From: Terriglobia bacterium
GTDB taxonomy: Bacteria; Acidobacteriota; Terriglobia; Terriglobales; Acidobacteriaceae
NCBI GenBank assembly: GCA_020073215.1
Contig: JAIQFO010000002.1
Location: 62,001-126,000 of the forward strand
DNA length: 64,000 bases
Direction: 5' to 3'
Of this stretch, positions 1 through 64,000 are shown piece after piece. Both the position numbers and the translations under genes were made by a program. Each line of letters opens with the position of its first letter. The stretch's first letter is position 1. The notes below the pieces were generated by a model. The model searched no databases. It was not told where the DNA came from and saw only the letters and a program-made list of their open reading frames with translations.

Positions 1-1
1 G

Positions 2-1132
2 CGTTTCATCGTGCCGCTCAGCGGACGCACGGCCAAGGTTCTGGTCGTCGACCTCGACAACACGCTGTGGGGCGGCGTGATCGGCGAAGACGGTATGGCC
101 GGGATCAAAATCAGCGGCGAATATCCGGGCGCGGCCTATCAGGCCCTGCAACGCACCCTGCTCGATCTGACGCGCAAGGGAATTCTGCTCGCCGTCTGCA
201 GCAAAAACAATCTCGACGATGCCATGGAGGCGCTGGAGAAACATCCCGGAATGCTGGTACGCAAAAAGCATTTTGCGGCGATGCGAATTAACTGGACCGA
301 CAAGGCGCAGAATCTCCGCGAAATCGCACAGGAACTGAATGTCGGCGTCGATGCGCTCGCCTTCCTCGACGATAATCGTTTCGAGCGTGAGCAAGTTCGC
401 GCTGCGCTTCCCGAAGTTACGGTCATTGATCTTCCGCAGAATCCGCTTGAGTATGCGGCTGCCGTCAGAAATTGTGCGACCTTCGAGCGCCTCACCCTTT
501 CGGCCGAAGACCAGCAGCGCACTGAAATGTATGCGGCACAGAAGCAACGGGCCGGCGCCGAACAGAACTTCCAATCGAAAGAAGATTTCTTTGGTTTTCT
601 CGAGCAGGAAGCCGAACTCGAGCCCGTGTCGGAGCTGACGCTGGCGCGAGTCGCGCAACTGACACAGAAAACCAATCAGTTCAACCTGACCACCCGGCGT
701 TACACCGAGCCGCAGATCGCAGACATGGCAAAACAGCCCGAGTGGCACGTATATTCGATTCGGGTGCGGGATCGTTTCGGTGATCACGGGCTGGTCGGGG
801 TCGCAATCACGCACGACGAAGGCGAGCAGTGCGAAGTGGATACCTTTCTACTGAGTTGCCGCGTCATCGGAAGAACGATCGAAACGGCGCTTCTTGCGCA
901 TCTCGCCGAAAGCGCCGCCCAGCGGGGCTGCAAGCGCCTGGTGGGCTGGTTCCTGCCGACGAAGAAGAACGCTCCGGCGCGCGATTTCTACCAGCAGCAC
1001 GGCTTCACGCGGCAGCAAACCAACGGCACCGGTTCACTGTGGACGCTCAGCCTGAACCGTTCCACGCTGCGCTGCCCCGATTGGATTAAGGTAAACAGGA
1101 CCGTGGACGCTATCTCCGGAGGAAAGAATTGA
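2..1132 (+). CDS. FkbH-like HAD-family glyceryl/acyl transferase (5' end outside window)
   Basis: The reading frame is open to the left edge, so this is the C-terminal part of a longer protein. A HAD-type phosphatase motif DLDNTLWGG lies near the start, a second acidic motif FLDDNRFER follows, and the FkbH signature SCRVIGRTIE is about 280 residues in, within a GNAT-like C-terminal domain. FkbH proteins load a glyceryl group from 1,3-bisphosphoglycerate onto an acyl carrier protein (family knowledge). The next gene is an ACP whose TTG start overlaps this stop codon (ATTGA), so the pair is translationally coupled. In this polysaccharide neighbourhood the product probably feeds decoration of a surface polymer rather than a polyketide; that is inference. 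The N-terminal SGNH-like part usual in the family cannot be seen. Confidence 0.9.
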   Translation, partial: RFIVPLSGRTAKVLVVDLDNTLWGGVIGEDGMAGIKISGEYPGAAYQALQRTLLDLTRKGILLAVCSKNNLDDAMEALEKHPGMLVRKKHFAAMRINWTDKAQNLREIAQELNVGVDALAFLDDNRFEREQVRAALPEVTVIDLPQNPLEYAAAVRNCATFERLTLSAEDQQRTEMYAAQKQRAGAEQNFQSKEDFFGFLEQEAELEPVSELTLARVAQLTQKTNQFNLTTRRYTEPQIADMAKQPEWHVYSIRVRDRFGDHGLVGVAITHDEGEQCEVDTFLLSCRVIGRTIETALLAHLAESAAQRGCKRLVGWFLPTKKNAPARDFYQQHGFTRQQTNGTGSLWTLSLNRSTLRCPDWIKVNRTVDAISGGKN

Positions 1133-1377
1133 CAGCCAGCACGTTTGAGCGGGTGCGCAACATCGCCAGCGATATTTTCGGCGTTCGAGCCGATAGCATC
1201 ACGGCGGAGTCTTCGCCGGAAACGATCGAGACTTGGGATTCCATGCAGCATCTGAACCTGGTTCTCGCCATCGAAGAAACGTTCGGAGTACAGCTCGAGC
1301 CTGAAGACATCGAGCAGATGAAGAACATCGGCGCGGTTGCGGCGCTGGTCGAGAAGCTGCAATCGGCGGCGCGCTGA
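1129..1377 (+). CDS. acyl carrier protein
   Basis: An 82-residue acidic helical protein of normal ACP length. The phosphopantetheine attachment serine is Ser38 in the motif WDSMQHLNL (the usual form is DSL). The start is a TTG at 1129 with a strong ribosome site GGAGGAAAG at 1118-1126, and it overlaps the stop of the upstream FkbH-like gene by four bases. It is the likely carrier for the glyceryl or acyl unit made by that enzyme. It is not the housekeeping fatty-acid ACP, because no fab genes are nearby. Confidence 0.92.
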   Translation: MTASTFERVRNIASDIFGVRADSITAESSPETIETWDSMQHLNLVLAIEETFGVQLEPEDIEQMKNIGAVAALVEKLQSAAR

Positions 1378-1405
1378 TGCATTGAAATTGTCATTCTGAT
1401 TCAAT

Positions 1406-1482
1406 TGTCATTCTGAGCGAAGCAAAGGACCTGCTGCTTGCCGACGCAGAAAAGCAGGTCCTTCGCTTCGCTCAGGATGACA
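1406..1482. repeat. long inverted repeat (REP-like hairpin)
   Basis: Two 30-base arms, 1406-1435 and 1453-1482, are reverse complements with only two mismatches, around a 17-base loop. The arm contains CTGAGCGAAGC followed by AAGGACCTGCT. It lies in the gap after the ACP gene. Degenerate related sequence (CCTGAGC...GAAGGACCT) recurs at about 56695-56732. Transcribed, it would form a very stable hairpin, but no T-run follows, so it looks like an interspersed palindromic element rather than a simple terminator. Confidence 0.8.
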
Positions 1483-1511
1483 AAGTTCGGGGAAGTTTCC
1501 ACCCTTCATAC

Positions 1512-2642
1512 ATGGCCATCGTCATTCAGCCCTATCGTGCCGAGCACGAGCCCGCGGTTGCGGAGTTCAATGAGCGCCTCCGGCAAGGGGGCGAAGACGA
1601 GAACATGGTGTTCTACCGCTGGTCCGAGCCGCGCTGGCTGCCGCGTCTGGCGGATTCGCGAAGCTACAACGAATTTTTCGTCGCCGTCGATGACCGAATC
1701 GTGCGCGGCGGCTACGCGCTCAAAACCCAGGAATTCTTTTTCCCCGACGGCCAGATTCGCACCATCGGTTACTATCACCATCCCCTCTCGGAGGGCATCG
1801 TCAACAAGGCTCACGCCATCGTGGGCACGCTGCTGCTGCGCGACGCGATGCAGCGCGCCCCGCTCCTCTACTGTCTCGGCATGGGCGGATACGAAAATCC
1901 GTTGCCGCAGATGCTGGTTCGTCTGGGATGGACGCATTGCCTGGTGCCGTTCTTCTTTCGGGTCGTAAATCCTTCGCGCTTTCTCAGAAACATGCAGACG
2001 CTGCGTTCGTCGCCTGCGCGAAAGTTTCTGCTGAACCTCGCGGCCTACAGCGGCGGCGGATGGGCTGGCTCAAAGCTGTTCCAGAGTTATCGCGCTCTAG
2101 GGGCGCCCCGGCCGCTCCCAGCCGAGTGCTGCGAGATCGCAAGCTTCGAATCTGAAGCGGAGGGCTTGCAGTCTCTCTGGGATCAGGCGCGTCACAGTTG
2201 CTCGTTCATGGCGGTTCGAGATGCGGAGGCGTTGCGCACCCTGTATCCCCCGGCGCAAGCGCATCTCACGCGCCTGATGATAAGACGCAACGGCTCGGCC
2301 ATAGGATGGGCGGTGGTTGGCGAACGCCGCAAGGACGCGAAATACGGCAACCTGCGCGTCGGATCGGTCGTCGATTGCTTTGCACTTCCGGGAGAATTAT
2401 TTTCGGTGGTGCGTGCCGCCACCAAGACACTGGAGCGGCAAGGTTTCGATTTGATCCTCAGCAATCAGAGTCACCACACGTGGTGCGAGGCGTTCAAGGC
2501 CGCGGGTTACCTGGCAGGACCATCCAATTTTCTTTTCGCCGCATCGAAAAAGCTGGCGGAATTCCTGGCCCCGTTTGAAGAAGTGCGTCCGCGAATGCAC
2601 TTGACGCGAGCAGACGGCGATGGCCTACCGCGTAACTTCTGA
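1512..2642 (+). CDS. GNAT-like acyltransferase of unknown substrate
   Basis: A 376-residue soluble protein that reads as a GNAT-fold protein. An N-terminal GNAT-like half (about residues 1-160) contains FFVAVDDRIVRGGYALK and a hydrophobic strand before MGGYENPLPQMLVRLGW. A second half contains a further GNAT-like segment ending in QSHHTWCEAFKAAGY. The tandem layout resembles putative acyltransferases of polysaccharide clusters. The ATG at 1512 has only a weak upstream purine run. It follows FkbH and the ACP in the same direction, so it could take the ACP-bound acyl group as donor; that is inference. Confidence 0.75.
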   Translation: MAIVIQPYRAEHEPAVAEFNERLRQGGEDENMVFYRWSEPRWLPRLADSRSYNEFFVAVDDRIVRGGYALKTQEFFFPDGQIRTIGYYHHPLSEGIVNKAHAIVGTLLLRDAMQRAPLLYCLGMGGYENPLPQMLVRLGWTHCLVPFFFRVVNPSRFLRNMQTLRSSPARKFLLNLAAYSGGGWAGSKLFQSYRALGAPRPLPAECCEIASFESEAEGLQSLWDQARHSCSFMAVRDAEALRTLYPPAQAHLTRLMIRRNGSAIGWAVVGERRKDAKYGNLRVGSVVDCFALPGELFSVVRAATKTLERQGFDLILSNQSHHTWCEAFKAAGYLAGPSNFLFAASKKLAEFLAPFEEVRPRMHLTRADGDGLPRNF

Positions 2643-2661
2643 TCCGAGAAGCTTGCTCTTG

Positions 2662-3528
2662 TCAGTGCTCTCCCACCGAGGATGACGCTGGGCTGACTGC
2701 CTCTGTACTCAACGCATACCCGAGATTCTTCATAACCTGTCCCCATTCCTTTTCAATCAGCAAGGCGGACTCTGCAGGAAGGTCCGTGCGCCATCCACCG
2801 GACGAGGCCTTGCGGACAAATGGCTTGTCGCGCCGGGTATCCCGGGTTTGTACCCACTTGCCCCCCTGTTCTTGTTCCAGCTTGCGCATGCGGTCCGCGG
2901 AGCTAAGCTCCTCCGCGCGGGCCAGCCTCTCCGCCGCCGGTTCAAAACCCAATAGCGCAGCCACCTTGGCCAGTTGTAGTTTCACATCCGCGATCAGATC
3001 TTCATACCGCAACAGAAGGAATCCGCGGTGCCCCTCGCGGGTGCTTAGCCAACTGGTCACATGGTCTCCCCACGATCCCAGCCTGGCCAAATACGAAAAT
3101 TCAGACGCCATCCACCGAGGCACGAATTTCTCGATCGGATACGCGTCTCCCATCGAGCGTTTCTTCATCTCCCAGTGATAATTGGATACTGCCACGTCTC
3201 GCGGGTCGCGCACGATGTAAATGACCCGCCGATAGCGAGGGTCAAAGCACTCGTGGCTCTTCAGAATTCGAGGGCGTGGCAAATTACGCAGTGTGCGGTC
3301 GGAATGCTTGTACATGTCCGGTACCAACCGCTCCACATTCAGAAAGTTGACCTCCTCCTGCGGGTGCACCAGATTGCCGATGAGGAATCGGGCCCAGGTG
3401 TTCCCAGACCGTGGATACGAGGTCAGGAAGACGTCATCGGGAAAAATCGTAATGTCTCGTTCGATCCTCAACCGCCGGAAAAGCACATCGCTGACGCGAG
3501 AGATGTGCTTTAATCCCTTCGTGATCAT
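2662..3528 (-). CDS. PAPS-dependent sulfotransferase
   Basis: A 288-residue protein of typical cytosolic sulfotransferase length. The 5'-phosphosulfate loop TSYPRSGNTW is at residues 36-45, a likely catalytic histidine is His92 in LKSHE, and the 3'-phosphate-binding motif YIVRDPRDVAVS is at about 104-115. A nucleotide-contact segment near the C-terminus (RKASSGGWR) resembles the family's RKG..GDW. The start at 3528 has a clear GGAGGG six bases upstream. It is convergent with the GNAT gene. In this cluster it most likely sulfates a sugar or lipid-linked glycan, but the acceptor cannot be read from sequence. Confidence 0.92.
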   Translation of the reverse strand: MITKGLKHISRVSDVLFRRLRIERDITIFPDDVFLTSYPRSGNTWARFLIGNLVHPQEEVNFLNVERLVPDMYKHSDRTLRNLPRPRILKSHECFDPRYRRVIYIVRDPRDVAVSNYHWEMKKRSMGDAYPIEKFVPRWMASEFSYLARLGSWGDHVTSWLSTREGHRGFLLLRYEDLIADVKLQLAKVAALLGFEPAAERLARAEELSSADRMRKLEQEQGGKWVQTRDTRRDKPFVRKASSGGWRTDLPAESALLIEKEWGQVMKNLGYALSTEAVSPASSSVGEH

Positions 3529-3662
3529 CTACATCCCTCCGAAAATCATCGCGGTAAGACAGACACCCAGGCTTTGCACAGTGGCACCCCGCCACATCCG
3601 TCTCCGACTAAACTACCATGCCCCCACTTCCTGCGAGTTCCACGCTTGACGCTTCCCCTCAG

Positions 3663-4694
3663 TTATCCTTCGGCGGGACCGTGTTCGGCGCCGGAACGGT
3701 TGCCTTGCAGCCATCCGAGAAACTTTTGTTTACGCGCAAACATGTTGCGAGCTTCGTTGCGCAACTTGCCCACAATGCGATAGCGAGACTTGGTAAACCA
3801 CGGGACGCGATGTGGCTTGCATCCATACTTTTCTTTATAAGTACCTTCGCCGCCCCAATCGAAAATTGCGACGCCGCGCTTTTTCCAGTAACGCATGGCG
3901 TACCAGTGGCAGGCCTCGTTGGGGCGCAAGCTCTGATGGGCGCGGAAGCTGGCGTTGCCCCAGAACTCGGCGATCTGGTTGAAGCCGGGATAGATTCCGG
4001 TGGCGATGCACTTCCCTTCCGGGTCGCGCGCGCGCAACAGCAAAATGTTGCCGGCGGGCTCGACGTTGCGGACCAGGGCGCGGACTCGCTCCACGGAATA
4101 AGTGGGGACCAGGGACTGTTTGGCGAAGACATCTTTGAGCTGCTCGTAGTATTCGTCGGCGAAAGCGAGGTCGTGGGCCTCTTCGATCTTGAGGCCGCTT
4201 TTGTCCGCCTTGCGAATGCAGCGGCGGCAGGCGCTTTCCATGCCATTGAACAACTCTTCTTCCGTGCGCGTCAGGTCGGTGCGATAGGACGCGTAGTACT
4301 CCGTATTGAATCCTGCGGTTTCACCGTCTTCGAAGGTGAAGTTGGGATCGGAGACTTCGAGATGCATGCACTTGAGATCGTCCCAGGCAAACTTTTCCAG
4401 GGCTTCGAGAGCGGCGCGGCGCGGGACGCCGGGATTGAGATTGAAGCCGATATAAGGAGTCGTCCATCCGGGGAACGAACTGCCCAGAACCTTCATACCA
4501 AACTTCGAAAACGAGAGTCCGGTGAAGTATCCGAGGATCTCGTTCGACTCGCGGAGTTCGGCGAGCACGGGATGGGCGTTCTGCGACTCGGCGACAAATT
4601 GCATCCACTCGCGCGTCTGGAAGACGGTGCGGTCAGCGAATCGGTCGAGGCGCTTCCAGTCGGCGGCTTTGATGTCGATGGGATAAAACTTCAT
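3663..4694 (-). CDS. FemAB-like GNAT acyltransferase
   Basis: A 343-residue protein with a tandem GNAT/FemAB layout. The N-terminal half includes FQTREWMQFVAES, the usual 'x-x-W..F' opening of these proteins. The C-terminal half ends with FDWGGEGTYKEKYGCKP, matching the family's FK.xFG signature. FemAB-type proteins transfer amino acids or acyl groups. In exosortase-linked polysaccharide loci such proteins are common and their substrate is unknown. No membrane segment is seen. It runs in the same direction as the sulfotransferase (gap 134 bases) and the dehydrogenase upstream (gap 112 bases holding a hairpin). Confidence 0.85.
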   Translation of the reverse strand: MKFYPIDIKAADWKRLDRFADRTVFQTREWMQFVAESQNAHPVLAELRESNEILGYFTGLSFSKFGMKVLGSSFPGWTTPYIGFNLNPGVPRRAALEALEKFAWDDLKCMHLEVSDPNFTFEDGETAGFNTEYYASYRTDLTRTEEELFNGMESACRRCIRKADKSGLKIEEAHDLAFADEYYEQLKDVFAKQSLVPTYSVERVRALVRNVEPAGNILLLRARDPEGKCIATGIYPGFNQIAEFWGNASFRAHQSLRPNEACHWYAMRYWKKRGVAIFDWGGEGTYKEKYGCKPHRVPWFTKSRYRIVGKLRNEARNMFARKQKFLGWLQGNRSGAEHGPAEG

Positions 4695-4727
4695 TTCTTT
4701 TCTTGCAGCATCGTTAACTTTCGTCTG

Positions 4728-4786
4728 TAGAGACGGGGCTTGCCCCGTCTCACTGCCGGCGGAGACGCAGCAATCCGCGTCTCTAC
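4728..4786. repeat. nested palindromic repeat between the FemAB-like and dehydrogenase genes
   Basis: A perfect hairpin AGACGGGGC-TT-GCCCCGTCT lies at 4731-4750, and outer arms GTAGAGACG (4728-4736) and CGTCTCTAC (4778-4786) can also pair. The alternative pairings and lack of coding potential mark it as an interspersed palindromic unit. On the minus strand it lies between the dehydrogenase stop and the FemAB-like start, where it might attenuate readthrough. Confidence 0.7.
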
Positions 4787-4806
4787 GGATAATGTCCCGC
4801 TAACTC

Positions 4807-6132
4807 TTACCAGCAAATCCCCTCGTACTTCCCCACGCCTTCCGGACGGCGCGCCTTATCGAGATGAATGAGGTCTATCACAATCTGCTCGGGACGAAGA
4901 TACTTGGCGAGCTGATCCTTGCTTGCCGATTTGTTTCCGAGGATCACAACTTCGGCGGTACGCAGTGTTTCCTCGAGGTCGGCCGAGAGCACCGATCCGA
5001 TATGCGGAATGACTTCTTCGATGTACTGGCGATTGGCGCCGGCGAGGCGGCCCATGGAGACATCCTCGTCCCAGACCCTGACTTCGAGGCCCTCGCCCAT
5101 GAGGCGCTTGATCAACTGCACCTGCGGGCTCTCGCGCAGATCGTCGGTGCCGGCTTTGAAGCTCAGGCCGAGCTGCGCAATTTTCTTTTTGCCGGTACTC
5201 ATCACCATTTCCAGGGCGCGATCGACGTGCTCGGCGTTGCTTGGCATCAGCGATTCGAGCAAGGGAAGCTTGAGATCAAGTTCCTTGGCCTTGTAGGTAA
5301 TGGCGCGCAGATCTTTCGGAAGACAGGAACCACCGAAGGCGAAACCCGGGGAAAGATAGGCGGGAGAAATATTCAGCTTGGTGTCAGAGGTAAAAATCTT
5401 GGTAACCGCCTGTGCGTCGACCCCGAGATGCTTGCACATGGTTCCCATTTCGTTGGCGAACCCGACTTTCACTGCGTGATAGCAATTGGAAAAATACTTG
5501 ACCATCTCGGCGACCGGAATGGTCGTCTCATAAAGCGCGCCGGGAGTGTTCTTATACAGTTCGCGCAGCGGTGCAAGGTGGTTGGTGTCGCTCGCTCCGA
5601 GAATGGTGTAGGGCGGATTGAGGAAGTCGGCGACCGCGCTGCCTTCGCGCATGAACTCCGGGTTATAGCAGACGGTGAAATCCCGGCCGCACTTCTTGCC
5701 GCTTTCTTTTTCGAGGGTGGGAAGCACGACGGTTTCGGTGGTTCCGGGCAGCACCGTGCTGCGCAGAACAAAAACGTGCGCCGATTTCTTCTGGCGAATG
5801 GCGGCGCCGATTTCCCGGGCAACGTGCTCGATGTGGCTGAGATCGAGCTTGCCATTTTTCAGGCTGGGCGTTCCAACGCAGACAAACGAAACTTCGGAGT
5901 TCAGCACGGCTGCCGTGGCGTCGGTGGTCGCGCGCAGGAGGCCGGCGCGGTGGGCTTCGGCGACCATTTCGCTCATGCGCGCTTCGATGATTGGGGTGCG
6001 GCCGGAATCCATCGTCTCAACCTTGGCGCGGCTGACGTCGACACCAATAACTTTGTGACCCATGGAGGCGAAACAGGCGGCGGAGACGGAGCCGACATAT
6101 CCCAACCCAAAAATGCTAACCGACAAACCCAA
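4807..6132 (-). CDS. UDP-glucose/GDP-mannose 6-dehydrogenase (AlgD-like)
   Basis: Oxidises a nucleotide sugar to the uronic acid with two NAD+. The N-terminal Rossmann motif GLGYVG lies at residues 9-14, STVLPGTT and YNPEFMREGSA follow, and the catalytic cysteine (about residue 270) is in PGFAFGGSCLPKD, the form seen in AlgD-type GDP-mannose dehydrogenases rather than the FGGSCFPKD of many UDP-glucose enzymes. I chose the TTG at 6132 because AGGAGAG lies six bases upstream; an in-frame TTG at 6150 precedes that ribosome site. Length (about 440 aa) is normal. The gene is divergent from the heparinase-like gene. It supplies uronic acid precursors for the local polysaccharide; the choice of sugar is inference. 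Confidence 0.93.
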   Translation of the reverse strand: MGLSVSIFGLGYVGSVSAACFASMGHKVIGVDVSRAKVETMDSGRTPIIEARMSEMVAEAHRAGLLRATTDATAAVLNSEVSFVCVGTPSLKNGKLDLSHIEHVAREIGAAIRQKKSAHVFVLRSTVLPGTTETVVLPTLEKESGKKCGRDFTVCYNPEFMREGSAVADFLNPPYTILGASDTNHLAPLRELYKNTPGALYETTIPVAEMVKYFSNCYHAVKVGFANEMGTMCKHLGVDAQAVTKIFTSDTKLNISPAYLSPGFAFGGSCLPKDLRAITYKAKELDLKLPLLESLMPSNAEHVDRALEMVMSTGKKKIAQLGLSFKAGTDDLRESPQVQLIKRLMGEGLEVRVWDEDVSMGRLAGANRQYIEEVIPHIGSVLSADLEETLRTAEVVILGNKSASKDQLAKYLRPEQIVIDLIHLDKARRPEGVGKYEGICW

Positions 6133-6514
6133 AGTGAACTCTCCTGGCAATCAAGTATCTGGGACACTGGCCCGCCACATACATTTTCAGGACGGCTGTT
6201 GGAACTGTACCAGCCCTCTGTAAGGCGATAGCAAACCATTCTCCATTGGGGCCCGGACTCGCGTCCAAGGTTGACAATAATCCTCGTGGCCTCAACAATT
6301 TACGGAATATTCCTGATGGCTATCCTCGGCTGATCGCCGCCTAGGGCAAAAGTGGACAACTATTTTCCACCCGGTGGAACTGCAATGGGTCAAATTGTCC
6401 ACAGCACAATCGTAGCGCGGCGGGCGGGCATTGGTCAGGGGTAGGAACCGGCGAGGATAACAACGGTAACCGGTAAGGCGAGGGCGGCCATTTCCACATG
6501 TAAGATAAGAACCT
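6133..6514. other. divergent intergenic region with a possible promoter
   Basis: These 382 bases separate the minus-strand dehydrogenase from the plus-strand heparinase-like gene. A plausible plus-strand promoter is TTGACA (6271-6276), a 17-base spacer and AACAAT (6294-6299), which would give a leader of about 200 bases. I see no convincing small ORF or strong terminator here. Confidence 0.4.
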
Positions 6515-8983
6515 GTGGCTAATCGATGGCAAAGCAAGCTGGCGCGCCTATCCCGGATGGACTGGAAAGAAGTGCGGGTGCGCGTGGGGCAGGAACTGCA
6601 CAAGCAGAGCGATCTGCTCAAACACCGGATGGGCGCGCACGCCGGGGCGGTGCGGCTGAATGCAGATTCGGCGGCCCGGCCGGGGCAATTCTTCTTTTCT
6701 GGCAGCGAAATTTCAGAGCGCGTGGAATTGTTGCGCAAACATCTACCCAATGAAGCGGCCGGAATTCTGCTCGAGGCCGACGAGATATGCGGCCATCGTT
6801 TTCGCCTGCTGGGCTATGAAAATCTTGACTTCACGCTTGCCTCTGGCGGTGGAAATTTCAAAGACGTCGATCTTAAGGAAATCGACTGGCATCTCGATCC
6901 GGTGCACGGCAAGCGTGCGCCGCTCGGTCCATGGTTCAAGATTCCTTTTCTCAACTTCGCGGTGGTGGGTGACCACAAAGTCACATGGGAATTAAACCGG
7001 CACCAGCATCTGGTAACGCTGGCCAAGGCGCAATTGCTGAGCGGGGATAACAATGACAAGTACGTTCGCGAACTGATCTCGCTATGGCGCAGCTGGATCA
7101 GGGCGAATCCGTATCCGCTGGGAATCAACTGGGGAAGCACACTGGAGGTTGCGTTCCGCAGCTTGTCGTGGATCTGGGTGGACCAGTTGCTGACGGGAAC
7201 GGCGGAATGCGCGGATCTTCTCTCCGAGTTCCGTTCGGAATTGGTGCCTGCGCTTGCCTTTCACGGGCGTTACATTGAGCGCTTTCTATCTACTTATTTT
7301 TCTCCGAATACCCATCTGCTGGGAGAAGCAGTCGCGCTGTTCTTTCTGGGCACTTTGTATCCGCAAATGCCGGGGGCGGCGCGCTGGAAGGAGTCCGGGT
7401 GGCAGATTGTGCTGCACGAGGCGGGGCGGCAGGTGCGTCCGGATGGCGTTTACTTTGAGCAATCGCTGCACTACCACGTTTATGCGCTCGACTTTTTTTT
7501 GTATGCGCGGTTGCTTGCGGCACGGAATGGAATGGACATTCCACCCGCGTATGACGCGGTACTCGGACGAATGCTGGATGTGGTGGCGGCGCTCGCGCAG
7601 GCGGGACCGGCGGAAGGCTTCGGCGACGATGATGGCGGGCGGTTATGGAATCCGCGGCGCAACCGGACAGAGCAGATGACGGACCCACTGGCGCTGGGCG
7701 CGGTGATGTATTCCGGGGAATTCTCCGCGGCACAACTTACGGAGGAAGCGATCTGGTTGTTTGGAAATCAGGCCCCACCGGAAATTTCGAAGTCACAAAC
7801 GAAACCCACGGCACGTTCCATCGCATTTCCCGACGGCGGGCTTTACGTGCTCGCGGATTCGCAGCCGTACGCACAGACGATGGTCGTGGACGCCGGCCCG
7901 CAGGGCGTGGGCCGCTCGGGGCACGGGCACGCCGACGCGCTCAGCCTGCGGCTCACCATGGATGGACGGCGCTGGCTGGTGGACTCAGGAAGCGGCGTCT
8001 ACATTGGGAAAGATCCGGCGGACCGGAACCGGTTTCGCGGAACCGGCGCGCACAACACGATGCGTGTGGACGGCGTCGACCAGGCGGTGGCGGATGAACC
8101 TTTCTCGTGGACAGACATTCCCACCCCGCAGGCGGAACACTGGATCGTGGGGAAAAGCTTCACTTACTTTGTGGGCAGTCACAATGGATATGCGCGTCTG
8201 GCGGATCCGGTTGTGCATCGGCGGCACGTACTGAAGATTGCGGGCGGTCTGTGGCTGGTACGCGACGTGGCGTCCGCACAAAAAAGCGCCCAAGCGAAAC
8301 ACGAACTGGAGATACGGTGGCACTTCGCGCCCGATCTAGACGCTCGAAGCACCGGCGCGGGAAGAGTGGAAGTATCCAAAGGTGGCGTTCGGTCCGGCGA
8401 ATCGATGTTGGTTCTGATGATGCCGGAAGAAACGGCCTGGCATACGGAAGTCAGCAAAACGCTCGTTTCGCCCTCGTACGGCGCTTTTCAGCCAGCGCCT
8501 TTGGTGCGATGTCATGCGCGCGTGCCGCTGCCGGCGGAGACGGCGACGGCGCTGGTACCTCGCTGGGCGGCAATTTCGCACGAGGGCAAACCGTCGATCG
8601 AACAACCCTTCGAACCACGATTCGTCAGCCTGGCGCAAGGGTCAGTCCAAGTCTACGAACTCGACGATCGTCAAAATAACCAAAGCCAGGGATTCTTTTT
8701 TGCGCTTGGGGAGAAGGCGTGGAGTTCCGGTCCGTGGTCGTCGGATGCGCGCATGCTGTATTGCCGCATCGAAAAAGAAAAACTTGCGCACCTGGTCGTG
8801 ATCGGCGGGACGTACGCCGCCTGGCAGGGGCAGACTTTGCTGAAAGCGGCAGGGCCCTCCGGCTTTTTCGAGTGGCGCGGGCGGGATGCAGTGATGAATG
8901 GGACGGCGGGCGAATTTTCGGTCACGTCTTTGTTTGCCGAGCTGACGAGCGAAGGTTCGTCACCCTATGCGGGGAAACGCTAA
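6515..8983 (+). CDS. heparinase II/III-family polysaccharide lyase
   Basis: An 822-residue protein. The N-terminal part (about 60-430) has the helical toroid signatures of the family (NPYPLGINWGSTLEVAFRSLSW, FSPNTHLLGEAVALF, LHEAGRQVRPDGVYFEQSLHYHVYALDF). A C-terminal beta-sandwich domain begins near residue 440, with the conserved GRSGHGHADALSL motif at about 467-479 and LVDSGSGVYIG after it. The start is GTG. No signal peptide is evident although the family often acts in the periplasm. The ATG of the asparagine-synthase gene follows its stop directly (TAAATG). In biosynthetic clusters such lyases may trim or edit the polymer; its target is unknown. Confidence 0.9.
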   Translation: MANRWQSKLARLSRMDWKEVRVRVGQELHKQSDLLKHRMGAHAGAVRLNADSAARPGQFFFSGSEISERVELLRKHLPNEAAGILLEADEICGHRFRLLGYENLDFTLASGGGNFKDVDLKEIDWHLDPVHGKRAPLGPWFKIPFLNFAVVGDHKVTWELNRHQHLVTLAKAQLLSGDNNDKYVRELISLWRSWIRANPYPLGINWGSTLEVAFRSLSWIWVDQLLTGTAECADLLSEFRSELVPALAFHGRYIERFLSTYFSPNTHLLGEAVALFFLGTLYPQMPGAARWKESGWQIVLHEAGRQVRPDGVYFEQSLHYHVYALDFFLYARLLAARNGMDIPPAYDAVLGRMLDVVAALAQAGPAEGFGDDDGGRLWNPRRNRTEQMTDPLALGAVMYSGEFSAAQLTEEAIWLFGNQAPPEISKSQTKPTARSIAFPDGGLYVLADSQPYAQTMVVDAGPQGVGRSGHGHADALSLRLTMDGRRWLVDSGSGVYIGKDPADRNRFRGTGAHNTMRVDGVDQAVADEPFSWTDIPTPQAEHWIVGKSFTYFVGSHNGYARLADPVVHRRHVLKIAGGLWLVRDVASAQKSAQAKHELEIRWHFAPDLDARSTGAGRVEVSKGGVRSGESMLVLMMPEETAWHTEVSKTLVSPSYGAFQPAPLVRCHARVPLPAETATALVPRWAAISHEGKPSIEQPFEPRFVSLAQGSVQVYELDDRQNNQSQGFFFALGEKAWSSGPWSSDARMLYCRIEKEKLAHLVVIGGTYAAWQGQTLLKAAGPSGFFEWRGRDAVMNGTAGEFSVTSLFAELTSEGSSPYAGKR

Positions 8984-10915
8984 ATGTGCGGCATCGCTGG
9001 AATTCTCGAATTCGGACGGGACGCGCGGGCGAACGCCACAAGCTTGCGCGAAATGTGCCGCGTGCTCACCCATCGCGGGCCCGACGACGAAGGTTTTTAT
9101 ACGGACGGCGCAGTCGGAATCGGCATGCGGCGGCTCAGCATTGTCGACGTTGCCGGCGGGCATCAACCGATTTCAAACGAAGACGGCACGCTCTGGATCG
9201 TGTTCAACGGCGAAATTTATAACCACCTTGCCTTGCGCGAGCAACTCATCGCGCGCGGCCACCGTTACAGCACCCACAGCGATACCGAGACCGTCATTCA
9301 CCTCTTCGAGGAGTATGGTGCGGATTGCGTGCAACACCTGCGCGGCATGTTCGCTTTTGCCATCTGGAATCGCAACACGAAAACGCTCTTTATCGCGCGC
9401 GACCGGCTGGGCATCAAGCCGCTGTACTACAACTTGACGCCGGAGCGGCTGCTGTTCGGATCGGAAATCAAGGCGGTATTTGCCCATGGCAGCGCGTGTC
9501 CCGAGTTCAATCGGGCGGCGCTGCCGGAGTATTTGGCGTTTGGATATTTATCGGGCGAGGAAAGTTTCTACGCCGGAATCTGCAAGCTGCTGCCCGGACA
9601 CACCATGACGATGGGTCTGGATGGCAAAGCGGAAATCCGGCAGTACTGGGATCTGGATGCCTCGGCGCCGCACGAATCGCGGGACGAGAATTACTACATC
9701 CAGAGTTATCGCGAGTTACTGGAAGGCGCAGTCCAGAGCCACCTGATGAGCGACGTGCCACTGGGCGTGTTCCTGAGCGGCGGCGTGGATTCGAGCGCGG
9801 TGGCTGCGCTGATGACGAAATTGCGGCGCGAGCCGGTCGAAACTTTTTCGGTTGGCTATACCGAACAACTTTACAGCGAGCTGCCCTATGCGCATGCGGT
9901 ATCGGATCACATTCATTCGCAGCATCACGAAGTGTTGGTCAGCGAACAGGAATTTTTCGCGGCGCTGCCGCATTTGATCTGGCATGAAGACGAGCCGGTC
10001 GTGTGGCCGTCGAGCGTCTCGCTATATTTTGTCGCCCGGCTGGCGCGAGAGAGAGTGACGGTGGTGCTCACCGGAGAGGGCGCGGATGAAACTCTTGCCG
10101 GTTATACCCGCTATGCCTTCACTTTGAAAAATGCGGCTCTCGACCGCGCCTACCGCGGCGTGGTTCCGGCGGCTCTGCGGCGCGGATTGCGCAACCTGGT
10201 TGCGAACTCTTCCCTGCTCGGAGCAACCCTGCGCCGGAAACTGGAGCACACGTTTCTCGCCAAGGATGGGAATTCCTGGGCATCCTTCTATTTCGACAAT
10301 TTCTTTTCGGCTTTCGGCGAGGCAGAGCAGCGCGGTTTGCTGACCAGCGAATTCGCGAGAGAAGCCGCTCCCAGCACGGCGTATGAAAATGTCGTCGCCT
10401 ACTGGGACCACTCGTCGGGTGAAATGCTGCAGCGCCTGCTCTACACCGACATCAAGACATACCTGGTGGAACTGCTCATGAAGCAGGACAACATGAGCAT
10501 GGCCGCATCCATCGAAAGCCGGGTACCGTTTCTCGATCATGCACTGGTTGAATTCGCGACCCGAATTCCGCGCGAAGTGCAAATTCAGGGACTCGCCGGC
10601 AAACAGATTTTGAAAAAAGCGGTGGTGGATCTGCTGCCGCACTCGATTCTGTACCGGCCGAAGCTGGGATTTCCGACTCCCTGGAGCGGGTGGCTGGCCG
10701 GACCGCGACTGGAAACGATCCGCGAGACCTTGCTGGAGCCGCGCAGCCTGGAGCGCGGATACTTCCGGCGCGAAGCGATCGAGAAACTGTTCCACGAACA
10801 TCGCGCGAACCATCGCGACCACTACGATCGCATCTGGCGGTTGCTTAATCTTGAGCTATGGCATCGCGTTTGTCTCGAAGGCGAATCGCACGACGAGATA
10901 CGCGCCACCGGATAA
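8984..10915 (+). CDS. asnB: glutamine-hydrolysing asparagine synthase-type amidotransferase
   Basis: 643 residues. The mature N-terminal nucleophile Cys2 is in MCGIAGILEF, followed by the class II amidotransferase motifs RLSIVD and FNGEIYN. The synthase domain has the ATP-pyrophosphatase loop LSGGVDSSAVAAL at about residues 263-275 and a conserved GEGADETLAGY. Length and C-terminal region fit the AsnB paralogues found in exosortase/polysaccharide loci better than a metabolic AsnB. It is directly adjacent to the lyase gene (no intergenic base) with GGGGAAA as ribosome site. It may amidate a uronic acid or an amino-acid substituent of the polymer; that role is inference. Confidence 0.92.
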   Translation: MCGIAGILEFGRDARANATSLREMCRVLTHRGPDDEGFYTDGAVGIGMRRLSIVDVAGGHQPISNEDGTLWIVFNGEIYNHLALREQLIARGHRYSTHSDTETVIHLFEEYGADCVQHLRGMFAFAIWNRNTKTLFIARDRLGIKPLYYNLTPERLLFGSEIKAVFAHGSACPEFNRAALPEYLAFGYLSGEESFYAGICKLLPGHTMTMGLDGKAEIRQYWDLDASAPHESRDENYYIQSYRELLEGAVQSHLMSDVPLGVFLSGGVDSSAVAALMTKLRREPVETFSVGYTEQLYSELPYAHAVSDHIHSQHHEVLVSEQEFFAALPHLIWHEDEPVVWPSSVSLYFVARLARERVTVVLTGEGADETLAGYTRYAFTLKNAALDRAYRGVVPAALRRGLRNLVANSSLLGATLRRKLEHTFLAKDGNSWASFYFDNFFSAFGEAEQRGLLTSEFAREAAPSTAYENVVAYWDHSSGEMLQRLLYTDIKTYLVELLMKQDNMSMAASIESRVPFLDHALVEFATRIPREVQIQGLAGKQILKKAVVDLLPHSILYRPKLGFPTPWSGWLAGPRLETIRETLLEPRSLERGYFRREAIEKLFHEHRANHRDHYDRIWRLLNLELWHRVCLEGESHDEIRATG

Positions 10916-10972
10916 TGGTCACGGCTTGGCTTCGATGACAAATCTATTCTCCATCGTTTGAATCCTGGCCCA

Positions 10973-12601
10973 TCAGGCTAGAACGGCCTGATACTCCTCA
11001 TAGGCGCCCTTGAAATCAGCGATTTGATGCGTACCCTCAAAGTGCCAAATCCTGGTCGCGACTTCATCGATCAGATCCTCGTCATGGGTGACCAGAAGCA
11101 CAGTTCCGCGGTAGCGCTGCAGCGCAATATTGAGGGCGTTGATCGATTCGAGATCGAGATGGTTGGTCGGTTCGTCGAGCACAAGCACGTTCGGCTTCTG
11201 CAGCATCAGCTTGCAGAAGACCAACCGCGCCGCCTCGCCGCCCGAGAGCACGTCGGTCCGCTTCTCGGCGTCATCGCGCGGAAACAGCATCTGCCCCAGG
11301 ATGCCGCGGATTTCTTCCGTCGAAGCCGCGGGATCCCATTGATGGAGCCACTCCAGTAGCTTGACGCCCGGCTCGATGAGCGCCTTGTGATCCTGCGCAA
11401 AATATCCCACGGCAGCTTCATGACCCCAGATAACTTTGCCGCCGTCAACAAAGGGTCCATCGTAGCCGCTCGTCTTCCGCAGTTCCGACTCGGAAACCGT
11501 TGGCGAATTGGCCAGCAGCGCATTCACCAGAGTCGTTTTGCCCGAACCGTTGCGGCCCATCAGCGCAATTTTTTCGCCGCGTAGCACGCTCGCTGTGAAG
11601 GTGGAAATTACTTTGGCGTCTCCGTACGACTTACTAACACCCTCGATTTCGAGAATATGTTTGCCGGAGGGCCGCTTCTGCTCGAACTTCAGGTACGGAC
11701 GTTGGATGTTGGACTTCGCGAGTTCGGTGACCTGCAGGCGCTCGACTTCCTTGCGCCGCGACTGCACCTGACTGGAGCGGGTTCCGGCGGCGAAGCGGGC
11801 GATGAACTCGTTCAACTGCGAAATTTTCTTTTCGCGCTGCGCGTTCTGCGATTCGATCTGCGAGCGAATCTGCGTCTTTGCCACCACCATGTCGTCATAA
11901 GTTCCAGTGTAAGTGATGATGGTCTCGTAATCGATGTCGGCGATGTGGGTGCAGACGCCGTTGAGAAAATGACGGTCGTGCGAGATCACGATCAACACGC
12001 CTTCATATTGATTCAGAAAACTCTTCAACCAGTGGATCGAGTCGAGGTCGAGGTGGTTCGTGGGTTCGTCGAGCAATAGCGCCTGCGGATGCCCAAACAA
12101 AGCCTGCGCCAGCAGCACGCGCATTTTTTGTCCGCCCGGCAACTCCGACATTTTCCGCTCGTGCATCTCGTCGGGAATATCGAGGCCCTGCAGCAGAATC
12201 GCGGCATCGGTTTCGGCGGTGTAGCCTTCTTCTTCGCCGACGATGCCTTCGAGTTCGCCGAGTTTCATGCCGTCTGCGTCCGTCATCTCAGGTTTCGCGT
12301 AGATGACTTCGCGTTTTTCGAGAGCGGCCCACAGGCGGCGATTGCCCATGATGACCGCATCGATCACCCGGTACTTGTCGAAGGCGAATTGGTCCTGGCT
12401 CAGGACTCCCAGCTTGCGGGGGCGAACGACGGTTCCCTTCTGCGGTTCAAGTTCACCGGTCAGAAGCTTCATGAACGTAGACTTGCCCGCGCCGTTCGGT
12501 CCGGTAAGGCCGTAGCGCTTCCCCGGAATGAAGCCGGTGGAAACTTCGTCAAACAGAACTTTGGCGCCGTAGCGCATGGACACATTGCTGACTGAAATCA
12601 T
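10973..12601 (-). CDS. ABC-F family ATPase (YbiT-like)
   Basis: 542 residues with two ABC nucleotide-binding domains and no membrane segments. Walker A motifs are GPNGAGKST (34-42) and GRNGSGKTT in the second half; signature motifs are LPGGQKMR and LSGGEAAR; both Walker B motifs read LLDEPTNHLD or VLDEPTNHLD. The linker between the domains (about 245-320) is charged, as in ABC-F proteins that act at the ribosomal E site. It is divergent from the RNase gene. The family includes translation factors and ribosome-protection resistance proteins; the sequence alone does not decide between them. Confidence 0.93.
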   Translation of the reverse strand: MISVSNVSMRYGAKVLFDEVSTGFIPGKRYGLTGPNGAGKSTFMKLLTGELEPQKGTVVRPRKLGVLSQDQFAFDKYRVIDAVIMGNRRLWAALEKREVIYAKPEMTDADGMKLGELEGIVGEEEGYTAETDAAILLQGLDIPDEMHERKMSELPGGQKMRVLLAQALFGHPQALLLDEPTNHLDLDSIHWLKSFLNQYEGVLIVISHDRHFLNGVCTHIADIDYETIITYTGTYDDMVVAKTQIRSQIESQNAQREKKISQLNEFIARFAAGTRSSQVQSRRKEVERLQVTELAKSNIQRPYLKFEQKRPSGKHILEIEGVSKSYGDAKVISTFTASVLRGEKIALMGRNGSGKTTLVNALLANSPTVSESELRKTSGYDGPFVDGGKVIWGHEAAVGYFAQDHKALIEPGVKLLEWLHQWDPAASTEEIRGILGQMLFPRDDAEKRTDVLSGGEAARLVFCKLMLQKPNVLVLDEPTNHLDLESINALNIALQRYRGTVLLVTHDEDLIDEVATRIWHFEGTHQIADFKGAYEEYQAVLA

Positions 12602-12753
12602 GATGTTTTAGGAAACTGCGGGAATCGACCCAATCGGAGGAAACGCAGCTGTTGTTATTAGAATAACACGAGCAAAGTCAAAGGCCTGACCGCAGGCGAG
12701 ACGGATTGGCAGAGGGGGAAACTCAAGATTCGTGTTAGCCTTTTCAAACGCTT

Positions 12754-14220
12754 ATGAACAATTCCCGGCCTTCTTCTCTCGATCTTCAGGCAATGGCGCG
12801 CCAAGTCATGCTGGCACAGGGCTTCGAGCCGGACTTTCCGCCCGAAACGCGGCAGCAACTGGCGGAGATCAGTGCTCATCCGCCACAACTCACGCCTTCC
12901 GACAAGGTTCGCGATCTGCGCGGCTTGTTTTGGTCTTCGATCGACAACGATACCTCGCGAGACCTTGACCAGATCGAGGTTGCCGAGCGCTTGCCCAATG
13001 GCGACGTCAAGGTGATGGTGGGCATCGCCGATGTGGATGCGTTCGTCGGCCAGAATACGCCAATCGATCAGCACGCGGCCAAGGAGACGACCACCGTTTA
13101 TACCGGCATCATCAATTTTGCGATGCTGCCAGAAGAGCTCTCGACGGGCGCGTCGTCGCTGCTGCCGGACGTAGATAGGCCGGCTGTGGTGACTGAATTC
13201 GTGATCTCTGCCAGCGGTTCGCTGGATTCGAGCGCCGTGTATCGTGCCATCGTTCGCAACAAGGCACAACTCACCTACGGCGCGGTCGGAGCATGGCTGG
13301 AAAGCACGGCGGCGGCTCCGCCCAAAGTCGCCGCATCTGCGGAACTGCAGGCGCAGCTCAAGCTGCAGGATGAGGTTGCGCAGGAACTCAGGAAACTGCG
13401 CTACGACCATGGCGCGCTGAATATTGATACCAACGAAGTTCATCCGCTGCTGCTCAACCAGCAGGTGGTCGATGTAGTGAAACAGGAGAAGAATCGCGCC
13501 ACCGAACTGATCGAAGACTTCATGATCGCCGCCAACGGCGTGGTGGCGCGGCTGCTGGAAAAAGTTTCTTCCTTGCGCCGCATCGTGAAGACTCCCGCGC
13601 ATTGGGACGGCATCGTGCGCCTGGCGGCGGCGCAGGGTGAGCAGTTGCCCGCGCAGGCTGATTCCAAGGCGCTCAACGATTTTCTGGTGAAGCGCAAAGC
13701 CGCCGATCCCGATCACTTCGCCGACCTGTCGCTGGCGGTCATCAAGCTGATTGGGCCGGGAGAATATGTGCTGGAGCGTCCGGGCGATCCCGAACAGGGA
13801 CACTTTGGACTCGCCGTGCAGGATTACACGCACTCGACCGCGCCCAATCGGCGCTTTGCGGATGTGACCACGCAAAGGCTGATCAAGGCCTTGCTCGACG
13901 GAAAACCTGGGCCTTACTCCGACGACGACCTCGCCGCGATCGCCGCAAACTGCACGCAGAAAGAAGATGCGGCGCGCAAAGTGGAGCGGGAAATGGCGAA
14001 GCGACTGGCCGCCGTGGCCATGAGCCATCGGGTGGGTGAAACCTTCGACGCCATCGTCACTGGAGTTACTCCGAAGGGAACGTTTGTTCGCGTTTTGCGA
14101 CCACACATCGAAGGATTGCTAGCTCAGGGAGCGCAGGGCGTGCACGTGGGTGACAGGGTGCGGGCGAAACTGACTCGGACTGACGTGCAGCGCGGGTATA
14201 TTGACTTTGTTCGAGCATAG
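12754..14220 (+). CDS. short RNase II/RNase R-type 3'-5' exoribonuclease
   Basis: 488 residues with a catalytic RNB domain starting near residue 65. The metal-binding segment reads SSIDNDTSRDLDQIE, keeping the acidic residues of the family's D..D....DLDD motif. A later conserved stretch is YTHSTAPNRRFADVTTQRLIKALL, and a C-terminal S1 domain (about 425-488) contains GETFDAIVTGVTPKGTFVRVL. It lacks the N-terminal cold-shock domains of full RNase R (about 750-800 aa), so it is a minimal family member. It starts 152 bases from the divergent ABC-F gene. Confidence 0.9.
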   Translation: MNNSRPSSLDLQAMARQVMLAQGFEPDFPPETRQQLAEISAHPPQLTPSDKVRDLRGLFWSSIDNDTSRDLDQIEVAERLPNGDVKVMVGIADVDAFVGQNTPIDQHAAKETTTVYTGIINFAMLPEELSTGASSLLPDVDRPAVVTEFVISASGSLDSSAVYRAIVRNKAQLTYGAVGAWLESTAAAPPKVAASAELQAQLKLQDEVAQELRKLRYDHGALNIDTNEVHPLLLNQQVVDVVKQEKNRATELIEDFMIAANGVVARLLEKVSSLRRIVKTPAHWDGIVRLAAAQGEQLPAQADSKALNDFLVKRKAADPDHFADLSLAVIKLIGPGEYVLERPGDPEQGHFGLAVQDYTHSTAPNRRFADVTTQRLIKALLDGKPGPYSDDDLAAIAANCTQKEDAARKVEREMAKRLAAVAMSHRVGETFDAIVTGVTPKGTFVRVLRPHIEGLLAQGAQGVHVGDRVRAKLTRTDVQRGYIDFVRA

Positions 14221-14238
14221 GACTGCTAAAATCCGGGT

Positions 14239-14502
14239 ATGGCATATCCACTGGCTGTGTGTACCGCTTGCGGAAACTTCGCTTGGGGAGAATCGCAAAT
14301 CAACCGACAGTGCGCCAAGCAGTTTGGTCGTAAGCGTTGCCGTGGAATCTATGAAGCCGCCGTCCACTACACGTTTCGGGATTGTCCGGGTTGCAAGGGA
14401 GAAGGCCGGAGGGATGGAGAAGAGTGTCGGCAATGCTCGGGGCAACGATTGATTGCGGAAAAGTACCGCCCCGGTAGTGGCGCTACGGCGCCTTCCAGAT
14501 GA
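14239..14502 (+). CDS. small cysteine-rich zinc-ribbon protein, function unknown
   Basis: 87 residues, only 18 bases after the exoribonuclease stop, so probably co-transcribed with it. It carries a CTAC pair near the N-terminus and a DnaJ-like double motif CPGCKGEG...CRQCSGQ, four CxxC-type clusters in all if CAKQF..KRC is counted. These suggest one or two bound zinc ions and perhaps RNA or protein binding. The C-terminal tail is basic and low-complexity. I recognise no named family. Confidence 0.7.
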   Translation: MAYPLAVCTACGNFAWGESQINRQCAKQFGRKRCRGIYEAAVHYTFRDCPGCKGEGRRDGEECRQCSGQRLIAEKYRPGSGATAPSR

Positions 14503-14522
14503 CGAAGGCAACCCGGGGGTGG

Positions 14523-16343
14523 TCACCCACTCTTCTTTTCCAGTTCGGCCCAGCGCGCGTAGAGGGCATCGAGTGCCTCTTGAGCCGCGTCCAGAGCGAC
14601 CTGCACGCTGACGAGACGCGGAGCATCCATCGCGTTGGCCGGATCTTCCAGTTCTGCACGTTTGGCTCGCACTAACTGCTCGGCTTCTTCTACTCGCTGC
14701 TCGATGGCGGCGTATTCCCGCGCTTCCAGGTAGGAGAGTTTCTTCTTAGTTGGCGCTGCCGATCTCGAATCCAGTGGCATCTGCGAACTCGCCGCTGTTG
14801 CCACCTCTAACTTTGTGCGTTGCTCCTGCCATTGCTCCCATTGCGCGTAGTCGGCGAAGGTGCCGGCATCGCCTTTGCCGTTCAGTCCGAGGACAATGCT
14901 GGAGACCCGGTCGAGCATGTAACGGTCGTGCGTGACCAGCACCAGCGAGCCGGGAAAATCGATCAGGCCTTCTTCCAGAATTTCGAGCGTTGGAATGTCG
15001 AGGTCGTTGGTGGGCTCGTCGAGCAGGAGAATGTCGGCGGGCTGCAGCATGAGTTGCGCGATCAGGACACGCGCGCGTTCGCCTCCGGAAAGGCGCCCGA
15101 CGGGCTGGCTGAGCTGCTCGCCAGTAAATAGGAACCGTGCCGCCCATCCGGCGACGTGAATTACGCGATCGCGATATACGACGGAATCGCCGTCCGGAGC
15201 AAGTGCGCGGCGCAGCGTTACGTCGGGATCGAGCGTGCGGGTCTGGTCGAAGTAGACGATGCGCAGCCAATCGGCGCGGCGAATCTCACCACCGGTTGGA
15301 GCGAGGTCTCCCTGCAACAGGCGGAGCAGAGTCGTCTTGCCGCTGCCATTCGGACCGACGAGGCCGACGCGCATTCCAGCCGTCAGGATGAAGTTGAGCC
15401 CGTCGAACAATGATCGAGCGCTCAACTCGGGATCTCCCATGGTGCAGGTGACGTCCCGCAGTTCGATCAGCCGCTTGGTCTTGCGGTCGGTGGCGGAAAA
15501 GTCGATCTGTGCGGTGGTGCTGCGAGTCCGCGCATTCAAATCGGTCAGCTCGCCCATAAGTTCGCTGGCCTTGCTGATGCGGGCTTTGGATTTGCGGGTG
15601 CGGGCTTTCGCTCCGCGGCGCAGCCACTCGATTTCTCCGTGCACTAAATTCTCCAGCGCTTCCTGGCGCCGGGACTGGGCGTGCAGGAATTCTTCTTTCT
15701 TCTCGAGAAACGCGCTGTAGTTGCCGTGAACGCGGAGCGAGCCATTGGGATAAATGCGATTCAGTTCGACCATGTCGGTGGTTACGTTCTCTAGAAAGTA
15801 GCGGTCGTGGCTCACAATGACGCTGGCGAACACCGCCTGCTCAAGCAGATCTTCCAGCCACATGATTCCCGGAAGATCGAGATGGTTGGTAGGCTCGTCC
15901 AGCAGCAGAATGTCAGGATGCTGCACTAGCGCTTCGACGATCGCGAGACGCTTCTGCCATCCGCCGGACAACTCGGCGGCCTGGGCATCGAGGTCTTCAA
16001 AACCGGCGCGGCCTAGAGTCTCCGCAAAACGAGCGCCGCGCTCGGTTCCAGAGACGCCGCAACGATCGAGCGCGGCCTCGATCACCGACCGCACCGTGAC
16101 TCCGGCCTGGAATCGCGAGTCTTGCTCGACACAGGCGTGACGGGTTCGTTTTCGGAACGACACTTCCCCACTGTCGGCGGCAACCTCGCCCGCCAGAATT
16201 CGGAGGAGAGTGGATTTGCCCGATCCGTTCGGGCCAATCAGGCCGATGCGATCTCCTTCAGAAATGGTGAACGAAATATCCTGAAAGAGCGGATTCGCTC
16301 CGAAGGTTTTCGCAATCTGTTGTGCGTTGACAATGGGCGGCAA
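14523..16343 (-). CDS. ABC-F family ATPase (Uup-like)
   Basis: 606 residues with twin ATPase domains. Walker A is GPNGSGKST at 37-45 and again in the second half; both signature motifs (LSGGWQKR, LSGGERAR) and LLDEPTNHLD/LLDEPTNDLD Walker B motifs are intact. The C-terminus (about 530-606) is a charged coiled coil rich in Ala, Glu and Arg, matching the C-terminal domain of Uup. Uup-type proteins act on ribosomes or branched DNA (family knowledge). It is convergent with the small zinc-ribbon gene. Confidence 0.93.
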   Translation of the reverse strand: MPPIVNAQQIAKTFGANPLFQDISFTISEGDRIGLIGPNGSGKSTLLRILAGEVAADSGEVSFRKRTRHACVEQDSRFQAGVTVRSVIEAALDRCGVSGTERGARFAETLGRAGFEDLDAQAAELSGGWQKRLAIVEALVQHPDILLLDEPTNHLDLPGIMWLEDLLEQAVFASVIVSHDRYFLENVTTDMVELNRIYPNGSLRVHGNYSAFLEKKEEFLHAQSRRQEALENLVHGEIEWLRRGAKARTRKSKARISKASELMGELTDLNARTRSTTAQIDFSATDRKTKRLIELRDVTCTMGDPELSARSLFDGLNFILTAGMRVGLVGPNGSGKTTLLRLLQGDLAPTGGEIRRADWLRIVYFDQTRTLDPDVTLRRALAPDGDSVVYRDRVIHVAGWAARFLFTGEQLSQPVGRLSGGERARVLIAQLMLQPADILLLDEPTNDLDIPTLEILEEGLIDFPGSLVLVTHDRYMLDRVSSIVLGLNGKGDAGTFADYAQWEQWQEQRTKLEVATAASSQMPLDSRSAAPTKKKLSYLEAREYAAIEQRVEEAEQLVRAKRAELEDPANAMDAPRLVSVQVALDAAQEALDALYARWAELEKKSG

Positions 16344-16470
16344 TGAGGTGCGGCTCCGAAAATGTGGATGCCTTCAGAGTATCAGGTGATCGCGTACAGG
16401 CATGGCTCGGCTGACTCCCGTCAAAGCACTACCTCGGAGGGTAAAGCCGCCTCTGAGAAGAAGCAGTTAT

Positions 16471-16496
16471 CGCAGCGGTGAACCGCTGCGCCACCC
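16471..16496. repeat. palindromic repeat unit (GGGTGGCGCAGCGG type)
   Basis: A perfect 9-bp stem CGCAGCGGT-GA-ACCGCTGCG at 16471-16490 is followed by CCACCC. The reverse complement matches a degenerate copy at 24305-24330 (GGGTGGCGCAGCGG, then TTCA). It lies in a 175-base gap between the Uup-like gene and the nucleotidyltransferase. No T-run adjoins it. Confidence 0.6.
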
Positions 16497-16518
16497 AAAA
16501 TCAATTGCAACTTCTGAT

Positions 16519-17274
16519 CTACTGCGCGACAACTTTTTGCTTTAGGTCCTCAGCGGCTTGCGCCACATTCTCCGGACGGCCTAGATCGCGCCAATAATAA
16601 TTGTCGGCGCGGAAGCCGAGGATTCTTTCTCCCTGGGCCGCCAGGCGTAAGTACGAAGCAATAATGGGGAAAACGCCGTCTTCGGTCATGAGGGGAAAAA
16701 GGCGTGGCGAGATCACGTGGATGCCGGAAAAGGCAAGCGCCTTTGCCTGCTGGGCGGGGCGAACCAGTTCGGGCGGTTGATTGCGGCCGGCGCGTCGGCC
16801 ACAAAGCTGGCCTCGTTCGTCGAACAGGAGATAACGAGAAGTTTCGCGGTCTTGTACGGCGAGCGTGACCAAAGCCTGAGTTTCACAATGAAGTTGCCTC
16901 ATGCGATCGAGATCGATGGTGCTGAGGACATCGACATTATGCAGAAGGAACGGCTCTTCCTTGCCGGAATGCTCGGGGGAATCTTTGAAAAACCAAGAGG
17001 CTTTTTTCAACCCGCCGCCGGTGTCGAGCAAGACATCCTCGCGGGAGATCTCAATGCGCATTCCGAAGTTGTCGTTCTTTTTCAGGTAATCGACGACCAT
17101 GCCGGCAAGGTGATGAACATTGATAATGACCTCGTGAATTCCAAACGTGCGCAAGCGCGTCAGCGCAATCTCGAGCAGCGTGCGGCCGTTGATTTCCACC
17201 AGCGCTTTGGGGCGATCGTCCGTGAGCGGCCGCAGGCGCGTGCCCAGGCCGGCAGCCAGAATCATGGCTTTCAT
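16519..17274 (-). CDS. MurU-like sugar-1-phosphate nucleotidyltransferase
   Basis: A 251-residue nucleotidyltransferase starting at MKAMILAAGLGTRLRPL, with the nucleotide-binding LAAGxGTR loop and the PKALVEINGRTLLE motif. Further conserved elements are VHHLAG, LLDTGGGLKKA and HNVDVLSTIDL. Size and motifs fit MurU (UDP-MurNAc pathway) or a mannose-1-phosphate guanylyltransferase of the short type. The ATG at 17272-17274 overlaps the stop of the upstream kinase-RapZ gene (ATGA). In Pseudomonas, MurU acts directly after the kinase AmgK in peptidoglycan sugar recycling, which matches this pairing. The exact sugar is inference. Confidence 0.88.
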   Translation of the reverse strand: MKAMILAAGLGTRLRPLTDDRPKALVEINGRTLLEIALTRLRTFGIHEVIINVHHLAGMVVDYLKKNDNFGMRIEISREDVLLDTGGGLKKASWFFKDSPEHSGKEEPFLLHNVDVLSTIDLDRMRQLHCETQALVTLAVQDRETSRYLLFDERGQLCGRRAGRNQPPELVRPAQQAKALAFSGIHVISPRLFPLMTEDGVFPIIASYLRLAAQGERILGFRADNYYWRDLGRPENVAQAAEDLKQKVVAQ

Positions 17275-18722
17275 GGGTTCAGGTGCTCCTGCTCGCGATG
17301 ATGCACCACCACTTCCACTCCGTCTTTGGAGTTGGCACGCAGATGATCCGCCAACCGCTCCGCCAGGAAGACGGAGCGATGCTGGCCGCCGGTACAACCG
17401 AATGACACCATCAAGTGCTTGAAGCCGCGACTCTGATATGTGCTCACGCTGGCGTCCACCAGCGATATCGCGCTGGCGAGAAACTGATGCACGCTCTCCT
17501 GCTGATTCAGATAGTCGATGACGGGCGCATCTTTTCCGGTGAGGTCTTTGAAGCGCTCTTCGCGGCCGGGATTTGGGAGTGCGCGTCCGTCGAAAACAAA
17601 ACCGCCGCCGTTGCCGGTATCGTCTTGCGGCAGGCCGCGGTGAAAGGAAAAACTGAAGATGCGCACGGTCAACTTCTCAGGTTGCGGAGCCGACGTCAGG
17701 CCTTGCAGCTTATCGGAGGCCACCATGTTCTTGAAGGCTTCCATCAGTGTGGGGAGCGCGATGGGTAACTCCGCATTGTGAAGGAGCCAGCGCAGATTTT
17801 TCAGCGCGTAGGGCACGCTTTGCAGGAAATGCTCTTTGCGCTCGTAGAAGCCGCGAAAGCCATACGCGCCGAGGGCCTGCATGATGCGGACATACACGTA
17901 GGCGTAGTAATACTGCATGAAGGCGACGCGATCGAGGTCGAGAAAGCCGGCGAGGTTGTCGAGATAGTGATCGAGCAATTGCTGGCGCAGATCCGGCGGG
18001 AGGTCGGCCTTGGCGTCGTATAAAAGAGACGCTACATCGTACTGCAGCGCGCCTTTGCGGCCGCCTTGGTAGTCGAGGAAGAACGGCTGGTTTTCGTTCT
18101 GCACCTTCCGCAGCATGACGTTGCGGGACTGGAAATCGCGATAGAGAAAATAATCGCGGCTGGCGCTCAACAGGAATTTCGTCAGGCGGGTGAAGTCTTG
18201 TTCGAGCGCCTGCTCGTTGAAGGGAATGCCGGCGAGCCTGAGAAAGTAATACTTAAAATAGTTCAAATCCCAGGCGATGGATTGGCGATCGAAGCTCGCG
18301 CGCGGATAACATACTCTGTAATTCAAATCGCGGCCCGCTTCGACCTGAAAGCGCGGCAACACGGCGACTACTTTGCGATAGGCTGCGACCGCCTCGGGAG
18401 CGATGGTCGCGCCGTCGCGATGGCCGGAGAGAAACTCAAAGAGCGTGGTGCCGCCCAGGTCTTCTTCCAGATACGCGCCGTGGGCTAAGTCTTCGGCATA
18501 AATTTCCGGCACTGGGAGGCCGTGGCGGCGAAAGTGGCGCGAGAATTCGAGGAAAGCTACATTCTCTTCGCGCACGTCGTAGAGAACGCCGATGGCGCTG
18601 AGTTTTTCGCTGGAAAGCCGGATGATCTTGCGGCCCGAACCACCGAGTTCGCCTTGCAACGGCTGCGCTCGCTCGACTGGCGAGTGGAAATGCTGTTCAA
18701 AGAGTCGGTTGAGAACATCCAT
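17271..18722 (-). CDS. AmgK-like sugar kinase fused to a RapZ C-terminal domain
   Basis: 483 residues in two parts. Residues 1-345 form an aminoglycoside-phosphotransferase-fold kinase: catalytic loop YRDFQSRN with Asp196 and Asn201, and the metal-binding Asp217 in FFLDYQGG, as in AmgK. Residues 352-480 match the C-terminal domain of RapZ: FSFSFHRGLP, FDGRALPNPG, LTGKDAPVIDYL and GCTGGQHRS (442-450). The P-loop domain of full RapZ is absent and replaced by the kinase. In enterobacteria the RapZ C-terminal domain binds glucosamine-6-phosphate and small RNAs (established). The stop overlaps the MurU-like start by ATGA. A role in cell-wall amino-sugar recycling with built-in metabolite sensing is my inference. 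Confidence 0.9.
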   Translation of the reverse strand: MDVLNRLFEQHFHSPVERAQPLQGELGGSGRKIIRLSSEKLSAIGVLYDVREENVAFLEFSRHFRRHGLPVPEIYAEDLAHGAYLEEDLGGTTLFEFLSGHRDGATIAPEAVAAYRKVVAVLPRFQVEAGRDLNYRVCYPRASFDRQSIAWDLNYFKYYFLRLAGIPFNEQALEQDFTRLTKFLLSASRDYFLYRDFQSRNVMLRKVQNENQPFFLDYQGGRKGALQYDVASLLYDAKADLPPDLRQQLLDHYLDNLAGFLDLDRVAFMQYYYAYVYVRIMQALGAYGFRGFYERKEHFLQSVPYALKNLRWLLHNAELPIALPTLMEAFKNMVASDKLQGLTSAPQPEKLTVRIFSFSFHRGLPQDDTGNGGGFVFDGRALPNPGREERFKDLTGKDAPVIDYLNQQESVHQFLASAISLVDASVSTYQSRGFKHLMVSFGCTGGQHRSVFLAERLADHLRANSKDGVEVVVHHREQEHLNP

Positions 18723-18805
18723 GAAAGTGGGGTTGGCGATTCGTTGCCCTCATAAAGATAACATCGGACGCGCGGGCGGACGGGCTACTCTCCGAGGAAC
18801 GGGCG

Positions 18806-18824
18806 GCCGGGCGGGACGCCCGGC
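18806..18824. repeat. GC-rich palindromic repeat unit
   Basis: A perfect 8-bp stem GCCGGGCG-GGA-CGCCCGGC sits 24 bases beyond the end of the exporter adaptor gene and before the kinase-RapZ gene. There is no T-run on either side. It could mark the 3' end of the exporter transcript, but it also looks like a dispersed palindromic unit. Confidence 0.5.
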
Positions 18825-18848
18825 TCTCCATTGGCGCGTAAGTTTGGA

Positions 18849-19955
18849 CTAGCGAGGGTCGCTGGTTCGCGCCGTGGCCACTTCGCCGCCTTCTGGGACG
18901 ATGAAGGCATCGACGCGCAAACCATCCGGCAGTGGCGCGCCGGGGTCGAGTTCGACGAGCGTCTCCAGAATCTTGGTGTCAACTTTTTCCACGGGCTCAT
19001 CGGTGCGGACGTTTTTCGGCCCCAGTTGCTGGCCCACTCGCACCACGCGTCCCCAAAACTTCTGCCTGGCGAACGCGTCCGCGGTGACATAGGCCTTCTG
19101 TCCGACGCGAACTTTGCCGACATCGGTTTCGTCCACATCCACGCGGACGCGCAGCGTCTTACGATCTCCGATGGTCAGGATGGGATCGGGGACAGTCGAT
19201 GAGTTGGACACGCTCTGGCCACTGCGATGGTGCTTGCGGAGCACAGCGCCGTCGATGGGCGCTCGGATAAAAGTCTTTTCGTATCGGGCCTGTGCTTCTT
19301 CGAGTTGGGCCTGCGCCAACTGCAAATCGGCCTCAGCGAGCGAGCGGTCCTCCTCGCGCGCGTGATCGTCGACCAGGGAATGCTGCTCCACTTTGGCCTG
19401 GTATTGCGCTTTGGCGACGTCGGCTTCGCGGGCGTAGCGCTCCATTTCTTCGCGTGAGACTACGCCGGCGAAATAGAGCTGCTGCCGGCGATGCATTTCC
19501 GAATTGGAGTTCTCCATCACAGCCCTGGCCTCGTTCACCGACGACCAAGCCTCGTCGCGCTCCTGACGGCGGGCGCCGTTGATCACTTTTCGCAGCGTGG
19601 CTTGTTTCGCGGCGACATTCGCTTTTGCCGATTCAACCTGGGCGCGGTAATCTCCGTTTTCAAGTTCGGCCAGAACCTGGGAGCGGTGAATGACATCGCC
19701 TTCCTCAACGAAAACCGCTTTCAGGCGGCCGCTCAGTTCGGAGCCGATCTTGATGTCTTCCGAGTAAGGCTCGACCTGGCCCGGTCCTGCAATCAGCGCG
19801 GGGGCCGAAGTAGCGGCAGCGGCCACAGCGACAGAGTTTTCGCGCGCGTGTCGCAGCGAGATTACGAGCGAAGCGATCAGGAGAAACGCCGCGAGCCCGA
19901 TCAGCAGCGCGGTGCGGTTCTTCATGAAATTTGAAATCGAAAAATTCTTACTCAT
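18849..19955 (-). CDS. HlyD/DevB-type periplasmic adaptor of an ABC exporter
   Basis: 368 residues with one N-terminal membrane segment (about 13-30, LLIGLAAFLLIASLVISL). Then come a biotinyl-lipoyl half-motif (GQVEPYSEDIKIGSELSGRL), a long helical hairpin rich in Ala, Glu and Gln (about 105-225) and a beta-barrel return (FIRAPIDGAVLRKHHRSGQSV). It would bridge an inner-membrane ABC transporter to an outer-membrane channel. Its ATG overlaps the stop of the sigma-like gene (ATGA), and it is the last gene of a TetR-permease-ATPase-sigma-like-adaptor operon. No TolC gene is adjacent. Confidence 0.9.
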   Translation of the reverse strand: MSKNFSISNFMKNRTALLIGLAAFLLIASLVISLRHARENSVAVAAAATSAPALIAGPGQVEPYSEDIKIGSELSGRLKAVFVEEGDVIHRSQVLAELENGDYRAQVESAKANVAAKQATLRKVINGARRQERDEAWSSVNEARAVMENSNSEMHRRQQLYFAGVVSREEMERYAREADVAKAQYQAKVEQHSLVDDHAREEDRSLAEADLQLAQAQLEEAQARYEKTFIRAPIDGAVLRKHHRSGQSVSNSSTVPDPILTIGDRKTLRVRVDVDETDVGKVRVGQKAYVTADAFARQKFWGRVVRVGQQLGPKNVRTDEPVEKVDTKILETLVELDPGAPLPDGLRVDAFIVPEGGEVATARTSDPR

Positions 19956-20545
19956 AACACTTCCCCGCAGACCTGTCTCAATCCCTCCACAACTCCTGTT
20001 AGTGCCGTCTCCGGCGGGACGTTACGATTACCGACACCAGCAAGGGCCTGGAGTGCCCGGGTTCGCGCAGCCATTACTTTCTCGACGGTGCAGTCCAGCA
20101 GCATGGAACACTCGCGGTCGGAATATTTCTCGAGGACCGACAAGACATACACAAAACGGTCAAACGGCGGCAGACTCGTTATCCCGTCAGCCAGGGTGTC
20201 TGGTTCCGGGATCCTGGCAACCGTCTTTGCTTCGTTCCGCAAGGACGAGGATGAGATCATGCGGACGGCGTTCTTGACGACCGTGCGCCTTGCCCAAGAG
20301 TGCGCCCATTCTCGAAACACCGCGTTCGCTTGCAGACAATCTTCCAGGCCCGCAACCACGCATTGCTCGGCCTTGTAGCGATCTGCCGTCAACAACAATG
20401 CCAGGGTGAACAGATGGTCCAGGCGATCTTCAAACATTCGACAGAAGTCGGCTGGCATCGCGTAGTCCACTCTTTTCGTTCGATCGACGATGGTTCGGTC
20501 TTCTTTGGTGCTATCTTGCTCGCTTCGCTGGAAAGGACAATTCAT
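19952..20545 (-). CDS. sigma-70-like (ECF-type) protein embedded in exporter operon
   Basis: 197 residues. The N-terminal part (about 30-100) resembles sigma region 2 (FEDRLDHLFTLALLLTADRYKAEQCV...) but is divergent. The C-terminal part (about 125-170) resembles sigma region 4, with a helix-turn-helix-like RFVYVLSVLEKYSDRECSML followed by VEKVMAARTRALQAL. It lacks a clear -10 recognition helix, so it may be a degenerate sigma or a sigma-like adaptor. Both ends are translationally coupled: its ATG overlaps the ATPase stop and its stop overlaps the adaptor start. No anti-sigma gene is present. Function unknown; the sigma relationship is moderate confidence. Confidence 0.7.
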   Translation of the reverse strand: MNCPFQRSEQDSTKEDRTIVDRTKRVDYAMPADFCRMFEDRLDHLFTLALLLTADRYKAEQCVVAGLEDCLQANAVFREWAHSWARRTVVKNAVRMISSSSLRNEAKTVARIPEPDTLADGITSLPPFDRFVYVLSVLEKYSDRECSMLLDCTVEKVMAARTRALQALAGVGNRNVPPETALTGVVEGLRQVCGEVL

Positions 20546-21294
20546 AGCACTGCCTCTAAGCTTGCTCCTATCATGTTGGGGACGGGAAAGCTGAGCCCTC
20601 CCGCGGTTGCCGCGGCGTTGTTGCCGGCGATGGTGCCGTCCTCGATCTTCACGATGCGGTCGGCGAAGTCGAGCACGCGCGAGTCGTGGGTGACAATCAC
20701 AACCGCGCGGCCGCGCTGGTGCGCCAGTTCGGCCACCTGCTGCATCACGTTGCGTCCGGTGCGCGAATCGAGAGCGGCGGTGGGCTCATCGGCGAGAATG
20801 ATTCCGGGATCTCCGGCGAGAGCACGGGCGATGGCCACGCGCTGTTTCTGACCGCCGCTCAGGTCGGCGGGGAATGCGTCGTACTTGTCGGCGAGTCCGA
20901 TCTGATCCAATAGTTCGTGAGCACGCTGCTTCGCTTTCACCTTGGGAGTCTTCTTCAGGTCGAGCATCAGTTCCACGTTCTCGCCGGCGGTCAGCGTGGG
21001 GAAAAGATTGAATCCCTGAAAAACAAATCCGATGTGCTCGAGGCGGATCGTCGGAAGATCCTTTTCTTGCAGGGTGGTGACTTCCCTGCCCGCGATCCGC
21101 ACGCTGCCTGACGTCGCCGAGAGAATGCAACCCATGATCGAAAGCAACGTCGTCTTGCCGCTGCCCGACGGGCCCACCAGCATCAGCAGTTCGCCGGAGT
21201 GCACGTCGAGATCGACCTCGCTCAGGGCAAGAGTTCCCGTGCTGCCCTCGGTGTAGGTCTTCGTAAGCTGGCGAACGGCGATCGCGGGCTTCAT
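20542..21294 (-). CDS. ABC exporter ATP-binding protein (DevA/MacB-type)
   Basis: 250 residues with an intact ATPase domain: Walker A GPSGSGKTT (about 39-47), Q-loop FQGFNLFPTL, signature LSGGQKQRVAIARAL, Walker B IILADEPTAALD and the H-loop VIVTHD. The sequence belongs to the LolD/MacB/DevA group that pairs with FtsX-like permeases. Between this gene and the upstream permease lies a 111-base gap with a palindromic repeat (21325-21390). It energises export of an unidentified lipid, glycolipid or drug. Confidence 0.93.
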   Translation of the reverse strand: MKPAIAVRQLTKTYTEGSTGTLALSEVDLDVHSGELLMLVGPSGSGKTTLLSIMGCILSATSGSVRIAGREVTTLQEKDLPTIRLEHIGFVFQGFNLFPTLTAGENVELMLDLKKTPKVKAKQRAHELLDQIGLADKYDAFPADLSGGQKQRVAIARALAGDPGIILADEPTAALDSRTGRNVMQQVAELAHQRGRAVVIVTHDSRVLDFADRIVKIEDGTIAGNNAAATAGGLSFPVPNMIGASLEAVL

Positions 21295-21324
21295 TTGATT
21301 TTTCTCCTCCTAGCGGCGTTCCCT

Positions 21325-21390
21325 CAGCGCCTGAAGGCGCATCGGCAACCAGCGGCTAGCGGCATCGCTAAAGCGATGCCCTGATACGAA
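21325..21390. repeat. 66-bp double-hairpin repeat, copy A
   Basis: Two adjacent palindromes, GCGCCTGAAGGCGC and GGCATCGCTAAAGCGATGCC, followed by CTGATACGAA. It matches copy B at 40537-40602 in order, spacing and total length, although the second stem sequence differs compensatorily (GGTATGCC in copy B). It sits inside the exporter operon between permease and ATPase, where it could adjust relative expression. Confidence 0.75.
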
Positions 21391-21405
21391 CCCTGAAACG
21401 CATCG

Positions 21406-22530
21406 TCAGCCTTTGAAAACCATCGCGGGATCGATGTGCATAACTTTGTTGATTGAAACCAGCGCCGCGCCCACACACATTGCGAGCGTCAGAAAAAACA
21501 TGCCGACCGCCATGGGCATCGGCATCAGGATCGCCGCCCCACCCTTCTGGCTGGCGTGCACCACAAAAAAGCTGACAATCATCCCCAGCACATAGCCCAT
21601 GACGGCGCTGATCCCCGCTTGTTTCATAATCACTTTGTAGACATAACTGTTGGGAGCCCCAATCGCTTTCAACGTCCCGAACTCGCGGATGTGATCCATG
21701 GTGGTGGCGTAAATGGTCTGCGCGACCACTACGAAGCCAACCACCAGGCCGAGCACGGCGGCGATCAGTACGGCCACGCCCGCGCCGGTGGTGAACATCC
21801 AGTAAAAGCGCGTCATGCGGCTGAACTTGGCTGTGGTATAAACGTCAACATTCTTTACCTGCGCGAGAATTCCGCGGCGCACTTGCTCTAGATCCGCTCC
21901 GGGCGCGGCTTTCACCAGGATGTAGGTGGTCTGGTCTTCCTTCATTCCGGCAAAGTCCTGCCCATGCTTGAAGGTGGAGAAGACGTAAGGCGAGGTGGTA
22001 AACGAGCGAATTCCGCGCGTAAAACCCACGACGCGGGCACGGTGACCGCGCACCTCGAAGACCTCACCAACGCCGGTAACTCCCAGTTTCTTCTTGTAGA
22101 TCTCATCGAGGATCACGGCGTCGGGATCCTTCAGGTCCTCGGCGCGGCCTTCGACCAGGTTCCACGGACGTCCGAGCTGCGAATCGGGATTGGCTCCAAT
22201 GATCTGCACCGACTCCTGCGAGCCGTTGTGCAGTTTCCACTGCGTCCACTGCGCCACCAGCTTCTCGGCATCGCCGACGCCAGGCACGGCGCGAATCTGG
22301 TTCAACTTGCGCTCGCTGAACGGCACGCCCATTTCGACATAGGGAACTCTGGGCGACGTAACCCACAAATCGGCGCCCGCATGATCGATCAGGTTCGAAG
22401 TGGTGACAGTGAAACCGAAGAACAACCCTAATTCCACTACGATCAGCACCACGGCAAACACAATCCCCGTGAGCGTAACCGTGAGCCGGACTTTGTCGTG
22501 AAAAAGATTCCGCTGCGCCAGAGGAGGCAT
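21406..22530 (-). CDS. ABC exporter permease (DevC/FtsX-type)
   Basis: 374 residues starting at the ATG at 22530, two bases after the TetR stop; longer in-frame starts would overlap the TetR gene. The four-helix FtsX/MacB layout is visible: one helix near the N-terminus (VTLTGIVFAVVLIVVELGLFFGF), a large periplasmic domain (about 45-245) and three helices at the C-terminus (VLIAAVLGLVVGFVVV, AVMGYVLGMIVSFFVV, VGMFFLTLAMCVGAALV). The periplasmic part with DLWVTSPRVPYVE and GIRSFTTSPYVFS resembles DevC of cyanobacterial exporters. It pairs with the downstream ATPase and adaptor. Confidence 0.9.
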   Translation of the reverse strand: MPPLAQRNLFHDKVRLTVTLTGIVFAVVLIVVELGLFFGFTVTTSNLIDHAGADLWVTSPRVPYVEMGVPFSERKLNQIRAVPGVGDAEKLVAQWTQWKLHNGSQESVQIIGANPDSQLGRPWNLVEGRAEDLKDPDAVILDEIYKKKLGVTGVGEVFEVRGHRARVVGFTRGIRSFTTSPYVFSTFKHGQDFAGMKEDQTTYILVKAAPGADLEQVRRGILAQVKNVDVYTTAKFSRMTRFYWMFTTGAGVAVLIAAVLGLVVGFVVVAQTIYATTMDHIREFGTLKAIGAPNSYVYKVIMKQAGISAVMGYVLGMIVSFFVVHASQKGGAAILMPMPMAVGMFFLTLAMCVGAALVSINKVMHIDPAMVFKG

Positions 22531-22532
22531 CG

Positions 22533-23168
22533 CTACTTCGCCTCTCTCAGCAGCCCGCGCATAATGGCATCGAGCATGGCCTCGGCGCGATCCTGCAATG
22601 GACGCCAATCGACCCAATCGTCTTTGCACTTGGCAATGTTCAGCGAGATCACGCCGTGCACCGCCGCCCATACGGTCTGGGAAACCAGTTCGGCATCGGC
22701 GAGTCCTTCACGAAAGCGTCCGGCGTTGATCACTTCCTGGACAGCCCACTTCAAAAACGCATACGCATCGACTTCCGGATTGCCCCGCTCTTCCCGCATC
22801 TCGTCATTCAGTTCGACCGGAGGATGCGGCGTCATGAACATGAACTTGTAGTGGTTGGGATAGCGCATGCCGAACTCGATATAGGTCCGTCCGATCTGCT
22901 TGAGACGCTCGACGGGATCAAGCGGGACGGCCGAACCTTGAAACACTTCCGCCAAACGGGCGTAGTCCTGGTGGCAGAGTTCGCGGAAGAGTTCATTCTT
23001 GTCGGCGAAGTGGACGTAGATGGCGGTGGGCGAGTACTCGATCTTCTCCGCCACCCGGCGCATGGAGACGCCCTCGTAGCCTTCGGTGACGAACAATTCG
23101 CGAGCTGCGTCGAGAATCTTGTCGCGGGTTTCGGACTTCTCGCGCTCACGTCTTTCTTTCACGCCCAT
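22533..23168 (-). CDS. TetR/AcrR-family transcriptional regulator
   Basis: 211 residues. The N-terminal TetR DNA-binding domain is at about 15-62 (RDKILDAARELFVTEGYEGVSMRRVAEKIEYSPTAIYVHFADKNELF divided by its turn), followed by a helical ligand domain with GMRYPNHYKFMFM, typical of the TetR_C_WHG-like group. It is the first gene of the exporter operon and probably represses it, being relieved by an exported compound. A dyad lies directly upstream at 23168-23210. Confidence 0.92.
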   Translation of the reverse strand: MGVKERREREKSETRDKILDAARELFVTEGYEGVSMRRVAEKIEYSPTAIYVHFADKNELFRELCHQDYARLAEVFQGSAVPLDPVERLKQIGRTYIEFGMRYPNHYKFMFMTPHPPVELNDEMREERGNPEVDAYAFLKWAVQEVINAGRFREGLADAELVSQTVWAAVHGVISLNIAKCKDDWVDWRPLQDRAEAMLDAIMRGLLREAK

Positions 23169-23239
23169 AACGGTGGTCCGTTGGTTAACGTTGTTAACTT
23201 AACACCGTTACGTTACAGTTCATCGGTATGGCGTGTCAA
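23168..23239 (-). promoter_or_regulatory. TetR operon promoter with dyad operator
   Basis: On the minus strand TTGACA (23239-23234) and TGTAAC (23217-23212) form a promoter with a 16-base spacer. Just downstream is a perfect inverted repeat TAACGGTG (23168-23175) / CACCGTTA (23203-23210), enclosing GTTAACGTTGTTAAC (23184-23198), which contains two GTTAAC hexamers. The position between -10 and start codon fits autorepression by the TetR protein. This lies in the 362-base gap to the response regulator gene. Confidence 0.6.
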
Positions 23240-23390
23240 GAGGATTCTTGTTCCGTTCGTCCAACATATTGAATATAAAGGATATATTCTAGTTCGAACG
23301 CGAAGGCTGGGAATGGAAAGGTAGCCAGTCCGTTGTTTGGCGAGGTATCGGCGTGGCCAGAATGACCTGTCCGCCGCGCCAGTCGGCAAA

Positions 23391-23434
23391 TTAACTCTCC
23401 TTTAACACTGGCGCAACACTGCTGCAACACGGCC
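23391..23434 (+). promoter_or_regulatory. four 11-bp direct repeats upstream of response regulator
   Basis: Four consecutive 11-base units: TTAACTCTCCT (23391), TTAACACTGGC (23402), GCAACACTGCT (23413), GCAACACGGCC (23424). The shared core AAC(A/T)C recurs at exactly one helical turn, the arrangement bound by PhoB/OmpR-family regulators. It ends 97 bases before the ATG of such a regulator, so it is a candidate autoregulatory site. Confidence 0.6.
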
Positions 23435-23530
23435 CCTCTAGTGTTCAGGGTAGGTGTTCGAGTGGAACCATCGAGGCGAAGTTCTCTTTGCGGGAAAGTC
23501 TTTGAGAGCGGGTGAGGCTTTCGTTCTGGC

Positions 23531-24256
23531 ATGGGACATTTGGAGCTTACCGGCAGACCGCGCTACAACGATCTCATCTACGTCGTCGAAGACGATCCGG
23601 ATGTGTCTCGCCTCATCGAGCACAACCTGCTAACCGCCGGCTATGAGGTTTCCACTTTTCTCTGCGGTGCGCCGGTGGTCCCCATGGCGGCATTGGCACC
23701 ACCGGCGCTGTTTCTTCTCGACATTATGCTGCCCGGGATGAGCGGCTTCGACCTCTGCCGCCAGATCCGCCAGCACGAACGGCTGGGCAAGACGCCGGTC
23801 ATTTTTCTTTCCGCCAAGACTCAAGAACGGGACCGTCTTCAAGCCTTCGACGCCGGTGGCGACGGATACATCGCCAAGCCCTTCAGCCCTCGCGAGTTGA
23901 TTGCGCGAATCCGGAACGTTCTCCGCGTTCCGCTGGACACCACGAGTCACGAAATCATTCCGCTGGGAGATTTGGAAATCGATATTGCTTCGATGACTGT
24001 CCGCGTGCAGGGCGTGACCGTCGTCACCACGGTTCGCGAGTTCCGGCTTCTGGAATACCTGGCCCGGCACCGGGGACGCGTCTTTACCCGCGACCAGTTG
24101 CTTGACGCGGTGTGGAAAGAGGGCTCCTTCGTCACCCCGCGCTCGATTGACGTCTTTGTGCGTCGTCTGCGGGAGAAAATCGAGCCGGACCCACGGCATC
24201 CCCGCTATTTGAAAACATTGCGTGGAATCGGCTATCGGTTCGAGGCCGGGCGCTGA
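23531..24256 (+). CDS. OmpR/PhoB-family response regulator (orphan)
   Basis: 241 residues. The receiver domain (about 15-130) has the acidic pair VVEDDPD, the phosphoacceptor Asp in LFLLDIMLPGMSG and the conserved Lys in AKPFSPREL. The C-terminal winged helix (about 145-238) has EFRLLEYLARHRGRVFTRDQLLDAVW and SIDVFVRRLREKIEPDP, and ends in the usual TLRGIGYRF. No histidine kinase gene lies on either side, so its partner is elsewhere. Upstream it has an array of 11-bp repeats. Confidence 0.93.
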   Translation: MGHLELTGRPRYNDLIYVVEDDPDVSRLIEHNLLTAGYEVSTFLCGAPVVPMAALAPPALFLLDIMLPGMSGFDLCRQIRQHERLGKTPVIFLSAKTQERDRLQAFDAGGDGYIAKPFSPRELIARIRNVLRVPLDTTSHEIIPLGDLEIDIASMTVRVQGVTVVTTVREFRLLEYLARHRGRVFTRDQLLDAVWKEGSFVTPRSIDVFVRRLREKIEPDPRHPRYLKTLRGIGYRFEAGR

Positions 24257-24304
24257 CGAGAGCGTGTTCTGCAAATTGATTATGGGGACGTTGCGCTAGA
24301 TTGT

Positions 24305-24330
24305 GGGTGGCGCAGCGGCTTCAGCGCTGC
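24305..24330. repeat. palindromic repeat unit, degenerate copy
   Basis: GGGTGGCGCAGCGG-CTTCAGCGCTGC is related to the unit at 16471-16496 in inverse orientation. It lies in the 157-base gap between the convergent response-regulator and ammonia-lyase genes. Confidence 0.45.
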
Positions 24331-24413
24331 AAGAACTGGCTTGCTTTCATCAATGAGTTCTTCTGCGGCTTGTGAGGGCGTGCCCTTCAAAAACAAAGTC
24401 AAAAACCGCCGGT

Positions 24414-25979
24414 TCAATTGAGTCTTCCAATCGCCTTTTCTGCGGCCTCCAGTATCTTGCCATCTTTTGCCGCCCGGGCGAGGGTGTTGATGTCGTCGAA
24501 CAGGGGGCGGTCTTCATCGAGCCTTTTCACATAAGTACGGACAACCTGGTAGGCCGCCTCCGAGGCAGGCGAGGGTTTGATCGGGGCTCGCAGATCGAAG
24601 GCCTGAGCGGCCGCCATCAACTCGATGGCGGCGACGTGCCATGCGTTCTCCAGAATCTGCCGTGTCTTGATCGCCGTCGTCATGCTCATGGAGACAAAGT
24701 CTTCCTGGTCGGCTGCGGCTGGAATCGAGCCGGTCGCGGCCGGGTGACTTAGCACACGGTTCTCGCAAACCAACGCTCCGGCGGTGTATTGCGTGAGCAT
24801 GAGGCCGGAGAACATTCCAGCGCCCTTGGTCAGGAAAGCCGGCAGCCCCATCGACAAATGAGGGTTCATGAGCCGATTTAGTCTGCGCTCAGAGAGCGCC
24901 GCCACCGTGGTCACCGACATCCCAGCCAGTTCGAGGGCGAACGCCAACGGGGTGCCCTGGAAGTTCGCGCCCGTGAGCACGAGATCTTCGTCCGGAAAGA
25001 AAACCGGGTTGTCGGCGGCATGGTTGAGTTCGGTCTCCAGCATGTACCGGCTCCACTGGAATGCGTCTTTGGCCGCGCCGATGACTTGCGGGCTGGAACG
25101 GAGCGAGTAAGCGTCCTGCACTTTCTTGCCGGGCCGACTGAGAAGTTCGGAGCCTGCGGTCAGCCTGCGGACGTTCTCGGCGCAGGCCTGCGCTCCCGGA
25201 TACCCGCGCACAGTGTGAATTCGCGGATCGTAGGCGACCATGTTGGCGTTGAGGGCTTCGAGAGTCATGGCCAGTGCGACTTCCTGCGTCTTGAGCCAGC
25301 GCTCCGCGTCGTAGAGTTCCAGGCACCCCATTCCGGTGGTGAGATCGGAGCCATTGATGGTGGCCAGGCCATCGCGCTCGCGGAACGTAATCGGTGAAAT
25401 GCCGGCGGCTGCCAGTCCCTGCTTCGCCGGCAATCGACTGCCCTGGTAGAACACCTCGCCCTCGCCCATCAACGTGATGGCCATTTGCGCCATGGGGGAA
25501 AGATCTCCGCACGCGCCCACCGACCCTTTCTGGCAGACCACGGGAGTGACGCCGCGGTTGAGCATCTGAATCTGGATTTCCACGACCTCGCGGCGAATCC
25601 CGGAATGACCCCAGCAATGCGTGTTCAGGCGTGCCAGCATGCCCGCGCGCACATCCTCTTCGCTGCACGGTTCGCCACAACCAGCGGCGTGCGAGTAGAG
25701 CAGATATCTCTGGAATTTTTCCACCTGCTCCGGAGTCAGCACCACCTCGGCCAGTTCGCCAATGCCGGTGTTGACCCCGTACATGATTTCGCCGGCACGG
25801 ATCTTCCGCTCGAGAAGGTCTCGGCACTTGTCGATCCGGGCCACGGCATCCGAGTGTAACTGGATGGGCTGACGATGACGGGCGATCGCGGCTACATCTT
25901 CAATCTTCAACGAATGCCCGTCCAATACCAGAATGATTCCTGCTTGGCTCGACAGCGCTTCGTCCAGCACAACGGTCAT
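24414..25979 (-). CDS. histidine ammonia-lyase-like MIO enzyme with Ala-Cys-Gly triad
   Basis: 521 residues from the ATG at 25979, which has GGGGGA just upstream; an in-frame ATG at 26057 would add 26 residues without family similarity. The MIO-forming segment reads GSVGACGDLSPMAQ, with Ala156-Cys157-Gly158 in place of the usual Ala-Ser-Gly. Other active-site elements are YGVNTGIG, SHAAGCGEP, TINGSDLTTGM and ADQEDFVSM; the Glu of QED, which contacts histidine in HAL, is kept, but HAL's following His is Phe. The enzyme should deaminate histidine or a related amino acid. No other hut gene is nearby. It lies downstream of the MFS gene in the same direction. Confidence 0.85.
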   Translation of the reverse strand: MTVVLDEALSSQAGIILVLDGHSLKIEDVAAIARHRQPIQLHSDAVARIDKCRDLLERKIRAGEIMYGVNTGIGELAEVVLTPEQVEKFQRYLLYSHAAGCGEPCSEEDVRAGMLARLNTHCWGHSGIRREVVEIQIQMLNRGVTPVVCQKGSVGACGDLSPMAQMAITLMGEGEVFYQGSRLPAKQGLAAAGISPITFRERDGLATINGSDLTTGMGCLELYDAERWLKTQEVALAMTLEALNANMVAYDPRIHTVRGYPGAQACAENVRRLTAGSELLSRPGKKVQDAYSLRSSPQVIGAAKDAFQWSRYMLETELNHAADNPVFFPDEDLVLTGANFQGTPLAFALELAGMSVTTVAALSERRLNRLMNPHLSMGLPAFLTKGAGMFSGLMLTQYTAGALVCENRVLSHPAATGSIPAAADQEDFVSMSMTTAIKTRQILENAWHVAAIELMAAAQAFDLRAPIKPSPASEAAYQVVRTYVKRLDEDRPLFDDINTLARAAKDGKILEAAEKAIGRLN

Positions 25980-26117
25980 AAGTTCCCCCAGAACGACAGT
26001 GAATCTCTCGCGTCGAAGGTACCGCGCTCCTTCCCGCCTGAGAAGGGCGTGTGTCACCGGCGGGCGTGATCCGCGGACCCGGGAGCACAGGAGCGGGTTT
26101 CCGAGTCTTGTTCAAGC

Positions 26118-27758
26118 TTAGTGCATCACAAGTTCTGCCTCATGTTGTGTCTCCTCTTCTTGCATCTCAGACCTTAGCTCTGGACCACCCACGGCGTCGG
26201 TGGAAGGGGAGGCCTCGCGCAAGCTGGTTCGTGGTGGGCGCCGCAGGAGCAGCACAAAGGGCAACATTGCCAGAAAGATGACTCCCATGACCCAGAATGC
26301 CTCGACGAAAGAAAGCATCGATGCGTGCGCCTGGACCATTCCGTAAACCGCGGCCAGTGCCTTCCGTTGAGCGGAGACGGCATCAGTACCATGGGAGTGA
26401 AACCACGCCTGCATCCCGGCAATCATCTCTTGCGTTTTCAGGCTCCCCGGTGTGATGTTGGCCACCAGGCGTGATTGATGGAACTGGCTGCGACGGGCGA
26501 GAAATGTGGTCATGATGGCAATGCCGAAGCTGCCTCCGATATTGCGCATCAGATTGAAGATGCTGGTGGCGTTCCCCATCTTTTCTTTGGGGATGCTGGA
26601 CATGCTTAGTGCCATGAGCGGAATAAACAAGAAAGCGAGGGCGACGCCCTGCAACACTTGCGGCCAGAAGATATCCCAGTAACCCGCATTGAGATTCAGG
26701 TGGGATAGATCAAACATGGTGATGGCGCCCAGGATGAGACCTACAACGATGATCTTGCGCGGATCGATCTTGCTGGTCAGGTATCCCGTCAAGGGCATGG
26801 TGACCAGGGAGCCGATGCCGCGCGGAGACAAAGCGAGTCCGGCATTGTAGGCGGGATATCCCAGCAACGTCTGCAGATACAGGGGGAGCAGGACCAGGCT
26901 GGCGTAGAGCACAAACCCGACCTGGGTGACCAGGAAGACTCCCGCGCTGAAGGTGCGATTGGTGAGGGCGCGAAGATCGACAATCGGATCTTTGACTATC
27001 AACTCGCGAATCACCAGCGACACCAGGCCGACCACACAGAGAACGGAAAAGAAGCGGATGTAATCGGAAGAGAACCAGTCTTTTCTCTGGCCGGTATCGA
27101 GAACCACCTGGAGCGTGCCGAGCCCGAGTGCCAGCAGCCCGATTCCCCACAGATCGACGCGGCCGGCGCCACGCTTGATGTAGGACGGATCAGAGACGAA
27201 GCGGCTGATCATCGCTATCGAGAAAACTCCCACCGGAAGATTCAGATAGAAAATCCAGCGCCAGGAGTAGTTGTCCGTGATCCACCCGCCGAGCGTGGGG
27301 CCAATAATGGGCGCGAACAGGATGCCGATGCCGAAGGCGGCCATGGCTTGTCCATGCTTTTGTCGCGGGAACGTCTCCAGAAGAATGGCTTGCGCGAGCG
27401 GCTGGAGTCCTCCGCCGGTCAGACCCTGCAGAACACGGAAGAAGATGAGGCTGGGGAGAGTGGTGGCAAAACCGCACAACAGAGAGGTTACGGTGAAACC
27501 GCCAACGCAGATCAGCAACAGCTTCTTGCGTCCCAGGTAGCGGGCCAGCCAGCCCGACATGGGAAGAATGATGGCGTTGGCAACCAGGTAAGACGTGACG
27601 ACCCAGGTGCCTTCTTCGACCGTCGCCGCCAGATTGCCGGCAATATGCGGAATCGAGACGTTGACGACGGTGGTGTCAAGTAATTCCATGAAGGTCGCCA
27701 TCATCACGGAGATGGTGACGATCCACGGATTCACGTGGCGGTGCGCTGAACCGTCCAC
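26118..27758 (-). CDS. DHA2-family (EmrB/QacA-type) MFS drug efflux protein
   Basis: Fourteen-helix MFS exporter of about 546 residues from a GTG at 27758 preceded by GAGGGG; the alternative ATG at 27857 would place a CRP-type site inside the coding region and adds 33 non-conserved residues. Visible signatures are the motif LLDTTVVNVSIPHIAGNL in helix 1, GWLARYLGRKKLLL in loop 2-3, and motif C GIGILFAPIIGPTLGGWI in helix 5. The C-terminal tail is charged. No EmrA-like adaptor is next to it. The ammonia-lyase gene follows after at least 138 bases, so the two may share a transcript. Confidence 0.92.
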   Translation of the reverse strand: MDGSAHRHVNPWIVTISVMMATFMELLDTTVVNVSIPHIAGNLAATVEEGTWVVTSYLVANAIILPMSGWLARYLGRKKLLLICVGGFTVTSLLCGFATTLPSLIFFRVLQGLTGGGLQPLAQAILLETFPRQKHGQAMAAFGIGILFAPIIGPTLGGWITDNYSWRWIFYLNLPVGVFSIAMISRFVSDPSYIKRGAGRVDLWGIGLLALGLGTLQVVLDTGQRKDWFSSDYIRFFSVLCVVGLVSLVIRELIVKDPIVDLRALTNRTFSAGVFLVTQVGFVLYASLVLLPLYLQTLLGYPAYNAGLALSPRGIGSLVTMPLTGYLTSKIDPRKIIVVGLILGAITMFDLSHLNLNAGYWDIFWPQVLQGVALAFLFIPLMALSMSSIPKEKMGNATSIFNLMRNIGGSFGIAIMTTFLARRSQFHQSRLVANITPGSLKTQEMIAGMQAWFHSHGTDAVSAQRKALAAVYGMVQAHASMLSFVEAFWVMGVIFLAMLPFVLLLRRPPRTSLREASPSTDAVGGPELRSEMQEEETQHEAELVMH

Positions 27759-27824
27759 GACTGCCCCTCGGGTCCGACCTGGTGGACCACTCTGCAATCT
27801 AGCGCGCCGGGGCTTCACTGCGCT

Positions 27825-27838
27825 GTGACCAAAATCAC
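27825..27838 (-). promoter_or_regulatory. CRP/FNR-type dyad upstream of MFS gene
   Basis: GTGA-CCAAAA-TCAC, a perfect GTGA-N6-TCAC dyad centred about 74 bases before the GTG start of the efflux gene. The surrounding 20-mer (27819-27838) matches 18 of 20 bases of the one at 28369-28388. Such dyads are bound by CRP/FNR-family regulators. Confidence 0.55.
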
Positions 27839-27891
27839 CCTGAACTGGGCACAGCACCCATGATTACTTCTCGACGATCACTTATTGACGA

Positions 27892-28239
27892 TCAATTCTC
27901 CACCAGACAGTAGGCGCCAATCGCCTCTTCTTCCTCTTCTGATTTGCTTGGATCGGCTCGATACATCTCCACGTTTTTGCAATCGTACATCCCGTGGTTT
28001 TCGGGAAGTTGCATCATGCGGTAGCTGCCGCTGGGCAGAGCCTTACAGGTTGTGGCTCCCTCGTTGCACTGCAGGTCAAGAGGTTTCCCGTCCTTCAGGA
28101 CGTGAACGACGACCACCCCGTTTACTACCACCGAGCTCTTCACTTTGACCGGCGTTTTATCTTGCGCGAACGCTTGTTCGGCAGCCAGGATGACGAACGC
28201 CGCGGTTACAACGGCAAACAACGAAATGGTCCTTTTCAT
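27892..28239 (-). CDS. small secreted protein of unknown function
   Basis: 115 residues from the ATG at 28239, which has GGGGGAGG seven bases upstream; an upstream in-frame start lacks a signal. A clear Sec signal peptide covers about 1-26 (MKRTISLFAVVTAAFVILAA, then AFAQ). The mature part has four cysteines that could form two disulfides (LQC...TTC...YDC...AYC) and an acidic SEEEEE run near the C-terminus. I recognise no family. The gene is divergent from the hydrogenase operon and both flank a CRP-type dyad. Confidence 0.72.
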   Translation of the reverse strand: MKRTISLFAVVTAAFVILAAEQAFAQDKTPVKVKSSVVVNGVVVVHVLKDGKPLDLQCNEGATTCKALPSGSYRMMQLPENHGMYDCKNVEMYRADPSKSEEEEEAIGAYCLVEN

Positions 28240-28374
28240 AAGCGCCTCCCCCGTGTGAAGGCTTTTCCAGCCCGTCAGTATTTTCCGGCTTGGGACGGCC
28301 TTCTGTCTACGATCTCCGATCACAGATATATATGATTGGTGATCACTTGTTCGTCTCAATCATCACCCTGCGCC

Positions 28375-28388
28375 GTGACCATAATCAC
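28375..28388. promoter_or_regulatory. CRP/FNR-type dyad between secreted protein and hydrogenase operon
   Basis: GTGA-CCATAA-TCAC within the 20-mer 28369-28388, an 18/20 match to the site before the MFS gene. It sits in the 324-base divergent gap 28240-28563, about 140 bases from the secreted-protein start and 180 bases from the hydrogenase start, so it could serve either. An imperfect dyad GATCAC (28318) / GTGATC (28339) lies nearby. I see no other clear element in the gap. Confidence 0.55.
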
Positions 28389-28563
28389 TGCAAAGCAGGG
28401 GACCGGCGCTGAGAATCCGAGTTGTGGAAGTTTTTCTTCAATTCGGCCCATCCTTAGGGGCTCCTTAGTTTCACTGGCTACGCCCGCTGTTACCTGAGAC
28501 GAGCGGGCTGGCAGAGGCCCTTGGGGGTGGTTCTGGGGTCTTGGTTACAAGAGGGCGTCGGGA

Positions 28564-29706
28564 GTGATCACGGTGGCCCAGGAACAGCAAGCGATCCTGC
28601 AAGCAAACCAACTGGGAAAGCTCATTCAAGTTGTATCCCGCAAAGGCTACGAGATCCTTGGCCCCACGGTGCGGGATGGGGCCATTGTTTACGACCGCCT
28701 GGAATCAGCCGAGGAGTTACCCGTCGGCTGGACCGATGAGCAGGGACCCGGCCGCTACCGGCTCAAGCGGCGCGAGGATCAAGCCGTCTTCGGCTATGCG
28801 GTCGGGCCGCAGAGCTGGAAGAAGTGTCTCCATCCAGCGACGGTGCAGCTGTGGTCGGCCGACCGCCAAGGCGCAACCTTCCGAATTCTAGACAACGAGA
28901 CAAAACCCACGCCTCCGTACGCCTTCCTCGGAGTGCGCGCCTGTGAATTGGCGGCCATCGCGGTCCAGGACCGCGTGCTGCTCGAAGACAAGTATCGCGA
29001 TCCCATCTACGAACAACGCCGTGCGAACATATTTGTCATCGCGGTGCAATGTACGCAGGCGGCTGCAACCTGTTTTTGTGCCTCCATGGGAACCGGACCA
29101 AGAGCACGAAAGGGCTTTGACCTGGCCCTTACGGAACTGGTCGCGCCCGGCGTCCACCGCTTCGCAGTCGAGACAGGAAGCAAGCGGGGAGCCGAAGTGT
29201 TAGCCGAGTTGCAGACCGCTTCCGCAACGGACGCGGATCGGCGGGAGGCAGAAGCGGCGCTGGACGGGGCGGCCAGCCAGCAGGTGCGGAGCATCGACAC
29301 TCAAGGCATCAAAGATCTGCTGTATCAGAATTTCGACCATCCGCGCTGGGACGACGTTGCCGCCCGCTGCCTGACCTGCGCCAACTGCACCATGGTCTGC
29401 CCCACGTGTTTCTGCACCACAGTCGAAGACATGACCGATGTTACGGGCAATCATGCCGAGCGCTGGCGCCGTTGGGATTCGTGCTTCACACAGAGTTTTT
29501 CCTACATCCACGGAGGCAGCATCCGCGCTTCCAGCAAAGCTCGTTACCGCCAGTGGATGACCCACAAGCTGGCATCGTGGATCGACCAGTTCGGCACTTC
29601 GGGATGTGTGGGCTGTGGACGCTGCATTACCTGGTGCCCGGTAGGAATCGACATCACAGAGGAAGTCCGAGCCATACGGGAGGAGAACACTCATGGAAAA
29701 CCTTGA
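28564..29706 (+). CDS. hydB: group 3b hydrogenase beta subunit (4Fe-4S electron-transfer protein)
   Basis: 380 residues from a GTG. The C-terminal third holds two ferredoxin-type cluster motifs, [14 protein letters not shown] and [12 protein letters not shown], and a central [10 protein letters not shown] pair. This matches the sulfhydrogenase/NADP-reducing hydrogenase beta subunit (HydB), which carries electrons between the hydrogenase small subunit and the flavoprotein subunit. The following cNMP-binding gene starts 14 bases before this stop. First gene of a six-gene operon. Confidence 0.9.
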
Positions 29707-30154
29707 GCGCATCATCGCCGAGCACTCTTTCTTCGCCGGTCTTGATCATGAATTCATGACGCTGCTGGTGGGTTGCGCCGGCAACGTTCGTTTCAAGGCC
29801 GGTAGCTACATCTTGAAAGAGGGCAGCCAAGCTGACACCTTCTACCTGATTCGCTCAGGCAAGGTGGCGGTGGAAGTGGTCGCGCCCCAACACGAGCCGA
29901 TCATCGTTCAGACGCTCGAAGTGGGAGAGATCTTGGGGTGGTCGTGGCTGTTGCCGCCTTTTCAATGGAAATTCCACGCCCGTGCGGTCTCCGATGTGCG
30001 CGCCCTCGCTCTCGACGGCAAGTGTTTGCGCACCAAGTGCGAAGAGAACCACGACCTCGGCTACGAAGTCTTGAAGCGTTTCGCCCAAATCATGGTGCAT
30101 CGGCTGGAGGCGACTCGACTCCAGTTGCTCGACGTGTATGCGGTCCGGCGATGA
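29693..30154 (+). CDS. cyclic-nucleotide-binding-domain protein without HTH
   Basis: 153 residues, essentially a single cNMP-binding beta-roll (about 10-125: FFAGLDHEFMTLLVGCAGN, FKAGSYILKEGSQADTFYLIRSGKVAVEV, GEILGWSWLLPPFQWKFHARAVSD) plus a C-terminal helix. A full Crp/Fnr protein would need about 70 further residues for a DNA-binding domain, and none follow. The phosphate-binding cassette is altered (GWSWLLPP in place of GE.A). It overlaps hydB by 14 bases and the gamma-subunit gene by ATGA, so it is made with the hydrogenase. A regulatory or assembly role in the complex is inference. Confidence 0.85.
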   Translation: MENLERIIAEHSFFAGLDHEFMTLLVGCAGNVRFKAGSYILKEGSQADTFYLIRSGKVAVEVVAPQHEPIIVQTLEVGEILGWSWLLPPFQWKFHARAVSDVRALALDGKCLRTKCEENHDLGYEVLKRFAQIMVHRLEATRLQLLDVYAVRR

Positions 30155-31023
30155 TTGACCAGACGACGAATGGCAGGGTAATGACTACCGCGACAACCAC
30201 CAACCCGATGCTTTCGCGACCCTACGTGGTACGCGAGGTCGTCAAGGAGACCTACGACACCTTCACCTTGACGCTGGCGACTGAGAACGGCGCAAATGGA
30301 ACCTTATTCCAGCCGGGCCAGTTCAGCATGTTGTGGGTGTTCGGAGTGGGTGAATTGCCGATCTCGATCAGCGGCCAGCCTGCGCAGCGCGACAAACTGG
30401 TGTATACCGTGCGCTCGGTGGGTCAGGCAACCCACGCGCTGGTGAGCCAGACGGAAGGCGGCTGTGTCGGAGTGCGGGGTCCTTTCGGCACAGGCTGGCC
30501 CGCGGAGAAGGCCAAGGGACGGGACGTGATCGTTGTGGCGGGCGGAATTGGACTGGCGCCGCTCCGCCCTTTGATCTACGAAGTCCTGCGTAATCGCGAC
30601 GCGTACGGGCGTTTGGTGATCCTCTACGGCGCCCGCAGCCCGCGGGATCTGCTGTACCGCAAGGAATTAACTGCCTGGGCCCGCCAGCGCGACACCCAGG
30701 TTCTGATCACAGTTGATTACGGCGGTTTGTCCTGGCGCGGACACGTTGGCGTGGTGACCACGCTCTTCAAGTACGCAAGGCTCCAGCCGTCACGCTCCAC
30801 GGCCATGGTCTGCGGGCCTGAGATCATGATGCGCTTTGTCGGCCGCGAACTGGAAGCCCATGGACTCGCTCGCCCGCAGATCTATCTCTCCATGGAACGA
30901 AACATGAAGTGTGGCATTGGCTTCTGCGGGCATTGCCAGTATGGACCCCACTTCATTTGCAAGGATGGGCCGATTTTCACCTACGAGCAGCTCCGGCCGC
31001 TGCTGGAGAAGCATGAGCTCTAA
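30151..31023 (+). CDS. hydG: group 3b hydrogenase gamma subunit (FAD/NAD(P)-binding)
   Basis: 290 residues in the ferredoxin-NADP reductase fold. An N-terminal FAD-binding barrel (about 15-110) is followed by the NAD(P)-binding signature [14 protein letters not shown] and later [11 protein letters not shown]-terminal 2Fe-2S-type cysteine cluster reads [12 protein letters not shown]...C. This is the diaphorase subunit that exchanges electrons with NADPH or NADH. The ATG at 30151 overlaps the previous stop (ATGA). The next gene starts 11 bases before this stop. Confidence 0.92.
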
Positions 31024-31809
31024 AACAAAAGACAAGCCGAAGGCCAGACCAAAGATCGCGGTCTTCAAGTTCGCCTCCTGCGACGGCTGCCAGTTGAGCC
31101 TGCTCGACGCCGAGGACGAACTACTGGGCGTCGTCGGTGCGGTCGACATTGCCTATTTCCCCGAAGTATCGCGCGCCATGCTGAAAGGCCCCTACGACAT
31201 CGGTCTGGTGGAGGGATCGGTCACCACGCATCAGGACGCTGAGCGCATTCAGGAAGTGCGCCGCCAATGCAAGACGCTGGTTGCGATCGGAGCTTGCGCC
31301 ACCGCCGGCGGCATCCAGGCGCTGCGGAACTGGAAAGATGTCGATGAGTTCATCCGCGTCGTGTACGCCACGCCGCAGTACATCAGCACCCTCAAACTCT
31401 CAACGCCCATTGCCGAGCATGTGGAGGTGGACTTCGAGCTGCGCGGCTGCCCCATCAACAAGTACCAGTTGATCGAGCTGATCACGGCCACGCTCATCGG
31501 ACGAAAGCCCAACATTCCCGCCTACAGTGTGTGTCTGGAATGCAAGCGCAAGGCCAATGTATGTATCGCGGTGGCCCGCGGCATCGCCTGCCTCGGCCCG
31601 GTGACCCAGGCCGGATGCGGAGCGCTCTGCCCCACTTACGACCGCGGCTGCTACGGTTGTTATGGACCGATGGTGACGCCCAATACGGCCTCCTTAACCA
31701 GCCAGTTCCGGATTCTGGGACAGACTGACCTGCAGATCACGCAAGCGTTCCGCGGATTCAACGCCTGGGCTTGGCAGTTCCGCAAGGCGAGCGAGGAGTG
31801 CGAGCAAAA

Positions 31810-31813
<4 letters not shown>
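31013..31813 (+). CDS. hydD: group 3b [NiFe]-hydrogenase small subunit
   Basis: 266 residues. The proximal-cluster cysteines are in SCDGCQ near the N-terminus, with GACATAGG and GCPINKYQ further on. Further cysteines ([28 protein letters not shown]) can bind additional 4Fe-4S clusters, as in the sulfhydrogenase small subunit (HydD). No Tat signal is present, in line with a cytoplasmic enzyme. Start MSSKTKDK overlaps the gamma-subunit gene by 11 bases. Confidence 0.93.
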
Positions 31814-33123
<1,310 letters not shown>

Positions 33124-33148
33124 GCAAACCGCCTCTGGTCAAATACTC

Positions 33149-33589
33149 ATGCGCATTATCTGTTGCGGAAATCCGGGGCGAGGCGATGACGGCGCCGGGG
33201 CGCTGGTGGCGGCGCGCCTGCGGGAGCTAGGAGTAGAATCTGAGACCCGTACCGGAGAAGCCTTGGAACTGCTCGAAGCCTGGAGTGGGGCCGACTCCGT
33301 AGTCGTCGTGGACGCGGTCGAAACGGGCGCGCCTGTCGGCACGGTGTGGCGATGGGACGGCCAGCAAGCCAGCTTCCCAGTTCGCTCGTTTACCTCCACC
33401 CATGGGTTGGGTTTAGCGGAGGCCTTCACCCTGGCTCGTGTTCTCGGCCGCCTGCCCGGGCGGCTGCGAGTCTACGGAATCGAAGGACGGCGATTCGAAC
33501 TTGGAACCGAAGTTTCTCCAGAAGTGAAACTGGCGGTGGAGAAAGTCGCCCGCCAGCTCGCCGCGGCTGCCGTCTCCCCGCAATCTTGA
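33149..33589 (+). CDS. [NiFe]-hydrogenase maturation endopeptidase (HycI/HyaD family)
   Basis: 146 residues. The N-terminal CCGNPGRGDDGAG is the family's GNxxRGDDG(V/A)G nickel-sensing motif with its conserved Asp, and VVVDAVETGAPVGTV holds the second metal-binding acidic residue. A central HGLG contains the conserved His. It begins 25 bases after the large-subunit gene and ends the operon. It should cleave the C-terminal tail of the large subunit. Confidence 0.92.
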   Translation: MRIICCGNPGRGDDGAGALVAARLRELGVESETRTGEALELLEAWSGADSVVVVDAVETGAPVGTVWRWDGQQASFPVRSFTSTHGLGLAEAFTLARVLGRLPGRLRVYGIEGRRFELGTEVSPEVKLAVEKVARQLAAAAVSPQS

Positions 33590-33638
33590 TCCGGCTGTCT
33601 TTTCTACCCGAAGTTTGTCTTCGCCTTATACTTTCCAC

Positions 33639-34337
33639 ATGTGTGGACGCTATCGCCTAGCCCGGAAAAAAGAGATTCTGGCAGAGACATTTGGTGCAGA
33701 GGATGTAGAGAATGACGTCGAGTGGAGTCCTCGCTATAACGTCGCTCCCGGACAGGACGTGGTAGTAGTCCGGCAGGATGCGGCCCGTCCCGTCCGGAAA
33801 TTTTCTCTAATGCGCTGGGGACTGATTCCGTCCTGGTCGAAAGACGCCAAGACCGGATACAAGATGATTAATGCCAGGGCGGAAACGGTTGCCGATATGC
33901 CCGCGTTCCGCGACCCCTTTCGGTCTCGCCGTTGCCTGATTCCCGCCGACGGCTTTTATGAATGGGCGAAGGGTGGCAAGGAGAAAACTCCTTTCTTGTT
34001 TTCAATGGCAGATGATTCAATCTTCGCCTTCGCCGGAATCTGGGACCGATGGAGGAACCCGAACAAGGAGCGGATCGAGACCTGTTCTATCATCACCACT
34101 TCGGCGAATGCGCTCCTGCTCGGGATTCATGACCGGATGCCGGTTGTCTTAGGGCGCGATCACTACGACCTCTGGCTCGATCCGGGCTTCAAAAGGGTGG
34201 ACGACCTTCTCGACCTGCTCAGACCATTTCCCGCCGACGCCATGCGCCACTACCGCGTGAGCACTCGGGTAAATTCGGTCAAGAACGACGATCCCGCCTG
34301 CTCCGAAGAATTTGTCCCGGACAGTCTTTTATTTTGA
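33639..34337 (+). CDS. SRAP (YedK/HMCES-type) abasic-site-binding protein
   Basis: 232 residues starting MCGRYRLA, whose Cys2 becomes the N-terminal nucleophile that crosslinks abasic sites in single-stranded DNA (family knowledge). Conserved elements are RWGLIPSW, NARAETV, FR..RCLIPADGFYEW and the active-site His in IHDRMPV. A start at 33639 is required for the Cys2 mechanism; an upstream in-frame ATG would bury it. It converges with the dnaE2 gene, a sensible DNA-damage neighbourhood. Confidence 0.92.
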   Translation: MCGRYRLARKKEILAETFGAEDVENDVEWSPRYNVAPGQDVVVVRQDAARPVRKFSLMRWGLIPSWSKDAKTGYKMINARAETVADMPAFRDPFRSRRCLIPADGFYEWAKGGKEKTPFLFSMADDSIFAFAGIWDRWRNPNKERIETCSIITTSANALLLGIHDRMPVVLGRDHYDLWLDPGFKRVDDLLDLLRPFPADAMRHYRVSTRVNSVKNDDPACSEEFVPDSLLF

Positions 34338-34373
34338 GAGGCGTGTTTTGAGAGGTGTGTTTTGGGAAGCAGG
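34332..34373. repeat. 14-bp tandem repeat at gene end
   Basis: Three consecutive 14-base units, TTTTGAGAGGCGTG, TTTTGAGAGGTGTG and TTTTGGGAAGCAGG, with a partial fourth. The SRAP stop codon lies inside the first unit. It fills the short gap between the convergent SRAP and dnaE2 genes. Confidence 0.7.
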
Positions 34374-34386
34374 TTTTGTGGGCCGG

Positions 34387-37300
34387 TCAGTGGAAATCGT
34401 GCGATCGAACATTGACGTCGCCGATCTTCAGGGGACGCACCACATCCGCCTTCACCGAGACCACATTTTCCTGATTTTGCAGCTTACCCTCGACCAACAG
34501 GAATTTGCCGTAGGTCACCACTCGGCGGTACTGCTCGTAGACAGCGGGAGTAACGATTGCGTTGGAGATTCCGGTCTCATCCTCCAGGCTCAGGAACACG
34601 AATCCCTTGGCTGTTCCCGGCCGCTGGCGGGCGATCACGCATCCTGCGATCCTGGTCTTTCGTCCGTCTTCGAACTTCTCTAGATCGCGCGCACAAACGA
34701 TGCCCATGCGGGATAGGGCATCCCGGTGATAGGCCATGGGATGCGGTCCGGTGGTGACGCCCGTGCCGTGGAAGTCGGCCGCCAGCCGTTCTTGCACGGT
34801 CATGGCGGCGAGTGGCGAGTCTTCATCTTGTTCGCGCAAAGCCTGCAATAGCGGCCCCGTGGGACGGCCCGCGTATTCCACCTGCCAGAGTGCATCGCGG
34901 CGATGGATGTTTTCGCCGAGCGAATTCAGCGCGCCGATCTTCGCCAGCATCGTGAGATCGTTCTTGTGCAACTCGGGCACGCGCAGCACGAGATCGTGAA
35001 TGGAATCGAAAGGGCGACTAACACGTGCCCGAACCAGTGCTTCTCCCGGCGCTTGCTGCAATCCCCGCGCATAGAGCAACCCGAGCCGCAGCGCGAAACG
35101 ATGGGCCTCACCGCTTTCCGGCTCAAGCGTGCAGAACCAATCGGAGCGCTGCACGTCGATCGGCTTCACTCTCAGTCCATGACGCTGCGCGTCTTTCACC
35201 AGCGTGGCAGGATTGTAAAAACCCATTGGCTGATTGTTCAGCATGGCCGCCGTAAACGCCGCCAAGTAATGGCATTTGAGATAGGCGCTGGCATACGCAA
35301 TCAGCGCAAAGCTGGCCGCGTGCGATTCGGGAAACCCATACAACGCGAAGGACGCGATCGACTGAACAATCTGCTCTTGCGCATCGGAGCGAATGCCGTT
35401 GGCAGTCATTCCCTGGCGCAGCTTGATCTCCAGCTCTCGCATTCTTGCCTGCGAACGGCGCATGCCCATGGCTCGCCGCAGTTCTTCCGCCTGCCCTCCA
35501 CTGAAGTTGGCGACGATCATCGACATGCGAATCAACTGTTCCTGGAAGAGCGGCACTCCGAGCGTTCGTTTCAGCACCGGCTCCAGCAGTGGATGCGCAT
35601 ACGTTACCGCTTCCTTCCCCTGACGCCGCTTCATATAAGGGTTCATCATCTTGCCTACGATCGGCCCAGGACGAATGATGGCCACCTGCACCACCAAGTC
35701 GTAAAAATGCACCGGACGATTGCGCGGCAAGGCTGACATCTGCGCGCGGCTCTCCACCTGGAACATGCCCACGGTGTCGGCCCGTTGCAGCGTGCGATAG
35801 ACTTCCGGATCGTCTTGCGGAAGCTGAGCGAGGTCGAGTGGCTCTTTGTAATGTCTCGGGACCAGATCGAGGCAATCTTCAAGCACCGCCATCATCCCGA
35901 GCCCGAGCAGATCGACCTTGATGATCTTCATGTCGGCGCAATCTTCCTTGTCCCACTGAATGACAGTGCGCCCCGGCATGGACGCCGGTTCGATGGGAAC
36001 GACGGCATTGAGCTGACCCGCGCAAATGACCATGCCACCGGAATGTTGCCCGAGGTGGCGCGGAATATCCTGCATGCGCTCGCAGATCTCCAGGTACTTG
36101 GCGATGCGGCGATGCTGCGTGTCGAAACCTGCGGTGCGGAAACTAGCGTCCAAGGTATCGGTTGGGCCCTTCCATTCCCATGCGCCCACCAGCTTTGTGA
36201 GGCGGCCCAACGTCTCCGCATCGAAACCGAGCGCCTTGCCCGCCTCGCGCGCAGCGGACCTTCCTCGATAGGTGATGACATTGGCGGTCATCGCCGCTCC
36301 CAGTTCGCCATAGCGCTGGTACACATATTGAATGGCTCGTTCACGACGGTCTCCGCTGGGCAGATCGAGATCGATATCCGGCCATTCGCCACGTTCGGCC
36401 GAGAGGAAGCGTTCGAAGAGCAGTTCCATGCCGACCGGATCAATCGCCGTGATGCCGAGTGCATAGCACACTACGCTGTTGGCCGCCGATCCGCGTCCCT
36501 GGACGAGAATGCCTTCGCGGCGGCAGAACTGCACGATGTCCCAAACGATCAGGAAATAACCCGCGAGTTCCAGTTGTCCAATTAGAGACAGTTCGCGACG
36601 AGCTTGCTGCCGGGCTTTCTCGAAAAGTTTCGGGTCGCGCTTTGGCAGATACCGTTCGCGCACGCCTTCTTCCACACGTTTCTCCAGGAACGCTTGCATG
36701 CTGCCGCCATCGGGCACGGGATAGCTTGGGAAACGGTATCCCAGATCGCTCATCTTGTAGGTCAGGCGCGCGGAAAGCTCGGTGGTGTTAGTAACTGCCT
36801 CGGGAAGATCGCGGAACAACTCCTGCATCTCACGGGGAGAGCGCAGGTGGCGTTCGGCATTCAGAGAGAGCAAACGGCCTGCAGTGTCGAGCGTCAAGTG
36901 GTGTCGGATGCTGGTTAGCACGTCCATGACTTCACGCTCGTAGGTTTTGGCGTAGTTGACACCATTGGTGGCGACGAGTGGTAACTGCAAAGCCCGCGCA
37001 ATTCGGACCGCTGCCTGATTGCGGTGTTCCTCCGCGCGGTCGAAGTGGCGCTGCAATTCGACATAAACATTTTGACGGCCGAACAGATTCACAAGTCTTT
37101 CGACTTCGCGCCGGGCTTCGTCAAATCCGCCACGCGCGAGAGCGGATGCCAATGGGCCCTCATCGCCTCCTGTCAGGCAGATCAAACCCCTGGCGTGTTC
37201 TTCGATGTCGGCTAGGGTTGCGGCACCTTCGGCTTTCTTGCCTTCCCGCAACTTGTAACGAGTGATCAAGCGGCAGAGATTCTGATATCCCGTGGCTGAT

Positions 37301-37590
37301 TCGACGAGCACAGGAAAGCGCACCGGCTCAACCGGCACGCGATGGGGCACCCACTCGGGGGGACGCACCCGCTCGCCGACATCACGGACGGCGATTTCGG
37401 CTCCAATGTGGGCGCGTGTACCGGCTTTTTCTGCCGTGATGTGAAAGCGCGACGCTCCGTACAGGCCGTTGCGGTCGAGCAGCGCCATCGCGGGCATCTG
37501 AAGTTCGGCGCAGCGCGCCATCAGCATTTCCGGCAGCGAAGCGCCTTCCAGAAAGCTGAAAGCTGAACGTGCATGGAGTTCCACGTACAT
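34387..37590 (-). CDS. dnaE2: error-prone DNA polymerase III alpha subunit (DnaE2/ImuC)
   Basis: 1067 residues, the usual length for DnaE2. An N-terminal PHP domain (MYVELHARSAFSFLEGAS) is followed by the polymerase core with PDIDLDLPSGDR, holding catalytic Asp residues, and a C-terminal OB domain. It starts nine bases after the imuB stop, as third gene of the imuA-imuB-dnaE2 mutasome operon that carries out damage-induced mutagenic lesion bypass (established in Caulobacter and Mycobacterium). Confidence 0.95.
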   Translation of the reverse strand: MYVELHARSAFSFLEGASLPEMLMARCAELQMPAMALLDRNGLYGASRFHITAEKAGTRAHIGAEIAVRDVGERVRPPEWVPHRVPVEPVRFPVLVESATGYQNLCRLITRYKLREGKKAEGAATLADIEEHARGLICLTGGDEGPLASALARGGFDEARREVERLVNLFGRQNVYVELQRHFDRAEEHRNQAAVRIARALQLPLVATNGVNYAKTYEREVMDVLTSIRHHLTLDTAGRLLSLNAERHLRSPREMQELFRDLPEAVTNTTELSARLTYKMSDLGYRFPSYPVPDGGSMQAFLEKRVEEGVRERYLPKRDPKLFEKARQQARRELSLIGQLELAGYFLIVWDIVQFCRREGILVQGRGSAANSVVCYALGITAIDPVGMELLFERFLSAERGEWPDIDLDLPSGDRRERAIQYVYQRYGELGAAMTANVITYRGRSAAREAGKALGFDAETLGRLTKLVGAWEWKGPTDTLDASFRTAGFDTQHRRIAKYLEICERMQDIPRHLGQHSGGMVICAGQLNAVVPIEPASMPGRTVIQWDKEDCADMKIIKVDLLGLGMMAVLEDCLDLVPRHYKEPLDLAQLPQDDPEVYRTLQRADTVGMFQVESRAQMSALPRNRPVHFYDLVVQVAIIRPGPIVGKMMNPYMKRRQGKEAVTYAHPLLEPVLKRTLGVPLFQEQLIRMSMIVANFSGGQAEELRRAMGMRRSQARMRELEIKLRQGMTANGIRSDAQEQIVQSIASFALYGFPESHAASFALIAYASAYLKCHYLAAFTAAMLNNQPMGFYNPATLVKDAQRHGLRVKPIDVQRSDWFCTLEPESGEAHRFALRLGLLYARGLQQAPGEALVRARVSRPFDSIHDLVLRVPELHKNDLTMLAKIGALNSLGENIHRRDALWQVEYAGRPTGPLLQALREQDEDSPLAAMTVQERLAADFHGTGVTTGPHPMAYHRDALSRMGIVCARDLEKFEDGRKTRIAGCVIARQRPGTAKGFVFLSLEDETGISNAIVTPAVYEQYRRVVTYGKFLLVEGKLQNQENVVSVKADVVRPLKIGDVNVRSHDFH

Positions 37591-37599
37591 TGCGAGATC

Positions 37600-39264
37600 T
37601 CAGTCGTAGATTCCGATCAGGTACCAGCAGTTCGAGGCCGGATCGTGAGCGACACGGCAGCATTGCTTGTCCTCCCCGCCCAGCGCCACATCCCATTCTT
37701 CCCGAGACCAATCCGGATAGGTCCACCATGCCCCACTGGCCTTCCAGGGACCCGAGTCTTTCCGCACAACAAATTTTTGACCTTCCAGAAAGAACGCGGC
37801 CAAACGCGAAGTAGAGCAGGTTTCATAAATAGTTTTTGGGTAGGGCACGGCTTTAGCCGTGCCATTCAGGGCTTGAAAAAATGCGGGCTTTAGCCCCTGA
37901 GGGACGTGCCTTCCGAGCTGAAATGCATTTGTGAAACCAGCTTTATGCATTTCCACGCGAATCGCGCGGGGCGGCCGCAAGATACGCAGTACCGATGGGC
38001 GAGGCTGAGTAACAGAGGTCCGCGAAGTGTGATTCGTGCCGGGGACGAAAAGCGCCATTCGGAATGCTTCCGGGTGATGGCTGTCCAACAATTCTGCGGC
38101 GCCGACGCGGTCCTCCCCGACCAGCTTGCGCAGCCGTGCCAGCAGGATTTCCAATCGTCCAGCTTCTGGTGTTTGCGGCGTGAACAATCCGTGCTGCACA
38201 GTCTGCGAGCGTGCCGGTTGGGCCACGAGGTGCAAGGCAATCACGGCGGCCTCCGGCGGATGCAACTCCAGATCAAGTTGGACCAGCTTCAGCAGCGTCT
38301 GATAGCTCCACTCCGGCAGCGCGGGGCGCACGATGCGCCGGTGTTCTCTCGGTACATCTCTGCGTATTGGGCCATCCAGTACAAGCCTCGTCTCCACTTG
38401 CGCAATCGCCAGAGCGCGTGCTGCAGCGCGCCTGACAATCTGCTCGAGCATTCGGCTGATCAAAAACAAAAGTGGCTCGAGCAGATCAACCGGATGCTCT
38501 AGCTCCGTGCTTTCGCATAGAACGGCATCTGCCGCCGGCTCAACCGGAGTTAGTAAGTGATCGCAGTCGCCGCGCGAAAGAGCTTGCAGCTGACGCCCAA
38601 CCTCCCCAACCCGTGCAATCAGCGCCTTCTGTGGCAAGCCTGCCAGTTGGCCAAGCGTCCGAATTCCCCAGGAAGCGAATGTTCCCCGCTGTTCCGGTTC
38701 GAGTTCGAGCACGGTGAGCGGAAGCGGGGCCAAGACGTCGGCCTCGTAGCCAGTGGGAACGATCGTGATTCCAGGAAAGCCGCGTGCCGCCACCACCGCG
38801 GCATAAACATTGCTGGAAGTGGCGGCGCTGGTTTCAAATCCCGCAGCCTCAGCGGTTCGTCGCAGCGCCACGGCTATCTGCTTTGGTGTTCCGAAGAGCC
38901 GTTCGCAAGCAGCAATGTCCAGGATGAGCGTGGCACCGGAAATGCTTTCCGCCGGAGATGCCAACACCTCGACCCTTGGCGAGAACCGCTCCGCACATTG
39001 CATCAGGACGTGAAAAGCCGAATCTTCCTGAGCTCTCACTCTTGAGCGCAGTGAAATGCCGTCGAAGGATTTTGCCTGTACCCGGCTCATTCCCAACCGA
39101 AGCCCGAGCCTGCGTGCTGGGCCGTTCAGCGAGAAGACGGTTTCGAGCGGCGGGTCGCCATCGAGAACGGCTATGGCATGTCCGCGCAGTTCAGGATAAA
39201 CCCGCAGCTCCGCCTGCACCGGAAAATCGCGCACGTGCAGACAGAGATACAACGGTCGAGACAT
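37600..39264 (-). CDS. imuB: ImuB Y-family polymerase-like protein with in-frame repeat insertion
   Basis: 554 residues. The N-terminal region has the Y-family fold (LYLCLHVRDFPVQAELRV), but the catalytic acidic residues of active Y-family polymerases are not conserved, as is usual for ImuB, which acts as an adaptor to the beta clamp and DnaE2. The C-terminus has the ImuB hallmark GPWKASGAWWTYPDWSREEWDVAL...WYLIGIYD. About residues 439-483 are encoded entirely by a 135-bp palindromic repeat (37816-37950), inserted in frame after RPPRAIRVE. It starts three bases after imuA. Confidence 0.93.
   Translation of the reverse strand: MSRPLYLCLHVRDFPVQAELRVYPELRGHAIAVLDGDPPLETVFSLNGPARRLGLRLGMSRVQAKSFDGISLRSRVRAQEDSAFHVLMQCAERFSPRVEVLASPAESISGATLILDIAACERLFGTPKQIAVALRRTAEAAGFETSAATSSNVYAAVVAARGFPGITIVPTGYEADVLAPLPLTVLELEPEQRGTFASWGIRTLGQLAGLPQKALIARVGEVGRQLQALSRGDCDHLLTPVEPAADAVLCESTELEHPVDLLEPLLFLISRMLEQIVRRAAARALAIAQVETRLVLDGPIRRDVPREHRRIVRPALPEWSYQTLLKLVQLDLELHPPEAAVIALHLVAQPARSQTVQHGLFTPQTPEAGRLEILLARLRKLVGEDRVGAAELLDSHHPEAFRMALFVPGTNHTSRTSVTQPRPSVLRILRPPRAIRVEMHKAGFTNAFQLGRHVPQGLKPAFFQALNGTAKAVPYPKTIYETCSTSRLAAFFLEGQKFVVRKDSGPWKASGAWWTYPDWSREEWDVALGGEDKQCCRVAHDPASNCWYLIGIYD
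37816..37950. mobile_element. 135-bp palindromic MITE/REP-like element inside imuB
   Basis: Terminal inverted repeats (GGTTTCATAAA on the left, GTGAAACCAG on the right) enclose a perfect stem GGCACGGCT-TT-AGCCGTGCC and a second hairpin GCGGGCTTTAGCCC. A close copy without coding function lies at 56736-56869. The element is 45 codons long without stop in the imuB frame, so the gene reads through. Confidence 0.85.
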
Positions 39265-39267
39265 GGC

Positions 39268-40419
39268 TCATCGCGCCCATAGAGTGGTGCCGTTCCAGAA
39301 AGTTTCGGCAACCGACACTGGTTTCTTTTTGCAGAGATAAAAAGACTCTTGTGCGCTTCCACGCTTGCGGTCGGCGCTAACCTGATAGCAGAACCCCGTC
39401 AAAAGCGGCAAGCCGATCGAAGCTTCATTGGCGTATTGCCATCGTTCATCCGCTTCCAGGCAACGTAGAACTACTGAAGCGCAACTGCTGGCACAGGCCG
39501 CTTGCGTCACGAGCAGGAGAATGGCTTGCGACTTCTCTGTCTGCAGCCGAAAGCGATACCACGATGCCAAAGGCACACGACGCGCCTGTTCCGGGCTGAC
39601 GTCGCCCATATCGATCACGATGGCGCGAAAGCCTCCCGTGTTGAGCAACAGGTCTGTCGCTCGCAGACCTTGGTCCAGACGATCCCAGACTTCTTTTGCC
39701 GCTGAACGGCGCTCGGACTTCTGGAATGGCCGGAGTTTGGGATCGGGTGATCTCTCGGTTGCGATGTTCTTCGGCTGTGCCACAGGTTCTGTGAACTGCG
39801 CAGTTTGACGATCCACATTTTGATAGCTCATCGGGAACCGGGCAACCCGTCTCCCGCGAACGGATTCGGCACAGCGAGGCGAGTAATCAAACAGAGGAAT
39901 TTCAGCGTTCTCAGGATTGTCCTTCGGCTGAAACAATTTTTCTACGGCGTGCTCTATGCCGCGCATTTCCGTACGCGGATGCGAACCTCCGCGGCCATAC
40001 TTCTCGTCTTGCATTGAGCGCGTTCTCACTTCCAGAGGCCGCTTGTCGGTGACGGACAGACGCGGTATTTCCTCCGAGCTTCCGGCACGCACCCAGAGCA
40101 GGCGGCCGAGATCGACTCCCATCGCGGCGGCGGAGAGCGGATCCAAGGCATCCGAAACGTCCACGTAGGCCCCGGCCGCCCCTTGCCCGGTGATGCCGGC
40201 GAGAACGGAAAGGACGAGGGTGCTTCTGCCGGAGCACACAGGACCTATGATTTCCGTCACGCCGCCGAGCGGCAACCCGCCCCCCAGCATGGTGTCCACC
40301 TCGGCGATGCCGGTGGGCAGCAATTCGGGGGCGCTGCGCGGGAGCACGGAGAGGGCCGCGGGAATCCGCATTGCCAATACGGACTCGATCTGCTCTCGGA
40401 TGGCCGCTGCGGATGGCAT
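39268..40419 (-). CDS. imuA: ImuA, RecA-like mutasome protein
   Basis: 383 residues from the ATG at 40419. The N-terminal third carries a RecA-like nucleotide fold, LPTGIAEVDTMLGGGLPLGGVTEI followed by a degenerate Walker A GPVCSGRST. A middle insertion (about 155-235) is low in similarity. The C-terminal part has FRAIVIDMGDVSPEQ and YRFRLQTEKSQAILLLVTQA, as expected for RecA-type folds. First gene of the imuA-imuB-dnaE2 operon. Confidence 0.88.
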   Translation of the reverse strand: MPSAAAIREQIESVLAMRIPAALSVLPRSAPELLPTGIAEVDTMLGGGLPLGGVTEIIGPVCSGRSTLVLSVLAGITGQGAAGAYVDVSDALDPLSAAAMGVDLGRLLWVRAGSSEEIPRLSVTDKRPLEVRTRSMQDEKYGRGGSHPRTEMRGIEHAVEKLFQPKDNPENAEIPLFDYSPRCAESVRGRRVARFPMSYQNVDRQTAQFTEPVAQPKNIATERSPDPKLRPFQKSERRSAAKEVWDRLDQGLRATDLLLNTGGFRAIVIDMGDVSPEQARRVPLASWYRFRLQTEKSQAILLLVTQAACASSCASVVLRCLEADERWQYANEASIGLPLLTGFCYQVSADRKRGSAQESFYLCKKKPVSVAETFWNGTTLWAR

Positions 40420-40424
40420 GGTAT

Positions 40425-40476
40425 ATTCGCCTTTTGTTCGCCTATTTAGGCTAAGACTCGCCCGGCGATTTGTCAA
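40425..40476 (-). promoter_or_regulatory. imuA promoter with direct-repeat operator
   Basis: On the minus strand TTGACA (40476-40471), a 17-base spacer and TAGCCT (40453-40448) make a good promoter. Downstream, the plus-strand text TTCGCC-TTTTG-TTCGCC gives ATTC-N7-GTTC at 40425-40439, one base from the GTTC-N7-GTTC LexA box known in Alphaproteobacteria. It would cover the transcript start, which suits SOS repression. That LexA binds it here is inference. Confidence 0.5.
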
Positions 40477-40536
40477 CCTACCTACGGGGACGGGTGGGCG
40501 GCTAGCAGCCTGTGGTGAAACTCCAACACCCAAAAC

Positions 40537-40602
40537 CAGCGCCTAAAGGCGCATTCATAATATTGCACTTACGGTATGCCTAAAGGCATACCCTGATACA
40601 AA
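40537..40602. repeat. 66-bp double-hairpin repeat, copy B
   Basis: GCGCCTAAAGGCGC followed by GGTATGCCTAAAGGCATACC and CCTGATACAAA. It shares order, length and end sequence with copy A at 21325-21390. It lies 24 bases beyond the TolC-like stop, where its stems could also end the efflux transcript. Confidence 0.75.
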
Positions 40603-40625
40603 TCGTGCTTGCCCACGGGCAGCGG

Positions 40626-42044
40626 CTAGAGTCCTATTGTTTGGTAGCGCAGCACGGCCAGAGCGAGACGATATTCATAGCCGGCTTGCGCCTGGCTGAT
40701 TTCCGCTTGCGTTTGTTGCAGTTGGGCCTGGCTGAGTTCCACGATCGATCCCAGGCCGAGTTTGTAGCGGGTTTGTGACAAGTCCAGGGCCAGGTTTGCC
40801 TGCTTGAGGAGTTGATTGGTGACGTCGAGGCGATCGTAGGCGGTGTTGGCGTTCAGCCAACTGGTCCGGACGTCTCTCGTAATCGTGTTGCGCAAGTCCA
40901 CTAATCGCTGCTGCACCGCCTGCGCTCGCAAGTCGGCTTCCTTGGCGCGTGCGGAAAACAGAAATCCGTTGAAGACAGGGATTTCTATGTTGGCCCCGAC
41001 GGCGCCGTACCAGGGTGAGAGGTGATAGTCCCGCACGGGTGTCCCGCCGATTGCGCCCAATGCTGCGATCGTGGGGAAAAGGGAATCTCTCTCCGCGGCC
41101 TTCAATTTTTCTGCCGATTGATATTGGAAATTGATTGCCTGCAACTCCGGCCGGTAGTTGACAGCCTGCTGAATCATGTCGTCAAGATTGGCGGGCGGAG
41201 CGCTGGTCGCGGCCGGTTCGTCGACTACGTCGAACTGCCACGGAGTGACGTAGCCCAGGAGTGCGGCGAGAGCAGCCTGGGCGCCCTTCTCGTTGTTTTG
41301 CGCATCCAGCAGAAGCAGCTTCGCTTGCGCAAGATTGACTTGCGCAAAACTGAGATCAAGATCGGACTTCAACGCGCTCTTCGCCAGAGCCTGTACCTGG
41401 TCAACGACAACTTGGCGGTTGGCGACGGTCCCTTCCGCGACGTGCAACACGGCTTGCGCCTGGAGCACTCCATAGAACGCTTGATCGGTGGCCAGCAGTA
41501 TCTGCTCGCGCGTGGCTAGAGCGTTCTGGTTTTCGGCTTTGGCAGAGAAGCTGGCGCTGGCGACCAGGTTTTTCGTGTGGCCGAAATCCGTAATCAACTG
41601 GTCGACTCTTGCTCCTCCAGCGGCACGCTCGAAGACAGTCGGATTGTTTAAGAATCCAGCCGTGATCCGGCTGTTGGTTTCGGAGTCGACGGCCGTCAAG
41701 TTTGCCGTAGCGGTAGGCCAGTAATTGGAGCGCGTCTCGCGAGTGACTTGCTGGGCGGCCATAGCCTGCAAACGGGCAGCGGTAATTTGCGGGTTGTTTT
41801 TGATCACCAATGTTTCGGCTTCTTTGAGCGTCAGGCGAACCCGTGCCGCCGGTGGTCCGGCCGGTCCGTTGGACTGCGAAGGTGGCGGAATCGGCGACGG
41901 CGGGGTTGCAGCCTGCGTTTCCGAATGCGCCGCGCTTGAGGCTCCCGGAGCATCGGGAAGCGCCTGAACGCCCACCGCGGATTGGCCCAGGCAGAGAGTT
42001 GTCAACGCGGCAAAATAGCAGAGCAACGCGAGTTTTTGAATCAT
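40626..42044 (-). CDS. TolC-family outer-membrane efflux protein
   Basis: 472 residues from the ATG at 42044, whose ATGA overlaps the RND-pump stop. A signal peptide (MIQKLALLCYFAALTTLCLG) precedes a Pro/Ala/Ser-rich linker to about residue 70. Two repeated outer-membrane-efflux domains follow, with the helical motifs LTLKEAETLVIKNNPQI and LSQTRYKLGLGSIVELSQAQ typical of TolC. It is the outer-membrane channel of the adaptor-RND-TolC operon. Confidence 0.92.
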   Translation of the reverse strand: MIQKLALLCYFAALTTLCLGQSAVGVQALPDAPGASSAAHSETQAATPPSPIPPPSQSNGPAGPPAARVRLTLKEAETLVIKNNPQITAARLQAMAAQQVTRETRSNYWPTATANLTAVDSETNSRITAGFLNNPTVFERAAGGARVDQLITDFGHTKNLVASASFSAKAENQNALATREQILLATDQAFYGVLQAQAVLHVAEGTVANRQVVVDQVQALAKSALKSDLDLSFAQVNLAQAKLLLLDAQNNEKGAQAALAALLGYVTPWQFDVVDEPAATSAPPANLDDMIQQAVNYRPELQAINFQYQSAEKLKAAERDSLFPTIAALGAIGGTPVRDYHLSPWYGAVGANIEIPVFNGFLFSARAKEADLRAQAVQQRLVDLRNTITRDVRTSWLNANTAYDRLDVTNQLLKQANLALDLSQTRYKLGLGSIVELSQAQLQQTQAEISQAQAGYEYRLALAVLRYQTIGL

Positions 42045-45000
42045 GCCACCACCTCGGGAGCGGTGGCCTCTTCCTTCCGGTGAATCCACAAATAGGCTGC
42101 GGGTACGAGATAGACGGTCACAACGACAGAAACCAGCAGTCCTCCGATGATGGAGCGGGCCAGTGGAGCGTAAGCCTCGGCGCCGGTTCCCAGTTTCATG
42201 GCCATGGGAATCAAACCGAGCAGTGTCGCCAGTGAAGTCATCAACACGGGCCGCAGCCGGAGCCGCGATGCCACAGCCGTGGCTTCCCGCAACCCAGTGC
42301 CTTGCGCGCGCAATTGGCGCGTAAATTCGACGATCAGAATGCTGTTGGAAACTACGATCCCAACCATCATGACGATGCCCATCAGCGACATGATGTTCAG
42401 CGTCGTTCCCGTCGCCAACAAGAACAGCAGCACCCCGGCCAGTCCGGGTGGAATGGCGAGGAGGATGATAAACGGATCGACAAACGAAGCGAATTGCGCC
42501 ACCAGGATCAGGTACACCAAGATGACGGAAAGGATGAGGCCGAGCCCAAAGCTGCGGAAAGACGAGCGCATGCCCTGCACGGAACCGCGCAGCTGCACGT
42601 GAACCCCCGCCGGAAGGGTCGTTTGCTTGACCACGCCGTCGATGGCCGTGGTCAGGTTCCCCAAATCCTCTTTCGTTGGAGCCACGTAGACATCCACCAC
42701 GCGGCGGAGTTGGTAGTGATCCACCTCGGTGGGGGACTCGACCGCCTTGATATCGGCAACACTGTCGAGTTGTGTTGTTTGCCGGCCACTCGATGCACGG
42801 ATGGGAATTTGTTTCAGGTCATTCAGAGTGTGCACTTCATCTTCCGGATACTGCACGGTCAACATGTAGTCGTTGCCCGATTTTGGATCGACCCAGTAGC
42901 TGGGAGCGATCATGCCGTTCGAGGTCAGGGCGGTAATCACGTTGTCCACCACTTCCTTTTGATTGAGGCCGACGAGGCTGGCGCGCTCGCGATCAATATT
43001 CAGTCGCAGAGCCGGATAATCCACATCCTGCGGGATGAGTACGTCGCTCACTCCCTTCAAACGCCGAACGCGATTTCCGATCTGGGCGGCGACGGCGTAG
43101 GTCTTATCGAGATCCATGCCACTGACTTGCACGTCGATCGGCGCGGGGAGGCCCAGGTTCAACACGGAATCGACCAATCCGCCTGATTGAAAGTAGGCGC
43201 TGAGCTGGGGCAGATCTTCATTGAGTGCCTGGCGCACGCGATTCATGTATTCGTAGCTGCCCACTTTGTGGCCATCTTTCAGACTGACTTGCACGAACGC
43301 CGTGTGCTGCCCGGAATTAGGTGTGTAGATTGCCGAAAATCCGGGCGTGACGCCAATGTTGGAGACGATCATGCCCAGTTCGTTCGGCGGAACGGTGCGG
43401 CGGATCAGATTCTCGACCTGTGCAATGTAGTTCTCGGTCAGTTCCAGCCGCGTACCGGAGGGCGCCTTCAGATTAATCAAAAATTGCCCGGGATCGGTTC
43501 GTGGAAAATAGGCAACACCAAGTAGCGGATACAGAGAGAGACTCAACAGGGAAACGCCCACCAAACCAAGAGTCGTTGCCGCTGGCCGAAGCAAGGAACG
43601 GCCCAGGGTGTGATCGTAGCGGCGAACCATCTTCTCAAAGTATCGATTGAAAATTGTGATGACTTTGCCGTAAAACGATGCGCTCACCTTATGCTCGTGG
43701 ACGATGTGCCCTCCCTTGATCAGCCGGGAACAGAACAGCGGCACCACCGTCATGGCGACCAGGTACGAAGCCGCGAGCGAAAGCACCACGGCAGAGGCTA
43801 GCGCGGTAAAAAGAAAGCGGCTCACACCGCTCAAGAAAACTACCGGGAAGAAAACGACGGCGGTCGCCAGCGTGGCGGCCAGAACGGCAAGGGAAACTTC
43901 GTGTCCGCCTTTCTCGGCCGCAACGGCTGGCGATTCGCCCAATTCGAGATGGCGGAAGATGTTCTCTAACACCACCACCGAGTTGTCAATCAGACGAGAG
44001 AAAGCGAGCGCTAGCCCTCCGAGCACCATCGTGTTGACGGTGCCACCGCCGGCGCTGATGGCCATGAAGGCGGCCAGGGCCGAAAGCGGAATCGACAGGA
44101 ACACCGCCGCCGTCGCTCGCACGCTCCCGAGGAACAGCAGGATCATGAGTCCCGTCAAGATCAATCCAATCCCGCCTTCGTGCAGCAGGTTTTCAATCGC
44201 TTTCTTCACGAAAATCGACTGATCGAATACCACCTTCGCGACCAGCGTTTTGGGCACATCCGTGAGATTGGCAACCGCCTGCTTGATGCCGTTAACCACC
44301 GCGATCGTGTTGGTGTCCCCTCCCTGTTTCAGGATGGGCAGATACACCGAACTCTGGCCGTCTACCCGCACCACGTTGGTCTGGATTTCATGCGCATCCA
44401 TGGCTTTGCCGACGTCCTGAACCAGGACCGATGAGCCGTTTACAGTCTTCAGGGGGAGGCGGTTGATTTCGCCGGTCGTCGGCAGCTGGCTGTTGGTGTA
44501 GAGGTTGTAGTCAATCGGCCCGATGCGCACGTCTCCTGCCGGGAGAATCAGGTTGCTGTCGTTGACCGTGCGAACCACGTCCATGACGCTAAGCTGGCGC
44601 GCTTCCAGCTTGAGCGGGTCGACGTAGACCATGATCTGCCGGTAGCGGCCGCCGAAGGGCTGAGGCACGGAAGCGCCGGGAACATTGGCGACCTGATTTC
44701 GAACGTCGTATTGACCTAGGTCGCGGAGCTGCGTTTCATTGAGCCCCTGCCCCTTCAAGGTGATCAGGCACACGGGCAAGCTGGACGCATCGAACTTGAG
44801 CACAACGGGCGGAAGCGTTCCGGGTGGCAGTTTGCGGAGATCGGCCATGGCGAGATTGGAAACCTCGCTGAGGTCGGCGTCCGGATCGGTGCCCGGCTGA
44901 AAATAGATTTTGATCAGGCTCACGCCCGGCAGAGAGCGCGATTCAATGTGATCGATGTTGCTGCCGAGCGTAAAGAAACGCTCAAACCGACCGGTGATAT

Positions 45001-45178
45001 CGGTTTCAATCTGCTCGGGGGGCATGCCGGAGTAGAACGTCGCTACCACGACCACGGGAATGTTGATCGGAGGAAATAGGTCGACCGGCATTCGCACCAG
45101 GGTGACTCCGCCGACAATGGCGACCATGAGGCAGGCGACAATAATGAAGTAGGGATAGCGAATGGCGAAGCTGGACAT
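42041..45178 (-). CDS. RND-superfamily efflux pump (HAE1/CzcA-like)
   Basis: 1045 residues, the normal length of an RND transporter, with the twelve-helix plan: one N-terminal helix (YPYFIIVACLMVAIVGGVTLVRMPV), a large periplasmic loop, a block of helices around 340-540 with LGGLALAFSRLIDNSVVVLENI (motif A), a second loop, and a final helix block with IVMMVGIVVSNSILIVEF. In helix 4 the usual proton-relay Asp pair appears as one Asp (SRLIDNSV, where many pumps have GIVVDD), nearer to heavy-metal/solvent-type pumps. Coupled to the adaptor (TAATG) and TolC (ATGA). Substrate unknown. Confidence 0.93.
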   Translation of the reverse strand: MSSFAIRYPYFIIVACLMVAIVGGVTLVRMPVDLFPPINIPVVVVATFYSGMPPEQIETDITGRFERFFTLGSNIDHIESRSLPGVSLIKIYFQPGTDPDADLSEVSNLAMADLRKLPPGTLPPVVLKFDASSLPVCLITLKGQGLNETQLRDLGQYDVRNQVANVPGASVPQPFGGRYRQIMVYVDPLKLEARQLSVMDVVRTVNDSNLILPAGDVRIGPIDYNLYTNSQLPTTGEINRLPLKTVNGSSVLVQDVGKAMDAHEIQTNVVRVDGQSSVYLPILKQGGDTNTIAVVNGIKQAVANLTDVPKTLVAKVVFDQSIFVKKAIENLLHEGGIGLILTGLMILLFLGSVRATAAVFLSIPLSALAAFMAISAGGGTVNTMVLGGLALAFSRLIDNSVVVLENIFRHLELGESPAVAAEKGGHEVSLAVLAATLATAVVFFPVVFLSGVSRFLFTALASAVVLSLAASYLVAMTVVPLFCSRLIKGGHIVHEHKVSASFYGKVITIFNRYFEKMVRRYDHTLGRSLLRPAATTLGLVGVSLLSLSLYPLLGVAYFPRTDPGQFLINLKAPSGTRLELTENYIAQVENLIRRTVPPNELGMIVSNIGVTPGFSAIYTPNSGQHTAFVQVSLKDGHKVGSYEYMNRVRQALNEDLPQLSAYFQSGGLVDSVLNLGLPAPIDVQVSGMDLDKTYAVAAQIGNRVRRLKGVSDVLIPQDVDYPALRLNIDRERASLVGLNQKEVVDNVITALTSNGMIAPSYWVDPKSGNDYMLTVQYPEDEVHTLNDLKQIPIRASSGRQTTQLDSVADIKAVESPTEVDHYQLRRVVDVYVAPTKEDLGNLTTAIDGVVKQTTLPAGVHVQLRGSVQGMRSSFRSFGLGLILSVILVYLILVAQFASFVDPFIILLAIPPGLAGVLLFLLATGTTLNIMSLMGIVMMVGIVVSNSILIVEFTRQLRAQGTGLREATAVASRLRLRPVLMTSLATLLGLIPMAMKLGTGAEAYAPLARSIIGGLLVSVVVTVYLVPAAYLWIHRKEEATAPEVVA

Positions 45179-46416
45179 TAGTACTGACCCTCCGCTGCGA
45201 GGTTTTGAGCGACCAGTTTCGGCCGTACGTGCTGCCCCGCCTGCACTGCGTTCAAGTTGCCGACGATGACCTGGTCGCCATCGCTCACCCCGGAGAGCAC
45301 CTCGATGCGCGCGCCGCTATCCACTCCCAGCTTGATGGAACGTTCCCCGACGGTACCCGACTCGTCCACGACGAAAACGCTGCCGTCTGTGCCGGTGCGT
45401 TTCACCGCTTGAATCGGCACGGTAAGAACGTTGTCTTTCTCATGCAGCACCAGCGTCGTTTCGGCGTACATGCCCTCGACCAGCGTGCCATCTGGATTCT
45501 CCACATCGATCTCGGTATGCATGGTGCGGGTTTCTTCGTTGAGCTCGTCGGCGAAGCGCGCGACCTTTCCCTTGAAGGTGCGGCCGAGAGCCGGAACCAC
45601 TACATCGATGGCTTGTCCGAGCTGCAGATCGGGAACGGCGGACTCAGGCACGGGGACAACCAGACGCAGCCGCGACCACTCCACCAGTCTTACGACGGGC
45701 ATGGCTTGCGTATCCGATGCGGTGCCGGCCTGGATGAGCGAACCGGTATCCGCGTAGCGCTTGGTTACAACCCCGCTGAAGGGAGCCGTAATGCGGGAGT
45801 ACGCTTCAAGCGAGGCGTAGCGATCCATAGTGGCCTTGGCCATGGTGAGCTGGCTTTGCGCTTCGGCCAGGGCGGCGCGAGCGCTGCCGACTTGCGCTTC
45901 CGCCTCGTGATCTTTGGCCATTGAGTCGTCGAGTTCCTGTTCGGCAATTAAACCCGGGCGAGCCTGCGACGCCTGCTTCAGGCGTGTATAAGCGGCATGG
46001 TAGGCCGCGTAAGTCGATTCGGCTCGTTTGACATCTTGCTCCGACCGGCGGATCGCATCTTCACTGCGCTGAATGTCAGCCTTCGCGCCGGCAACTTGAG
46101 CGTTCAGTTCGGGAACTTCCAGTATGGCCAGCGTTTGCTTGTCTTTCACCTTGTCGCCGACATCGACATAGATATGCTGGATATAACCGGCGACTTTGGC
46201 GTGGACGTCGACTTCCTGATATGGCCGGAAAGCCCCTGACAACGTAATCGAATTGCGGATTTGGCCGCGCGTGGCGGGCGCTACTGCGACGATCGGAACC
46301 GTCGACGAGTCTTCCCGGCTGGCTTGAGCATCGCGCCACGGAAATTCGAAAATGACCCAGCCAACGACCGCCACAATAACAACGGAGATGACGATGTGAC
46401 TTCGCTTCCACTGCAT
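45178..46416 (-). CDS. RND efflux periplasmic adaptor (membrane fusion protein)
   Basis: 412 residues from the ATG at 46416, with GGAG seven bases upstream. One N-terminal membrane anchor (HIVISVVIVAVVGWVIFEF), then half-lipoyl motifs (VHAKVAGYIQHIYVDVGDKVKDKQ and ITAPFSGVVTKRYADTGSLI) around a long helical hairpin, a beta-barrel and a C-terminal membrane-proximal domain. First gene of the efflux operon. The stop and the pump start overlap as TAATG. Confidence 0.92.
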   Translation of the reverse strand: MQWKRSHIVISVVIVAVVGWVIFEFPWRDAQASREDSSTVPIVAVAPATRGQIRNSITLSGAFRPYQEVDVHAKVAGYIQHIYVDVGDKVKDKQTLAILEVPELNAQVAGAKADIQRSEDAIRRSEQDVKRAESTYAAYHAAYTRLKQASQARPGLIAEQELDDSMAKDHEAEAQVGSARAALAEAQSQLTMAKATMDRYASLEAYSRITAPFSGVVTKRYADTGSLIQAGTASDTQAMPVVRLVEWSRLRLVVPVPESAVPDLQLGQAIDVVVPALGRTFKGKVARFADELNEETRTMHTEIDVENPDGTLVEGMYAETTLVLHEKDNVLTVPIQAVKRTGTDGSVFVVDESGTVGERSIKLGVDSGARIEVLSGVSDGDQVIVGNLNAVQAGQHVRPKLVAQNLAAEGQY

Positions 46417-46572
46417 TCGGTAGCTCCAATTCAATGCTGCAAAATTTCCTCGACCCAATAGCAAAAGGAAAAATTCTTGGGGGCGAGCGTTCATCACCCG
46501 CGATCCGAAAACTTATTTTCCGTACTGGGCTCGAACATCACCGCGCCTGAACCTAACGTTCAAGCGGAGTTG

Positions 46573-46591
46573 CCTCAGTCAATGACTGAGG
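46573..46591. promoter_or_regulatory. 19-bp near-perfect palindrome
   Basis: CCTCAGTCA-A-TGACTGAGG, a 9-bp dyad with a single central base. It lies between the end of the small membrane-protein gene and the efflux operon, about 157 bases before the adaptor start, so it may be an operator or a short hairpin. No T-run follows. Confidence 0.35.
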
Positions 46592-46631
46592 TTGAGTTCA
46601 AAAAGTAGCGATTGGCTGCAAGGAGGAAAGG

Positions 46632-46964
46632 TCAGCAGGAGGGAGGAGGCCGGTTGTATAGCCAGCTCTCGGAGCTGAAAGTCGTCAACGGGAGGACCAC
46701 CGAAACGGCAAGCACGGAAGAGCGCGGCGGTTGGAAAAGAGTGAAAACGGGAGCCGGGGTCGTCCGCTCGAGTGCGTCGCCAAGAAGGCGTTGCCGGTTG
46801 GCTTCCGGAGACTGCGATCTTACCGTTGTAACCTTCTGGACATCCCTGCCCAGGAATGCGTAGCGGGTTGCAACGCTCGCTGTTAGCGCCAGGACGGCAA
46901 GCAAAACCATGGCGGTCCGGCATCGAGGTGCAAAGCCTGACCGTCCGCGAGATTGATTCAGCAT
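46632..46964 (-). CDS. small single-pass membrane protein, function unknown
   Basis: 110 residues from the ATG at 46964 (GTG and TTG also in frame upstream). Basic N-terminus, then one hydrophobic segment (TAMVLLAVLALTASVAT), a charged middle (SQSPEANRQRLLGDALE), and a C-terminus ending in SWLYNRPPPS. The hydrophobic helix plus proline-rich end recall small envelope proteins I have seen in acidobacterial genomes; no named family. Monocistronic on the minus strand. Confidence 0.5.
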   Translation of the reverse strand: MLNQSRGRSGFAPRCRTAMVLLAVLALTASVATRYAFLGRDVQKVTTVRSQSPEANRQRLLGDALERTTPAPVFTLFQPPRSSVLAVSVVLPLTTFSSESWLYNRPPPSC

Positions 46965-47282
46965 CACCAACTAAAACCCATTCGGCTGGAATTGCAACGG
47001 ATTATACACGATCACCGCAAGACAGACAGATCACTCAAGTCACCAGGACTCGATTCGGTTCGACATCCGGTATGACGCTTCTGGACCCCCTTAAGTTGTA
47101 TCTACACGTCCCATAACCGGCGTTAGCCCTCTCGCGCAAAAGAGAATCGCTCCAATGCGGCGACCGCGCACTGGAGCGATAAAGGCCGTTCCGGCTTCGG
47201 AAACAATCCCTCGCCCCCCCAACGACAAGCCCAATGCGACGCTGGAGCAGCTTCACTCCGCAGCCAGTTCCCGTACGCCTGA
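46965..47282. other. intergenic region with no gene
   Basis: Apart from the terminator hairpin at 47146-47180, I see no ORF, repeat or RNA-like structure in these 318 bases. Confidence 0.5.
47135..47180 (-). terminator. rho-independent terminator after porin-like gene
   Basis: Stem ATCGCTCCAATGCG (47146-47159) pairs with CGCACTGGAGCGAT (47167-47180) over 14 bp with one mismatch and a 7-base loop. On the minus strand it is followed by TCTCTTTTG, a T-rich tail. It lies about 100 bases after the porin-like stop at 47283. Confidence 0.7.
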
Positions 47283-49283
47283 CTACGGGAGATAGTAACG
47301 AAAAGATGTCCAAACCATGTTGTCAACGGCATGGGGCTGAATTCCCGCAGCCGTCGGCACGTTGTTGTTCCCGGAGTAGCCATTCTTGGAGAAGTAGGAG
47401 TACTGAATGCCCCAGCGCACCCCTCCTTTGGGGCCCTGGTAGAATTTGTGCCAAAACCCTAGAGTTATCTCCGAGATCATGCGAATGTCGCCAGCGCAGG
47501 TGCCTCCGCCCGAGGGCGTGATTTGATTGGCCGGTGGGTTTTCCGTGTTGCAACCGCCGTTGTTAGCAAATGGCGAGCCGTAACCGCCGATCTGATTCAA
47601 CTTGAAGCTGGTCGTGGTTGTCGCTGGGATTGCCGCCGTGGTCTCTGTGGCCGGGATTGCCGGTGTCTTGGTAACAGCGACGCTGTTGTAACCTTGATAA
47701 CCGGCGCGCCATGCGTACTCCGCACCATAATAAGCGTAGATGTCCAGTTTCGGATTGACATGCAGCTCAAGCTCCCCAAGGCCATGGGCGGAGCGGATCA
47801 GTGCTTCCGTGCCGTCCGGACGGAAGGTCAGATCCGCGAGCTGCGCGGACCCATATCGTCCGATGCCATCTCCACCGACTCCTTTGATCGCGACGTCCAA
47901 TTTCTTGGCAAATAGCGGCACCCGCAAGCTGGCTCCAACCCCGCCGCCGGTTTTCGTGTCATTAAAAGCCCCAACCGAACTTGGGGAAGTCGAGCCATCG
48001 ACCGGGCAGGCAATCGTAGTGGTTACCGCCGGAGGTGCCGTATCCGTCGCGTTTGTTCCTACGACTCCGCAAGGATAGATCCTGTTTCGGAATGTGCTGA
48101 TGATGCCGAACACCTCATAATGGCCGAACCCGGGATCTGCAGCCGCCTTGACGATGATATCGGGCGCTTTGCTAATGGAATAACCCGACGTATCAACGAA
48201 GTTAAACAGACCGCCGCCGGAACCCGGAGCGTTCAGGAAGGTGTTTCCGGTGGTTGCGACGGAGGCAGAACCGACATTTGTTGTGGTCACGAGGGAGAAG
48301 CCACGTCCACCAATCGTGGCCTGGGGACCCTCTACAGATAATCCGAGTGCGAACTTGCCGCCGAAATCTTTAACAAGTCTGACGCCGTACTGCCGCGCCC
48401 AGGTAAAGCCGACGTTGTACTGCGCGTCAATTGTCTGAGGAATCGCTTCCTGCCGGTTCTGAAGACCTTGTCTGGTTTCCGTCGCCAGGGACCACTGCTG
48501 ACCGCCGGTGAAACTCCAGCCATTGTCAAATGCGGCTTGTCCAAAGAGCTGTCGCTGGCGGAAAACGTAGCTATTACTCTGTCGGTTGTTGGAAGTTACG
48601 CCTGTGCCGAGCCAGTCTGCCTCATAGTAGCCGGTCAATTTGGCGCTTCCGACCTTGCTTTCGCCAAGCAGGCTAAGGCGGCTCTGACGGGCTGCGAAGT
48701 TATTTTCGGAGACCTTGGCTAAAGCGTTTCCGGGGTAGGGAATGCCGGTGAAGGGAGTGTTGATGTCACCGCTAGTTGCCCTCGTGCGGAAAACCGATTC
48801 TGCCGCGATGAAGCCTCCCGGTGTGAGGGTGATGCCCTTGTATCGAATAGCAGTGGGCGCTTCGTGCAGGCCTTTCTGAGTTTCCTGCAGACTCAGCGCG
48901 GCGCTCGTGGCGTTCGTCTTTAAGTCCGTGATTTCACTTTGGAGCGCCGTAACGGTTTGCCCTTGCTCCGCCGTTTGAGCCGCGACCGTGTCGGCTTTTG
49001 TCTGCGCCTGCGTGGCCACAGCCTGGCTCTGATCGAGTTTCTGCTGGAGTTGCTGAATTTGTTGATCGCGACCCTGGACCAGATCGCTCAACTGCCTGAT
49101 CTGCTGCTGCTGGGCGTCAATCGCAGCCTTCATCTCGCTGAGCTGCTCTGAAATCGCCGGGCCGGAGCGCTTGGGAGCCTTCTTTTTCTGCACTGTTGTC
49201 GTTGCGGTATCCTGCTGGGCCTGCGCCGCTATCACGCTCCCTGCGAGCGCCATCAAAAGCACCACAGCCATGATTCGTTTCAT
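47283..49283 (-). CDS. coiled-coil porin-like outer-membrane protein
   Basis: 666 residues from the ATG at 49283, with CAGGAG upstream. Signal peptide (MKRIMAVVLLMALAGSVIAA), then a Gln-rich coiled coil at about 45-125 (LSEMKAAIDAQQQQIRQLSD, QQIQQLQQKLDQ), and a long region of alternating hydrophobic residues ending in WTSFRYYLP, an aromatic C-terminus typical of outer-membrane beta-barrels. The layout (periplasmic coiled coil plus barrel) resembles peptidoglycan-anchored porins. A tandem 11-bp repeat array lies upstream. Confidence 0.8.
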   Translation of the reverse strand: MKRIMAVVLLMALAGSVIAAQAQQDTATTTVQKKKAPKRSGPAISEQLSEMKAAIDAQQQQIRQLSDLVQGRDQQIQQLQQKLDQSQAVATQAQTKADTVAAQTAEQGQTVTALQSEITDLKTNATSAALSLQETQKGLHEAPTAIRYKGITLTPGGFIAAESVFRTRATSGDINTPFTGIPYPGNALAKVSENNFAARQSRLSLLGESKVGSAKLTGYYEADWLGTGVTSNNRQSNSYVFRQRQLFGQAAFDNGWSFTGGQQWSLATETRQGLQNRQEAIPQTIDAQYNVGFTWARQYGVRLVKDFGGKFALGLSVEGPQATIGGRGFSLVTTTNVGSASVATTGNTFLNAPGSGGGLFNFVDTSGYSISKAPDIIVKAAADPGFGHYEVFGIISTFRNRIYPCGVVGTNATDTAPPAVTTTIACPVDGSTSPSSVGAFNDTKTGGGVGASLRVPLFAKKLDVAIKGVGGDGIGRYGSAQLADLTFRPDGTEALIRSAHGLGELELHVNPKLDIYAYYGAEYAWRAGYQGYNSVAVTKTPAIPATETTAAIPATTTTSFKLNQIGGYGSPFANNGGCNTENPPANQITPSGGGTCAGDIRMISEITLGFWHKFYQGPKGGVRWGIQYSYFSKNGYSGNNNVPTAAGIQPHAVDNMVWTSFRYYLP

Positions 49284-49394
49284 TGTTTTGATCTCCTGAG
49301 AAATAGGCGTTCTAGATCGTAGGCAAAGTCCTGACGGAAACACATTCAGCGCACCGTTCATGGTTGGCGAAGTGTCAGCCTAGACTGCCGTTTG

Positions 49395-49442
49395 TTAAAA
49401 ATTGATGACGATTCGTTGAATATTCCGTGAATCAAACGTGAA
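49395..49442 (-). promoter_or_regulatory. PHO-box-like 11-bp repeat array
   Basis: Read on the minus strand, five contiguous 11-base units: TTCACGTTTGA, TTCACGGAATA, TTCAACGAATC, GTCATCAATTT, TTAACAAACGG. The TTCA-type cores are exactly 11 bases apart. PhoB/PhoP-family regulators bind this arrangement. It ends about 110 bases before the porin-like start. The rest of the 331-base gap 49284-49614 holds only a GCCGCC/GGCGGC palindrome near 49510. Confidence 0.55.
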
Positions 49443-49614
49443 TGCCGCCGCCGGGCCGGCGTGGTCAGCAATATGAGGAGATTAGGACGTGAGAAGCGCT
49501 GGAATCGATGTGCGAGCCGCCGGGACGGCGGCGCTACTCTCAGGGGTGTCTGGCGAATCTCCCTGCGCCGCCCTCAATGGGTTTACGGACGATCGGTAAT
49601 CGCCAACACCCTCG

Positions 49615-51099
49615 TTAAAAAGCGATCTGCAACCGCTCCATGAACGCGTGTTCCGTAGGACGGTTGCCCGTTGCCGCACCTTGCTCAAAGCGCGTTTGCT
49701 CGTACTCGAACTGCAGCTTCGTGAAGTAATTCAAATACCAATTCACGCCCAGGTTCCAGGCGCGCGCGGCTCTGGCCGATTTGGCCGGATCGGCAAAACC
49801 GGCGGCGAAGGCGGCCGCGTCCACATTGAGTACGGTGTAACGTCCGACCAGTTCCCAGGCGCCTGCGCCTCGGTCGCCGTCAATCTCAAGACCTTTGCGC
49901 GGAACTACGCTCCGATACGATTTCTTCTCGCCCGTAAGAACCCATGAGCCCGCCACTTGCCATGCATGATTGTCGATGTCGTGCACTGTCGTCAAGCTGT
50001 TGATCGTGGCCGCGACTTTCTGGGCAGTGTCCACATATTCCGCCAGCAAACCAAACGGACCGATGTAGTAATAGAGTTGCGGAACATAAGTCCGCCGCCG
50101 CCCATCCGCGAATGGAGTGACCGTCTTGGTGCCATAGGCAAAGAATACCGCTTGTCCGCCTGTGCTCTTAAACGTGGGCAGGACGGCGCCTTCATCCTGG
50201 TGGCCGGTGGATGCCGCAACGCCAAAACCGAGACCTTTCAGCGCTGTTAGCCCGGAAGGCGCGAACGGAGTGGCGAAGATGCGGCCCACGACATCCTTGC
50301 CATTGTGATTGGCGCCGTCGATGTTGGCGCCGTCGGGCGCGCCGTTGACCATGGCCAGACGATAGTTCACGCGTTGCGCGATATCGCCATGAAGCTGGAA
50401 CCCTTCATCGCGGTTGGGCACCAGATCGCTGGGCAAGGCGTTCTCGATGAAGGTGCGGTCGGCGTCGTTTTGCAGCACTTCCAATCCCAGTGGAGTCTTG
50501 AATTTGCCGCCACGCAGAACCGAGTAGGGCGTGATCTTGATGTCGGCGTACGCGTCGTACACCAGCGCCTGGCCGTTGCCGAGGTCAGGCACGAAACGGA
50601 AATCGATGTACTTACCGAGACTGCCTTCGAAGACGGGGCGGGCGCGGCGAATGTTAAAGGCATCCGTGACCAGGTGTGCGCCGTCGGCGGCAAACGTCTT
50701 CGCATCCAGTTGCAAGTGACCCCCGACTCGCAAACGAAACGTCTTGTCCGGGCTGGTGATCGAGAACGTATCACGTCCCGCGGTAGTAGTGGGCGCTTCC
50801 CTCACCTGCGCATTGTGCTCCAGGAGTTGCAGTTTCTGGTCCAGCACGTCGAAACGGTCGGCGACCGAGCCGCCAGCCGCAACGCTGCTGGCCGGCAAGG
50901 CCGCATTCACACGGCTCTCAAGTTGATCCAGCCTATGTTCCAACGCGTCGAGGCGCGCCTGTAGGTCGGGCTTCTCGCCTGGCTGCACGGCGGACGGGAT
51001 CGAGTTGACGCTGGAGGTCGACTGCGCGCCGCTGGATTGTGCGGAGGCCAGGCTGGCGACTAGCAAGAGAGTCGTTACCGCATAATGAGGGTAATACAT
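49615..51099 (-). CDS. OprP/OprO-type phosphate-selective porin
   Basis: 494 residues. A signal peptide (MYYPHYAVTTLLLVASLASA) is followed by a short coiled coil (DLQARLDALEHRLDQLESRV), as in the family. The barrel has SPDKTFRLRVGGHLQLDAKTF, RARPVFEGSLGKYIDFRFVPDLG, YADIKITPYSVLRGGKFKTPLGLE and an aromatic C-terminal ERLQIAF. The order matches Porin_O_P proteins, which take up phosphate or pyrophosphate. CAGGAG precedes the ATG. Another porin-like gene follows in the same direction. Confidence 0.88.
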   Translation of the reverse strand: MYYPHYAVTTLLLVASLASAQSSGAQSTSSVNSIPSAVQPGEKPDLQARLDALEHRLDQLESRVNAALPASSVAAGGSVADRFDVLDQKLQLLEHNAQVREAPTTTAGRDTFSITSPDKTFRLRVGGHLQLDAKTFAADGAHLVTDAFNIRRARPVFEGSLGKYIDFRFVPDLGNGQALVYDAYADIKITPYSVLRGGKFKTPLGLEVLQNDADRTFIENALPSDLVPNRDEGFQLHGDIAQRVNYRLAMVNGAPDGANIDGANHNGKDVVGRIFATPFAPSGLTALKGLGFGVAASTGHQDEGAVLPTFKSTGGQAVFFAYGTKTVTPFADGRRRTYVPQLYYYIGPFGLLAEYVDTAQKVAATINSLTTVHDIDNHAWQVAGSWVLTGEKKSYRSVVPRKGLEIDGDRGAGAWELVGRYTVLNVDAAAFAAGFADPAKSARAARAWNLGVNWYLNYFTKLQFEYEQTRFEQGAATGNRPTEHAFMERLQIAF

Positions 51100-51620
51100 T
51101 GCATTCTCCTGAGATTACTCACGGGAAACAAGAGAGGTCGCGAAGAGTGCCAATTGGGCCGACGCCGTGGAAACCTCGGCCACCCATCATATCTCCCAGT
51201 GCAGAGAGGCGCTTCCGGCGAGGCGAGTAGGGCAAATAGTGCCTCGGGTGTGCCTAGATTGCCGGTCGGCATCAAGCTCACTTCCTCGCTCACTCCGAAG
51301 ATGAGCATAGGTCGGGACAGGCAAGCACACCGTGACGTAGGTCACCCTGCCAAGTAGCGCTTGGCAGTGCCCCTTGTGAGCTTTAACGGCAACCCATGTT
51401 CGCTTCGCCGGCTTCGGTAAGCGACGCATGCCACACCCGCCGGTGAAAACCGGCACAACGACTTCTCCTTGTGTCCCCTTCCCTTTCGCGAAACCCGCGC
51501 TACAATGTCGGGCATATTCTGGCAAGGCCGGCGGCCTTCCGCAAGGCTGAGAGTCTTTCGTCTTGCCGGAATGTGCGCGACGCATCGGCCGAAGTCGCTG
51601 CCGACCCGAAAGGATCGCGG
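51100..51620. other. long intergenic region, no intact gene
   Basis: About 520 bases between the minus-strand porin and the plus-strand transporter remnant. Several overlapping short frames exist on both strands but none has recognisable domains or a good ribosome site. No clear RNA structure seen. Confidence 0.4.
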
Positions 51621-51821
51621 ATGCACATGCCACGAGAGAAGGAAGCGGCAGCTCAGGAACAACCCCTTGTCCGCTTTGGTCTGGGGCTTGCCAACTGGAG
51701 TGAGCGCTGGTTTCCGGATCCGCTGGTTTTTGCGTTGCTCGGAATTGTGTATGCGGGACGCGAAATTCGAAAACCCGAACGTGCTCGTGGTGCCGGTGCT
51801 CGTGATCACAGCCAAGTGTGA
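51621..51821 (+). pseudogene. remnant of AtoE-type short-chain fatty acid transporter
   Basis: A 66-codon frame from the ATG at 51621 with AAGGA upstream. The segment LVRFGLGLANWSERWFPDPL followed by VFALLGIV matches the N-terminal amphipathic helix and first membrane helix of AtoE-family short-chain fatty acid transporters (RWLPDPLIFAML in E. coli). The normal protein has about 440 residues; here similarity stops after about 45 codons (near 51752) and the remaining frame is unrelated. It looks like a decayed or truncated gene. Confidence 0.55.
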
Positions 51822-51997
51822 TCTGCGCCACAAGGAAGCCGCTCGTAGATGTGTTACGTCTAGCACCCTGTGGCTGCCTGCGGCGCGCCCACTTAGTGCA
51901 CCAGAATATGTTTCATAAACCGTGACTCAGCGTATTCCAGAAGGCCCTCAAATCGTTCACGATGCGCTTTGAAAATTTCTTACCGACGAGGTGGATG

Positions 51998-53200
51998 ATG
52001 AAGCAATTGACTCTGCTGGCAGTAGTTCTCGTTCTCTTAGTTATCCCAGGATTCGCTCAACCACCGATCACCATCGGATTCACCGTCTCCAAGACCGGTG
52101 CCCTGAACGTCGATTCGCTGGAACAATATCGCGGGTTTGAACTGTGGCGCGACCAGGTTAATGCGGCCGGCGGCATTAAGGCCGGCGGCAAGAGCTACAA
52201 AATACAGTTCGCCAGCTACGATGACGAATCCAACTCCAAGCGCGTGCAGCAGTTCTACAGCCGCATGATCCTGGAGGACAAGGCCGACTTTTTGTTTAGT
52301 CCGTATTCGTCCCCGCTTACCGCGACTGCCGCCGTGGTGACAGAGCAGTATGGGAAGATCATGCTCACCACCGGTGCCGCGGAACCAAAAACCTATACGC
52401 TGGGGAATCACAACCTGTTTCAGATGTTTGCGCCCGCTCCCGAATATCTGAAGGTTGCCCTCGACGCCTTGAAGACCAAGGACGCAAAAGCCACGGTCGC
52501 TTTCGTCTACGAAGATTCTTCGTTCTCGGTCGCGGTCGTAACCCCGGCCAAGGCTTATGCGCAGCAACTCGGGTTGAACGTGGTATTTTCCGAAGCCTAT
52601 GCTCCCAATACGACTGACTTTAGCGCGATCATCGACAAGGTGATTGCGTCCAAGGCAACCGTGCTTCTAGGCGGCGGCCACTATGCCGACGGTTCGACCC
52701 TGGCGCGGCAGCTCTATGGCCACAAAGTTCCTCTGAATATGCTGACATTACTGGTGGCGCCCGACAGTCCGCAGTGGATCGAACTGGGAGATGCGGCACT
52801 GGGCGTCATGGTACCGTCACAGTGGGAACCGCAGTCGGCGTTTAAGGCGCAGTACGGGCCCAGCGGCGCCGATTTCGCCAAGGCGTATAGCACGAAATAC
52901 AATACGCCGCCGAGTTACGAGTCCGCCGGCGGCTACGGGTGCGGGCTGATTCTGCAGCGCGCTATCGAACAGGCGGGAGGGATCGACTCGGCTAAGGTGG
53001 CGGAGGTGCTGAATGCCACCGATGTCACCACCTTCTACGGCCGGACCAAATTCTCAACCGCCGCCAACGAACACGGGTTGCAGGTGGGACATTCCATGGT
53101 TCTGGCGCAGTGGCAAAAGGACAAATCCGGCAAACCGGTAAAGGAAGTTGTGTGGCCACTGGCAGGCAAGAGCGCCAACATGGTGTACCCGATGCACTAA
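51998..53200 (+). CDS. periplasmic branched-chain amino-acid-type substrate-binding protein (LivK-like)
   Basis: 400 residues from the ATG at 51998, six bases after GAGG (adjacent ATG at 51995 also possible). Signal peptide MKQLTLLAVVLVLLVIPGFA, then a Peripla_BP_6 fold: IGFTVSKTGALNVDSLEQYRG, VNAAGGIKAGGKSYKI, DDESNSKRVQQFYSRMI, FLFSPYSSPLTAT. It lacks the lipobox cysteine, so it is a free periplasmic protein. It is the first gene of a complete Liv-type importer. Substrate could be a branched-chain amino acid, urea or another small amide or acid. Confidence 0.92.
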   Translation: MKQLTLLAVVLVLLVIPGFAQPPITIGFTVSKTGALNVDSLEQYRGFELWRDQVNAAGGIKAGGKSYKIQFASYDDESNSKRVQQFYSRMILEDKADFLFSPYSSPLTATAAVVTEQYGKIMLTTGAAEPKTYTLGNHNLFQMFAPAPEYLKVALDALKTKDAKATVAFVYEDSSFSVAVVTPAKAYAQQLGLNVVFSEAYAPNTTDFSAIIDKVIASKATVLLGGGHYADGSTLARQLYGHKVPLNMLTLLVAPDSPQWIELGDAALGVMVPSQWEPQSAFKAQYGPSGADFAKAYSTKYNTPPSYESAGGYGCGLILQRAIEQAGGIDSAKVAEVLNATDVTTFYGRTKFSTAANEHGLQVGHSMVLAQWQKDKSGKPVKEVVWPLAGKSANMVYPMH

Positions 53201-53206
53201 AGGAAG

Positions 53207-53286
53207 ATCGGGTCATCGGGTCACCGGGTGATCTGAAGTCAAAGGCTTTTCAGTTTTACTATGACCCGATGACCCGATCACCCGAT
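53207..53286. repeat. inverted repeat of 8-bp units between binding-protein and permease genes
   Basis: Left ATCGGGTCATCGGGTCA (53207-53223) and right TGACCCGATGACCCGAT (53262-53278) are perfect 17-bp complements; pairing extends with CGGGTGATC and GATCACCCG. The arms are made of ATCGGGTC-like octamers. The hairpin separates the highly expressed binding-protein gene from the permease genes and could stabilise or attenuate the transcript. Confidence 0.75.
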
Positions 53287-53344
53287 TCTCATTAGCGGGC
53301 AACGGTCATACGGGAGTCGAAAGCCGTGAACGGGAGGAAGAGAC

Positions 53345-54208
53345 ATGTCGGGCGTTTTAGCTTCCATGATCGACGGCCTGCTCGTCGGCGCAGTCTACGG
53401 ACTGGCGGCGATGGGTCTGAGTCTGATTTGGGGAGTGATGGACGTCATCAATCTTACCCACGGCGCCATGATCGCGCTGGGCATGTTCTCAATGTATCTG
53501 CTGTTCGCCGCCATCCACATCAACGCTTATGTGCTGTTGCTGCCCACGATCGGGGTAGGGTTGCTGCTGGGGCTTGCTGTCTACTGGATGGCGGTGCACT
53601 GGGTGGTGGGCCGCTCCATGTTGATGAGCCTGCTCTCCACCTTCGCCGTGAACATGATGGTCATCGGCATCGGGACGGCGGTGTGGAGCACTAGCCCCTA
53701 CAACGTCAACTTCGTCCTGCCCGGCATCACCATCGGAGCCTACACTTTCACCGGGAACCACATCGCCGCCGCCATCTCCGCGGTGGTCATTGCTCTGGCG
53801 CTGCAATTTTTCCTCTATCGCACACGCACGGGCAAAGCCATTCGTGCGGTGGCGGATAACCGCGAAGCCGCCGAGTTGATGGGCATTTCGTCGACGGCGG
53901 TGCTGAGTATCGCCTTTGCCATCGGCATCGCCCTGGCGTGCACCTCCGGGGCGCTGGTCTCCACCCTGTTTCCCTTCACCATTCTTTCCGGCTCGGTGTA
54001 CGAGTTGAAGAGCTTCGTAGTGACCATTCTGGCTGGGCTCGGCAAGCCGTTTGGAGCCTTGGTCGCTGGGGTGCTCCTGGGGTTGCTGGAAGGGGTGGTC
54101 ACGCCGTTCATCGCCGTCAGTTGGATCCCGCTGATCGAATTCGGACTGTTTGTGGTGGTGCTGGTCGCGTTCCCGCAGGGCATCTTCGGGAAGAGGGCGG
54201 CGGCATGA
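53345..54208 (+). CDS. branched-chain amino acid-type ABC permease (LivH-like)
   Basis: 287 residues with about eight hydrophobic helices (VGAVYGLAAMGLSLIWGVM, YVLLLPTIGVGLLLGLAVYWM, FALAISAVVIALALQFFL-like stretches) and the family cytoplasmic motif GKAIRAVADNREAAELMGI. GGGAGGAAGAG precedes the ATG. It forms the permease pair with the next gene, whose ATG overlaps its stop (ATGA). Confidence 0.93.
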   Translation: MSGVLASMIDGLLVGAVYGLAAMGLSLIWGVMDVINLTHGAMIALGMFSMYLLFAAIHINAYVLLLPTIGVGLLLGLAVYWMAVHWVVGRSMLMSLLSTFAVNMMVIGIGTAVWSTSPYNVNFVLPGITIGAYTFTGNHIAAAISAVVIALALQFFLYRTRTGKAIRAVADNREAAELMGISSTAVLSIAFAIGIALACTSGALVSTLFPFTILSGSVYELKSFVVTILAGLGKPFGALVAGVLLGLLEGVVTPFIAVSWIPLIEFGLFVVVLVAFPQGIFGKRAAA

Positions 54209-55170
54209 TGCTGCGCCGGCCCTTCTTCTGGATCATTCTGCTCATCGCCGCCGGTTTCATCTACCTTCCGCTGCACGGCGACAACGTTTCCCTGCGTGAG
54301 GATCTTATCCTCATCGCCCTCGCAATCATCCTGGCCAGCAACCTGAACCTGATGATCGGCTACACCGGCTACGTCAACTTCGGCCACATCGTCTTTTACG
54401 GGCTGGGCGGTTACGTGGGACTTTACCTGACGACGGTGCGCGGCTGGAACCTGGTGCTGTCGGCGCTGGTGGCCGGTCTGGCAGTCAGTTTCTGCGCGTT
54501 CCTGTTCGGATTGGCGGTTCTGCGCTTGCGTGGGGCCTATTTTGCGCTGGCCACCATTGGTATTCTCGAGGCCGTGCACGCGTTCGTCTCCAACTTCGAT
54601 CCCTGGGGCAGGTCGACTGGCATGTACCTTTCGTTCGAAGCTTACCAGCCGCTGGGCGGGGCTATGCACGCTCTCTGGATCACTTACTACCTGATCATTG
54701 CGGTCATGACCCTCTCGATGATCCTGAGCTTGGCCATCAAGAATTCCAAGTTCGGACTGGGCCTGTTCGCCATCCGCGAGGACGAAGATGCCGCCGTGGT
54801 GCTGGGCGTCAACGCCAGTCTGTACAAGGCGATCATCTACAGCGTGTCCGCATTTCTGCCCGCGGTCGCCGGCGCGCTGATGTTTTTCAAGAATGGCATG
54901 ATCGATCCCTCGATTGCCTTCGAGTTCATGTTGTCGCTGGAAGGCATCGTCATGCTGATGCTCGGCGGTCAGGGTTCAGTCATCGGCGCGGCTCTAGGCG
55001 GAACCCTTTACGAGAAACTGCGCTCCTACCTGCTGACTTCTCCCGCTCTTTCCAACTTTCACCTGGTGATCGCGGGCGGCCTGCTGCTCCTGGTGGTGCT
55101 GTTCGCGCCGGGAGGCCTGATTGGCTGGCTGTATCGCCTGCTGCCGCGCGCGCGCAAGGTGATTGAATGA
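54205..55170 (+). CDS. branched-chain amino acid-type ABC permease (LivM-like)
   Basis: 321 residues, mostly membrane helices ([67 protein letters not shown]). The cytoplasmic coupling motif is [18 protein letters not shown]. The start at 54205 overlaps the LivH stop; a second ATG lies one codon later. Coupled to livG by ATGA. Confidence 0.93.
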
Positions 55171-55937
55171 ACACCATCCTCGAAGTGCGCGGTGTCACGA
55201 AGCGTTTCGGCGGTCTGGTAGCGGTTTCTGACGTCAGTTTCAACCTCGCCGAGGGTGAGATCCTGGGCTTGATCGGTCCCAACGGCGCCGGCAAGACAAC
55301 CTTGTTCAACGTTGTGAACGGGGTCTACAAGGCTGACGAGGGAACCATCACGTTTGCCGGAAAAGACATTACCCGCTGTTCGCCGGATAAGGTAGTTCAC
55401 TTTGGCCTGGCGCGGACGCATCAGGTTGTGAAGCCATTGAACGACCTGACGGTGCTCGACAATGTCACCGTGGGTGCGTGCTTCGGCCGTGAATATCTCG
55501 ATTTGGCTGCCGCGGGCAAGGTCGCCTCCGACGTGCTGCAGCAGGTCGGATTGGGGGACCGCGCCGGCATGATGGCACGCTCGCTGACCATCGCCGGGAA
55601 GAAACGTCTGGAAATAGCCAGGGCGCTGGCGGCAAAACCAAAACTTTTGTTGCTGGACGAGGTGCTGGCGGGCCTGAATCCCACGGAAGTTGCGATGATG
55701 ATCGAGTTGGTCCGCAAGATCCGTGACAGCGGGGTCTCGGTGCTTATGATCGAACACCTGATGCAGGCGATCATGAGTCTTTCCGATCGCATCGTGGTGT
55801 TGAATCTGGGCCGCAAGCTGGCCGAAGGCCGACCCGATGAAGTGGTGCACAATTCCGAAGTCGTGGAAGCTTACCTGGGCTTTCCCGATAAGGTTCACGA
55901 ATGGAGCAGGGTTGACAAATTGACGAGGAGAAAATGA
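55167..55937 (+). CDS. ABC importer ATPase (LivG-like)
   Basis: 256 residues with Walker [21 protein letters not shown] as Q-loop region, a relaxed signature segment ([15 protein letters not shown]), Walker [14 protein letters not shown] and the LivG-type C-terminal tail. The signature reads IAGKK where LSGGQ-type residues are usual, an odd deviation. Overlaps livM and livF by ATGA. Confidence 0.93.
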
Positions 55938-56650
55938 TGGACCCGGTCCTTCAACTGGAGACAGTCGAGTCGGGATACGGGGAAGTACAGGTCCTGTGGG
56001 GCATCTCGCTCGAGGTTGCGCGCGAGAATTTTACCGCGATCATCGGAACCAATGGCGCCGGCAAAACCACCACCCTGCGCACCATCATGGGCAGTGTGCG
56101 CGCCTGGAAAGGCCGCGTGCTGCTCCATGGAGAGGACGTTACCCGGCTCTCACCTCATGCCAAGGCCAATCGCGGCCTGGTGCTGGTGCCCGAGGGCCGG
56201 CAGCTTTTTCCGGACATGTCGGTGGAAGAGAACCTGGAGATGGGCGGGTACTCGAGACGGGCACGGAAGCGTGAAAAACAGAATCTGGAACGCGTTTACG
56301 AACTGTTCCCGCGCCTCAAAGAACGGCGCAAGCAGAAATCTTCCACTCTCTCCGGCGGCGAGCAGCAGATGCTCGCCCTGGGCCGCGGCTTGATGCAGGA
56401 GCCGGAGGTGTTGATGATCGACGAGCTCTCGCTCGGCCTGGCGCCGGTGCTGGCGCAGCAACTCTTCCTGACTTTGGGCGGCCTGCGGAAACAGGGGCTC
56501 ACCATCGTCCTGGTGGAACAAAATGTGCAGCTCGCCCTGGCAATCAGCGATTACACGTACGTGTTTGCCGAAGGTCGGATCGGAATCCGCGGCGATTCGG
56601 ACGAGGTGGCGAGAATGGATGAGGTGCGGCAAGCGTACCTCGGACTTTAG
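55934..56650 (+). CDS. ABC importer ATPase (LivF-like)
   Basis: 238 residues with Walker A GTNGAGKTT, signature LSGGEQQMLALGRGLM, Walker B VLMIDELSLGLAP and H-loop region IVLVEQNVQLAL, all typical of LivF. Last gene of the importer operon. Confidence 0.94.
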   Translation: MMDPVLQLETVESGYGEVQVLWGISLEVARENFTAIIGTNGAGKTTTLRTIMGSVRAWKGRVLLHGEDVTRLSPHAKANRGLVLVPEGRQLFPDMSVEENLEMGGYSRRARKREKQNLERVYELFPRLKERRKQKSSTLSGGEQQMLALGRGLMQEPEVLMIDELSLGLAPVLAQQLFLTLGGLRKQGLTIVLVEQNVQLALAISDYTYVFAEGRIGIRGDSDEVARMDEVRQAYLGL

Positions 56651-56735
56651 CAGCTGGTGTCGTGTCCCACAAATTGCTGCCATAACTTAAGCTTCTCATC
56701 CTCGCCCTGAGCTGGCCGAAGGGGAAGGACCTATA

Positions 56736-56869
56736 GCTGGTTTCGTAAATGGCTTTTGGGAAGGGCACGGCTTCAGCCGTGCCGCCCAGGCCAATACACA
56801 CGCGGGCTTTAGCCCATGAGGGATGTGCCTTCCGGGTTAAAAGACATCTATGAAACCAGTTCGATGCAT
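56736..56869. mobile_element. palindromic MITE/REP-like element, intergenic copy
   Basis: Second copy of the element in imuB (37816-37950). It starts GCTGGTTTCGTAAAT, contains the stem GGCACGGCT-TC-AGCCGTGCC and GCGGGCTTTAGCCC, and ends TATGAAACCAGTTCGATGCA. Just before it (56695-56732) is a degenerate CCTGAGC..GAAGGACCT element. These fill the 313-base gap between livF and the aminotransferase gene; I see no gene there. Confidence 0.85.
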
Positions 56870-56963
56870 TTTGTTTGCAGCCTCCATTCTGGCCTTCCCC
56901 TTCTGGCGATTGTCAGCTCCATCCCGTAATATCTAGAGACATATTTGACCAAGAACGAGGACT

Positions 56964-58112
56964 ATGACCGCCATCACACAGAACAAAGAGGAAAAACCTG
57001 CGCTTCACTTCCCCGCCCTGCAGCCGCCTCGCCGCTATCTGTTCGGACCGGGACCCAGCATGGTTCACCCGCGGGTCTACGAGGCGCTGTCGAAGCCGAT
57101 CGTCGGGCACCTCGACCCCTACTTCATCCAGGTCATGGGAGACGTCCAGCAATTGCTGAAGGCCGCCTTCGGTACTCGCGACGGCGTCACGCTGGTAGTT
57201 TCCGGCACCGGCAGCGCGGGCATGGAAGCCGCCGTGGCCAATTTCGTGGAGCCTTCTACCAAAGTCGCCGTGTTTGCCAATGGATACTTCTCCGATCGGC
57301 TCACGGAGATGGCGAAGCGCCACGGCGCAAACGTGGTTCGCTTGGAGAAGCTTTGGGGCGAGACCTATACCGCGGATGAAGCGAGAGAGTTCATCCGTCG
57401 CGAACAGCCCAAAGTTGTCGCTTATGTCCACGCCGAGACTTCGACCGGCGCCTTACAATCGGGCCACACCATTTGCTCTGCCGCTCACGATGCGGGCGCG
57501 CTCGTGATCGCGGATTGCGTGACCTCGCTCGGTGGAGTGCCGGTGCAGTTCGATCAAACCGGCATCGATGTCGCCTATAGTTGCACCCAAAAGGGACTAA
57601 GTTGCCCGCCGGGGTTATCTCCGATGGCCATGTCGCCCAGAGCCCTGGACTGGCTGCGCGCGCGCACTTCTCCGGTGCGCAGCTGGTATTTTGACCTCAA
57701 GCTGATTCACGACTATGCCGCGGTGTCGCACCGCTACCATCACACCGCGCCGGTTTCCATGTTCTACGCCCTGCGGGAGGCGCTCCTGGTCATCGCCGAG
57801 GAAGGAATCGAGAACCGGTGGGAGCGTCATCGCCGTTGCCATAGGCTTTTTGTCCAGGGCATAGAAGCGATGGGTCTATGCATGCACGTTCCCGAAGAGC
57901 ATCGTATTGCAACCCTGAATACGGTGTGCGTCCCCGAAGGGGTTGACGAAGCGAAAGTGCGAAAACGCCTGTTGGAAGAGCCGGGCATCGAGATCGCCGG
58001 CGGTTTCGGTCCGCTCGCAGGAAAAGTTTTCCGCATCGGCGTGATGGGCCCCCTGGCCACCGAAGACAACGTGCAGTTTTTTCTGAAAGAATTCAAAGGG
58101 GTACTGAGCTGA
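56964..58112 (+). CDS. class V aminotransferase (serine/alanine-glyoxylate type)
   Basis: 382 residues with the PLP-enzyme plan: FGPGPSMVHPRV at the N-terminus, VSGTGSAGMEAAVANF for phosphate binding, HAETSTGAL, and the PLP lysine in SCTQKGLSCPPGLS. The C-terminal domain has RIGVMGPLA. Such enzymes convert alanine or serine plus glyoxylate to glycine. It follows the Liv importer after the repeat element and has ACGAGG before the ATG. Confidence 0.92.
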   Translation: MTAITQNKEEKPALHFPALQPPRRYLFGPGPSMVHPRVYEALSKPIVGHLDPYFIQVMGDVQQLLKAAFGTRDGVTLVVSGTGSAGMEAAVANFVEPSTKVAVFANGYFSDRLTEMAKRHGANVVRLEKLWGETYTADEAREFIRREQPKVVAYVHAETSTGALQSGHTICSAAHDAGALVIADCVTSLGGVPVQFDQTGIDVAYSCTQKGLSCPPGLSPMAMSPRALDWLRARTSPVRSWYFDLKLIHDYAAVSHRYHHTAPVSMFYALREALLVIAEEGIENRWERHRRCHRLFVQGIEAMGLCMHVPEEHRIATLNTVCVPEGVDEAKVRKRLLEEPGIEIAGGFGPLAGKVFRIGVMGPLATEDNVQFFLKEFKGVLS

Positions 58113-58230
58113 TCGTGAACCACCTCTGCAGGATGCTAAACCTGCCGCTGCAGTGATCGCAGCACGGAACGGGAACATGCAGGAACATCCGCCAGTTTTC
58201 TGCTCGCAGCAGCCATCAAGAGCGTAAGTC

Positions 58231-58261
58231 TTGACAAACTCTCACATTAGACATAGTCTAA
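58231..58261 (+). promoter_or_regulatory. promoter and palindromic operator of perR-like gene
   Basis: TTGACA (58231-58236), 17-base spacer and TAGTCT (58254-58259). The perfect palindrome TTAGAC-ATA-GTCTAA (58247-58261) covers the -10 element, so the regulator probably represses its own gene. It is a Fur/PerR-type dyad of the right length (15 bp). Confidence 0.65.
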
Positions 58262-58268
58262 CCTGCTT

Positions 58269-58694
58269 ATGGACGCCGAGGCGATTAAACGGTCGTTCGA
58301 CGGCAGCGGCTTGCGCTGCACTCCGCAGCGCTATGCCGTGATGGCATTCTTGACGGAACGTAACCGGCATCCCACGGCGGCGGAAATCCTCGAAGCCGTG
58401 AATCGTGTGGACCCGTGCTCTTCAAGGGCCACGACTTATAACAATCTGCGGGACCTGGTGCAGGCGGGTTTGGTGCGTGAAGTGGCCGTCGAGGGCCGGG
58501 CCGCGCGCTTCGATGCCACCGGCATGCGGCATCACCACTTCATCTGCGACCGCTGCGGTAAGGTTGAAGACATCGAGTGGTACGCCGTGCCAAAGCCTGC
58601 CTCGCGCTCTCTCGGTAAGCGGATTCTTCGTGAATGCGAACTCATTTTCCGGGGACTCTGCACGAAGTGCGCTCCGCGGCACGCTTCCCGTTAA
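58269..58694 (+). CDS. PerR/Fur-family peroxide-responsive regulator
   Basis: 141 residues. The N-terminal winged helix (about 8-80) has GLRCTPQRYAVMAFL and SSRATTYNNLRDLVQAGLVRE. The metal region contains MRHHHFICDRCGKVED, with His residues for the regulatory metal and a CxxC that with CTKC near the C-terminus binds structural zinc. Following katG and the operator in its own promoter favour PerR over Fur. Confidence 0.9.
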   Translation: MDAEAIKRSFDGSGLRCTPQRYAVMAFLTERNRHPTAAEILEAVNRVDPCSSRATTYNNLRDLVQAGLVREVAVEGRAARFDATGMRHHHFICDRCGKVEDIEWYAVPKPASRSLGKRILRECELIFRGLCTKCAPRHASR

Positions 58695-58811
58695 GTCTCG
58701 CAGGCGCGTCGATACCCGATGCATGGCGCGCGTCGGCAAAGCGCGGCCGGCGATTGCGCGCATGGGAAGGCTAGAATGGTTGTGTATTTCATCGCAGTCT
58801 TCTTGGGCTAG

Positions 58812-61061
<2,250 letters not shown>

Positions 61062-61064
61062 GCT

Positions 61065-61103
61065 CGGCGGAAACGAGTGCTGTCAGCTTGGCACTAACCG
61101 CCG
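61065..61103 (+). terminator. possible katG terminator
   Basis: Outer stem CGGCGG (61065-61070) / CCGCCG (61098-61103) with inner GTGC/GCAC, followed by TCCCTGTTGTTT. The stem is interrupted, so confidence is low. The remaining bases to 61349 hold nothing I can identify. Confidence 0.3.
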
Positions 61104-61349
61104 TCCCTGTTGTTTGGGTCGGCAAAAACGGAGGTGGCGCTTTTCTTGGCTCGCGCGGGCTGGATCGCGCCCCCTCTAAATCCGCCAGGGTCTTAATCGC
61201 TGAAGTTACCGGGTGGCCTGGAAGTTTTCAGTTGGGTTCTGGAATGGATAGGCCATCAGCGTGAGTGGGCTGGGCAGAAAGCAGCACTCCGTGTTCGCGC
61301 GCAAGATCAGCCATAAGCGGCAACCCGGCCCAGGCTATTATTCAGAGAC

Positions 61350-62054
61350 GTGACTGAACCAGACACACACCCCAAGACACCGCTTCGCAATGTTTTTCCC
61401 CGATCCTTCGTTCGATGGCTAGCCATCGGCGTGGCACTTGCCTGGTCGCTGGCCGCGTTGCTCCTTCTCGCCGCCCGGTGGATCGACCCACCGTCAACTG
61501 TGGTGCACATGCAGCGCCGCTTGCAGGCCTGGATTCATCACACTCCGTATCACGAACGCTACAAATTCATTCCGCTCAGCCAAATCTCGCCCGATCTCCA
61601 GCACGCGGTAATCGCCGCCGAGGACGCCCGCTTCTACCAGCACCATGGGTTCGATTGGCACGAGGTCCAAATCGCGGCCGAAGACGATCTGGAAGGCGGT
61701 CGCACTCGCGGGGCTTCCACCATTACGCAGCAACTCGTAAAGAACCTATTTTTCGGAACTGGCCGCTCTGTCCTCCGCAAGGGTGCGGAGTTCACACTGG
61801 TACCGGTAGCCGAATTCGTCCTCGGCAAGCGGCGCATTCTGGAGATCTATCTCAACGTGGTCGAATGGGGCCCTGGTATTTATGGTGCAGAGTCGGCGTG
61901 TCGTTACTACGACGGAACCGCGGCCCGAAATATCGGCCGGCAACGGGCGGCACGGCTCGCCGCGATCCTGCCGGCTCCCCGGAGGCGACGGCCCGAGCGC
62001 ATGAATAACTACAGCGCGCTCATTCTTGAGCGGATGCACCAAATGGGTTGGTGA
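61350..62054 (+). CDS. mtgA: monofunctional peptidoglycan glycosyltransferase (MtgA)
   Basis: 234 residues from a GTG. One N-terminal membrane segment (FVRWLAIGVALAWSLAALLLLAA), then the GT51 domain: VIAAEDARFYQHHGFDW with the catalytic Glu, RGASTITQQLVKNLFF, and KRRILEIYLNVVEWGPGIYG. It polymerises lipid II without a transpeptidase domain. No operon partner is seen. Confidence 0.94.
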   Translation: MTEPDTHPKTPLRNVFPRSFVRWLAIGVALAWSLAALLLLAARWIDPPSTVVHMQRRLQAWIHHTPYHERYKFIPLSQISPDLQHAVIAAEDARFYQHHGFDWHEVQIAAEDDLEGGRTRGASTITQQLVKNLFFGTGRSVLRKGAEFTLVPVAEFVLGKRRILEIYLNVVEWGPGIYGAESACRYYDGTAARNIGRQRAARLAAILPAPRRRRPERMNNYSALILERMHQMGW

Positions 62055-62215
62055 TCGCGAGCAACTTTTTGCCAATGCAGCGTTGATTTCTCTCAGGTTG
62101 GGCTTTGGCCGGATGGTTGCCGATTTGGGAATTACTACCGCGACAACAATCTCGCCGAAGCGGGCAGGATATGACCCCCTCTGCCGCTCTTCCCTTCTTG
62201 TTTCCGCTACCTGTG

Positions 62216-62743
62216 TCAGCTACGAACGCGGACCAGACTGGGGATCTCTTCCCGGCCAGGTACCGGCGCTGCACCGGGAAAGGCGCTCACTCCGTTGCTC
62301 TTCTGCTTCCGCGATTGCTTCCGGGAGTCGGACAACTCCGGGCTGGCGACATCGGCGAGGGTGGTGCTTCCGAGGATCCGAGACGCGGAATTGCGCACGG
62401 CGAGAAACACCTTGTACAGTGCGCGGTGGCTGGCATCGTGGCTAATCAGATCGCGCAAATGTTCCGCATCGCCGAACGGGGCGAGCGGGCCGTCAATCAC
62501 GCGAATCACCTCGCTGAGATGGATCTCGGAGGGGACGCGTCGCAGGCGGTAGCCGCCGCGGGCTCCGCGCGTGCTCTCCACGAGGCGCGCATTCTTCAGC
62601 TCAATCAAGATGATTTCAAGAAATTTTTCGGGCAGACCCTCTTCCACGGCGATTTCGCGGATCTTGATCGGGCCCGCTTGGTGGTGCCGGGCAAGCATTA
62701 TCATGGCTTGCAGTGCATAAAGCCCTTTTTGTGAAATTTTCAT
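62216..62743 (-). CDS. Rrf2-family regulator lacking cysteines
   Basis: 175 residues. The N-terminal winged helix MKISQKGLYALQAMIMLARH, followed by RLVESTRGARGGYRL, is typical of the Rrf2 family, with wing residues GARGGYRL intact. There is no cysteine in the whole protein, so it cannot bind an iron-sulfur cluster like IscR or NsrR; it is closer to CymR-type sensors. The C-terminal 40 residues are basic and Ser-rich (SDSRKQSRKQKSN), unusual for the family. Target unknown. Confidence 0.88.
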   Translation of the reverse strand: MKISQKGLYALQAMIMLARHHQAGPIKIREIAVEEGLPEKFLEIILIELKNARLVESTRGARGGYRLRRVPSEIHLSEVIRVIDGPLAPFGDAEHLRDLISHDASHRALYKVFLAVRNSASRILGSTTLADVASPELSDSRKQSRKQKSNGVSAFPGAAPVPGREEIPSLVRVRS

Positions 62744-62920
62744 GGTTGCACCCGCGACCTTTCGTCTTCCGCGTCAGACTGTGGTGCCAGCGTAATGACA
62801 GCCGGCTGATACTGGCTTACGGTGCGCCAGCGCCTGACGGGAGTTTCCCATGTCAACTTTCTCTATAGGGATGGCTAGATGCAGTGTCCACGGTCACACT
62901 TGTCTGTGACATTGAAACGG

Positions 62921-63940
62921 CTAGGGGTGATGAACCGGCTCGTGTTCCGGGGCATGGTGTGAAACCGCCTCGGTGGGAGTGGCTGGTTCAGGCTTTGACA
63001 GGTCAACCTTTCTGCTTCCCTGGGAGGGCGGATTGCGCCAGGAGCGACGGCGCAGGCGAACCGTCAGGGCGTCAATGGTGAATCCCGCAACGACGGCTGC
63101 CAGAATCGCGAGCAGGCCGTAGCCCAAGGGATGGCCGCTTGACAACGCGTCCATCCGCGCCGGAAACCCAACCTCAACGACTTGGAGCCGCGTCGTGGTT
63201 CGAGCCGCCACCTTGCGATTCTGACAGGCATACACTTCCACATCGTAGGAGCCAGGGGGCGCGCTCCTTGGCCAATCGAAATTCACACTGTAACGACTGT
63301 CGCCGGCGGTTCGGTCCAACCCTGCGTTGGTCATTCGAACCGCGTCCAAATGCGTCTGATAACGCCCCTCGCCCGATTTCAAAGCCAGGTAGTTGTTGCG
63401 AATGAGCTCTTGATACTTCGGATCCGGTTCCACGCCGGCACACTTTGCGATCGCGCCGAACCAGGTATGGTGCCGGACGGTTGTACTGCACTTGCAGTGA
63501 CTGCGGGACGCAAGCCGGTTCTTGATGGCTTGCTCGTCAAGTTGATAGGCCTCGATGCTGGCGGGGTCGAGAAAGGTGGTCACGTCCGCACCGCTGAAAG
63601 ACAAGAAGAGAGAAGGCGTGAAAGCGACGTGGATTCTGTCGGTATTGACCCAGATGGGACCCACCCTTCCCTTCTTGTTAAAGAGTTCGTCGTGCTCCTC
63701 GCCGCGGATGATGACCAGGACTTGGGATCCGGAGGGAGCGGCGCCTTCGATGCGCATTTTTGCGCCATCGTAAAACGCGCCCATTTGGATGCCTTCCGGG
63801 GAAACCTTCACCGAGAGGTCGGACGAAAGTGCGGACGAAGGTGCGGGCACCTGAGCGCCTGCTGTCTCCGGAATCGCGATGATCAAAACCGTGAGCAGGA
63901 ATCCGAGCACCGCAACGCCTCTATTTCGCATCAGCCCCAT
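62921..63940 (-). CDS. TIGR02186-like membrane protein
   Basis: 339 residues from the ATG at 63940, with GAGGAGA eight bases upstream. Signal peptide or N-terminal helix (VAVLGFLLTVLIIAIPETAGA), then a periplasmic domain with MGAFYDGAKMRIEGAAPSGS, VIIRGEEHDELFNKKGRVG and PIWVNTDRIHVAFTPS, matching the TIGR02186/PF09608 transmembrane family. One C-terminal helix (LGYGLLAILAAVVAGFTIDAL) precedes a charged cytosolic tail ending EHEPVHHP. In other bacteria the family neighbours sulfite exporter genes; none is visible here before the window ends. Function unknown. Confidence 0.78.
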   Translation of the reverse strand: MGLMRNRGVAVLGFLLTVLIIAIPETAGAQVPAPSSALSSDLSVKVSPEGIQMGAFYDGAKMRIEGAAPSGSQVLVIIRGEEHDELFNKKGRVGPIWVNTDRIHVAFTPSLFLSFSGADVTTFLDPASIEAYQLDEQAIKNRLASRSHCKCSTTVRHHTWFGAIAKCAGVEPDPKYQELIRNNYLALKSGEGRYQTHLDAVRMTNAGLDRTAGDSRYSVNFDWPRSAPPGSYDVEVYACQNRKVAARTTTRLQVVEVGFPARMDALSSGHPLGYGLLAILAAVVAGFTIDALTVRLRRRSWRNPPSQGSRKVDLSKPEPATPTEAVSHHAPEHEPVHHP

Positions 63941-64000
63941 GTGATCAGTCTCCTCAACTGCCACAGGTGGGCAACGACGGAGTCGTGAACTGGCTTGAGG
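63941..64000 (-). other. possible 3' end of an upstream gene at the window edge
   Basis: Two minus-strand frames stay open from the right edge: one ends in a TGA just before the TIGR02186-like ribosome site, another overlaps its start and ends at the TGA of ATGGGGCTGATG. Either could be the C-terminus of a co-transcribed upstream gene. Too short to decide. Confidence 0.25.

Follow-up and report, generated by a model that had tools for sequence, protein, structure and literature searches.

The locus studied here raises the question of how a palindromic repeat came to be read as part of a conserved protein, and whether the protein makes any use of it. The repeat lies in imuB of an Acidobacteriaceae bacterium, within a stretch of 64,000 nucleotides that we call the window. 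A sequence-only reading of the window had described it as exapted in frame, and had proposed to align ImuB with the orthologs of relatives, to count the copies genome-wide and to look for target-site duplications. These comparisons are reported here for the home genome, its genus and a sample of the phylum.

The element in the window

The host gene stands between an imuA-like and a dnaE2-like gene on the same strand. The trio at 34387-40533 corresponds to the cassette named imuA-imuB-dnaE2. The features concerned are the following.

34387-37590, minus strand: dnaE2-like gene, downstream of imuB
37600-39264, minus strand: imuB, 554 codons, intact, Y-family-like, with a Pfam IMS match
37812-37813, no strand: left flanking TA, putative target duplication
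37814-37943, plus strand: palindromic element, imuB copy, 130 bp; reads (K/R)AGFTNAFQLGRHVPQGLKPAFFQALNGTAKAVPYPKTIYETCS in antisense orientation to imuB
37814-37830, plus strand: left terminal inverted repeat GAGCAGGTTTCATAAAT, imperfect
37844-37863, plus strand: internal inverted repeat GGCACGGCTTTAGCCGTGCC; other copies have nested palindromes in its loop
37885-37896, plus strand: second internal inverted repeat GGGCTTTAGCCC
37927-37943, minus strand: right terminal inverted repeat, reverse complement AAGCTGGTTTCACAAAT
37944-37945, no strand: right flanking TA, putative target duplication
39268-40533, minus strand: imuA-like gene (RecA-like), upstream of imuB
56734-56862, plus strand: second copy of the element, 129 bp, intergenic, with TA on one side and GA on the other

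An element is indeed present inside imuB, with limits at 37814-37943 and a length of 130 bp instead of the 37816-37950 and 135 bp first given. Its ends resemble GARCTGGTTTCATAAATGG and are flanked by TA. The close intergenic copy, formerly placed at 56736-56869, was found again a few bases away, after the end of an ABC-transporter-ATPase-like frame and ahead of the following one; its net length is not divisible by three. Two stretches of about 134 bases from the window copies aligned with 104 identical bases. Fold energies of both copies were compared with 200 dinucleotide shuffles on each strand. The plus strand of the imuB copy gave a z of −3.8, equalled by none of the 200 shuffles, whereas the minus strand, which is that of the imuB mRNA, folded less distinctly (z −1.8, equalled by 7 of 200). 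For the second copy z was −4.3 and −4.1 on its two strands. Rfam returned no match up to E 1 for positions 37500-38300, nor did Pfam or NCBIfam up to E 1 for the 44-residue consensus peptide of the element.

The imuB frame runs through the element with no stop and no frameshift, as had been noticed, and the element encodes residues 441-484 of the 554 of ImuB. The position proposed earlier, in the linker between the polymerase-like core and the C-terminal domain, was slightly off: in the ortholog alignment the element stands behind the conserved RPP motif, where the conserved C-terminal segment begins, and outside the long variable linker. Single-sequence structure prediction of ImuB was uninformative (mean pLDDT 37).

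Filled and empty imuB orthologs

ImuB orthologs were searched in 24 genomes of the genus, three of which gave weak or partial matches alone. The element was absent from all 19 gap-free orthologs aligned. The closest usable one, that of genome G018, is 60% identical overall; the remaining 18 are far more distant, at 31 to 40%. Both flanks are colinear with G018, where imuB is 132 bp shorter at the element site, and the window protein reads RVEM-HKAGF...ETCSTS-RLAAF against RVEM-ESS-RIVTL in G018. The ortholog comparison shows the element to have been inserted into imuB, adding, as judged from the alignment, 132 bp or 44 codons with the frame kept. The added peptide noted earlier thus stands, at 44 residues and not about 45 (135 bp). 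The net insertion corresponds to the 130 bp of the element plus two bases. The empty site of G018 reads TT and not TA, so a TA duplication at imuB is not provable. Orthologs carrying the segment in genomes that lack the repeat family were sought in the genus and none was found.

The nearest genome, G002, has no bearing on presence or absence of the element because a two-base assembly gap falls exactly at its imuB site, with about 30 to 45 bp of flank missing on each side. Downstream of the insert, ImuB of the home genome and of G002 is conserved (dN 0.013, dS 0.52, 33 codons). ImuB with the insert probably remains functional.

The home assembly is a draft of 111 contigs, and repeats of this kind do break assemblies; a contig of G002 (L100), for instance, has a two-base gap inside a copy of the element. 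A repeat-driven misjoin that put the element into imuB would nevertheless have to account for the colinear flanks, the kept frame and the TA on both sides, as well as for the in-frame cases in other genes and other assemblies described below. We regard such an artefact as very unlikely.

Other repeats were seen in ImuB elsewhere in the genus. The proteins of G008 (L051) and G007 (L053) carry a different dispersed repeat, HPERSRLIREANQPEESKDLY, in frame in the variable linker, and that of G006 (L042) carries a third, a CAGTTGCCAG-type palindrome, in frame in a later loop. Both of these repeats also have DNA matches at other loci among those examined. Judged from these alignments, three distinct repeats have entered ImuB, each in other species.

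A dispersed family of 130-bp palindromes

The home genome contains at least 42 matches to the element, a lower bound with 40 of 93 candidates scored. DNA searches matched 22 of the 24 genomes of the genus and peptide searches 16 of the 24; in a sample of the phylum the peptide matched 9 of 396 genomes, eight of the nine in the home family. Phage and plasmid collections gave no match to the element.

For the description of the family we used the 38 best preserved copies among the matches listed for the home genome and the genus, each aligned over 112 or more bases of the query. For 35 of these the two ends could be located, and 26 of the 35 measure exactly 130 bp. The net insertion, most commonly 132 bp, is divisible by three in 28 of the 35. 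A preference for multiples of three beyond the 130-bp class was considered and rejected, as two of the nine copies of other lengths give a net length divisible by three, no more than expected by chance. One antisense frame is open in 28 of the 35 copies, and each of the other five in none or one. In this open frame the two bases of the flanking TA fall on codon positions 3 and 1. The imuB frame was kept for two reasons: elements of the commonest length add a net 132 bp, and one of the six frames is free of stops.

The element ends are of two types, which tend to match within a copy. Between the two ends of a copy, 3 to 10 of the 10 terminal bases agree, with at least 8 in 20 of 28 copies. The stems are conserved; covariation is weak (2 of 28 pairs). 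The proposed check on target-site duplications had a mixed outcome: TA stands on the left in 28, on the right in 25 and on both sides in 22 of the 35 copies, but the empty imuB of G018 does not have it.

Thirty loci were fetched of the 42 home-genome matches. In three of these an open frame with at least 40 residues on each side crosses the element, namely in ImuB, in an FG-GAP/ASPIC-UnbV protein (UnbV protein hereafter) and in one unidentified frame; most of the examined home-genome copies are therefore not inside intact frames. A dispersed, hairpin-forming palindrome found mostly outside intact genes at these 30 loci would also suit a REP/REPIN-type element moved by an IS200-like RAYT. Its length of 130 bp, its long matched terminal inverted repeats and its TA flanks speak for a TA-targeted MITE instead, and we consider the REP/REPIN assignment improbable.

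Some copies have themselves received other repeats. Nested palindromes were seen in the hairpin loops of the element, at GGCACGGCTT^CAGCC and GGGCTTTA^GCCC, one type with ends like CACAGSYTGCGGAAAAACTC and another with GTGTGTGCGTGAGAACT. They occur at L012, L028, L079, L083, L087, L099 and L101, and in frame at L163.

The exact hairpin GGCACGGCTTCAGCCGTGCC was also found in 13 IMG/VR viral contigs (L262-L274). In one of them, L274, a core match at 993-1058 lies in frame inside a frame of 934 residues.

In-frame insertions in other proteins

Besides ImuB orthologs, the ImuB search hit the inserted peptide in long frames that belong to other genes. The host proteins, with the genomes concerned, are listed below.

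UvrA, G023: in-frame interior insertion; element absent in all 19 further orthologs that cover the site (omitting two truncated rows and two paralogs)
BirA, G018: in-frame insertion between the DNA-binding and ligase parts; absent in all 23 further orthologs that cover the site
Agmatine deiminase, G012: in-frame interior insertion; absent in all 22 further orthologs that cover the site
UnbV protein, G000, G001 and G020: in-frame interior insertion; 12 of 16 rows covering the site without the element, three with it, G021 doubtful (three rows not reaching the site omitted)
Penicillin acylase, G018, G011, G023, G000 and G002: in-frame insertion; in G000 with a further palindrome nested in frame, in G002 as a variant

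Several matches were kept out of the interior insertions. At L063, L066, L071 and L106 the element possibly lies ahead of the start codon. At L077, L080, L104, L105, L109, L110, L111, L112, L113, L116 and L117, and in the shorter frames, the frame is doubtful, short or probably not a gene. Also set aside were L024, a 356-residue frame of no assigned identity, L108, an HTH-like protein of another genus (G107), and the viral contig L274.

The comparison shows one and the same antisense frame to be read, on the predicted translations, inside several unrelated proteins, between conserved blocks in the cases examined. The earlier suggestion that the repeat can create protein sequence is borne out by this recurrence. 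The inserts of ImuB, UvrA, BirA and the deiminase were each found in one genome alone. According to PDB matches, those of UvrA and the deiminase map to a short connection in a solved relative. The acylase insert maps just before Ser-Asn-Asn-Trp, whose Ser is the first residue of the beta chain. In known acylases this region is a spacer that is excised during maturation.

The open frame in many intergenic copies is the one observation that would suit the reverse history, in which the segment is an ancient part of ImuB and the dispersed copies derive from imuB. That history would require many parallel losses, with the segment in no other aligned ortholog, and it would leave the copies with inverted ends and TA flanks of their own and a place in unrelated genes. 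We hold it to be extremely improbable.

The acylase spacer holds other repeats as well. G020, G009 and G003 share one, which is visible as an inverted repeat in G020; a further one is found in G001, G006 and G023 and is also nested in other copies of the element. Across the species of the genus at least three kinds of inverted repeat were seen in this spacer, in frame in every row read (including L154, L155 and L162).

Selection on the inserted peptide

In the reading of true exaptation, the peptide would give ImuB or the other hosts a selected function, for example as a flexible interaction arm. In favour of it, the UnbV insert is common to G000, G020 and G001, in frame and with an identical truncation at one end, and its dN/dS is as low as 0.12 between G020 and G001. 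For the other two carrier pairs we obtained 0.42 and 0.8, and in all three the insert (26 codons) exceeds its flanks, which lie at about 0.06 to 0.17. On the tree the carriers do not form one clade (three changes with G021 counted as a carrier); the well-supported branches alone allow one origin. G021, a genome with no detectable copies, has an insert-like stretch at the UnbV site that resembled a fossil of the element, but against codon shuffles its alignment gave no clear advantage (P 0.08 and 0.04).

A codon-position signal is absent from the family. In the 28 copies with a length of 130 bp, divergence from the consensus is about the same at the three codon positions (0.111, 0.126 and 0.119 for positions 1, 2 and 3), and the 135 synonymous and 291 replacement changes are close to the approximately 122 and 304 expected without selection on the peptide. 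Scarcity of stops was tried as a further signal: the coding frame has 2 stops against about 12 simulated, but a second frame has 2 against 8 to 9. With one of the two models a third frame was poor in stops as well. Since, moreover, a star tree was assumed in the simulation, this signal was not relied on.

No selection for the inserted peptide was thus detected, either by codon position in the 28 copies or by dN/dS in the UnbV carriers, and four of the host proteins each have the insert in a single genome. From these patterns of change the peptide looks tolerated, not refined. The word exapted, used in the sequence-only reading, is not supported, and a selected function appears improbable to us; tolerated insertion is the best reading.

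A candidate mechanism

Taken together, the element inserted in frame into imuB is most probably one copy of a non-autonomous, MITE-like palindromic family of Acidobacteriaceae. It would have been placed there by a transposase acting in trans and tolerated, with no selected function detected. The TA flanks and inverted ends point to a TA-targeting transposase supplied in trans. It would insert the element at TA, selection would purge most of the copies that land in genes, and the surviving genic copies would be those in the single open orientation and phase, at sites that tolerate some 30 to 45 extra residues. The mobility suggested earlier is deduced from the TA flanks, the inverted ends and the presence or absence of the element among species. 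Among 17 DDE_3 loci in six genomes we found no transposase with element-like ends, and several of the loci had other TA-flanked inverted ends. Paired-end scans of the loci examined for longer relatives gave composites and unconvincing pairs alone.

A bolder version is tentative and, on balance, unlikely. Here the family would be frame-safe: a net length that is a multiple of three and a sole open frame would persist through copy lineages that pass through protein genes, and disposable segments such as the acylase spacer and the ImuB loops would be safe harbours that collect palindrome families and yield new protein sequence.

Relation to known coding palindromes

The phenomenon itself is already known from Rickettsia, where palindromic elements (RPE; Ogata et al. 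2000, 2002, via reviews) are described in frame in many genes (PMC10969869, PMC2229807, in the parts consulted). For one Rickettsia enzyme, the consulted part of PMC2229807 reports that the insert is translated and the host protein active. As described in the same portions of the two sources, RPE are dispersed palindromic repeats of about 105-150 bp with inverted ends, intergenic as well as in frame in conserved genes, with a recognisable peptide. The present family is, correspondingly, a many-copy dispersed palindrome, most commonly of 130 bp, found in frame in several unrelated proteins with empty orthologs. We class it as a new family of RPE-like coding palindromes rather than as RPE: the likeness is one of description, with no relation of sequence claimed, the phylum is another one and the TA flanks are regular in the acidobacterial element. 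What is distinctive with respect to RPE, as far as the consulted parts describe them, is the invasion of ImuB by three repeats across species, the nesting of palindromes and the accumulation of several repeat families in the acylase spacer.

Other systems resemble the family in part, again according to the sections of the sources consulted. ERIC/RU-1 and the 107-bp Correia/NEMIS elements share the MITE-like size, the terminal TA and open frames fused to other frames; they belong to other bacteria, and their sequences appear different by eye, unaligned (PMC2229807). Coxiella QMITE1 is a MITE family that feeds annotated reading frames, but with 300-400 bp and with gene-end overlaps or whole small frames, not interior insertions (PMC5896051). 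The coding palindromes of Nematomorpha mitochondria also lie within coding genes; these are perfect, mitochondrial inverted repeats with both arms coding, and no dispersed bacterial element (PMC6649704). In the openly licensed literature, seen mostly as listings and beginnings of abstracts, we found no paper on the element or on in-frame palindromic repeats in Acidobacteria.

In-frame mobile palindromes are best known from Rickettsia, whose reduced genomes let odd insertions be explained away. The acidobacterial cases come from assemblies of about 3 to 6 Mb and concern genes for DNA repair, biotin transfer and other functions, and a single genus offers both filled and empty orthologs. They thus form a comparative system for studying how proteins come to acquire an additional 30 to 45 residues, and the acylase spacer lends itself naturally to testing whether insertions persist in protein sequence that is disposable. 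This wider picture, with several hosts, several palindrome families and possibly disposable landing segments, is more interesting than the imuB case alone.

Further observations on the cassette

The ImuB proteins of G000, G002 and G018 are 60-90% alike and strongly unlike the other orthologs of the genus (31-40%), as if these three genomes carried a separate imuAB-dnaE2 lineage. In G017 (L077), a copy of the element at 2756-2885 lies shortly upstream of imuB, towards the end of a 382-codon frame, and is read there in an unusual frame; the 382-codon frame may be imuA.
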